38,521 nucleotides of DNA. It comes from an uncultured euryarchaeote (lineage in GTDB: Archaea; Thermoplasmatota; Poseidoniia; Poseidoniales; Poseidoniaceae). Position 1 is the first letter of the stretch, and every line of letters starts with the position of its first letter. The stretch lies in assembly GCA_937911345.1 (NCBI GenBank), contig CALDPP010000070.1, positions 1-38,521 of the forward strand, in the 5' to 3' direction. Both the position numbers and the translations under genes were made by a program. Under the pieces are notes generated by a model. It saw only the letters and a program-made list of their open reading frames with translations, ran no database searches and was not told the origin of the DNA. Positions 1 through 38,521 of the stretch are shown here, in pieces.

Positions 1-2169
1 GCCAAATAAAAGTAAAATGAATACAATAATCGAGATGCTAAGCGGTGAAAAAATTTCTATTCTGTCATCAATTGATTCTTTTTCCGTTATGCCAGAATTT
101 GATTCACATCCGTCTGGAATCTGATTAAAATCATCGTCAATATTATCATCATAACCTGTACATTTATCTTCAAGATCACTAATTCCATCATTGTCTGTAT
201 CTAGTTGTGATAAATCACACCCATTTGCATTAGATTCCAATCCATTAGTCAACGAACTATTGGCGCAAAGATCCAGATCGTTAGGTACTCCATCACGGTC
301 TGAGTCAATTATATCATCACAATAATCTGGTACACTATCACTGTCTAGGTCAATATTATCATCATAACCTGGACATAAATCATTAATATCAGCCACATTA
401 TCTCCATCCGAATCGATTAAATCATCACAATCATCTGGTATTCCGTCATTATCCATGTCGAAATAGTCATCGTAACCAGGACAGACATCATCCCTATCTG
501 AAACAGAATCATAATCACTATCTATCAAGGAATCACATCCGTCGGGAATTGTATCATTATCGACGTCAATACTATCATCAAAATTAGCACATACGTCCAA
601 TGAATCATCAATTCCGTCGCTATCTGTATCGTCTATACATCCATCACCATCTACATCATATGGCAGTGATTCTTCATTTGGACAGTTATCCTGCCAGTTT
701 TCGATATAATCTATTGGTTCCAAAACTCTACCTTTCAATGCAGGTTCAGAGGAATAATGTCTTGTAACTTTGAATACCTTGTTACCATTACCTTCGAATA
801 TAGAATCACCTTGAGTCATTATTCCAAGATTATTAACAGGGCTAATATATTTCCAGACTATCTCTCCGGAGTAATCAACTTCGATCAAAGTACCCTGCAT
901 TCCGAATGTAATTAGGGTATTACCATTTGATAATCGTGTACTGCCTGAAATTGCTGACGAATACATTTCAACTCCAACATCCCAAGTCCATGATAGGTTA
1001 TTTGGTCCGAACGGTTCTACTGAGTCGATGTCATACACATAGCCGTTGATAGGTGTCTCGATTACATCAACTGATGAATATAGAGTCTCTCTACCATTGC
1101 CATTGTTAAACAACATCAATTTTCCTTCATCAGGGAAACCAGGCTGTATCCATTGAATGTCATGTTGAGCAAAGGAAACTTGGTCTTCAGGACCTCCTCT
1201 TTGATAACTTTCGGGATTCCCATACCGATACAGAATATCGCCGCCCATGCCACTGTTACCACCAGTGTGTCCTGCGGCTTCTTCAGTAGTAGTGCTATGG
1301 TCAATTATGTATATTTCATTGGTATTTTTACAGGATATCGCAATTTGGTCTAGGATTGGATTATAGTCAATTCCATTGCAATGCAGCCAATCTCTGCCAC
1401 CAGAAGCACTGCCAGCAGCATCAATAAAATTCACGTCTAATAATTCTGGGTGTTCTGAAACAACTCCATAATTAGCCTTAGTCGAATCATAATCTTGGAT
1501 TAGATGGTCCCAGAAAGTCCACTGCCATACAATTTCAGCATTGTCAGTCCCAACAGGTTTCACTTCAATTATTCTATCTGGCCACACTGAAGTTGTCCCC
1601 AATGCCCGACTTGAATCGTCTTGTGGATACTTTCCAGCCTCAGCAGCTTCTGATTCATTCCGATATTCCCATGCAATCATTAAGAAATTTCCATTCGGCA
1701 AAGGTTCGATATCATGATGACTACGGTATAATTCACTGGAATATGTCCAAGACCATTCCAACTCACCTTCCCAAGAAATTCTTTCAACCTTTCCTGCACT
1801 TCCTCCTCCGGTAAATTCGCCCGGTTGGTTATTGCCGAGGTTTGCAGTTCTGAGTAGGTCACCATCATCTAACAAATATGCAGACATACCTGGTCTATGA
1901 TTTCCCGGCGAAATCCACTGATGAACTTCCCTACCATAGTGGTCAATCAAGTATGATGTGTTAGACGCCATTGGTGAAAATAATGTATAACCTTCTTCAA
2001 TATTATCTGTGCAGTAAATAAGTCCAATAGTCCACGTTTCATTCCTGTTGGCAGAACATATAGATTCGTTCATCGATAGTGATACATTGTCTGTTGCCAA
2101 TTGTTGGAATTCTACAGGCATTGATGCAATGAAGAATAGTATCACCAGAGTGAAGGATCTAATCTTCAT
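1..2169 (-). CDS. Secreted arylsulfotransferase-fold (ASST-like) protein with thrombospondin type 3 repeats, partial
   Basis: This frame starts with ATG at 2169 and stays open for 723 codons to the left edge, so the C-terminus is missing. The first ~20 residues are a hydrophobic signal peptide after Lys-Ile-Arg. Residues ~40-480 have the order and motifs of the arylsulfotransferase (ASST/Arylsulfotran) beta-propeller family: HHDIEPLPNGNFL, a WDHLIQDYDS stretch, NEIYIIDHSTTTEEA, GGDILYRYGNPESY, QHDIQWI and RLSNGNTLITFG. From about residue 500 come Asp-rich thrombospondin type 3 (TSP3) calcium-binding repeats, followed by a hydrophobic segment at the edge that is probably a membrane anchor. The family transfers sulfate between phenolic compounds or has uncharacterised extracellular roles; substrate and catalytic His are not assigned here. 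It lies 28 nt downstream of the transketolase C-terminal gene on the same strand. The fold is well supported, the activity is not. Confidence 0.85.
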   Translation of the reverse strand, partial: MKIRSFTLVILFFIASMPVEFQQLATDNVSLSMNESICSANRNETWTIGLIYCTDNIEEGYTLFSPMASNTSYLIDHYGREVHQWISPGNHRPGMSAYLLDDGDLLRTANLGNNQPGEFTGGGSAGKVERISWEGELEWSWTYSSELYRSHHDIEPLPNGNFLMIAWEYRNESEAAEAGKYPQDDSSRALGTTSVWPDRIIEVKPVGTDNAEIVWQWTFWDHLIQDYDSTKANYGVVSEHPELLDVNFIDAAGSASGGRDWLHCNGIDYNPILDQIAISCKNTNEIYIIDHSTTTEEAAGHTGGNSGMGGDILYRYGNPESYQRGGPEDQVSFAQHDIQWIQPGFPDEGKLMLFNNGNGRETLYSSVDVIETPINGYVYDIDSVEPFGPNNLSWTWDVGVEMYSSAISGSTRLSNGNTLITFGMQGTLIEVDYSGEIVWKYISPVNNLGIMTQGDSIFEGNGNKVFKVTRHYSSEPALKGRVLEPIDYIENWQDNCPNEESLPYDVDGDGCIDDTDSDGIDDSLDVCANFDDSIDVDNDTIPDGCDSLIDSDYDSVSDRDDVCPGYDDYFDMDNDGIPDDCDDLIDSDGDNVADINDLCPGYDDNIDLDSDSVPDYCDDIIDSDRDGVPNDLDLCANSSLTNGLESNANGCDLSQLDTDNDGISDLEDKCTGYDDNIDDDFNQIPDGCESNSGITEKESIDDRIEIFSPLSISIIVFILLLFG
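100..660 (-). repeat. Thrombospondin type 3 (TSP3) calcium-binding repeat block
   Basis: Inside the ASST-like gene there are about five copies of a ~36-residue unit with the pattern DSDxDxVxDxxDxCPGYDDxxDxDxDxxPDxCDD. The CPGYDD-type core recurs at about 579-592, 471-484 and 363-376 (exactly 108 nt apart), with a diverged copy near 262 and another at 150-163. Each unit has paired cysteines and alternating aspartates, as in TSP3 repeats, which bind calcium and form stiff extracellular stalks. Here the block joins the propeller to a hydrophobic C-terminal segment. Confidence 0.85.
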
Positions 2170-2197
2170 GTTTAATCTGAGATAATTCTCTTATTCA

Positions 2198-3133
2198 TCA
2201 CTTACGATTGATTGCTCTAGTTGCTGACTTGGTGATGTATGGCGCTGAAATCTCCATTAATTCAAGCATCTCGTCTGCTTGTCCTGATTCACCAAATCTG
2301 TCATTTACACCGACTCTTTCTAATGGAATAGGGATGTTAGATGATAGATATTCCGCAACTGCACCACCTAATCCACCTATCACGCTGTGATCTTCAGCAG
2401 TAACAATTGCACCGCATTTCTTGGCTAGAGAATTTACTAATTCGGTATCAAGTGGCTTTATTGTATGCATGTCAACAATTGTTGCTTCAATGCCCATGCC
2501 TGCTAATTCATCTGCTGACTTTAAGGCCTCTGAAACCATTACTCCACAGGCAATTATGGCTACATCACCGCCCTCTCGAAGAACAATACCTTTTCCAATC
2601 TCAATTTCATCTTCACGGCCATCATACAAAACAGGAGTTTTGTTCCTCGCCGTTCTAGTATAACTAGGCTGATTGACACTCGCCAATTTGGTGGTCAACA
2701 CTCTTGTGCTCACGTCATCGCAGGGGTGCATTACAATTACATTTGGTAGAGTCCTAAAGATTGCCAGATCTTCGATTGACTGTGCAGATGAACCGTCGGT
2801 ACCTGTGTGAGTTCCACCATGGCTGCCACATAAGTGAACGGCTAGATTTGGCCTTGCAACTCCGTTTCTCATTTGTTCAAATGCTCTTTCGGTAAAAATA
2901 GCAAATGTACTAGCGAACGGGATGTATCCTGACGATGCTAGTCCAGCAGCAGTGAGCAGCATATTTTGCTCCCCTATGCCACATGAAACAGTCCGTTCTG
3001 GATGTGCTTTCCTAAAGTGAAGAGATTTCGTGGATTTACCTAAATCGGCTTCTAAAACTACAACTTTTTCATTACTAGCTAAATCTAGTAGTGCTTGACC
3101 ATATCCATCTCTGGTGGCAGCCATTCTACTCAT
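2198..3133 (-). CDS. Transketolase, C-terminal subunit
   Basis: This 311-residue protein holds the pyrimidine-binding and C-terminal domains of transketolase, which in many archaea is encoded as two genes. The pyrimidine-domain hallmark SCGIGEQNMLLTAAGLA is at residues ~50-67, followed by PFASTFAIFTERAFEQ and GTHTGTDGSSAQSIEDLA, which match transketolase/DXS-type chains. The C-terminal domain contains VTAEDHSVIGGLGGAV. With the upstream subunit it should form a thiamine-diphosphate enzyme that moves two-carbon units between sugar phosphates in the non-oxidative pentose phosphate pathway. The start overlaps the stop of the N-terminal subunit by 4 nt, so the two are translationally coupled. A second ATG three codons downstream is an alternative start. 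Confidence 0.93.
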   Translation of the reverse strand: MSRMAATRDGYGQALLDLASNEKVVVLEADLGKSTKSLHFRKAHPERTVSCGIGEQNMLLTAAGLASSGYIPFASTFAIFTERAFEQMRNGVARPNLAVHLCGSHGGTHTGTDGSSAQSIEDLAIFRTLPNVIVMHPCDDVSTRVLTTKLASVNQPSYTRTARNKTPVLYDGREDEIEIGKGIVLREGGDVAIIACGVMVSEALKSADELAGMGIEATIVDMHTIKPLDTELVNSLAKKCGAIVTAEDHSVIGGLGGAVAEYLSSNIPIPLERVGVNDRFGESGQADEMLELMEISAPYITKSATRAINRK

Positions 3134-3957
3134 GCAATCACCTCGCCTAACTCTTCCATTGCCACACGGAATTGTTCGTCATTTGGAGCTGCACCATGGA
3201 AAGCAGGATTATCTTCCATATATGACACTCCTTTTCCTTTAACCGTATGAGCAATCAAAATGGCTGGATTGTCATTAGTATTTACTAAGAAGTCTAATCC
3301 TTTGACAACTTCCTCAGTATTGTGGCCATCAATTTCCATAACCTCCCAACCGAATGATTTCCATTTTCCTGGAATGTCAAACATTCGCATTTGGGATTCA
3401 CAGAAATCATCATTTTGTATACGGTTTCGGTCAAGAATTACTTTCAAGTTACCCAACTCGTGATGCTTGGCTGCCATTGCTGCTTCCCATATGCTACCTT
3501 CTTGAATTTCTCCATCACCAACCATCACGAAGACATTTCGGTTACTACCATCTAATCTAGCGGCTATTGAACATCCCATTCCAAACGAAAGTCCCATCCC
3601 GAGGGAACCTGCAGAAAAGTCCACACCAGGGCACCATTTCATATCGACATGACCTTGACAAACGCCACCCAAAACCCTGTATGAGTGTAAATCTTCTTTG
3701 GTTATGAATCCCATTTCCGCAAGAATAGCATACATTCCTGGTGACGCATGTCCTTTTGAGAGGATGAATCTGTCACGATCACCCCAATCAGGGTCATCTG
3801 GTTTAACTCTCATGTAATTAGCATATAATGCACTAATTAGGTCAATTTCTGAAAGCGAGCCACCCGGATGTCCTGCTTGTGCTCTGTACACCATCTTAAC
3901 TATTTCAACACGGCATTTTCTAGCGAGTTCTTCCAGTTCAATTATCGATAAGGACAT
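3130..3957 (-). CDS. Transketolase, N-terminal (thiamine diphosphate-binding) subunit
   Basis: The 275-residue product is the N-terminal half of transketolase. It shows AGHPGGSLSEID near residue 27, SKGHASPGMYAIL near residue 67, and the thiamine diphosphate/Mg motif beginning VMVGDGEIQEGS with a downstream DRNRIQND (residues ~143-180). These bind the diphosphate and metal. It acts with the C-terminal subunit encoded directly downstream (4-nt overlap) in cytosolic ribose and erythrose phosphate interconversion. The 61-nt gap to the OPT transporter gene upstream on the same strand has no convincing TATA box, so the pair may be co-transcribed with it. Length and motifs fit archaeal split transketolases. 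Confidence 0.94.
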   Translation of the reverse strand: MSLSIIELEELARKCRVEIVKMVYRAQAGHPGGSLSEIDLISALYANYMRVKPDDPDWGDRDRFILSKGHASPGMYAILAEMGFITKEDLHSYRVLGGVCQGHVDMKWCPGVDFSAGSLGMGLSFGMGCSIAARLDGSNRNVFVMVGDGEIQEGSIWEAAMAAKHHELGNLKVILDRNRIQNDDFCESQMRMFDIPGKWKSFGWEVMEIDGHNTEEVVKGLDFLVNTNDNPAILIAHTVKGKGVSYMEDNPAFHGAAPNDEQFRVAMEELGEVIA

Positions 3958-4018
3958 GTTACGACCAAATGCAGGTCAACAAAGACAACCTTTGATGCTT
4001 TTGTTCATTGATATGACA

Positions 4019-6064
4019 TTATTTTGTCACTTTAAACATTGAAACAATTTTGCTAAATATGTCTCTTACAATTACTGAAAAATCCTTAACCAAGTTACCA
4101 TTTGTCGGTAATGACCTTGTTGCCAGCCACAAAAAGACTAGAACAAACCATCCGAAAAACATCAATGACAAGAAATTGTTTAACACACCGGTGTTGAAAA
4201 TTTCAGTCAAATCTATCTCTAGAACAATCAATAATGCGACAAGTACGCCTAGAATAGATTCTCCAGCAATGAACCCTGCCCCGATCAACACACCCCGATT
4301 TTCTACTTCTTTGGCCGCATCAACTGCCTTCTTTGAGGGCTTTTCCCTTAATTCACCATCCACCCTGAGGTGTGCGCTTCTAAAAGCAAAGTAGGATAGT
4401 ACTCCTCCTAACATGATTGGAACTGAGAGCCCAAGAGGAAGATATATTCCTATTGCGACACTCATTACAGGCATCTTAAGCCAAATTAATACAATAGCAA
4501 TGACTACACCAAGAATAATCATCTGCATGTTTACATCACCAACAAATGAACCTCTAACAATGTCTCCAATTAATTCTGCTTGCGGTGCAGTGAGTGCATT
4601 GTCACAACTTCTACCAGTTTCAGCAGCTTCTCTTAAACACGCAGTTTTTGTTATACCAAATGCATTGTGTAGTAACTTTAGAGTTGGGCCGATAACAAGG
4701 GCACCAGTGATAACTCCGATTATTTCAGCGGTTTGCTGTATCTTGGGTGTCGCACCTACCATATGGCCTGTCTTCAAATCCTGCATTACATCTCCGGCAA
4801 TTGCGGCTGAAGAAGCGACTATTGAAGCGATCAACATCGTAGCAAGCATCAAAGTTGGAGTGGACAAACCTAACATTAGATCTCCAATAATCCAGACAAG
4901 AGCAACGGTGAATAGCAAGGTAGCGATTGTCATGCCAGATACAGGAGAATTAGAAGACCCTACAACTCCAGCAATATATCCAGCAACAGCAGCAAAAAAG
5001 AAGGCAGTAACGGCTAGAAAAGCGGCACCAGCTAAAGACAGGATGAATGAACCTGTCTTCCACCAGTAAAACAGCAGTGTTAAACCCACAATTACTGTAC
5101 AAAATGCAAAGACAAATTTCATTGGCAAGTCTATTTCTGTTCGTAATAGATTCTCATCATCTCCAGTACTTGATTTTAGGGCCTTAGAAATACCAGTAAT
5201 TATGCTCTTTCTCATCGACCAGAGTGTGTAAAGGCCACCAACAACCATTGCCCCTACACCTGCGTATCTTATCTGCGTAGCCCATATCCATTTGAATTGT
5301 TCAATACTGGAATCTCCTTGCCCCCATCCGTTGATTAATCCATACATCGGGACTAAAATCATGAATCCGAACATCCCACCAAGGAAGATAAATGATGCAA
5401 TTCTTATTCCAACAATAAATCCTACAGACAATAAAGCGACTGATAGGTCAATTCCGCCATAGATTTTTGTCCCCATAAAATCTACTACACCCTCTACTGT
5501 ATGGTGAGTTGCTTGAAATCCTTTGACCATAAGACCGTATATAGCACCAATGCCGAGTGCATACAGAATTGCTTGTGATCCTTCGCCACCCTCTTCGCCA
5601 GCAACAAGAACTTCACGACATGCAACACCTTCTGGATATGGAAGGGCTTCCTCAACGATAAATAATCGTCTTAATGCGATAGTAAACATTGTTCCCATTA
5701 ATCCCCCGAGTAAGGCGATTATTGTGGTTTCAAGTAATTGTATGTCATCCCACAGGTTTGGAATAACCAATAATGCTGGAACTGTAAAAATGACCCCAGC
5801 AGCAAGTGATTCACCAGCACTAGCCATTGTTTGAACAGCATTATTTTCAAGAATTGTCACTTCTTTGAATAAAGATCTCAAAATAATCATTGACATTACT
5901 GCGGCAGGGATACTAGCAGAAACTGTCATACCTGCGTACAGACCGAGGTATGCATTTGCTGCAGTCATCAAAATACCGAGCAAAATTCCAACAATAACAA
6001 CTCTAACAGTTAATTCAAGGGGAGATTCACTCGCTGGGATGTAAGGTTCCCCATGTTCTGCCAT
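4019..6064 (-). CDS. OPT-family oligopeptide/metal-chelate transporter
   Basis: A polytopic membrane protein of 681 residues with about 14-16 hydrophobic segments. Family marks include the N-terminal AYLGLYAGMTVSASIPAA, GVVGSSNSPVSGMTI in the middle and GDVMQDLKTGHMVGATP, typical of the prokaryotic branch of the OPT superfamily. Members import oligopeptides or metal chelates by proton coupling; the substrate cannot be read from sequence. I place the start at the ATG at 6064 (MAEHGEPYIPAS), because the 28 residues encoded upstream in frame look unlike the family and would leave almost no upstream region. A loop with two cysteines (ACLREAAETGRSC) precedes a late membrane segment. It is divergent from the P-type ATPase gene across ~107 nt. 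Confidence 0.9.
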   Translation of the reverse strand: MAEHGEPYIPASESPLELTVRVVIVGILLGILMTAANAYLGLYAGMTVSASIPAAVMSMIILRSLFKEVTILENNAVQTMASAGESLAAGVIFTVPALLVIPNLWDDIQLLETTIIALLGGLMGTMFTIALRRLFIVEEALPYPEGVACREVLVAGEEGGEGSQAILYALGIGAIYGLMVKGFQATHHTVEGVVDFMGTKIYGGIDLSVALLSVGFIVGIRIASFIFLGGMFGFMILVPMYGLINGWGQGDSSIEQFKWIWATQIRYAGVGAMVVGGLYTLWSMRKSIITGISKALKSSTGDDENLLRTEIDLPMKFVFAFCTVIVGLTLLFYWWKTGSFILSLAGAAFLAVTAFFFAAVAGYIAGVVGSSNSPVSGMTIATLLFTVALVWIIGDLMLGLSTPTLMLATMLIASIVASSAAIAGDVMQDLKTGHMVGATPKIQQTAEIIGVITGALVIGPTLKLLHNAFGITKTACLREAAETGRSCDNALTAPQAELIGDIVRGSFVGDVNMQMIILGVVIAIVLIWLKMPVMSVAIGIYLPLGLSVPIMLGGVLSYFAFRSAHLRVDGELREKPSKKAVDAAKEVENRGVLIGAGFIAGESILGVLVALLIVLEIDLTEIFNTGVLNNFLSLMFFGWFVLVFLWLATRSLPTNGNLVKDFSVIVRDIFSKIVSMFKVTK

Positions 6065-6171
6065 GGACCTGCTAAAAATTTCATATTGTTGAAAACATCG
6101 CCCAAAAGATGGGAATACCACCATCAATATGATAAGATGATTTTGCATCGTTTAAAGTAAGGTTATTGCTT

Positions 6172-9063
6172 ATGGATGATAATTGGCATAATTTGGAACC
6201 TTTGGATGTAATGATTGAATTTGATGTGCAAAGGACTGGACTTTCTGATACGGAAGTCATTACTCGAAGGGGAAAATATGGTGAAAATAAACTTGCAGAA
6301 CCAGAGCGAGTACCTGGTTGGAAGAGATTTTTATCACAATATAATGATCCACTAAATTATCTTTTAATTGGGGCGGCTATTGTTGCATTACTCATTCATC
6401 CAGATGAGCCGGGAGATGCAATTTTTATCTTCATGGTGTTAACTGCTAATGCATATTTTGGATATTGGCAGGAAGGGCAAGCAGAGCAAGCTATGGAGTC
6501 GCTCAAAAAAATGTCCGTTTCACAGTGCGTTGTCGTTAGAAATGATACTGATATAGAAATTGCAACTTCGGAATTGGTACCTGGTGATATTGTTAATCTA
6601 TATGAGGGATTAAACGTTCCTGCGGACATCAGAATTTTAGAATCATACCAGTGTAAGATCGATGAATCAGCATTAACCGGTGAGTCCTTGACGATAGAGA
6701 AATCGATAGAATCTCTGCCGAGTGATACATTACTTGCTGACAGAAAAAATATGGCATTTATGGGGACTAATGTTGCATCTGGTAGGGCAGTAGGCATTGT
6801 TGTATCAACAGGTATGAAGACACAACTTGGAAAGATTGCTAGCGATATTGCAAGTTCAGATACCCCAAAGACCCCACTAGAATTAAAGTTAGAATCGTTA
6901 GGAAAGTTCCTTGGTTTTATTGCATTAATTGTTGCAGTTTTGTTGGTGTCTATTGAAATGATAATTGCCTATGGAAATCCCAAAGTCGACATTTGGGAAG
7001 CAGCAGTTGATCAATTTATAATCGCAATAGCAATATTTGTTGCAATTGTTCCAGAGGGTCTTCCTATAATACTGGTAATTACCCTCGCCTTGGGAATGAG
7101 AAATATGGCCAAGCACAAGGCAATTATTCGGCGGATGAAGGCTGTTGAAACACTTGGTTCAACCACCGTTATTTGTTCTGACAAGACGGGTACTTTGACA
7201 AAGAATCAAATGACTGCGCGACAAATCTCTACCACGGAAGGAGATTTTCAAATAACTGGAGAAGGATTCAAACCCAAAGGCGAGATACTTTTTGATGGCA
7301 AACCATTAGGCGATGATGAACTATCTAGACACCAGAATAATTTAGGTTTTAGACTAGCTGCTGCGTGTCTAAGTTTATGCCATAATTCACAAATCACCAA
7401 AGTAGACGGATTGTGGGAAGCACTAGGTGACCCAACTGACTCCGCATGTGCTGTTGCTGGTTGGAAGATTAACGGAGATGTGCAAAAATTCGCTCAACGA
7501 CACAGCCGTCTTCACGAGTTTTTCTTTGATACCAAAAGAAAGCGAATGTCGGTAATTCATGAGTATGAAGGAGAGAAGTGGGTTTTCTCAAAAGGAGGTG
7601 CTGGAGGATACATCCATTTGGTGGATTGGAAAGTTTCAGGTGATGAAATCGTACCTATCGATGAAAATGATTTCAAACGTGCCGAGGATGCTAACAGAGA
7701 CATGGCTGGAAAAGCCATGAGAGTATTGGCACTATGCGCTCGTCGTCTTGATGATGAGGAGGACATGTATGACATGGAAAAAATAGAGTCTGGATTAATC
7801 TTCCTCGGTCTAATCGGAATTATGGATCCTCCTAGGCCAGAGGTAAAAGATGCCATTGCAATATGTCAAAAAGCCGGCATTAAGGTCAAGATGATAACAG
7901 GCGACCAACAATTTACTGCTACAGCAATCGGTAAAGAACTAGGAATTACTGACGGTGGAATACCTGCAGTAAATGGCGGTTCTATTGCTCAATTCTCTGA
8001 TCCAGAGATGGATGAAGCGGCTGCGAACTCTACAATATTCTCAAGAGTTACTCCAGACCAAAAAATGCGAATAGTAAGTTCTCTACAAAGTCAAGGAGAG
8101 ATTGTGGCTATGACAGGTGATGGGGTAAACGATGCACCCGCATTATCTCGGGCAAATATCGGAATAGCAATGGGTATAGCTGGTACTGATGTTGCAAAAG
8201 ATGCAGCAGATATGGTGCTGCAAGATGATAATTTCGCCAACATTGTTCATGCTGTTGAAGAAGGTAGAAAAATATACCAAAACATACGAAATTTCGTTAG
8301 ATATCAAGTATCTACTAACGTTGCTGCGGTATCATTAATCGTTATATCTACACTCATTTTTGGCTGGAATTTGCCATTAACTGCAACGCAAATTCTGGTT
8401 ATCAATATCTTGATGGATGGTCCTCCCGCAGTGGCCTTGGGAGTTGAAAAGAAGCATGGGAACGTGATGAATAGGCCGCCAAGACCGGTTGATGAAGGGT
8501 TGCCAAATAGAAACGATATTTGGTTGATATTTTATCTCGGTGCAGTAATGGTAACTGGTACCTTGATTGTATTTTTCCTAGCAGGTGGCGGCCTAGAGAC
8601 TTGTGAGGGTCTTCCTCTGTCTGATGGTTCGAATCTGCCATTTGATCAGGCCGCTTGTGAAGCCGGTGATGAGGCCGAGATTTTGAAATGGGAATCTTAC
8701 GCTGATGATAGATTTGTTCATGCACAAACCATGACATTATCTGTATTTATCATGTTCCAGCTGTTTAATGTCATGAATTGTCGCTCACAGGAAGAGAGTA
8801 TATTCTCATTGGGTGTATTTTCCAACAAAGCCATAAATATCGCATTTTTGGTATCCTTCGCACTATTGTTATTCTTTGTCCAACTAGCAGACTTCACCAT
8901 ACCATTCACTAGTTTCGAAATTGGTGGTTTGCTTTCAACAAAGGTGTTGTCAATGAATGATTGGGGCATAATAATCTCAGTCGCTGTGCTAGTTGTTGTA
9001 ATTGAAGAATTTAGGAAATTTATTGTTAACTCCAAAATTTTTGCAATAAACAGCCGCCCTTAG
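6172..9063 (+). CDS. P-type Ca2+/Mn2+-type cation ATPase (SPCA/PMR1-like)
   Basis: A 963-residue P-type ATPase with an N-terminal cation-ATPase domain, actuator motif LTGES (~170), VPEGLPI in membrane helix 4, phosphorylation motif DKTGTLT with Asp at ~337, MITGD and the hinge TGDGVNDAPAL. Helices 5-6 read STNVAAVSL and INILMDGPPA, closely like yeast PMR1/SPCA pumps and unlike SERCA, which has a site I glutamate in helix 5; this suggests one ion site, for Ca2+ or Mn2+ export. The nucleotide-binding KGAPE motif is replaced by KGGAGG (~474). A loop between C-terminal helices carries two cysteines. ATG 6172 is preferred over an in-frame TTG at 6166. A TATA-like TTTAAAG lies ~20 nt upstream, divergent from the OPT gene. 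Ion specificity is inferred. Confidence 0.9.
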   Translation: MDDNWHNLEPLDVMIEFDVQRTGLSDTEVITRRGKYGENKLAEPERVPGWKRFLSQYNDPLNYLLIGAAIVALLIHPDEPGDAIFIFMVLTANAYFGYWQEGQAEQAMESLKKMSVSQCVVVRNDTDIEIATSELVPGDIVNLYEGLNVPADIRILESYQCKIDESALTGESLTIEKSIESLPSDTLLADRKNMAFMGTNVASGRAVGIVVSTGMKTQLGKIASDIASSDTPKTPLELKLESLGKFLGFIALIVAVLLVSIEMIIAYGNPKVDIWEAAVDQFIIAIAIFVAIVPEGLPIILVITLALGMRNMAKHKAIIRRMKAVETLGSTTVICSDKTGTLTKNQMTARQISTTEGDFQITGEGFKPKGEILFDGKPLGDDELSRHQNNLGFRLAAACLSLCHNSQITKVDGLWEALGDPTDSACAVAGWKINGDVQKFAQRHSRLHEFFFDTKRKRMSVIHEYEGEKWVFSKGGAGGYIHLVDWKVSGDEIVPIDENDFKRAEDANRDMAGKAMRVLALCARRLDDEEDMYDMEKIESGLIFLGLIGIMDPPRPEVKDAIAICQKAGIKVKMITGDQQFTATAIGKELGITDGGIPAVNGGSIAQFSDPEMDEAAANSTIFSRVTPDQKMRIVSSLQSQGEIVAMTGDGVNDAPALSRANIGIAMGIAGTDVAKDAADMVLQDDNFANIVHAVEEGRKIYQNIRNFVRYQVSTNVAAVSLIVISTLIFGWNLPLTATQILVINILMDGPPAVALGVEKKHGNVMNRPPRPVDEGLPNRNDIWLIFYLGAVMVTGTLIVFFLAGGGLETCEGLPLSDGSNLPFDQAACEAGDEAEILKWESYADDRFVHAQTMTLSVFIMFQLFNVMNCRSQEESIFSLGVFSNKAINIAFLVSFALLLFFVQLADFTIPFTSFEIGGLLSTKVLSMNDWGIIISVAVLVVVIEEFRKFIVNSKIFAINSRP

Positions 9064-9072
9064 AATTTGTAC

Positions 9073-9081
9073 ATATATATT
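9073..9081 (+). promoter_or_regulatory. TATA box upstream of mqnE
   Basis: The sequence ATATATATT is centred about 30 nt upstream of the mqnE ATG at 9107, immediately after the ATPase stop. That spacing would put transcription initiation close to the start codon, as in the leaderless messages common in archaea. No ribosome binding site is visible before this ATG, which agrees. Confidence 0.5.
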
Positions 9082-9106
9082 TGAAGTATGGCAAAGAGCA
9101 TATGGC

Positions 9107-10315
9107 ATGACTGATTGGACATCGACGCCTAGTTTGGCTGGCTGCGATGAAAAATGGGTCGAAAATTTGACTGGGTTACTTTCTAATCATAATTGGAGTG
9201 AAACACTTCAGCCAATAGTTGGTAAACTAAGATTAGGTGAGAGGCTGACAATAGCAGACGGACACGTGCTGTATTCGCACAAAAGTCTACATGAAGTAGG
9301 TCAATTAGCAAGTTTGGTGAAACTAGCGAGATTTGGACATAACGTTTTTTTCAATTCAAATGTTCATATAAACCAGACGAATATTTGCGTTTTAGCATGC
9401 AAATTTTGTGCCTTTAGAAGAAGCAAAAAACAATCAGATTCATACGAATTATCAATCGATGGTTATCTTGACGAGATAGAGAAGTACGCTGATGTCATAG
9501 ATGAGGTGCATTCTGTTGGTGGCCTGCACCCAGATTGGGATGTGGATTTTTATGAGAATCTGATTTCATCTGCTAAAGCAAAATTTCCAAAAATTTCCAT
9601 AAAAGCTCTTACTGCAGTCGAAATAAAGCATCTTTCAAATCAAAGCAATATTTCATTTACAGAAACACTAAGTCGACTAAAAAATGCAGGATTGGACTCA
9701 CTTCCTGGAGGTGGAGCGGAGATCCTTAATGATGAGGTAAGAGAGATAATCTGCAACGGGAAAGAAAGCTCGGAAGAGTATTTGCAAATACATAGAGAAG
9801 CGCATGCCCTAGATATACCCTCAAACTCAACGATGTTATTTGGAACCATAGAAGATGTTCACGATAGGTTAACTCACATGGATAAATTAAGGAGGCTTGC
9901 TGATGAATACGGACTTTTCCAATGTTTTGTTCCATATCCATTCCTCCCCGACTCTACTAGACTTCCAGAAGCGCAGTTAGCAACATCAAATGAAATTCTC
10001 AGAACAATCGCAGTTTCGAGACTTATGTTGGATTCTATACCTCACATCAAGGCATATCGTATGAATATCGGAGATGAGGTTGCAGAACTTGCTCTAAATT
10101 ATGGCGCAGATGATATTGATGGAACCGTTAGACAAGAATCAATAATGCACCTTGCAGGCGCTAAATCTAGTCTAAATTACGATACTTATCAAATGGCAAA
10201 ATTGGTCTCTGATGCTGGTTTTGTTCCAGTGAAACGAAACACGGTATACACTAAATTTTCCTCAGTAAAATTAGAGCCACCGAAAAGGGCTAAGCGGTTA
10301 AAAATGATTCAGTAG
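9107..10315 (+). CDS. mqnE: Aminodeoxyfutalosine synthase MqnE (radical SAM)
   Basis: A 402-residue radical SAM enzyme with CVLACKFC (Cys94, Cys98, Cys101) for the [4Fe-4S] cluster, after the family lead-in NVHINQTNI. MqnE-type signatures follow: EVHSVGGLHPD, IKALTAVEI, AGLDSLPGGGAEI and NYGADDIDGTV. In the futalosine pathway MqnE joins 3-[(1-carboxyvinyl)oxy]benzoate, the MqnA product, to an adenosyl radical from SAM to give aminodeoxyfutalosine. The closest alternative, MqnC, has a similar PGGGAE motif, but the VHSVGGLHPD and GADDIDGTV blocks favour MqnE. mqnA follows directly, so substrate producer and consumer are co-expressed. A TATA box ~30 nt upstream suggests a leaderless transcript. 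Confidence 0.9.
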   Translation: MTDWTSTPSLAGCDEKWVENLTGLLSNHNWSETLQPIVGKLRLGERLTIADGHVLYSHKSLHEVGQLASLVKLARFGHNVFFNSNVHINQTNICVLACKFCAFRRSKKQSDSYELSIDGYLDEIEKYADVIDEVHSVGGLHPDWDVDFYENLISSAKAKFPKISIKALTAVEIKHLSNQSNISFTETLSRLKNAGLDSLPGGGAEILNDEVREIICNGKESSEEYLQIHREAHALDIPSNSTMLFGTIEDVHDRLTHMDKLRRLADEYGLFQCFVPYPFLPDSTRLPEAQLATSNEILRTIAVSRLMLDSIPHIKAYRMNIGDEVAELALNYGADDIDGTVRQESIMHLAGAKSSLNYDTYQMAKLVSDAGFVPVKRNTVYTKFSSVKLEPPKRAKRLKMIQ

Positions 10316-10324
10316 GTGAAATCG

Positions 10325-11155
10325 ATGATAGTAAAATCCCCCGTTAACGAAAATGAAAAGTTTTCATCATGGAAATCAACAATTGGAAGAGTCGCTTTCA
10401 TGAACTGTGATCCATTGTTCTTGAAACTAAGTAAGGAGTGGAATGTTTTGGCTGCTCCACCATCATGGTTAACGGGTCATCTATTACGGAGAGATTGTAT
10501 TATCGCACCAATTCCTGCTGCAGATTATGCTAAGAATTCTGATGATTTGATTTTGTTACCAAATCTGGGTATTTGTTCAAAAGGAGAGGTTGGAAGCGTG
10601 TTATTATTTGGTTCCAAGCCGATTGAAGAAATGGAGCATATCGCGCTTCCATCAGATTCTTCATCATCTGTAGCATTGATGAAATTTATCTTGAAGCAGA
10701 AAAACTTGAATCCTGTCCTAACAGTCATGGGTCCTGACATTGATAAAATGTTAGAGTCATCCGATGGAGCATTAATTATTGGTGATAGGGCATTGGATGC
10801 TTCTAAAATACACCCAGAAAAAGTAAGATTAGATTTAGGGATGGAATGGCAGAGAATCACTGGTAAACCAATGGTTTTTGGAGTATTCGCAACTAGGAAA
10901 GATACCCCCATTGTGAGTGTAAAACTAGCTTATATTTCGCTGTTAGAGCAATTAACTGAATTCGAGTCTAATCCTGATAGAAGAGGTTTGATTGTTCAAC
11001 TATCATCACAAGATTCAGGGCTCAGTACCTCTAGGTTAGACCAGTACTTTAGTGAAGTCTTCAATCGATTGGATGAAGAACATATAATCGGATTGAATAG
11101 ATTTCTCCATGATGCATGTGGTCTAATCAAAGGTGCTGAATTTCTAAAATTCTAA
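10325..11155 (+). CDS. mqnA: Chorismate dehydratase MqnA
   Basis: A protein of 276 residues from ATG 10325, belonging to the MqnA/MqnD periplasmic-binding-protein-like fold. The N-terminal motif IGRVAFMNCDPLF (~20-32) is the typical MqnA opening, followed by ADYAKNSDDLILLPNLGI and a GDRALDA block. MqnA dehydrates chorismate to 3-[(1-carboxyvinyl)oxy]benzoate, the first committed step of futalosine-dependent menaquinone synthesis. The ATG has AGGTG at 10314-10318, six bases upstream; an in-frame GTG at 10316 would start directly on the mqnE stop and lacks such spacing. The gene ends overlapping the convergent propeller gene by 4 nt. The C-terminal part is more divergent than the N-terminal part. 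Confidence 0.85.
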   Translation: MIVKSPVNENEKFSSWKSTIGRVAFMNCDPLFLKLSKEWNVLAAPPSWLTGHLLRRDCIIAPIPAADYAKNSDDLILLPNLGICSKGEVGSVLLFGSKPIEEMEHIALPSDSSSSVALMKFILKQKNLNPVLTVMGPDIDKMLESSDGALIIGDRALDASKIHPEKVRLDLGMEWQRITGKPMVFGVFATRKDTPIVSVKLAYISLLEQLTEFESNPDRRGLIVQLSSQDSGLSTSRLDQYFSEVFNRLDEEHIIGLNRFLHDACGLIKGAEFLKF

Positions 11156-13410
11156 TCATCTTTCTTAACGGTTCTAACCTTTCTAACTTTCTTAGTGTTT
11201 GCAACTTTTCTAGTCTTTACTGTACCGACTGTCTTTTTCTTTGATATCTTTTGTTCTCCAGGAATATCTAATTTACCGTCTAATCGTTTTCGTTTCGTAG
11301 ACATAATTGGGCCTTGAGCATTTCGATTCATTCTTCCAGCACGCCTTTTCACTTGGCTCTCGGAGTTTGTACTTTCATCATCCAAAGTAAACGCTCTTCT
11401 ATCTGAAGGCTTTTCTTCAGCTGGTATTGATTCAGATACAATTGAATCCTCCTCGTAATCAATTGAAACATAATTGACATCCTCTATTGGTTGTGGCTTA
11501 CTGTACTCTTCAACCTCATCTTCATAATCCTCATTTGAAATATCTTCCATCAAATCAACATTCTCATCATTTTCCTCTGCATCTTCGAATTCTGATTCGT
11601 CTAAAATAAGTGAGTTGAGATTTTTTCTCCGAATTAATAACCATATACTCAATGCAATTGTTGTTAATGCTAAGACTATCAATAGATAATTTTCAAACAT
11701 AAGATCAATAAATGAATTAATATTTGTTTCATCTAAATTATTACTTGTGAAATTTAACAATGGGTCTTCAGATGCTCCACTATTCCACCAAAGGCTGAAG
11801 AATATCTCTTCATCTGTATTGATTTGTTGAATTAATATTGGATGATTCTCCACTTTGTGAGTTATTGATGATTCTACTACGGAGATTTGTGTATTTAATG
11901 AAACAGTCAAAGGTAATGTTACATTTGGTTGAACATCAAAACTAGTTTTTATTGAGAATTTTATCTGTTCTTTGTCATAAGTTTTTGTGAATGATAAACC
12001 TGCAATTATGTTGCATTGTAACGTCCCGTTTTTCACTTCACCAACTGACAAATCAATAGAGTCTCTTAATTTTTGGATGTAATCATTTTGGTCCATATTA
12101 TTGCAAAATGCATCTTCTAGCATATTTGTTTCTTCATAACTTATTCTCTGATCAGATATAATTCCTCTACGCGTCAGATTTCTAAACAGATAAGTGTCGG
12201 ACTGTGACATTGTGTAGATGTCCTCGACCATCAGTGTGTCTCCTGAAATTTCAATCACCATGGAACGGATTGTTTCTAAATCAGGATCTCTACTACAGAC
12301 TGTTGAATTCAAACAGTTAAAATCATAATCATCCTCAAAAGAATCTCCATCATCATCTTTGTCAATACTGTCTGGTATGTTATCTCCGTCCAAATCAGAA
12401 CCCATCATGCCATACCCATCTGGATACTCAGGGCTGCCGTATACCGCAATGTGGTTGGAATCAGTAGCCACAAATACATGACTTAGCATTCCGTTTGTCT
12501 CGACAATAGCGAAATCAAGAGACTTGTGCATAAGATGTGTAATGTGAATAATTTCGAAAGTAGAACCGTCTAGAGCAATGACAGATGGGTTTGAGTCTGA
12601 TTCTAAGACATATAGAATATCTTCATCATCTGACCATTTTATCCCATGATTGTCTCCCAAGTTCAATGATTGCAACGATGAACCCGTTATAGTGTATGAA
12701 AAGATATTTCCAGTAGTGGTTGATATAGCGAATTTCGCATCTAAGGTGCTAAAGTCACAACCAACTATCTCTTCCTCTACATCGATGTCAATATTTGTTA
12801 GTTCACCGTCTGCGTTCCATACCTTTACTTTACCACTCTCATCACCTGTAATGACATAGTTACCCGTTTTCGAGAAACCTGTACACGTCACGTCCGAGGT
12901 ATGTTCACCATTCAATGTTGCAATTTCATTCATAGTAATAGAATTCAATATCTGTGCCCCATTGTTCATATTTGGAGCGATAATTTTAGCGCCATCTGGT
13001 GAATAGTCTAGGTTTCCCGGCCGGTTATTTCCTTTAGCTTGTGCGGATAGTAGATCGAGGTTCTCCACGTCAATTACCCTAAGAGAATCGGGGATAGCCT
13101 CGTTTGCTGACATACTTGCTGCTAGATATTTTCCATCTGGAGAAAATTCTATGTGATATAATTCCCTTCCAAAGTCAAATCTCTTTATTAGTTCGAGAGA
13201 AGAAGAGTTATGAAATTCAATGAAAGTACTGTATGAACTTGCAATTATTGTTTGATTTTCATTTATTGACACAGAATTGGTATGAGCGTCAGCCTTGTCA
13301 GAAACAGTTGCATCGAGGAAATTAATACCGGATGAAGTCGAACTTGCGAATGGCATCGTGAAAATAAGCACAAAAACTACAACTGTGGTGATGCATATTC
13401 TGCTCCGCAT
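11152..13410 (-). CDS. Membrane-anchored beta-propeller (WD40-like) protein with a TSP3-like linker and charged tail
   Basis: A 752-residue predicted exported protein. A signal peptide at ~1-25 (hydrophobic VVVFVLIFTMPFA) is followed by a beta-propeller of WD40/YVTN type (~30-330), with repeats such as IEFSPDGKYLA, LDYSPDGAKII and VTGDESGKVKVWNADG. A calcium-type Asp-rich stretch (SDLDGDNIPDSIDKDDDGD, ~338-357) links to a ~200-residue domain I do not recognise. A single membrane helix (YLLIVLALTTIALSIWLLI, ~575) ends in RRK, and the last ~150 residues are first very acidic and then very Lys/Arg-rich. Topology is probably propeller outside, charged tail inside. The gene lies convergent between mqnA and, through a shared upstream region, mqnD. 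Molecular role unknown. Confidence 0.75.
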   Translation of the reverse strand: MRSRICITTVVVFVLIFTMPFASSTSSGINFLDATVSDKADAHTNSVSINENQTIIASSYSTFIEFHNSSSLELIKRFDFGRELYHIEFSPDGKYLAASMSANEAIPDSLRVIDVENLDLLSAQAKGNNRPGNLDYSPDGAKIIAPNMNNGAQILNSITMNEIATLNGEHTSDVTCTGFSKTGNYVITGDESGKVKVWNADGELTNIDIDVEEEIVGCDFSTLDAKFAISTTTGNIFSYTITGSSLQSLNLGDNHGIKWSDDEDILYVLESDSNPSVIALDGSTFEIIHITHLMHKSLDFAIVETNGMLSHVFVATDSNHIAVYGSPEYPDGYGMMGSDLDGDNIPDSIDKDDDGDSFEDDYDFNCLNSTVCSRDPDLETIRSMVIEISGDTLMVEDIYTMSQSDTYLFRNLTRRGIISDQRISYEETNMLEDAFCNNMDQNDYIQKLRDSIDLSVGEVKNGTLQCNIIAGLSFTKTYDKEQIKFSIKTSFDVQPNVTLPLTVSLNTQISVVESSITHKVENHPILIQQINTDEEIFFSLWWNSGASEDPLLNFTSNNLDETNINSFIDLMFENYLLIVLALTTIALSIWLLIRRKNLNSLILDESEFEDAEENDENVDLMEDISNEDYEDEVEEYSKPQPIEDVNYVSIDYEEDSIVSESIPAEEKPSDRRAFTLDDESTNSESQVKRRAGRMNRNAQGPIMSTKRKRLDGKLDIPGEQKISKKKTVGTVKTRKVANTKKVRKVRTVKKDD

Positions 13411-13445
13411 TTGTGTTCACATTGTCCTGTACATTTGACTACTTG

Positions 13446-13453
13446 AATATATA
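13446..13453 (-). promoter_or_regulatory. TATA box upstream of the propeller gene
   Basis: AATATATA at 13446-13453 (TATATATT on the minus strand) is centred about 40 nt upstream of the propeller start codon at 13410, in the 131-nt divergent region shared with mqnD. Confidence 0.4.
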
Positions 13454-13478
13454 GCCGGCCAATCAAAAAATCACCGCA

Positions 13479-13484
13479 TTTATA
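13479..13484 (+). promoter_or_regulatory. Possible TATA box upstream of mqnD
   Basis: TTTATA in the context GCATTTATACG lies about 60 nt before the mqnD ATG. Together with the TATATATT of the opposite gene it makes the 13411-13541 region a plausible back-to-back promoter pair. No strong ribosome binding site precedes the mqnD ATG. Confidence 0.33.
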
Positions 13485-13541
13485 CGCTGTTCAAGAGAAT
13501 TCAAACGGATGGTTCTTGAAGGACACTAAATTGGGACTTAT

Positions 13542-14420
13542 ATGGCCAATCAACTTGAACAAGACGCAGAAGGCAACTACATCGTTAGAATCGGCCATTC
13601 ACCTGACCCGGATGACGCATTTATGTTTCACGCTATGACCAATGGTAAATTCCCAACACCTGGATATCATTTCGTTCACGAACTTCAAGATATTGAGACA
13701 TTGAATCATCGTGCTATGAACCAAGAATTGGAAGTTTCTGCAGTGTCAATTCATGCTTTTCCCGATATAGCAGAACATTACAGTTTGATGAACTGTGGTG
13801 CTTCTATGGGTGAAGGCTATGGGCCGATGATTGTGTGTAAAGAAGGAGTCACAATGGAACAAGCTAAAAACTCGAAAATTGCGGTACCTGGCTTGAAAAC
13901 TAGTGCGTACCTTGGCTTGAGATTAGCATGGGGTGATGTCGAAGTTGAAGTTGTGCCATTTGATGAAATAATTCCACGTATTCTTGATGATACTTATTTG
14001 TCAGGTTTAATTATTCATGAAGGGCAATTGACTTATGTTGATTATAATCTAGATGTATTGATTGACATTGGCAAATGGTGGAACAACAGAACAGACAATT
14101 TCCCTATGCCTCTTGGCGGTAATGTAGTAAGAAAAGACCTTGGAGATAAGATGATGGAAGATATCACAAACTACACAAAGATGAGTATAGAGTATGCAAT
14201 AAATAATCCAGATGAAGCACTTGAATTTGCTAAAAAATGGGGCCGTGGTATCGATGATGATACAAACCGGAAATTTGTTACGATGTATGTAAATGATAGA
14301 ACAATCGATTACCGGGAAGATGGAAGATCTTCAATAAAGCAGTTTATCTCCGAAGGGCAAGCAATCGGGCTGATTGATGCTAAGTTCAATGTTGAAGAAA
14401 TGAGATTTATAGGGGAATAG
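13542..14420 (+). CDS. mqnD: 1,4-dihydroxy-6-naphthoate synthase MqnD
   Basis: A 292-residue member of the MqnA/MqnD family. The opening IGHSPDPDDAFMFHAM (~17-32) is the MqnD-type signature, and GLIIHEGQLTY contains His159 at the position of the family's catalytic histidine. MqnD converts cyclic dehypoxanthine futalosine to 1,4-dihydroxy-6-naphthoate, a late step of menaquinone synthesis by the futalosine route. mqnE and mqnA are ~2.4 kb upstream; mqnB- and mqnC-type genes are not in this window and must lie elsewhere if the pathway is complete. The next gene starts 2 nt after the stop and so is probably in the same transcript. Assignment to MqnD rather than MqnA rests on the N-terminal motif and the His-containing motif. 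Confidence 0.85.
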   Translation: MANQLEQDAEGNYIVRIGHSPDPDDAFMFHAMTNGKFPTPGYHFVHELQDIETLNHRAMNQELEVSAVSIHAFPDIAEHYSLMNCGASMGEGYGPMIVCKEGVTMEQAKNSKIAVPGLKTSAYLGLRLAWGDVEVEVVPFDEIIPRILDDTYLSGLIIHEGQLTYVDYNLDVLIDIGKWWNNRTDNFPMPLGGNVVRKDLGDKMMEDITNYTKMSIEYAINNPDEALEFAKKWGRGIDDDTNRKFVTMYVNDRTIDYREDGRSSIKQFISEGQAIGLIDAKFNVEEMRFIGE

Positions 14421-14422
14421 GC

Positions 14423-14902
14423 ATGCCAAATAAACCGAAAATTAGTCAATATGGCTCGGTTGATCCAGCACCCCCCCTAAAGTCAGGAAAAATTTCGCAG
14501 TGGGAATCAACTTTGACAAACCCAGGTGTTCCAATGTTTCAAAGAATGAGGAACGTATTTTCTCTAAGGAATGATGGTTCTGACGCTGCATGTATTGCAT
14601 TATGTTCTGGATTTAACTCGGACAGCGCATTACTTCGTCATGAAGTTGCATATGTATTGGGGCAGATGCAGAATGAAGTTGCTATCCCAACATTGATTGA
14701 GGTGCTAAGCAACGAAACGGAGCACGTTATGGTTAGGCATGAAGCTGCTGAAGCGTTAGGTGCAATAGGGAATTATGAAGTTAAACCAACGTTGGAGAGG
14801 TTTGTTAATCACCCAATGCCTGAAATCGCTGAATCTTGCGAAGTAGCAATTGACCTGCTTGATTGGTGTAAAAGCAAAGAGTATCAAGAAGTCGATTGTT
14901 AG
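14423..14902 (+). CDS. Half-length deoxyhypusine hydroxylase-like HEAT-repeat protein
   Basis: A 159-residue protein. After an unstructured N-terminus, residues ~38-148 are HEAT/PBS-lyase repeats that read like one half of eukaryotic deoxyhypusine hydroxylase (DOHH): RMRNVFSLRN, ALLRHEVAYVLGQMQ, VMVRHEAAEALGAIG and a final ESCEVAIDLLDW. It has two His-Glu pairs, His73-Glu74 and His106-Glu107, 33 residues apart, the same spacing as in each half of human DOHH, where four such pairs bind a diiron centre. Human DOHH is about 302 residues, two tandem halves; this is one. A homodimer could rebuild the site; that is inference. DOHH completes hypusine on eIF5A. The gene starts 2 nt after mqnD and is followed by a zinc-knuckle gene and PriS. 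A generic HEAT scaffold is the alternative. Confidence 0.7.
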   Translation: MPNKPKISQYGSVDPAPPLKSGKISQWESTLTNPGVPMFQRMRNVFSLRNDGSDAACIALCSGFNSDSALLRHEVAYVLGQMQNEVAIPTLIEVLSNETEHVMVRHEAAEALGAIGNYEVKPTLERFVNHPMPEIAESCEVAIDLLDWCKSKEYQEVDC

Positions 14903-14946
14903 ACAAATTCAATAACTACTGGGTGTACGAAGGAATAGGGAGAAAA

Positions 14947-15156
14947 ATGCCTCACGATAATGTACAATTAGCTCAAGCGCCAAATGGTGAGATTGGTCCA
15001 AGATGCAAAGTATGTGGCATTCGTATGACATTTGGCGCAGCGATGGTAATCAACAATAATTACTACTGCTGGGAGTGTTATGTCGCAGAAACAGGTGCAG
15101 AATCTGCAACTAAGATTGTTGAAGCAGAACAAAGATTCTGGATGGCTAACGAATAG
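14947..15156 (+). CDS. Small zinc-knuckle protein, function unknown
   Basis: A 69-residue protein from ATG 14947 (MPHDNVQLAQ), preceded by an AGGGAG ribosome binding site. An in-frame TTG at 14896 would add 17 residues and overlap the preceding gene, which I consider less likely. It holds one treble-clef or ribbon-like metal site, CKVCG ... CWEC, with 18 residues between the pairs, followed by a short helix. I do not recognise a named family. It sits between the DOHH-like gene and PriS on the same strand with a 28-nt gap to PriS, so it is likely in the same operon; a nucleic-acid or protein-binding adaptor is possible but not shown. Confidence 0.6.
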   Translation: MPHDNVQLAQAPNGEIGPRCKVCGIRMTFGAAMVINNNYYCWECYVAETGAESATKIVEAEQRFWMANE

Positions 15157-15184
15157 TCACTAACTCCTTGTATATGGTGTCAAA

Positions 15185-16390
15185 ATGTTTTCCTCTGGCT
15201 GGGCTCGCTTTGCGCATCAGTTCACGAATTACTATCGTAACTCAACACTATGGTCTCCACCAAGAACTAGATTTAGAGAATGGATGTTTATTCCGTTTGG
15301 CAACAGTCCTCCAATAAGACATAAGGCCTTTTCTGATGTTGAAGGCGTAAGACAATTCATAACGCAACGTCCGATGCATTCTTGCTTTTACTCTACGGCA
15401 TATTGGCATAAGCCGTATGAAATGAAAATGGTAGAAAAAGATTGGATAGGTGCCGACTTAATCTTTGACTTAGATGGCGACCACCTGCCAGGCGTTACTG
15501 ATCGTGATTTTCCGGCAATGATTGAAGTTATACAAGAGCAAGCTCATACGCTATGGAATGATTATTTAGAACCAGAATTTGGATTTAATGAAAAATACTT
15601 GCAGGTTACTTTTTCTGGCCATCGGGGATTTCATCTCCACTATAGAGACCCAGCACTATTTCAACTTGATTCGGAAGCAAGAAGAGAAATTGTGTCTCAC
15701 ATAAGAGGTGAAGATGTCGACGTAAAGAGTAGCTTATCACGATATCATCTTGGTGATCGGACTGGGTGGGCTTCCAGGATAAATCGTGGAATGGAGGAAG
15801 TAGTCAAGAAATTACAGTCAATATCTAGAAAAGAAAAAGGCTACACAACAATTCTTGAGGATATGCATGAGGGTCTAAAATCACAGGCACGGAGGGAAAA
15901 TAGGGCCTCCTCCAAAGGCAAAACATCAATACAAAACCTGGGAGATTTATTAGTTAATGAACAGCGCTCAAGCCGACTACTACAGGGAAACTTTGGCGTC
16001 TTAGACCGCTATGAATCACTATTCTTAGATATCTTAAAAACCGACACCTCGGTAGTTTTGTCCAATGCTGGAGAAGCCGATGAAGTGGTAACTATTGATG
16101 TTAGGAGGCAGATACGTTGGCCAACATCACTACATGGCAAATCAGGTTTGCGTGTGACAGAATTTCCTCTGTCTCGCCTAGACCCAGACGGTTCTAGGCC
16201 ATTCGATCCGCTAAGTGAAACTATCGCATTACCGAATACTAATTCTTTATCAGTTGAAATAACTCAAGAGGATTGTAGATTCAGATTTTTTGAACGTGAA
16301 TGGGAGCCTAATTCGGGCGATATTATTGATGTTCCAGAAGCAACAGCTACATTTTTAATTTTGAAGGGATGGGCTAAGGTAGCCAAATAA
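15185..16390 (+). CDS. priS: DNA primase small (catalytic) subunit PriS
   Basis: A 401-residue archaeo-eukaryotic primase catalytic subunit. The metal-binding acidic motif is FDLDGDHLPG (Asp95, Asp97, Asp99), the nucleotide-binding motif is SGHRGFHLHYRD (~144-155), and the C-terminal core has RWPTSLHGKSGL (~310), all in the right order for PriS. It makes RNA/DNA primers at replication forks with the large subunit PriL, which is not in the window. Only two cysteines exist in the whole protein (67 and near 381), so the zinc knuckle usually found shortly after the first acidic motif appears to be absent. The start is the ATG at 15185, 28 nt after the zinc-knuckle gene. A T7 run lies 30 nt past the stop. 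Confidence 0.92.
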   Translation: MFSSGWARFAHQFTNYYRNSTLWSPPRTRFREWMFIPFGNSPPIRHKAFSDVEGVRQFITQRPMHSCFYSTAYWHKPYEMKMVEKDWIGADLIFDLDGDHLPGVTDRDFPAMIEVIQEQAHTLWNDYLEPEFGFNEKYLQVTFSGHRGFHLHYRDPALFQLDSEARREIVSHIRGEDVDVKSSLSRYHLGDRTGWASRINRGMEEVVKKLQSISRKEKGYTTILEDMHEGLKSQARRENRASSKGKTSIQNLGDLLVNEQRSSRLLQGNFGVLDRYESLFLDILKTDTSVVLSNAGEADEVVTIDVRRQIRWPTSLHGKSGLRVTEFPLSRLDPDGSRPFDPLSETIALPNTNSLSVEITQEDCRFRFFEREWEPNSGDIIDVPEATATFLILKGWAKVAK

Positions 16391-16420
16391 ATTCGATAAA
16401 TAATGACTGTAATTATGAGG

Positions 16421-16427
16421 TTTTTTT
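16421..16427 (+). terminator. Oligo-T terminator after priS
   Basis: Seven consecutive T residues lie 30 nt downstream of the priS stop, before the next gene at 16476. Archaeal RNA polymerase terminates at T-runs without needing a hairpin. Confidence 0.4.
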
Positions 16428-16475
16428 CGGTAAGGTTCAATACTATTCATCCCTCCCTCCTGCTTAGGTGAGGTC

Positions 16476-17456
16476 ATGGGGTTCAGGAAGAACAAGAAAA
16501 AATCTAATGCTGAACCAGTGAATCCAGCTCTTCCACCTGCACCATTGCCCCCTCTCCCTGGAATGCCATTGCCAGCACCGAACGCACCAGTCATCCCTGA
16601 TCTTCCTGTGCCAGCCGAGTTGCCACCTGCATCGTTGCCTCCATTGTCTGATGCACCAATTCCATCCCTCCTCTCTGCAGCAGAGAATCAACCAACAGAA
16701 CAACAGAAATCCTCAGATGAGTATGGTGATTTGTGGGCCAAGAAATCAAACAAACCGTTGCCACAAATTTATGGTCACATAGATAGAATTTCCTCAGGAG
16801 AAGCTGGTTCCCTTCTCGACAGATATGCCGACCGATTTGGTCATTCACTGGATAGAGACATCATCGTGTTAAGAAAGCAACAACACGATGAAAAAATTGC
16901 AGAAATAAGAGATGCTCCAGTAGTTGAACTATTAGACGAGGATAATGAAGAATTATCTGACGCTGAAAAATTAACATCGCTAGAAAATCAAATTAGAACT
17001 TTGAAACCATCATACCAGCAAGCGAAGACTGATGGCGATGAAGCAATGTTAGCAGAACTCAAACCTCAACTTGAATCTTTGTTGAAAGAGCGGAAACAGT
17101 TGATGGCATCTATGTCACAACCAGAAATAGAAACACAACCTGTTGCAAAAGCACAACCAATAGTTGCTGAAGAAGCAGATGAAGAGGACCTCTTCGTTAC
17201 ATTTGTATCAATAGTAGATGAATTACTAGGTTCCAACCTTCCGCCAGAGGTTGTTGAATCATTTGTTGCTTCGGATGACTTTGGTGTCTACCAAACTGTT
17301 GGTAGCGACCCACTCTCGGCAGATGATGACTTACGTTCACTATTCTTCGCAATCGTCGACAACCAACTTGGTAATATGAGTGCGGAATCGATTGAACAAT
17401 TCGTCGCATCAAGTGATTTTAAAATCTACAGTACAGTAGGAGAAATGTATCAGTAA
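16476..17456 (+). CDS. Proline-rich, coiled-coil protein with a C-terminal tandem repeat, function unknown
   Basis: The 326-residue product is cytosolic by sequence: no signal peptide or membrane helix. Residues ~1-65 begin basic (GFRKNKKKSN) and continue as a Pro/Ala/Leu-rich stretch with many PLP and LPP steps. The middle (~125-215) is charged and helical, probably coiled coil. The C-terminus holds a tandem duplication of about 40 residues: DLFVTFVSIVDELLGSNLPP...SFVASDDFGVYQTVG (~237-277) and DLRSLFFAIVDNQLGNMSAE...QFVASSDFKIYSTVG (~285-323). I do not recognise the repeat family. The ATG has AGGTGAGGT just upstream. The RDD membrane-protein gene follows 9 nt after the stop, so the two are an operon pair. 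Confidence 0.7.
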   Translation: MGFRKNKKKSNAEPVNPALPPAPLPPLPGMPLPAPNAPVIPDLPVPAELPPASLPPLSDAPIPSLLSAAENQPTEQQKSSDEYGDLWAKKSNKPLPQIYGHIDRISSGEAGSLLDRYADRFGHSLDRDIIVLRKQQHDEKIAEIRDAPVVELLDEDNEELSDAEKLTSLENQIRTLKPSYQQAKTDGDEAMLAELKPQLESLLKERKQLMASMSQPEIETQPVAKAQPIVAEEADEEDLFVTFVSIVDELLGSNLPPEVVESFVASDDFGVYQTVGSDPLSADDDLRSLFFAIVDNQLGNMSAESIEQFVASSDFKIYSTVGEMYQ

Positions 17457-17465
17457 GGTGATTAT

Positions 17466-18413
17466 ATGGGATTATTAGACAAAGCAGGTGGAGCCTCAAA
17501 TACAACAGAAGTCAAACCTAAAGCAAAAGCTAAACCAGTTGCTAAGGCAAAGGCTGTAGCCAAGGCAGTTCCAAAAGCCGAACCAGTAACACAAGCTGCA
17601 CCGCAGGCTGTTGCAAAACCAGCCAAGCAGAAGAAGGAAAAGAAGCCTAGAGCACCCCGGCCAACAGGACTTCCTGATGGTTATGAGATTTCTAATAAAT
17701 TAGATCGTACTATGAGTTGGTTCGTCAACTTTGGTTGGAATTTCGGTGTTCTTCTAGCAGCCATATTTATGATGGCAGGAGACACCAGTGTGGTAACGAC
17801 AATTCTTCTTATTGTTTCTTTGGTAATGATAATACTCAATGTAATAGTATTGCCAATAAAAACTGGAAGAAATTTAGGACAATTCGTTGCTCGAATTAAA
17901 TATGTAAATTCATCAGGCGAAAAAGCAAACCCATTCCAAGGCATGTTATCCAATTCTGTTGGCATTTTAGCACTATTTGGCTTACTATTTGTCACTGTTT
18001 CGACCAGTAAACTTGGTGATAAAGATGCAGGTGCTGGCCCGATTGTTTGGACTTCAATCGGTGCCATTTTCATAATTTTATACATCGTCAATTGGCAATT
18101 TGCCCGTGCAAGTCAGTACAATCAAGGGTTGTATGACGTTTTGTTTGGAGCATATCTAGTAAAGCACGTTCCAACAAAGGATGAGAAGGCCTCCGGATTC
18201 TGGGCTAAGTTCGAGAGCATGGGTGATTATGGTGATAAATTTGCGGCAAGAAGAGAAGCAAAGAAAGTCGCAAAAGAAGAAAAGGAGAATGAGGAATCAA
18301 AGACTGATGATGGTACAGAAGAATCGCCAGATGATGACTCTAAACCAAAGGCCAAGGCTAAAGCAAAAGCCAAGCCCAAAGCAAAGGCTAAGCCCAAGGC
18401 AACAGAAAAGTGA
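17466..18413 (+). CDS. RDD-like membrane protein with Lys/Ala/Pro-rich terminal tails
   Basis: A 315-residue protein whose centre (~75-235) has three to four membrane segments and an RDD-type layout: GRNLGQFVARIKYVNSSGEKANPFQGMLSNSVG resembles the domain's GRTLGK...G+ segment, shown here only as GRNLGQFVARIKYVN then NSVGILALF, and QGLYDVLFGAYLV resembles the closing QGWHD block. The N-terminal ~65 residues (KPKAKAKPVAKAKAVAKAV) and the last ~25 (PKAKAKAKAKPKAKAKP) are low-complexity basic tails resembling linker-histone tails; an acidic stretch precedes the last one. AGGTGATT is the ribosome binding site. RDD proteins are often linked to ion transport, but function here is unknown. The partner gene upstream is 9 nt away. 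Confidence 0.7.
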   Translation: MGLLDKAGGASNTTEVKPKAKAKPVAKAKAVAKAVPKAEPVTQAAPQAVAKPAKQKKEKKPRAPRPTGLPDGYEISNKLDRTMSWFVNFGWNFGVLLAAIFMMAGDTSVVTTILLIVSLVMIILNVIVLPIKTGRNLGQFVARIKYVNSSGEKANPFQGMLSNSVGILALFGLLFVTVSTSKLGDKDAGAGPIVWTSIGAIFIILYIVNWQFARASQYNQGLYDVLFGAYLVKHVPTKDEKASGFWAKFESMGDYGDKFAARREAKKVAKEEKENEESKTDDGTEESPDDDSKPKAKAKAKAKPKAKAKPKATEK

Positions 18414-18437
18414 ACATTCTCAGCCTGAGTGAGTTCC

Positions 18438-19448
18438 ATGTTTTTTGTTAGATACAGATGGGCTAGACCATTTGTTATTCTTTCCATGATTTTATGTTTA
18501 GTACTTGTTTCAGTATTTTTTACTAGTAAAATTACTAATTTTGCTATGCTGCCATTAATTGCCTTCTTATTCTACAATTTGATCATTGAAACATGGGTTT
18601 CCTTGGCATTCATTTCACCAGGCAATAGGAAAAAAGAACTTGTTTCAGATGGTTGGATTTCACAATTCCATGAGTTAGATACGACCATACACTCGATGTC
18701 ATATATTGATGATAAAATTAGACCTTTAGTGATCATTGTCCATGGCTGGCGTAGTGGAGCATCGTCGATGTTAGGTAGGGCAGAGAATTACATCAAATTA
18801 GGATTCCATGTAATATTGTTCGAATTACCAGGTCACGGAAAAAGTGAACCAGTGAGCAAATGGACTGCTGGACATGCCTCAACAACATTCAACGATTTCT
18901 ATGACAATTTGGAGGTAGATTTTAACATGAAACTCGTTAATGACATTTATTTCCATGGCCATAGCATGGGAGGATTTGTTCTTCTAAGGTTCGATAAATT
19001 GGTATCAAATGATGACTCAAGAATAAAGGGGTACATACTAGAATCGCCAATGACTTGCTATTCCATGATTTTCCAAGAGAGTCTGGATACTCTCAAGATA
19101 CCAAAGATTGCAGAAAAACCCTTCTGGTCCAGATTATCGGCTCACTTCAATGAGATTAATCCAAAGATTTCTGATGTAACCGAATTATCGGATGTTGATA
19201 CGCCGAAATGGGGAATTATTAGGAATAATTGTTTGATTATCCAAGCAGAACACGACAATAGATTGGGATTAGGACATTACAATCAATTGGTAAAGTCTCA
19301 ACAAGATATAACAGGATATATTTTCCAACACCATCTAGTTGCTGATTTATCTCATGCTGGTGCACGAATTAATCTCAACCGTGATGGTTTGATAGCAAAA
19401 TGGATAGATGAAGTATCTGCTCATTCAGACTCAGTAACATCTGCTTGA
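18438..19448 (+). CDS. Membrane-anchored alpha/beta hydrolase
   Basis: A protein of 336 residues from ATG 18438 (an in-frame GTG at 18429 is possible). Two hydrophobic segments within the first ~55 residues suggest a membrane anchor. The hydrolase core follows: IIVHGWRSGASSM (oxyanion region, ~100), ELPGHGKSEP, and the nucleophile elbow FHGHSMGGFVLL with Ser at about 177. An acid in AEHDNRLGLGHY and a histidine in LSHAGARINL are plausible triad members. Substrate unknown; the family includes esterases, lipases and lysophospholipases. The last 28 nt overlap the convergent CNNM-type gene. Confidence 0.82.
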   Translation: MFFVRYRWARPFVILSMILCLVLVSVFFTSKITNFAMLPLIAFLFYNLIIETWVSLAFISPGNRKKELVSDGWISQFHELDTTIHSMSYIDDKIRPLVIIVHGWRSGASSMLGRAENYIKLGFHVILFELPGHGKSEPVSKWTAGHASTTFNDFYDNLEVDFNMKLVNDIYFHGHSMGGFVLLRFDKLVSNDDSRIKGYILESPMTCYSMIFQESLDTLKIPKIAEKPFWSRLSAHFNEINPKISDVTELSDVDTPKWGIIRNNCLIIQAEHDNRLGLGHYNQLVKSQQDITGYIFQHHLVADLSHAGARINLNRDGLIAKWIDEVSAHSDSVTSA

Positions 19449-20455
19449 TCTCTTGCCAGTTCTCTCATATCTTCAACTTCGTCAAGTTCATCGACAATTT
19501 CTTCGCCAAGTAGGGTTTCTAGTACATCTTCCATCGTTACAATACCTGAGGTTCCGCCAAATTCATCAGTGACTATTGCTATTTGTTGTTTGTTAGTTAA
19601 GAATAAGTCGAGAGTTGCGTCTACTGAACTATTGGAAGATATTGACAATACATCTTTAGCGAGTTCTGAAATTTTCAAATCCCATTCATCTCTACTAGCT
19701 GCCATTAGTAGTTGAGAACGAATTATAATTCCCTTTACATCATCGATTGATTCATCATATATTGGTATTCTAGAGAATCTTATTACCTGATTCTCATCCA
19801 TTATTTGTCTTACAGTCGAATCCATTTGGAATGCTGTGAGGACCACTCTTGGAGTCATTACCTCATGTACTTTTATTTCTCTTAACCTTAGTAAATTGTG
19901 AATTACTGTCTCTTCATCTACCTCAAGGATACCTTCTTCCTCACCTAAATCTGCAAGAGCAGCAACATCATCACGTGTGACAAGGGATTGTTCGCCTTTC
20001 GGGAGTATTTTCTTCAACCACTGAATGGGTACAATGAGCAATGTAAGTAGTATAGTTGTGTAATTTAGAATGTATCCTGCAGTTGGCGCTAATTTCTTCC
20101 AGTAGGCTGTTCCAAGGGTTTTAGGGATTATTTCTGAAAGAAACAACACCGCCAAGGTTAGTAAAACAGAGGCTAAGGTTAACGATTCCTCGCCATATAG
20201 TTTCTGTACTTCTGAACCAACACCAGCAGCTCCCATTGTATGAGCAATAGTGTTCAGAGTAAGTATTGCAGTTAGCGGTTTAACTGCATCATCATCTTTT
20301 AGGGTTGCCCATATTTTCCCGATTTTACTACCATCTTTTTCCAGTACGGCAATATATGTATGGGGAATTGAGAGTACTATTGCCTCTAAAATTGAACATA
20401 AAAACGATACACCAAGTGCTAGTGTAACATAGAATATCAGTAGTGTATAATCCAT
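19421..20455 (-). CDS. CNNM/CorC-type membrane protein (DUF21 + CBS pair)
   Basis: A 344-residue protein. Residues ~1-150 form the DUF21 (CNNM) transmembrane domain with typical features: ILEAIVLSIPHTYI, a helix with LTLNTIAHTMGAAGVG and FLSEIIPKTLGTAYWKKLAP. A linker helix with LGEEEGILEVDEETVIHNLL leads to two CBS motifs (VHEVMTPRVVLTAF...FSRIPIYDESIDDVKGII, and the FGGTSGIVTMEDVLETLLGEEIVDE block). CNNM/CorC proteins are associated with Mg2+ export, with ATP bound at the CBS pair. The protein ends shortly after the CBS domains in an acidic tail, lacking the CorC_HlyC C-terminal domain of many bacterial members. It is convergent with the hydrolase gene (28-nt overlap). Confidence 0.87.
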   Translation of the reverse strand: MDYTLLIFYVTLALGVSFLCSILEAIVLSIPHTYIAVLEKDGSKIGKIWATLKDDDAVKPLTAILTLNTIAHTMGAAGVGSEVQKLYGEESLTLASVLLTLAVLFLSEIIPKTLGTAYWKKLAPTAGYILNYTTILLTLLIVPIQWLKKILPKGEQSLVTRDDVAALADLGEEEGILEVDEETVIHNLLRLREIKVHEVMTPRVVLTAFQMDSTVRQIMDENQVIRFSRIPIYDESIDDVKGIIIRSQLLMAASRDEWDLKISELAKDVLSISSNSSVDATLDLFLTNKQQIAIVTDEFGGTSGIVTMEDVLETLLGEEIVDELDEVEDMRELARDQADVTESE

Positions 20456-20532
20456 GAAGTTTCGACGGCCCCTAGACGATGCGCTAATTTGCCCGTGGTG
20501 TTTCTAGTTATTCAAAATGACGCTTAAATCGA

Positions 20533-20540
20533 ATTAAATA
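20533..20540 (+). promoter_or_regulatory. TATA box upstream of metG
   Basis: ATTAAATA lies 50 nt upstream of the metG ATG in the 134-nt region shared with the divergent CNNM-type gene. This predicts a ~25-nt leader that contains the GAGGAGAT ribosome binding site at 20579-20586. Confidence 0.4.
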
Positions 20541-20589
20541 CTGAAACTCAATAAACAGGCCCCTCCCGCAGAAGAATCGAGGAGATACC

Positions 20590-22854
20590 ATGAACCAAGC
20601 TGGTGAGCATGTTCTAATTTGCGTTGCATGGCCATACGCAAATGGACCTCTTCATCTCGGTCATGTAGCTGGTTGTTATCTGCCGCCAGATATTCAGGCT
20701 AGATTTGAAAGAGCTATCGGCAATAGGGTCCTAATGGTATCCGGCTCGGATGAGCACGGAACTCCAATTACAGTCACAGCAGAGCAAGAAGGTGTTAAAC
20801 CTCAGGATATTGTAGACAAATTCCATCAAATTAATACTGACGCACTATTGAAACTAGGATGCTCATGGGAGCCAAGAGTTGATTCAAGAGGTGCAGATTA
20901 TGGTGGTGCTTTGTTTAATAGAACTAGTGATGAGCGTCATAAGAAAATAGTTCAAGATAATTTTTTGAAATTACTAGAAGCAGGATTTTTTGAAAGAAAA
21001 ACAACTCAACAATACTTTGAGCTCAGTAATTCCGGTGAGGGGAGATTCCTTCCAGATAGATATGTCGAAGGAACCTGTCCAAATTGTGGATATGATGATG
21101 CAAGAGGCGATCAGTGCGATGAATGTGGTTCTACATACGAAGCTATTGAATTAAAAAACCCACGTTCGAAGATGAATCCAAATTCTACTATCGAGGTAAG
21201 AGATACAGACCATTTCTTTTACCGACTAGACTTGTTTCAAGAAGTTCTTGAACAACATGCAATGAGTCAAGATAAGGTTTGGAAATCAAATGTAAGAGCA
21301 ATGACGAAGCAATGGTTGGATATGGGGTTAAGGTCTAGAGCAGTGACAAGAGATTTAACCTGGGGCATCCCATTACCTCTAGATGGAGACGAATGGCTAG
21401 GAAAATGCGTTTATGTCTGGTTTGAGGCAGTGCAAGGATATTCTACATGTGCTCAAATTTGGTCTAGCCAAGAAGGAATCTCATCCAGCCATTCTATGGG
21501 TGAAAACGCATGGGAAGCATGGTGGAAGATTGGTGAAAATGGAACCAAACCACGACACCTGTATTTTCTGGGCAAGGATAATATTCCATTCCATACAGTC
21601 ATCTGGCCTGCTTTGATTATGGGTCTTAATCATGCTAATGCTGGATTGGATATCAGCACCCCGGTAACTTTACCTGGGCCTGGTGATTTTGCTCTAGAAC
21701 ACAACGTTCCGGCAATGGAGTATTTGATGCTAGCAGGTGGCCAGTTTTCCAAATCTAGAAAGCACGCAGTATGGTTGCCATCATTTTTGGAGCGCTTCGA
21801 TCCAGACACATTAAGATACTATCTAAGCATAAATATGCCAGAAAATCATGACACAGATTTTAATTGGCCTGATTTCGTAGAGAAAATTAACTCAGAGTTA
21901 ATTGCAGCATACGGAAACTTCGTACACAGGATTTTGACATTGGGTTCAAGATTGCCTCAATCCGACAATGGTCCATACGAGCACTTAGAAATAGAAGAAG
22001 GCAATATTGATCACAAGGCTAAGTTAGAGCAAATACATAGTGAGATAACTTCTTCACTAAATAAACATCGATTTAAGGAAGCATTACGCTCAGGAATGAA
22101 AGCAGCTCAATACGGCAACCAAATTATACAATCTGCTGCTCCATGGAAATTTTTGTCACCGGATGCACAAATAACGAATGAAGGAAAAGAATCACTGGCT
22201 ACACTTTCATTTGGTTGGCGCATATGTCGCTTTTTGTCTATTGTTATGCAACCATTTATGCCGTTTAGTTCACAGAGGTTATGGAATAATCTTGGTCAAG
22301 TTGGTGATGTCTCAGATGTTGACTGGTCAGAGGCAATCAATTGGGATGCACCAATGACATGGAATCCTGATAAGGCTGAGCCATTGTTCAAGCGGTTGGA
22401 TTTGTCAGAGATTCTTGAACATGAAGAATCACTAGTATCTGATGTATCGGACGATGAAAAGCATAATCATTCGGTAAAGGGCGGTAAAAAGGGAGGAAAA
22501 AAGATGAGTAAGGAAGTTGAGGGCATAAAATATCTAGAATTTGATGACTTTATGAAAGTAGAATTAAAAGTTGGAAAGATCATTAGCGTTGAGGACCATC
22601 CAAACGCAGACAAATTATACGTAGTAACATTAGATGATGGAAATAATGGAAGAACAATATGTGCAGGAATAAAAGAATTCTATTCCGTCGACCAACTGAC
22701 CGGAATGACTGTTGTTTTTGTTGCAAATTTGAAACCTCGACCCCTTAGAGGTATAACTTCTGAAGGGATGATGCTAGCTGCTGATGACGGGAATGGCCAA
22801 GTGAAATTAGTTACTATCGACGGAGATATAAGCACAGGTTCAACTGTTAGATGA
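20590..22854 (+). CDS. metG: Methionyl-tRNA synthetase with a fused C-terminal tRNA-binding domain
   Basis: A 754-residue class I synthetase charging tRNA-Met. It has the HIGH-type motif HLGH (22-25), a zinc finger CPNC...CDEC (Cys163, 166, 176, 179), the WFEAVQGYSTC region and the KMSKS-type loop FSKSRK (~387), which has this form in archaeal enzymes. The anticodon-binding helical domain spans ~430-600. A Lys/Gly-rich linker (KGGKKGGKKMSK, ~630) joins an EMAPII/Arc1p-like OB-fold (~646-754) with KVGKIISVEDHPNADKLYV and NLKPRPLRGITSEGM. In several archaea this domain is a separate protein; here it is fused. GAGGAGAT precedes the ATG. The stop codon directly abuts that of the convergent cyclodeaminase gene. 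Confidence 0.96.
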   Translation: MNQAGEHVLICVAWPYANGPLHLGHVAGCYLPPDIQARFERAIGNRVLMVSGSDEHGTPITVTAEQEGVKPQDIVDKFHQINTDALLKLGCSWEPRVDSRGADYGGALFNRTSDERHKKIVQDNFLKLLEAGFFERKTTQQYFELSNSGEGRFLPDRYVEGTCPNCGYDDARGDQCDECGSTYEAIELKNPRSKMNPNSTIEVRDTDHFFYRLDLFQEVLEQHAMSQDKVWKSNVRAMTKQWLDMGLRSRAVTRDLTWGIPLPLDGDEWLGKCVYVWFEAVQGYSTCAQIWSSQEGISSSHSMGENAWEAWWKIGENGTKPRHLYFLGKDNIPFHTVIWPALIMGLNHANAGLDISTPVTLPGPGDFALEHNVPAMEYLMLAGGQFSKSRKHAVWLPSFLERFDPDTLRYYLSINMPENHDTDFNWPDFVEKINSELIAAYGNFVHRILTLGSRLPQSDNGPYEHLEIEEGNIDHKAKLEQIHSEITSSLNKHRFKEALRSGMKAAQYGNQIIQSAAPWKFLSPDAQITNEGKESLATLSFGWRICRFLSIVMQPFMPFSSQRLWNNLGQVGDVSDVDWSEAINWDAPMTWNPDKAEPLFKRLDLSEILEHEESLVSDVSDDEKHNHSVKGGKKGGKKMSKEVEGIKYLEFDDFMKVELKVGKIISVEDHPNADKLYVVTLDDGNNGRTICAGIKEFYSVDQLTGMTVVFVANLKPRPLRGITSEGMMLAADDGNGQVKLVTIDGDISTGSTVR

Positions 22855-23478
22855 TTATAACCTATCCTTGACATTATGCATGATTTCCTTTGAAGTAGTC
22901 CTGCATTCATTATTGATTAATTCCATCCCCTCTCTCATTTCTAAGCCGTAATCTTCCGGCAGACTGTTCAAATTTATTTCAACGTTGAACAATGCACCTT
23001 TACAACCCGCGCTTGCTAGTAGGGCAGCAACTCCAACATCTGAAATGGCATTTCCGTTACCTAGTAATGAAAGCGGTACCATTATTTTCAACAAATCAAG
23101 TCCTAAAACAGCAGTTTCATAGGGAATTTTAGCAGCAATTAGTGTACAGTTTCTTATTGTTTCACGCCTAATTTCTTTTTCATCGTCAGTATTTTTTGGC
23201 AGTTTAAATGCTGCCATAACTTTGTTAAATGAATCACTATCTTCTTTTGCTAATCTCGCAGATTCTTTCTTCACTTTATTGGCTAGTTTTAGTGCATCAT
23301 CACTTATTTCCCAACCTTCTGACCACTTTTCGTTTCCTATGGTCAGGTTGGCAACCATTGCAACTAGTGATGCAGATTGACCAAGTGCCAGTGCACTTGC
23401 AGTGCCTCCGCCGGGAGTGGGATTTTTTGATGATAATGCTTCTTGAAATTGATTTATTGTTAACTCATTCCAATCCAA
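22855..23478 (-). CDS. fchA: Formimidoyl-THF cyclodeaminase (FTCD C-terminal-domain family)
   Basis: A 207-residue protein of the cyclodeaminase/cyclohydrolase family. The N-terminus has the signature NPTPGGGTASALALGQSASLVAMV (split here as NPTPGGGTASALALG then QSASLVAMV), and a later stretch NAISDVGVAALLASAGCKGA is typical. It would convert 5-formimidoyl-tetrahydrofolate to 5,10-methenyl-tetrahydrofolate and ammonia, the step after formimino transfer from histidine-derived formiminoglutamate. The gene starts at TTG 23478, supported by AGGTGA about 8 nt upstream inside the end of the transferase gene, only 2 nt away. Animals fuse these two activities in one FTCD protein; here they are separate adjacent genes. 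It abuts metG tail to tail without a gap. Confidence 0.88.
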   Translation of the reverse strand: MDWNELTINQFQEALSSKNPTPGGGTASALALGQSASLVAMVANLTIGNEKWSEGWEISDDALKLANKVKKESARLAKEDSDSFNKVMAAFKLPKNTDDEKEIRRETIRNCTLIAAKIPYETAVLGLDLLKIMVPLSLLGNGNAISDVGVAALLASAGCKGALFNVEINLNSLPEDYGLEMREGMELINNECRTTSKEIMHNVKDRL

Positions 23479-23480
23479 AC

Positions 23481-24521
23481 TTAATCACCTCTCAATGCCC
23501 ATTCAATTATTCTCTTTCGTGGATTAAACTCTTCTAACTCTGAAAGCCCAAGTCCATCAATGGCTGCCGCCACTAATTCATCCTCGGATAGATTATCTCG
23601 ATTACCATACCACCTACCAGCCTCTAGCATTGAATTAAGTGGTACTAAACCAACCAATTCACTCCCTCTTAGTTTAGTATTATGATCATTAGCAATTGAT
23701 TTACAAATTTCAAATGCTTTGTGTATTGGACAAGTGTTAACATCTAATATGTTCATCGATACTTGACTAATTGAATGAGATTCTAGTGTTACTCCCATAC
23801 CTTGAATTTCTGGAATCATACCTTTTATTCTCATTTTCTTCCCATTTGATTGTTTAATTAGCCTCCCAGAGCCCCGAATTATTGAACCAATCTTTTTCGC
23901 TACAACAGCATCAATTTCTTCCACATTGACATTGTATGCTATTAGTATGTCTCTAGCGCCGATCGTTATGCCACCGGATTTCTTGGCTTCCTCTGTCCAT
24001 GTTTTCGGACCAAAATCTGGTAATCTAGTGGCGTCAGAATGAATTTCGTCTTTATTGGTTAGTCTTGCTTCAAGTCCTTCATATTCTCCCTTCCTAAGTG
24101 TAGATAATAACTTCCTTTCAGGGTTTTTTGCTGCATAGCCGTAGAGGAATGTACATACGTTAAATTCTTCAGTGACCTTTTTTGCTAATTTCTCTGCTAG
24201 TTGAACACATTCTTCCATCGTGTACCCAGAGAGTGGGACAAATGGGCATACATCGACTACCCCTAGCCTCGGATGTTCTCCTTGGTGCTTACTCATATCG
24301 ATTAATTCAATTGAGGCTTTAATCAATTGAAATGCAGCATGGTAAACCAGTTCTGGTTCTCCTGCAATAGTAACAACAGTCCTGTTGTAATCAGCATCCG
24401 GTTCCACACTCAAAACAGAACAATTTTCTGATTGCGCTATCGAGTCAATAATTTTGTTAATCAAGGCTGTATTCCTGCCTTCAGAAATATTCGGAACACA
24501 CTCTATGATTGGTTGGACCAT
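23481..24521 (-). CDS. ftcD: Glutamate formimidoyltransferase (FTCD N-terminal-domain family)
   Basis: The 346-residue product begins with IIECVPNISEGRN, the family hallmark, followed by VEPDADYNRTVVTIAG, EHPRLGVVDVCPFVPL and FLYGYAAKNPERK, all conserved in formiminotransferase domains. It transfers the formimino group of N-formimino-L-glutamate to tetrahydrofolate, releasing glutamate, in the histidine-to-glutamate route. Length fits the single-domain family. It lies between PAN, 30 nt upstream, and the cyclodeaminase gene, 2 nt downstream, all on the minus strand, so the three are probably co-transcribed. Its histidine-pathway partners HutU and HutH are encoded ~7-10 kb away on the opposite strand. 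Confidence 0.93.
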   Translation of the reverse strand: MVQPIIECVPNISEGRNTALINKIIDSIAQSENCSVLSVEPDADYNRTVVTIAGEPELVYHAAFQLIKASIELIDMSKHQGEHPRLGVVDVCPFVPLSGYTMEECVQLAEKLAKKVTEEFNVCTFLYGYAAKNPERKLLSTLRKGEYEGLEARLTNKDEIHSDATRLPDFGPKTWTEEAKKSGGITIGARDILIAYNVNVEEIDAVVAKKIGSIIRGSGRLIKQSNGKKMRIKGMIPEIQGMGVTLESHSISQVSMNILDVNTCPIHKAFEICKSIANDHNTKLRGSELVGLVPLNSMLEAGRWYGNRDNLSEDELVAAAIDGLGLSELEEFNPRKRIIEWALRGD

Positions 24522-24551
24522 GATAATTGGTCTTCAAGACGGACTTTGAAG

Positions 24552-25772
24552 TTAGTTGTATAAGCCATCAGGTGAATCCCTTAATCCGCCTTTGATTTTC
24601 TTCAAATTAATTCTCTTAATTGATTCTGTAAAATCCTCTTGTTTGATGAAGCTTCTACCCTGTCGGATAGCGATCATTCCCGCTTCTACACACGTAGCCT
24701 TAATCTCTGCACCGGAAAACCCTGTTGTTTTGTCCACTATAGTCTTGAGTTGCAATTTTTTAGTTGACATTTTTCCTATGTGTAACTGGAGAATTGCTTT
24801 TCTACCGGCATCATCGGGTATTGGAATTTCAATTATTCTGTCAAATCTTCCCGGCCTCAATAAGGCCTCATCTAAAATGTCGGGTCTGTTTGTCGCTGCA
24901 ATAATCTTAACATTCTCTAGAACGTCAAAACCATCCAGTTCAGCTAATAATTGCATCAAAGTTCGCTGTACTTCACGGTCGCCACTGGTTGAGCCATCCA
25001 ACCTTTTTGCCCCTATTGCATCTATTTCATCCAGGAAGATAATGGATGGTGCTTTTTCTTTGGCTAAAGAGAACAATTCCCTAACCATTCTTCCACCCTC
25101 TCCAATGTACTTTTGTGCTAACTCACTACCAACCATTCGAATAAATGTGGCATCTGTATGATTTGCCACTGCTTTGGCGAGTAAGGTTTTTCCACAACCG
25201 GGAGGTCCAACTAAAAGAATTCCTTTTGGTGGCTCTACACCAACTTTTTTGAACAACTCAGGAGAATTCAATGGCAACTCTATCGCTTCTCTAACAGATT
25301 GCTTCTGCTCATCTAGTCCAGCAACTGCATCATATCCTATATCTGGCCTCTCAACCATCTCAGCACCACTGACCATTGGATCCCAGGCATCGTGTAGAAC
25401 CTCAATTACAGCCAATGTATCTTGATTTAGTGCAACTCTTACCCCTGGTTTTAACACCTCAGGAGATAGTCTTTGGTTCAAAGCAACCTGGAATACTGTT
25501 CCATTAGATGACCTTACAATACCTCTTTCTTGATCAAGAATATCTTCCAAATGACCAACAATTAACGGTGGTGATTTTAAACTCCTTACTTCTTCATCCA
25601 ACCTGTTAGCACGCTTTTTTAATGACCTTATTTCGGACTCCATATGTGCCCTTTCGTTAATCAAATCTTGGGTTTGGTCTTGTAATGCTCTAAATTCTTC
25701 CTCGAGTATTTTCAGATCTTCATCACTGGAAGATTTGATATCTTTCGATGGCGTTCCTACTTCACCAACCAT
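24552..25772 (-). CDS. pan: Proteasome-activating nucleotidase (PAN)
   Basis: A hexameric AAA+ ATPase of about 406 residues that unfolds substrates for the 20S proteasome. N-terminal coiled coil (~15-68) is followed by the OB domain (~70-128), then Walker A GPPGCGKT (~189), Walker B IIFLDEID (~245) and the second region of homology NRPDILDEALLRPGRFDR. The C-terminus ends Leu-Tyr-Asn, an HbYX motif that docks into and opens the proteasome gate. I start at ATG 25772: AGGAGGT sits 10 nt upstream, whereas an ATG three codons earlier (25781) would leave only 1 nt of spacing. It heads an apparent operon with the two formimino-folate genes and is divergent from MBF1. Confidence 0.94.
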   Translation of the reverse strand: MVGEVGTPSKDIKSSSDEDLKILEEEFRALQDQTQDLINERAHMESEIRSLKKRANRLDEEVRSLKSPPLIVGHLEDILDQERGIVRSSNGTVFQVALNQRLSPEVLKPGVRVALNQDTLAVIEVLHDAWDPMVSGAEMVERPDIGYDAVAGLDEQKQSVREAIELPLNSPELFKKVGVEPPKGILLVGPPGCGKTLLAKAVANHTDATFIRMVGSELAQKYIGEGGRMVRELFSLAKEKAPSIIFLDEIDAIGAKRLDGSTSGDREVQRTLMQLLAELDGFDVLENVKIIAATNRPDILDEALLRPGRFDRIIEIPIPDDAGRKAILQLHIGKMSTKKLQLKTIVDKTTGFSGAEIKATCVEAGMIAIRQGRSFIKQEDFTESIKRINLKKIKGGLRDSPDGLYN

Positions 25773-25861
25773 GCCAATCATTACCTCCTAATGTCTATCA
25801 TCTATGAACTCTGCCATATTTCTCTAGCAAATTTCATTTTGATTGAGTTGTTGGCAAGACT

Positions 25862-26347
25862 ATGGGCGAGTGTGAAGTTTGTGGGGCAATGAAAGTTAGC
25901 ACTAGGTCTGTACTGATGGGTAAAGCCCAAGTTAACGCCTGCTTAAGATGTGTAGAAAAACTAGGTCTTGCGCCAAAATCAGTAGCCCCAGGAATCAGGA
26001 TGTCGAACAGCCGTACTGGAAACTCGTACAAACCAAAACGACGGAATAACATTATGACTAAAGCTGAGAAAGAATTAGTTGACGATTTTGCCTCTAGAAT
26101 TTCAAATGCTAGAATGTCAAAGGGTTGGAATCAGGCTGAATTAGGTAAGCGTATGGCTGAAACTGTTAACGTGATTAAATCTTCAGAATCAGGAAAACCA
26201 CCGACTGACTCTGTAATCAAAAAATTTGAGAGAGTTTTAGGCATTGTTTTGATGGAAATTAGCGCCCCTACTGAGACATCTCGAGTTGTAAAAGGTAATA
26301 ATAGAGGCATGACACTTGGCGACTACTTCAACCAAAACGGTGATTGA
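25862..26347 (+). CDS. Multiprotein-bridging factor 1 (MBF1) family transcription factor
   Basis: A 161-residue archaeal MBF1. The N-terminal zinc ribbon has Cys4, Cys7, Cys27 and Cys30 (CEVC...CLRC), followed by a flexible basic linker and a Cro/C1-type helix-turn-helix (~75-130: SRISNARMSKGWNQAELGKR, then ESGKPPTDSVIKKFERVLGI). Archaeal MBF1 proteins are conserved next to translation or proteasome genes and are thought to link transcription and ribosome function; the exact role is unsettled. Here it is divergent from PAN across 89 nt and directly precedes tsr3 (stop and next start are adjacent), so it heads the long plus-strand run. No strong ribosome binding site precedes the ATG, which would fit a leaderless message. 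Confidence 0.88.
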   Translation: MGECEVCGAMKVSTRSVLMGKAQVNACLRCVEKLGLAPKSVAPGIRMSNSRTGNSYKPKRRNNIMTKAEKELVDDFASRISNARMSKGWNQAELGKRMAETVNVIKSSESGKPPTDSVIKKFERVLGIVLMEISAPTETSRVVKGNNRGMTLGDYFNQNGD

Positions 26348-26902
26348 ATGGACATTAAGGTTCATTCACTGTGGTTAGCACAGGATGACCCGAAAAAAAA
26401 TACTGCAGTTATCTCGTCACGCCGAGGAGACATCATCTTGCATAAAAAAATCAACACACTACCAAAGAAAGGAATAATTCTTGAACCACTGTGTGGTAAA
26501 ATTTTTGGCCCTGAAGATCATTACTTACTCAATGAACAGAATGGTTCATTGGTTGGTCTAGACTGTTCGTGGAAGCAAATTGAACCTAGTGTAGAGCAAG
26601 TGATGCGTCGCACCAGACTAAAACCTAGGATGCTGCCTTTATTCTTAGCGGCAAATCCTGTTAATTGGGGCAAACCCGGAAAGTTAACAACTATCGAAGC
26701 TCTTGCTGCTGCAACCTATTTGGTTGGAAATAAAGAACAAGCCTCAAAATTGTTATCGGGATTTAGATGGGGAGAAAGATTTCTGGAACTAAATCATGAG
26801 CCGTTGGAAGAATATTCTTCGGCAAAGTCAAGCAGTGAATTAGTGGAGTTACAATTTGAGTTCTTTGATTTGGAGCATTTGCGAAGTGGTGATGGGAATT
26901 AA
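26348..26902 (+). CDS. tsr3: Tsr3-type rRNA aminocarboxypropyltransferase
   Basis: A 184-residue protein with the Tsr3 order of motifs: IILEPLCGKIFGPED, LDCSWKQ, LPLFLAANPVNWGKPGKL and ATYLVGNKEQASKLLSGFRWG, closing with FLELNHEPLEEY. In yeast and archaea Tsr3 transfers the aminocarboxypropyl group of SAM to N1-methylpseudouridine in the decoding-region helix 31 of small-subunit rRNA, a late maturation step. The ATG follows the MBF1 stop immediately, and the gene overlaps the start of fdhD by ~11 nt, indicating translational coupling. Pairing with MBF1 places two ribosome-associated genes at the head of the run. Confidence 0.9.
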   Translation: MDIKVHSLWLAQDDPKKNTAVISSRRGDIILHKKINTLPKKGIILEPLCGKIFGPEDHYLLNEQNGSLVGLDCSWKQIEPSVEQVMRRTRLKPRMLPLFLAANPVNWGKPGKLTTIEALAAATYLVGNKEQASKLLSGFRWGERFLELNHEPLEEYSSAKSSSELVELQFEFFDLEHLRSGDGN

Positions 26903-27668
26903 TTACAGAAAAATACCAGTGTCAAAAATGGTAGATGGCAACGTAATGATTGGTTCGGATTCTTTGGCCATAGAATCAGTCATTAGATTGCTTTTCAATA
27001 ATCAAAAAGTTGCTACTTTACTTGGGTCTCCAAACGATTCCAAATATTTACTATTGGGACATTTAATTTCAGAAGGTTACTTGCAGTATGGTCAGCTGGT
27101 AGATTTCAATTTTCAATCAATTGATACTAAATCTAGTAACAATGGAATCGATGTATCAGTTGAATCTGAACTAACATTGGAAAATGAACCCAAAGTTAGT
27201 GGAATTACAACTACTTCATGCGGTGCGTGTAACTCTGAAGGCCTTGATGAATTATTGAAAAACCTACCAATTGTTAGTTCAAAGATTACCTTTGATGATT
27301 CTATTTTACATCTTGGCATGGAATCTATGAAGTCGCTTCAGAAGGGTTTTGCTAAAACCGGTGGCATGCACAGTGCTAGCCTAATGTCAACTGAAGGTAC
27401 GATAATCTGCTTTGCTGAAGACATAGGTAGACACAATGCAGTTGACAAAGTCATTGGCAAGTCATTAGAGTATGAGGGGGCAAATCGCAATATTTTATTG
27501 CTCAGTGGCAGATGTGGTTGGGACATAGTTGCAAAGGCATCCAGGGCAAACATTCCAGTTATCGCCTGTATAGGTGCATCATCTTCACTGGCTGCAGATT
27601 GTGCGCGTTCACTTGGCATCAAAATTTTCGCATTCGTTAAGGAATCGAGTCATACAATCATAGGTTAA
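26892..27668 (+). CDS. fdhD: FdhD-type sulfurtransferase for molybdenum cofactor sulfuration
   Basis: A 258-residue FdhD. The sulfur-carrying motif TTSCGACNSEG (Cys110 and Cys113) and the C-terminal signatures KTGGMHSASL and AEDIGRHNAVDKVIG match the family. FdhD passes sulfur from a cysteine desulfurase to the bis-guanine-dinucleotide molybdenum cofactor, needed for formate dehydrogenase-like enzymes. The very next gene encodes such a molybdopterin oxidoreductase, which is its likely client. I choose ATG 26892 (MGINYRKIPVS), which overlaps tsr3 by 11 nt; a frame extension upstream to 26856 would lie inside tsr3 and looks spurious. Confidence 0.93.
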   Translation: MGINYRKIPVSKMVDGNVMIGSDSLAIESVIRLLFNNQKVATLLGSPNDSKYLLLGHLISEGYLQYGQLVDFNFQSIDTKSSNNGIDVSVESELTLENEPKVSGITTTSCGACNSEGLDELLKNLPIVSSKITFDDSILHLGMESMKSLQKGFAKTGGMHSASLMSTEGTIICFAEDIGRHNAVDKVIGKSLEYEGANRNILLLSGRCGWDIVAKASRANIPVIACIGASSSLAADCARSLGIKIFAFVKESSHTIIG

Positions 27669-27725
27669 TCACTTATTTTGTACCAAGTATTGAAAAGCAA
27701 ATTTCAATTCAGTAGTTTGATTACG

Positions 27726-30014
27726 ATGGTCATTAACAACGACGGCCTAACTCCTGTCGACCAAACTAAACTAGTAATCAGCAAACCAAAATCAACTGCT
27801 GCAGGAATACCTGCAGTAATCTCCAGTACAATTCACTCTTTGAAAAAAATGGGGCCGCTTAAGACAATTAAGACTCTTAAAATGGTCAATCAAAAAGCAG
27901 GATTTGACTGTCCTGGATGTGCGTGGCCGGATCCAGAACATCGTTCTTCTTTCGAGTTTTGTGAAAACGGTGCTAAAGCAGTTGCCGATGAAGCAATGAA
28001 ATCTAATGTTAACAAAGCCTTTTTCGCCAAATACACAGTCAAGGAATTAGCAGAGAAAAGTGATTTTTGGTTAAACAGTCAAGGGCGTATTGCTGAGCCG
28101 ATGTACTTGAAGAAAGGTGGCACTAACTATCAACCTATTTCGTGGGAGAATGCGTTTTCAATTATTTCGTCCAAACTAAATAGTTTGAAATCACCAAACA
28201 ACGCAGTTTTTTACACCTCAGGAAGAACAAGTAATGAGGCCGCTTTCCTATACCAAGCGTTTGTAAGAATGTATGGGACAAATAACTTACCAGATTGTTC
28301 TAACATGTGCCATGAATCTAGTGGTAAAGCGTTGGTTTCCACAATTGGGATTGGTAAGGGTACAGTTACCCTCGAAGATTTTAATCATGCAGACACAATT
28401 CTAGTGATTGGTCAAAACCCTGGAACAAATCACCCACGGATGCTTACTGCGTTGAGAGATGCAAAAATGAATGGAGCACAGATTATTCACATTAACCCTT
28501 TACCAGAAACAGGGCTAGTGAGGTTCAAACACCCGCAGGATTATATGAAGTTGCAATTTAATTCAACTAAGTTAGCCGACTTCCATATTCCCATTAAAAT
28601 CGGCGGGGACGCAGCATTGTTTCAAGCAATAAACAGTCTAATTATCAGGGATGGAAATTTGAATAATGAATTTATCCAATCTAAAACCTCCTCATTTGCA
28701 GATTATTCAAGTTCTATTGCCGATCTAGATTGGCAAAGAATCTGTCAGGATACTGGATTAGAAATTGGGACAATTGAACAGTTAGCCAAAATTTTGGGTA
28801 GGTCTAAATCAATTATTTCGTGTTGGGCAATGGGATTAACTCAGCACAAAAACGGTGTAGCTGTAATTCAAGAAGTTGTTAACCTGCATCTATTAGGCGG
28901 CCACATCGGACGAATTGGTGCTGGATTGTGTCCAGTTCGAGGCCATTCTAATGTCCAGGGAAATAGAACTGTTGGGATATGGGAAGCACCTAGTGACTCA
29001 TTTACTGAACGAATGGAAATTGGTCTAAAGCACGCAATGCCTAGAAAACACGGCTTAGACGTTGTAAATGCAATTAGAGCCATGGAAACCGGTCAAGCAG
29101 ATTTCCTTTTCTGTTTGGGTGGTAATTTTATTTCTGCGACTCCAGATACAAAGCGTACATCTGCAGCAGTTTCTAACATGTCAATGGGAGTCCATGTGTC
29201 AACAAAATTGAACCGCAGCCACCTTGTTCAATCAGGTGAGATGATAATCTTACCCTGTTTAGGAAGAACTGAAATTGACACACAGGAATCCGGCGATCAA
29301 TTCGTTACTGTTGAAAATTCCATGGGAATTGTTCACAAATCACAAGGAAGATTGCAACCGGCTTCAAAATATCTTAGAAGTGAACCGTGGATAATCGCTG
29401 AATTGGCTGCAAATACATTATCGGATTCAACAATTGATTTTCGTAAATTGGTTGAGAATTATGACGAAATAAGGATGTTAATTTCAGATTGTATAGCCGG
29501 CTTTGAGGATTATAACTCAAGAGTGAGGGCTGAAAATGGCTTTTACTTACCAAATCCACCAAAAGATGAATGTCGCTTCGAGACTCATAACGGCTTGGCT
29601 AATTTTTCGATTAATGCATTACCAAATGTTGAGTTAGAAGATGACCAATTTGTTATGATGACAATACGCTCTCATGACCAATACAACACCACAATATACG
29701 GTCTTGATGATAGATATAGGGGTCTGAAGGGAAACAGAAGAGTTGTTCTCATGAACCCCGACGATATGTTAAATTTGCAACTTAAAACTAGAGATAGAGT
29801 CGATATTTCTAGTCATTTTAATGGAACAGTTAGAAATTCCAAGCATTGGATTGTAATTCCATACAAGATTCCAAAAAGGAACATTGCAGCGTATTTCCCG
29901 GAGGCCAACGAGTTAGTGCCTCTGGATTCAACTGCAGATATTTCAAATACTCCTACCTCAAAGTGGATTATTTGTACCATCAGTGGTCAAAATTCCATTA
30001 GTGAGGAGGAGTGA
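27726..30014 (+). CDS. FdhF/YdeP-like molybdopterin oxidoreductase alpha subunit
   Basis: About 762 residues, matching the formate dehydrogenase H-like alpha-subunit family that includes YdeP. Markers are AGFDCPGCAWPDPEHR (~57), FCENGAKAVADEA, FYTSGRTSNEAAFLYQAF, LPDCSNMCHESSG, LVIGQNPGTNHPRML and the C-terminal molydopterin-dinucleotide-binding part (DDRYRGLKGNRRVVLMN). The four-Cys [4Fe-4S] motif of true formate dehydrogenases is not present; only one Cys-x-x-Cys is seen. The residue that would ligate Mo is probably Cys in the SNMCHES motif. Substrate is therefore uncertain; formate is one possibility. No electron-transfer subunit is adjacent. ATG 27726 is preferred to an upstream TTG (27678). 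It is 57 nt after fdhD and overlaps the MFS gene by a few bases at most. Confidence 0.86.
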   Translation: MVINNDGLTPVDQTKLVISKPKSTAAGIPAVISSTIHSLKKMGPLKTIKTLKMVNQKAGFDCPGCAWPDPEHRSSFEFCENGAKAVADEAMKSNVNKAFFAKYTVKELAEKSDFWLNSQGRIAEPMYLKKGGTNYQPISWENAFSIISSKLNSLKSPNNAVFYTSGRTSNEAAFLYQAFVRMYGTNNLPDCSNMCHESSGKALVSTIGIGKGTVTLEDFNHADTILVIGQNPGTNHPRMLTALRDAKMNGAQIIHINPLPETGLVRFKHPQDYMKLQFNSTKLADFHIPIKIGGDAALFQAINSLIIRDGNLNNEFIQSKTSSFADYSSSIADLDWQRICQDTGLEIGTIEQLAKILGRSKSIISCWAMGLTQHKNGVAVIQEVVNLHLLGGHIGRIGAGLCPVRGHSNVQGNRTVGIWEAPSDSFTERMEIGLKHAMPRKHGLDVVNAIRAMETGQADFLFCLGGNFISATPDTKRTSAAVSNMSMGVHVSTKLNRSHLVQSGEMIILPCLGRTEIDTQESGDQFVTVENSMGIVHKSQGRLQPASKYLRSEPWIIAELAANTLSDSTIDFRKLVENYDEIRMLISDCIAGFEDYNSRVRAENGFYLPNPPKDECRFETHNGLANFSINALPNVELEDDQFVMMTIRSHDQYNTTIYGLDDRYRGLKGNRRVVLMNPDDMLNLQLKTRDRVDISSHFNGTVRNSKHWIVIPYKIPKRNIAAYFPEANELVPLDSTADISNTPTSKWIICTISGQNSISEEE

Positions 30015-30016
30015 TA

Positions 30017-31264
30017 TTGACCAAAGGCTACCTAGAATTCTTCCTCTCAAACGCCAAATTTCGTAGGTTGTGGGCTGCTTCAGTGGTTTCATTGCTGGGT
30101 GAATGGTTCAACACCATCGCACTATTCTTTTTGATACTGGAATACTCTGGTTCAGAATTTTTACTGGGCATATTGTTCTCAGTTAGAATGGCTCTGTTTG
30201 CAATTACTCAACCAATTAATGGACTATTAGCAGATAGAATTAGTCGTAAAAAATTAATGCTATGGGCTAATATTTTTCAAGTATTTTTAGCATTGACATT
30301 CTTACTTGTAGATGGAAAGGAGGATATGTGGTGGCTAATATCTGTTTCAGGTTTAATGATGCTGCTGCATGGAGTCTATGTTACAGCAGAAAGAGCTGCG
30401 CTACCAAACATAGTTGATGAAGAGGATTTAATCACGGCCAATGCAATTGATAGTGCATCATGGTCTACTGCTCTATGTATCGGGGCCATGTTAGGTGGAG
30501 TCACCGTTAGTGTATGGGGCACAAACGTAGCATTTATTATTGATTCATACACATTTTTATTATCATCATTATTATTGATTCCCTTAACTTTCGAACAAAA
30601 ATATGATTCTGCATCCAAGGGACCGTTGATTAGTACTGCGCTATCCAATATCAAGGTAGGTTGGACAAGAATATATCAAGATAAAAAACTCTTGAGAATA
30701 GTATTTGCTAAATCATCATGGAATTTGGCAGGAGCAGGACTAGCGGGAGTTTTCTTGGTATTAGCCGGTGCAGACTTGACAGGTTATGGTGCGGCATTTG
30801 GATTTGGATTATTTTTCTTCGCCAGAGGAATAGGTACTGGAATAGGACCTCTCGCTGCTCGTGCGATTTTCAAAGATAAGTCTAAATGGCCGTCAGTGAT
30901 TGGCATCTTAGTTTCAATATCAGGTTTCTTCTACTTACTTGTTGGTCTAACATTGGATATTTATCTACCATTGACTGTGGCATTGATTATATTGGCACAC
31001 TCTGCTAGTGGTGGAAATTGGGTCTTGTCAACTGTTCTTACACAAACATGGGTTGAGGACGAAATACGTGGACGAGTTTTCTCTATCGATATGTTAATTC
31101 TAGGCGCTACCGCGGCTCTATCTACAACAGTTGCCGGGTTTTTGGTTGAATATCATGATCTCTCACTAAAAAGTGGATTTATTTTATTCTCATGCTTAAT
31201 GATGGCTTGTGGTCTAGTCTTCACATATTGGAGGCCAGATGTTGAACAAAGTTTGGAGCAATAG
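30017..31264 (+). CDS. Major facilitator superfamily transporter
   Basis: About 415 residues with 10-12 hydrophobic segments arranged in two halves. The N-terminal half has LLADRISRKKLMLWAN, the MFS loop 2-3 signature (GxLaDRxsRkk), followed by RAALPNIVDEEDLITANAI, typical of the MFS_3/enterobactin-exporter-like subgroup. Substrate unknown. I prefer a TTG at 30017, which has GGAGGAG 6-12 nt upstream, over a GTG at 30011 that would have no spacing. It is located after the molybdopterin oxidoreductase and before hutU, so export or uptake of an amino-acid-related compound is conceivable but unproven. Confidence 0.85.
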   Translation: MTKGYLEFFLSNAKFRRLWAASVVSLLGEWFNTIALFFLILEYSGSEFLLGILFSVRMALFAITQPINGLLADRISRKKLMLWANIFQVFLALTFLLVDGKEDMWWLISVSGLMMLLHGVYVTAERAALPNIVDEEDLITANAIDSASWSTALCIGAMLGGVTVSVWGTNVAFIIDSYTFLLSSLLLIPLTFEQKYDSASKGPLISTALSNIKVGWTRIYQDKKLLRIVFAKSSWNLAGAGLAGVFLVLAGADLTGYGAAFGFGLFFFARGIGTGIGPLAARAIFKDKSKWPSVIGILVSISGFFYLLVGLTLDIYLPLTVALIILAHSASGGNWVLSTVLTQTWVEDEIRGRVFSIDMLILGATAALSTTVAGFLVEYHDLSLKSGFILFSCLMMACGLVFTYWRPDVEQSLEQ

Positions 31265-31295
31265 CCTCAAAGAATTCCACTTATTGGGTGATAAT

Positions 31296-33320
31296 ATGGA
31301 GGAAGATTGGTTAGTACTGAGAAGGTGCTTACAGGAGGGCATCCCTAGCGATTTACCTGTACATCCTGGATTAGATACCTCGGTCGACCATGCACCTAAT
31401 AGGCGCAAAGTTTTGAATGATAATGAAAAGATATTGGCACTTAAAAATGCTTTAAGATACTTTGATAGTAAATTTCACACTGTGCTGGCCAGTGAATTCT
31501 TGGATGAATTAGATACTTTCGGGCGCATTACAATGCAGCGGTTTAGACCAACTGAGTACTCGATGAAAGCTTATCCAATCGATGCTTATCCAGCCAAATC
31601 CCAACAAGCAGCATCAATTATGCTGATGATTATGAATAATTTAGATCCGGCTGTAGCACAATTTCCTCATGAACTGATAACCTATGGTGGCAATGGTTCT
31701 GTATTCCAAAATTGGGCTCAATATAGATTAGTTATGCAATATTTGTGTGAAATGAGTGACGAACAAACACTTGTTATGTACTCTGGGCATCCATTAGGAT
31801 TATTTCCCTCAAGCAAATCTTCTCCACGCGTAGTTGTGACTAATGGAATGGTAATTCCTAATTATAGTTCTAGGGAAGATTATGAAAAAATGAATTCTTT
31901 GGGTGTGTCACAATATGGCCAAATGACAGCTGGCTCATACATGTACATAGGTCCACAGGGTATCGTTCACGGGACCACTATAACTTTGCTTAATGCCGCA
32001 AGAATGCACCTAAAACTCCCCCCGGAAAAGAATCTCGCAGGCGTCACATTTGTCACCTCAGGATTGGGTGGTATGTCTGGTGCACAGGCTAAAGCCGCAG
32101 TAATAAGCGGAGCAGCGTGTATTGTTGCGGAGATGAATGAACACGCTGCAGTCAAAAGACATCAACAAGGATGGTTAACTCACATATCAAATAATGTGGA
32201 TGAATCAATTGATTTGATGGTTTCAGCTGCCTCGAAGGGAGAAGCAATTTCAATTGGTCACATTGGAAATATCGTTGAACTATGGGAGAGAATAGTTGAG
32301 AGAGGCGTAAACGTTGACTTAGGTAGCGACCAAACATCACTGCATAATCCATACCAGGGCGGTTATTTTCCTGCCGACTATACATACGAAGAAAGCACTA
32401 AGATGATGTCCAACGATCCAAATAAGTTTGAACATGAGATCCAAAAAACCCTAATTCGGCACGCTAACGCAATAAATACATTATCTTCTAGGGGTATGTT
32501 TTTCTGGGATTATGGTAATGCATTTTTGCTAGAGGCATCAAGAGTGGGCGCTGATGTATTAGCCGAAGATGGCAGTTTCAGGTATCCAAGTTATGTTGAA
32601 GATATTATGGGTCCAATATGTTTTGATTACGGGTTTGGACCTTACCGATGGGTTTGTACCTCTGGTAATCCAGACGACTTAGCAAAGACTGATGAAATTG
32701 CACGTTCTGTGTTACTTGAATTAGCCAATGAATCTAAGCCAACGATTAGACAGCAATTAACTGATAATATTAGATGGATTGAGCAAGCTGGACAAAATCA
32801 ATTAGTTGTTGGTAGTCAAGCAAGAATCCTCTATGCAAACGATGTCGGAAGAAGAAAAATCGCATTAGCTATGAATGATGCAATCGCATCTGGTGAAATT
32901 TCATCACCAATCGTACTCGGACGAGATCATCATGATGTTTCTGGTACAGATAGCCCTTACAGAGAAACTGCTAATATCAAAGACGGGTCTATGTTTACAG
33001 CAGATATGGCTGTACAGAACTTTGTCGGAGATTCCTTCAGAGGTGCCACCTGGATTAGTCTACATAATGGAGGTGGAGTTGGTTGGGGCGAGGTAATCAA
33101 CGGAGGTTTTGGTATGTTAATTGATGGCACACAAGAATCTGCTAAGAAGATAGAATCAATGCTACACTGGGATGTAAATAATGGAGTTGCAAGACGTGCT
33201 TGGGCTAGGAATCCTGGTGCTATAGAAGCAATAAAAGATGCAATGGACGAGAATCCTTTACTCAATGTAACAATCCCAAATATCACCGATGATGCTATCT
33301 TTGACAACCTACTGAGGTGA
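31296..33320 (+). CDS. hutU: Urocanate hydratase (urocanase), long form
   Basis: A 674-residue urocanase that hydrates urocanate to 4-imidazolone-5-propionate using bound NAD+. Signatures are ITYGGNGSVFQNWAQYRL, SGHPLGLFPSS, YGQMTAGSYMYIGPQGIVHGT, TSGLGGMSGAQAKAA, DLGSDQTSLHNP and RDHHDVSGTDSP. Bacterial HutU is usually about 555 residues; this protein matches the ~676-residue eukaryotic UROC1 type in length and in N-terminal blocks (LALKNALRYF, MRAYP-like MKAYPIDAYP). ATG 31296 has GGGTGAT four nt upstream; an earlier frame extension runs back into the MFS gene and looks spurious. hutH follows 4 nt after the stop. Confidence 0.95.
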   Translation: MEEDWLVLRRCLQEGIPSDLPVHPGLDTSVDHAPNRRKVLNDNEKILALKNALRYFDSKFHTVLASEFLDELDTFGRITMQRFRPTEYSMKAYPIDAYPAKSQQAASIMLMIMNNLDPAVAQFPHELITYGGNGSVFQNWAQYRLVMQYLCEMSDEQTLVMYSGHPLGLFPSSKSSPRVVVTNGMVIPNYSSREDYEKMNSLGVSQYGQMTAGSYMYIGPQGIVHGTTITLLNAARMHLKLPPEKNLAGVTFVTSGLGGMSGAQAKAAVISGAACIVAEMNEHAAVKRHQQGWLTHISNNVDESIDLMVSAASKGEAISIGHIGNIVELWERIVERGVNVDLGSDQTSLHNPYQGGYFPADYTYEESTKMMSNDPNKFEHEIQKTLIRHANAINTLSSRGMFFWDYGNAFLLEASRVGADVLAEDGSFRYPSYVEDIMGPICFDYGFGPYRWVCTSGNPDDLAKTDEIARSVLLELANESKPTIRQQLTDNIRWIEQAGQNQLVVGSQARILYANDVGRRKIALAMNDAIASGEISSPIVLGRDHHDVSGTDSPYRETANIKDGSMFTADMAVQNFVGDSFRGATWISLHNGGGVGWGEVINGGFGMLIDGTQESAKKIESMLHWDVNNGVARRAWARNPGAIEAIKDAMDENPLLNVTIPNITDDAIFDNLLR

Positions 33321-33324
33321 TACA

Positions 33325-34872
33325 ATGAGTAATTCTGTATTCATAGATGGCAATACACTCTCGCCTGCTGAAGTAATGGCTGTCGCCAAAGGCTCAGCGA
33401 AATTAGAGATTACCCAAGACTCTTGGGATCGTATTATCAATTCTAGAAAAGTTGTTGATGACATTGTAAAGTCGGGTAAAGTTGTCTATGGCATAAATAC
33501 TGGATTTGGCTCCCTTGTTAATACAACTATAGATTCAGAAAAATTACAGGAATTACAGATTAACCTGATTAGGTCACATGCCACAGGTCTAGGTGAACAG
33601 ATGGACAAGATTTCAGTTAGGACAATGATGGTGGCCAGAGTCAATTCATTTGCGAAAGGCTACAGTGGAGTCCACCCCAATGTCGTTCAACAATTAGTGG
33701 ATTACATTAATCTCGATATAACGCCGTTTATTCCTCGTATCGGCAGTCTTGGTGCGAGTGGTGACTTAGCACCCCTTTCTCACATGGCGATTACTCTAAT
33801 TGGCGAGGGTTCAGTTGTTAGTGACAAGGGAGAGTTACTGGATACCATGGATGTATTGACTGAAAAGGGATTGATTCCCGTGGAACTTAACGCAAAGGAT
33901 GGGCTCTCATTGATTAATGGAACCAGCCAAATGCTAAGTTATTCGATTATTTCATTATCAATGTTAAACAATTTGTTACCAATTGCTGATGTTATTTATT
34001 GCGCGTCTCTAGATGCATTCAAAGGCAGTTTAACTCCTTTCGATGAGCGCGTACACAGAGTAAGACCTCATCCTGGCCAACAAATTGTGGCTAAAAGAAT
34101 CCGAGAAATAATGGATGGTTCTGAAATTCTCCAATCTCACTTAGAGTGCGATAAAGTCCAAGACCCCTACTCATTCAGATGTGCGCCACAAGTTCATGGT
34201 GCAGTTTATGAGGCTCTATTATCTATGCAAAAGACTGTAGAAATAGAGGTGAATAGCACCACAGATAACCCATTGGTTTTCCCTGGCGAAAACGGACAAT
34301 CACCCAAAATAATTTCTCAAGGTAATTTTCACGGTGAAATCTTAGCCCTATCTGCGGATAGAATGTCACTATCAATTTTTGAGTTAGCATCAATTTCTGA
34401 ACGTAGAATGGACCAATTATTAGACCCTAGTAAGAGTAATTTGCCACCGTTCCTTGCTAAAAATAGCGGATTAGAATCGGGTTACATGATTGTACAATAC
34501 AGTGCTGGATCGGCACTATCAGAATTACACGGTCATGCCACTCCTCGAACCGCATTTTCTACTAGTACCTCAGCTGGTCAAGAAGATCACGTTAGTATGG
34601 GTGCTACTGCTTGTTGGAATTTACACCAAGCATGTCTGAGACTTTCAGAAGTTCTTGCATGTGAGTTATTAATTGCTTCAGAGGCATTATCTCATCACGA
34701 TAATTCGCCATCCCAAACTGTAAATTCTCTAATTTCGCTGACTAGAAACATATCCCCTCTACTAGATTCCGATAGATCAACAAGCGCTGAGTTAATGCAA
34801 ATTGCTGAGCATTTAAGAAACGGTTCTTGGTTGTCTAGGATAGAAGCAGAGAATTTCAAATTATCAAGATAA
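33325..34872 (+). CDS. hutH: Histidine ammonia-lyase
   Basis: A 515-residue MIO-dependent ammonia-lyase converting L-histidine to trans-urocanate and ammonia. The MIO prosthetic group forms from Ala144-Ser145-Gly146 in SLGASGDLAPLSHMA. The catalytic Tyr55 lies in VVYGINTGFGSL, and SINGTSQM-type residues (LINGTSQMLSY), EVNSTTDNPLV and the FHGEILALSADRM segment match HAL. Length is normal. AGGTGAT is located just upstream, within the end of hutU, so translation of the two is coupled. It ends in a 9-nt overlap with the convergent DUF835 gene. With HutU it forms the first two steps; HutI is not present in the window. Confidence 0.95.
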   Translation: MSNSVFIDGNTLSPAEVMAVAKGSAKLEITQDSWDRIINSRKVVDDIVKSGKVVYGINTGFGSLVNTTIDSEKLQELQINLIRSHATGLGEQMDKISVRTMMVARVNSFAKGYSGVHPNVVQQLVDYINLDITPFIPRIGSLGASGDLAPLSHMAITLIGEGSVVSDKGELLDTMDVLTEKGLIPVELNAKDGLSLINGTSQMLSYSIISLSMLNNLLPIADVIYCASLDAFKGSLTPFDERVHRVRPHPGQQIVAKRIREIMDGSEILQSHLECDKVQDPYSFRCAPQVHGAVYEALLSMQKTVEIEVNSTTDNPLVFPGENGQSPKIISQGNFHGEILALSADRMSLSIFELASISERRMDQLLDPSKSNLPPFLAKNSGLESGYMIVQYSAGSALSELHGHATPRTAFSTSTSAGQEDHVSMGATACWNLHQACLRLSEVLACELLIASEALSHHDNSPSQTVNSLISLTRNISPLLDSDRSTSAELMQIAEHLRNGSWLSRIEAENFKLSR

Positions 34873-35739
34873 ATTGTAATAATTCCGCTCAATTTCATCT
34901 AGGCCAGTCAACTGTCTAATTCTAAACATATCAGTTGCTAATTTTGCTGTATCGATTGATTCTTGATTTGCATGTATAAAGCGCTCTAATTCAGTTGCTC
35001 TTCTTACATCTTCTTCGACTGATTTGTATAATTCATATGCCTCGTCAATAGAATAAGACAAGGCAGGTTCTATCCTAGATACATCTAAACCCATCCTGCG
35101 CCATTGTAGAATTCTTTTAACCAATATTTGATTTGTAAAACCTGTTCTTGGCAATCTAGCAAGGTATGTCAACCTTGGGCCACCGTCAATCGCTAATTCG
35201 AAGGCCGTTTCCTCGTTTTCTTGAGAGGAGCTTTGTTCAGATTCGGTTACCTCGACTTCAACAGCAGTGGAGTTTGGAGATTTTACATCCATTTTTTCTG
35301 CCAAATGGCGTAGTTTAATTATCCATTCACTGTCAAATGCTAAACTGTTAATACAATAAATTATGACGTAATTATTCGCTTTAGCGTCGTCTGATAAACT
35401 AACGAGTTTTGTAAGTAATTCCTGTTTGTCAGTATTGTTGTAGATATGTTCCAAACCATCCAAAAAATATATTCTTTCATCGGTTAAGTTGTAATTTTTT
35501 ATTGATTTAATGATATTATCAATTGATGGTTTTATTGATTTATTGTCACCATTATTTGAGATCCAATAGTTATCTAGTTTTGACAAATCTAACTTTTCTA
35601 TTAATCTCCTTGTAGGTAATCTAGTGTATAATGTGAAATAATATTCATTGTTGACTTCCATGAGAATTTCTAAGTCCATTGATAATTTATCATAATTTTC
35701 GAACTCGTAGAGATAAACACTACCGCGTCTTACCTCCAT
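34864..35739 (-). CDS. DUF835 domain protein
   Basis: A 291-residue protein beginning MEVRRGSVYLYEF, from an ATG at 35739 preceded by GGTGA and by a TATA box about 34 nt upstream. Residues ~5-145 resemble the euryarchaeal DUF835 domain: start GSVYLYEF, FTLYTRLPTRRLIEKLDL, a central ERIYFLDGLEHIY and VIIYCINSLAFD, a KaiC/RecA-like core without an obvious Walker A. An acidic, Ser/Glu-rich linker (~165-185) leads to a helical C-terminus (LVKRILQWRRMGLDVSRIEPALS) that resembles helical tails found in archaeal signalling or motility-associated proteins. Function unknown. The frame continues to 36438 upstream but runs antisense to the EF-hand gene, where it is Ser-rich and not credible. Confidence 0.75.
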   Translation of the reverse strand: MEVRRGSVYLYEFENYDKLSMDLEILMEVNNEYYFTLYTRLPTRRLIEKLDLSKLDNYWISNNGDNKSIKPSIDNIIKSIKNYNLTDERIYFLDGLEHIYNNTDKQELLTKLVSLSDDAKANNYVIIYCINSLAFDSEWIIKLRHLAEKMDVKSPNSTAVEVEVTESEQSSSQENEETAFELAIDGGPRLTYLARLPRTGFTNQILVKRILQWRRMGLDVSRIEPALSYSIDEAYELYKSVEEDVRRATELERFIHANQESIDTAKLATDMFRIRQLTGLDEIERNYYNLS

Positions 35740-35768
35740 TGGGTCACCAGTTAACGAATATGACCAGT

Positions 35769-35777
35769 CATATATAC
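35769..35777 (-). promoter_or_regulatory. TATA box upstream of the DUF835 gene
   Basis: TGTATATAT on the minus strand is centred about 34 nt before the ATG at 35739. It also supports that start over the longer upstream extension. Confidence 0.45.
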
Positions 35778-35803
35778 ATTTGAGGGAAAAATACCCGTCA
35801 ATC

Positions 35804-35810
35804 ATTATAT
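35804..35810 (+). promoter_or_regulatory. Possible TATA box upstream of the EF-hand gene
   Basis: ATTATAT lies about 36 nt before ATG 35843. With the opposite-facing TATA at 35769-35777 it forms a compact divergent promoter of about 100 nt. Confidence 0.35.
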
Positions 35811-35842
35811 CATGGGTAGTATTCCGAGAATTGGGTGTGAGT

Positions 35843-38062
35843 ATGTCCGACGCTGAAGAAAAAGATATCCCAATGGCAGAATGTGGTTCCTGTAGAGCTA
35901 TTATTGCACTAGATTCCAAAGAATGTCCTGAATGTGGAATTAGTTTTTCAGGTGTATCGGAAGAGGCACTAGGTGAGTGTGGTGCATGTAACTCACTTGT
36001 ACCTTTAGATTCAAAAAGTTGCCCAGAATGTGGAGTGTACTTCGTCGCTGATGAGGTTTTGGATGTCTTGCGCGAGTGGTTCAGTAATACTGGAATTGAT
36101 GCGAAGGTATTGTTCGCAAAGTTTGACTCGGATAGCGATGGTTCGATTGATTCAGAAGAGTTGAGAGAAGGATTGCTTAAGTTGAATTTGGCAGATTTGC
36201 CACCATCCCAAATCGACCGACTAATCAGTGAAGTTGATGATGACAATGATGGAGTCATTAGTCTTGAAGAACTGGTCGCTGCAATCAATGGAGATGAATT
36301 GCCAGATGAATCATCCCCCGCTGATCCTCCAAAGGAGTACTCAGATAATGTTGTTGAAAGAGTAATGAAAAAGTTCGAAATTACCGATAAAGATGCATTC
36401 TTATCATATGCCAAGGAATTTGACGAAAATGATAACAATTACTTAACTGAAGCAGAGCTCAAAAAGGCAGCAGAGAGTTTTACGACTATTGAAGATGAAG
36501 AAGTCACTGATGAGGAAGTGTTGGTTGAGTCTAATGACTCAGCGACAGTTGTGGAAGATGCCCCCTCAGAGGAATCAGTTGAAGATGTAACAGAAGATGA
36601 TGTCACAGAATCAGAGGATGAAGATGTATCAGAGGAAGTTACAGAAGAAACTACTGTCGAGGTGGCGGAGGATGACGAAGTCATTGTTGATGATCAAGAT
36701 GATGAAATGGAATCTTCTCCTGAAGAATACTTAGCAATATTTTTCCAAGCTGCAAAGGAACAAGACTTGACTATTCGAACTATTTTTGAGTCCATGGATA
36801 TCGATGATGATGGAGTAATTGACGGCCCAGAATTACAATCTGGTATTAACGAAATAGCTGGAGAATATCTCTCTCCCGGAGAGATTATGGCAATAATTTC
36901 ACTAGTCGATAAGGATTCAGACGGCAGGGTCAACGCATTAGAGTTAGTAGAGATAATTGAGACAATGGATATTGAACTAGATAGTGACAGAACAAAATCC
37001 CCAATGACTCTACTCATTGAATACATGGATGTATTGGATATTGACCCTGGGTCATTCTTCAAGAAATTAGACAAGAATGGAGATGGCATGATCAACCGTT
37101 CTGAACTAATAGAAGCATTTGCTAATTATTCTAACGAGGATGTTACCGATGAATCTATCGAGGAATTAATAGACATGTTTGATGATGATGGTAATGAATC
37201 TATTGACTTACTAGAGTTTATTGAAACAATAGAGACGCACGAAGAAGTTGAACATGATGAAGCAACTGCACTATCAAAGCCAATAGAATTCCCTTCTAAG
37301 TGGCAAAAGAAGATGATGTCTAAGCGATGGAAGGATGTTGTATGGCCATTGATTCATACTGGATTTGTATTTTTCATAATAATGTGGGTTGTCAACGGAA
37401 CATTAGCGCCGTTCGTTGATGGGAATGGTGGAACTGTGCCACTAGATACAGAATTTGGCCAAACTATAGGTGATGATGGTACGTTATATCTAAACGGCGA
37501 TGCATATCCTTGTGATGATACCATACAAATCGGAGGGTGTAAAAATTCATTGACACCATTTGCTGGCGAAGGGGGCTCTTTGTCAATGCCCGCTAAATTT
37601 TATTGGGACGGTGTGATGTTCATAATCCTTGGAACTGTTGGATTATTGGGCGGTTTATTCACACAATTATCTCTTGTCCCTACATGGCGCGCAAGGGTTA
37701 AAGCAATGCGTGATAATGAAAGCGAGAAAGAAGCGGTAAAAGAAGCCGTTGCGGCTGAAGATCAAGTTGAAAATTCTAGTGACGACGAGGTTGATGGCAA
37801 CGATGATACCGAAGAGATTGTTGATGATGAAGAGGATGTGGGAACTAATGCTTCTGAAGATGATGGCGATGCTGATGACTCAGATTACGATGAGGAAGAC
37901 GAAATTGACATTGGCTCCTATATTGGCCTTGTTTTAGAGGATGAAGAAGTATTTGGCACTATTATTGAGTTTGATGATGACGAAGGGTTAGTTACAATCG
38001 AGGAAGATGGAACCGGAGATTTAGTTACCGGTTATCAGGATGATATGTTCTTAGAAGATTGA
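35843..38062 (+). CDS. Membrane protein with twin zinc ribbons and seven EF-hand-like loops
   Basis: A 739-residue protein. Two zinc ribbons open it, CGSC...CPEC (Cys14, 17, 28, 31) and CGAC...CPEC (Cys46, 49, 60, 63). EF-hand loops follow: DSDSDGSIDSEE (~94), DDDNDGVISLEE (~132), DENDNNYLTEAE (~194), an acidic Glu/Val/Thr-rich spacer (~215-290), DIDDDGVIDGPE (~318), DKDSDGRVNALE (~355), DKNGDGMINRSE (~409) and DDDGNESIDLLE (~447). Loops 3 and 7 lack Gly at position 6. Two membrane helices (~500-525 and ~586-612) flank a loop with two cysteines. An acidic segment and a short C-terminal beta domain end the protein. By topology the zinc and calcium modules share one side, probably the cytosol. 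ATG 35843 fits best. Function unknown; Ca2+ sensing is inference. Confidence 0.8.
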   Translation: MSDAEEKDIPMAECGSCRAIIALDSKECPECGISFSGVSEEALGECGACNSLVPLDSKSCPECGVYFVADEVLDVLREWFSNTGIDAKVLFAKFDSDSDGSIDSEELREGLLKLNLADLPPSQIDRLISEVDDDNDGVISLEELVAAINGDELPDESSPADPPKEYSDNVVERVMKKFEITDKDAFLSYAKEFDENDNNYLTEAELKKAAESFTTIEDEEVTDEEVLVESNDSATVVEDAPSEESVEDVTEDDVTESEDEDVSEEVTEETTVEVAEDDEVIVDDQDDEMESSPEEYLAIFFQAAKEQDLTIRTIFESMDIDDDGVIDGPELQSGINEIAGEYLSPGEIMAIISLVDKDSDGRVNALELVEIIETMDIELDSDRTKSPMTLLIEYMDVLDIDPGSFFKKLDKNGDGMINRSELIEAFANYSNEDVTDESIEELIDMFDDDGNESIDLLEFIETIETHEEVEHDEATALSKPIEFPSKWQKKMMSKRWKDVVWPLIHTGFVFFIIMWVVNGTLAPFVDGNGGTVPLDTEFGQTIGDDGTLYLNGDAYPCDDTIQIGGCKNSLTPFAGEGGSLSMPAKFYWDGVMFIILGTVGLLGGLFTQLSLVPTWRARVKAMRDNESEKEAVKEAVAAEDQVENSSDDEVDGNDDTEEIVDDEEDVGTNASEDDGDADDSDYDEEDEIDIGSYIGLVLEDEEVFGTIIEFDDDEGLVTIEEDGTGDLVTGYQDDMFLED

Positions 38063-38063
38063 C

Positions 38064-38414
38064 ATGGCTAAAGATCCATTAGATTTGTTCAAAGAAAAGG
38101 CAGAATGCCCAGTGTGTGGCTGTATCGAGCGAAAGGGCTCATTCCGTTGTTTAGGTTGCGGAGCATTTCATTCAACAGCTCACCTAGTCGAACGAGATGC
38201 ACCGCCCATAGAAACTAGAGTTCTGGATGACATAGAGGTGAATCCTTTGGCGTATTCCATGGGGCCAAACCAAAAAATTGTCGAAGAAGAGTTTGAGCAA
38301 AGTGATGATGTTGTATCATGGGAAGGTGGTTCTACCGACTTCTCTTTCGAAGACGAATCACCAATAAAAGAGAATATCAATAAAACAAGTATTCCTGAAT
38401 CAGAGGAATTATGA
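38064..38414 (+). CDS. Small zinc-ribbon protein, function unknown
   Basis: A 116-residue protein starting 1 nt after the EF-hand gene stop. An N-terminal zinc ribbon (Cys15, 18, 29, 32: CPVC...CLGC) is followed by an acidic, probably disordered C-terminus. It repeats the general layout of the ribbons at the start of the preceding protein and is very likely in the same operon. No named family recognised. Confidence 0.65.
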   Translation: MAKDPLDLFKEKAECPVCGCIERKGSFRCLGCGAFHSTAHLVERDAPPIETRVLDDIEVNPLAYSMGPNQKIVEEEFEQSDDVVSWEGGSTDFSFEDESPIKENINKTSIPESEEL

Positions 38415-38441
38415 ATATTATTTAATCGTCGCTCAGAAGGT

Positions 38442-38480
38442 AAAAAACGCAAACCCTTACTGAAAAACTGTTTTCAGTAA
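38442..38480 (-). terminator. Hairpin plus oligo-T, likely terminator of the tRNA gene
   Basis: A perfect 10-bp inverted repeat (TTACTGAAAA, loop ACTG, TTTTCAGTAA; 38457-38480) lies between the end of the zinc-ribbon gene and the tRNA 3' end. On the minus strand it is followed by a T6 run at 38442-38447, so it looks like a terminator for the leftward tRNA transcript. The palindrome could also mark the end of the rightward operon. Confidence 0.5.
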
Positions 38481-38485
38481 ATCAT

Positions 38486-38521
38486 TGGTGGGCTCGGAGA
38501 GAATTGAACTCTCGATCTTCG
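38486..38521 (-). tRNA. tRNA gene, 3' part only, isotype not determinable
   Basis: Read on the minus strand, the last 36 bases give the 3' end of a tRNA: variable loop AGATC, T stem GAGAG/CTCTC around loop TTCAATT, acceptor strand CGAGCCC, discriminator A and an encoded CCA. The rest, including the anticodon, is beyond the window edge. The acceptor 5' strand should be GGGCTCG, so no G3-U70 pair is possible and tRNA-Ala is unlikely. Confidence 0.85.

Follow-up and report, generated by a model that had tools for sequence, protein, structure and literature searches.

Hypusine, an uncommon amino acid formed by modification of a translation factor, is finished by the enzyme deoxyhypusine hydroxylase (DOHH). 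A short gene in a genome of the Poseidoniales (Marine Group II; assembly 86% complete) raises the question whether a protein corresponding to only one half of DOHH could perform this step in archaea. An archaeal DOHH orthologue was stated to be not known (PMC5178350; PMC6105217; PMC3306375), and our full-text searches, which covered few subscription journals and no preprints, turned up no description of one. The gene, referred to as the half-gene and its product as half-DOHH, is located in a contig of 38,521 nucleotides that was analyzed at its full length and is called the window here (Table 1).

The gene and its product

Translation of the reading frame gives exactly 159 residues followed by a stop, whereas the opposite strand is closed by many stops. 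This confirms the initial annotation, which was made from the sequence alone and had described a protein of 159 residues with two His-Glu pairs 33 residues apart; the pairs are found at positions 73/74 and 106/107, within LLRHEVAYVLGQMQ and MVRHEAAEALGAIG. The archaeal origin assumed in the same annotation agrees with the nearest named matches, which were Candidatus Poseidoniaceae and Euryarchaeota MAGs. A contig scan with the window protein returned close relatives only, and the named GTDB matches among them were Candidatus Poseidoniaceae or Poseidoniales MAGs. The N-terminus of half-DOHH, SQYGSVDPAPP, matches the sequence PYLSVDPAPP, which links one half of human DOHH to the other.

Table 1. 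Features around the half-gene, in coordinates of the window
Feature	Position	Strand	Remark
MqnA, futalosine menaquinone route	10316-11155	+	PF02621, near the half-gene
Large WD40 beta-propeller protein	11152-13410	-	between MqnA and MqnD, on the opposite strand
MqnD-like menaquinone (futalosine pathway) protein	13542-14420	+	directly upstream of the half-gene, 2-bp gap
Half-size DOHH relative	14423-14902	+	159 aa; four predicted HEAT hairpins
SVDPAPP motif, N-terminal, residues 12-18	14456-14476	+	corresponds to the inter-half linker of human DOHH
First His-Glu pair, H73-E74	14639-14644	+	human DOHH equivalents H56-E57 and H207-E208; unchanged in all 36 copies
G80	14660-14662	+	human DOHH equivalent is G214, which binds substrate (also G63); invariant
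Second His-Glu pair, H106-E107	14738-14743	+	corresponds to H89-E90 and H240-E241 of human DOHH; invariant
86-aa ORF, two CxxC motifs	14896-15156	+	conserved between the half-gene and the primase gene
DNA primase small subunit PriS	15185-16390	+	syntenic marker for the tree and the gene-loss check

Two neighbors deserve mention in their own right. The WD40 protein has an apparent transmembrane stretch and a charged C-terminus, and its place is conserved although its sequence has diverged (22-50% identity). The 86-aa ORF, which may start at a downstream ATG instead of the TTG, has no family assignment and stays beside the primase gene in both families of the order, even after loss of the half-gene.

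Similarity to DOHH in sequence and predicted fold

Human DOHH was the top match among solved structures in a phmmer search (E = 8.1e-67), with 119.8 bits for its C-terminal and 106.2 bits for its N-terminal half; the match to the C-terminal half starts at residue 4 and takes in the linker motif SVDPAPP. Pfam domains HEAT_2 and HEAT_PBS were detected on half-DOHH, but the NCBIfam cut-offs for phycobilin lyases were missed by far (NblB, 26.5 bits versus 300; CpcE, 22.9 versus 330). An AlphaFold2 model built from a 36-row alignment reached a pLDDT of 94.3 and consists of eight main helices forming four HEAT hairpins. Foldseek ranked human DOHH first for this model, with a TM score of 0.87-0.88 over the query and 0.49 over the target, an rmsd of 1.4 and 43-44% identity. 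Artificial alphaReps came next (22-25% identity), and the remaining listed matches were alphaReps or other repeat proteins with smaller query TM scores and about 16-27% identity. The reading as one half of DOHH, already proposed in the initial annotation, is thus upheld by sequence as well as by predicted fold (TM 0.88), and the HMM and structure searches suggested there clearly prefer DOHH over phycobilin lyases and other HEAT proteins. We rejected an identity as generic HEAT protein or phycobilin lyase (NblB, CpcE), because the scores are well under the curated cut-offs. Canonical DOHH is defined by eight HEAT repeats arranged as tandem halves, with all four His-Glu pairs in one chain, an architecture that the 159-aa protein does not have, and we therefore class it as a half-size relative and not as a canonical DOHH.

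In human DOHH, the irons are anchored by the six residues H56, H89, E90, H207, H240 and E241, and the substrate side chain is bound by E57, E90, E208, E241 and G214 among others (PMC9117371). The text of that paper prints G65 for the glycine of the N-terminal half; in the numbering used here, it is G63 that aligns with G214. The iron and substrate positions map to H73, E74, G80, H106 and E107 of half-DOHH, which are invariant in an alignment of 36/36 archaeal copies from eight families; divergence among these copies reaches 38% identity. Four positions at which missense changes cause human DOHH disease (P152, N184, P223 and I249; PMC11203672) map to P18, N50, P89 and I115, and the respective residues are kept in 26, 31, 34 and 32 of the 36 copies. 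Judged by its residues, a single chain comprises exactly half of the known DOHH site.

Distribution and copy number

An order-level search detected the half-gene in 112 of 146 Poseidoniales genomes, distributed over 16 of 21 genera and both families. When 390 genomes of the phylum were searched with a profile, nine further genomes, belonging to six other families, gave strong matches to a single half (E = 1.4e-43 or better). All copies in these six families are single halves, most of them with an (S/T)xDPAP N-terminus, and a two-half form of DOHH was not seen in any of the 390 genomes. Weak matches of 35-50 bits in the phylum (e.g. G211, L110) resemble common multi-HEAT proteins; L110, which was checked at full length, has neither DPAPP nor the His-Glu pattern. 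Scans of a viral collection with the archaeal profile and the human C-terminal half yielded no relatives, and a plasmid scan yielded no relative of half-DOHH.

A second half-gene was present neither in the source genome nor in the complete, one-contig genome of a relative (G002), indicating that there is no split partner. Long open frames in G158 and G179 were rejected as second halves, and the additional copies in G030, G098, G100 and G131, which appear to stem from duplicated or foreign contigs of the MAGs, were not accepted as paired halves.

Deoxyhypusine synthase, aIF5A and the proposed reaction

Two genes of the DHS family are present in the source genome. One of them (L039) retains the catalytic SWGK motif, and the other lies in a cluster with agmatinase, SpeD-like and SpeY-like genes (L040, contig C12 of the same genome, 1486-3810, minus strand), an arrangement described for Poseidoniales with an arginine-decarboxylating SpeD (PMC10407285). 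Within the order, DHS was detected in 145 and aIF5A in 118 of 146 genomes. The initial annotation had named both genes as partners to look for: deoxyhypusine synthase was indeed found in the source genome, whereas aIF5A was not found in the source assembly (86% complete) and was recovered from relatives (118/146). From the sequences of these relatives, the source organism would be expected to possess aIF5A as well; in the close relative G074, the aIF5A loop reads SKSKPGKHGSAK.

We consider it probable that half-DOHH hydroxylates deoxyhypusine on aIF5A and does so as a homodimer with a di-iron site. Two identical chains would meet face to face, each contributing H73, H106 and E107 to the set of six ligands that hold two irons in human DOHH; E74 and G80 from both chains would help to hold the deoxyhypusine side chain. 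DHS would first attach the aminobutyl group to aIF5A, and half-DOHH would then use O2 to hydroxylate deoxyhypusine on aIF5A to hypusine. Since each genome contains one half-gene, a homodimer is the simplest way to arrive at four His-Glu pairs; we infer the dimer, the iron, the substrate and the reaction. The half-gene adjoins menaquinone genes and not DHS or aIF5A, and it is dispensable, being absent from many relatives that possess DHS and aIF5A.

Gene loss and the aIF5A loop

We read 100 aIF5A loops and scored the hydroxylase locus of the respective genomes as intact, as decayed, or as lost where its absence was evident at the locus itself. In G059, G044 and G027 (L240, L230 and L237), fragments or stops between intact neighbors mark decayed half-genes, which represent loss in progress. 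The loop KSKPGKHGSAK was altered in 11 of 18 genomes that have lost the half-gene, compared to 1 of 64 genomes with the half-gene. On the primase tree, the half-gene changed its state 11 times and the aIF5A loop eight times. Among nine independent pairs, five were concordant, none was discordant and four showed no difference (sign test, p = 0.0625, the minimum reachable with five informative pairs). The commonest change replaces K by T five residues before the modified lysine. In the source genus (63 genomes), the half-gene was present in 24 of 30 genomes with the K loop and 4 of 17 with the T loop (Fisher p = 2e-4, uncorrected for kinship), and the six K-loop genomes without a match to the half-gene are incomplete MAGs. 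The rule is not strict, as G088, G422, G426 and G427 combine a T loop with the half-gene. Eukaryotic IF5A, in eukaryotes that have DOHH, carries T at the same position, so T in the loop is no barrier to DOHH. One MAG (G424) contained both K-loop and T-loop aIF5A sequences, which may reflect contamination (4%) or a second copy. The covariation is suggestive of an altered constraint on the aIF5A loop after loss of the second modification step, and it is the sole evidence here that connects half-DOHH with aIF5A specifically and not just with the DOHH family.

Alternative functions

HEAT domains are general binding scaffolds, and the dispensability of the half-gene would also suit a non-catalytic scaffold or chaperone that has kept the motif by descent. 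We regard this as distinctly improbable, because ligand and substrate positions are invariant although the proteins diverge to 38% identity, and a scaffold would have no need of all five residues across eight families. A DOHH-like hydroxylase with another substrate, either a free polyamine such as homospermidine made by SpeY or another protein, would be in line with the second DHS paralogue in the agmatinase-SpeD-SpeY cluster of the source genome, which means that more than one aminobutyl product may exist. Such a function is unlikely, since the substrate residues equal those of human DOHH, the only known substrate of which is eIF5A, the half-gene is unlinked to the spe cluster and the loop covariation indicates aIF5A.

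The neighborhood of the half-gene raises a further alternative, namely that a di-iron hydroxylase co-transcribed with MqnD was recruited to the futalosine pathway and acts on a naphthoquinone precursor or product. Nearly all inspected Poseidoniales, whichever of the two families they belong to, have the half-gene directly behind MqnD even though its surroundings are rearranged; MqnA, which like MqnD belongs to PF02621, and a radical-SAM-like protein are encoded nearby. However, in G093 and G145 the half-gene lies beside the primase gene as elsewhere, but a PF02621 protein (MqnA/MqnD) is missing. Conversely, 15 genomes have retained MqnD and its neighbors at the locus while the half-gene is gone (G010, G012, G022, G037, G080, G121, G094, G125, G034, G009, G019, G109, G038, G015 and G122). 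In the six other families, the neighbors of the half-gene are unrelated (VIT1 transporter, formyltransferase, M28 peptidase, PurH), and the conserved residues of half-DOHH are those for deoxyhypusine. Because the half-gene and MqnA/MqnD were each lost without the other, we rejected a function in menaquinone synthesis, which appears most improbable to us, and the adjacency to MqnD is probably incidental. Several genera (g9 and, in part, g14 and g15) lack the entire PF02621 set, which suggests repeated loss of menaquinone synthesis in Poseidoniales.

Origin of the single half

If half-DOHH is a deoxyhypusine hydroxylase, its relation to the two-half enzyme needs to be considered. Tentatively, and with less than even confidence, we propose that a single-domain homodimer was the source of eukaryotic DOHH by duplication and fusion and serves as the hypusine hydroxylase of these archaea; half-DOHH is a possible pre-duplication form. 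That the archaea instead gained a shortened eukaryotic DOHH, consisting of the C-terminal half and the linker, by transfer is conceivable but somewhat doubtful, and would be compatible with the hydroxylase function. The SVDPAPP motif is common to the archaeal copies and the human C-terminal half and is absent before the human N-terminal half, which fits both histories. At 71 sites where the human halves differ, the archaeal consensus agrees with the C-terminal half in 20, with the N-terminal half in 13 and with neither in 38 cases, but the difference between 20 and 13 is not significant. Over 120 core columns, mean archaeal identity was 45.8% to the N-terminal and 48.3% to the C-terminal half, compared to 40.8% between the two human halves. 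In a tree of halves with human DOHH as sole eukaryotic sequence, the two human halves form long branches of the same length (4.87 and 4.82) that emerge near the deepest archaeal fork, a placement that carries a long-branch warning. Because eukaryotic DOHH is limited to the human structure, the root of this tree is not fixed. A recent gain from eukaryotes is made less likely by how deep the archaeal diversity goes and by the occurrence of the half-gene in eight families.

Significance and comparison with known systems

Some archaea make hypusine, and half-DOHH, a DOHH relative that is widespread in abundant marine archaea, provides one lineage with a definite candidate enzyme for the missing step. 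As a candidate minimal di-iron hydroxylase with built-in two-fold symmetry, the half-size form offers a test of how the two-half eukaryotic DOHH arose. The natural losses among close relatives additionally provide matched pairs for addressing what hypusine does in comparison to deoxyhypusine.

In Sulfolobus (PMC6105217) and Haloferax (PMC5178350), hypusination likewise involves DHS and aIF5A, but in these reports the second step was unassigned and archaea were stated to have no DOHH homologue, whereas a homologue exists in Poseidoniales. The PBS-lyase HEAT-like proteins (CpcE, CpcF, NblB) and the alphaRep designs share the HEAT scaffold and the Pfam HEAT_2 and HEAT_PBS matches with half-DOHH, but differ by low scores and 21-25% identity, and a bile pigment context is absent around half-DOHH. 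Human DOHH (PDB 4d4z) and yeast Lia1 share the HEAT hairpins, the His-Glu pairs 33 residues apart and the motifs RHE..YVLGQ, MVRHE.AEALGAI and DPAPP, and one half of human DOHH additionally shares the predicted fold (TM 0.88). While eukaryotic DOHH has two halves, four His-Glu pairs and about 300 residues, the archaeal protein has one half, two pairs and 159 residues, and in contrast to the eukaryotic enzyme, the archaeal half form, known here from sequence, would have to dimerise.
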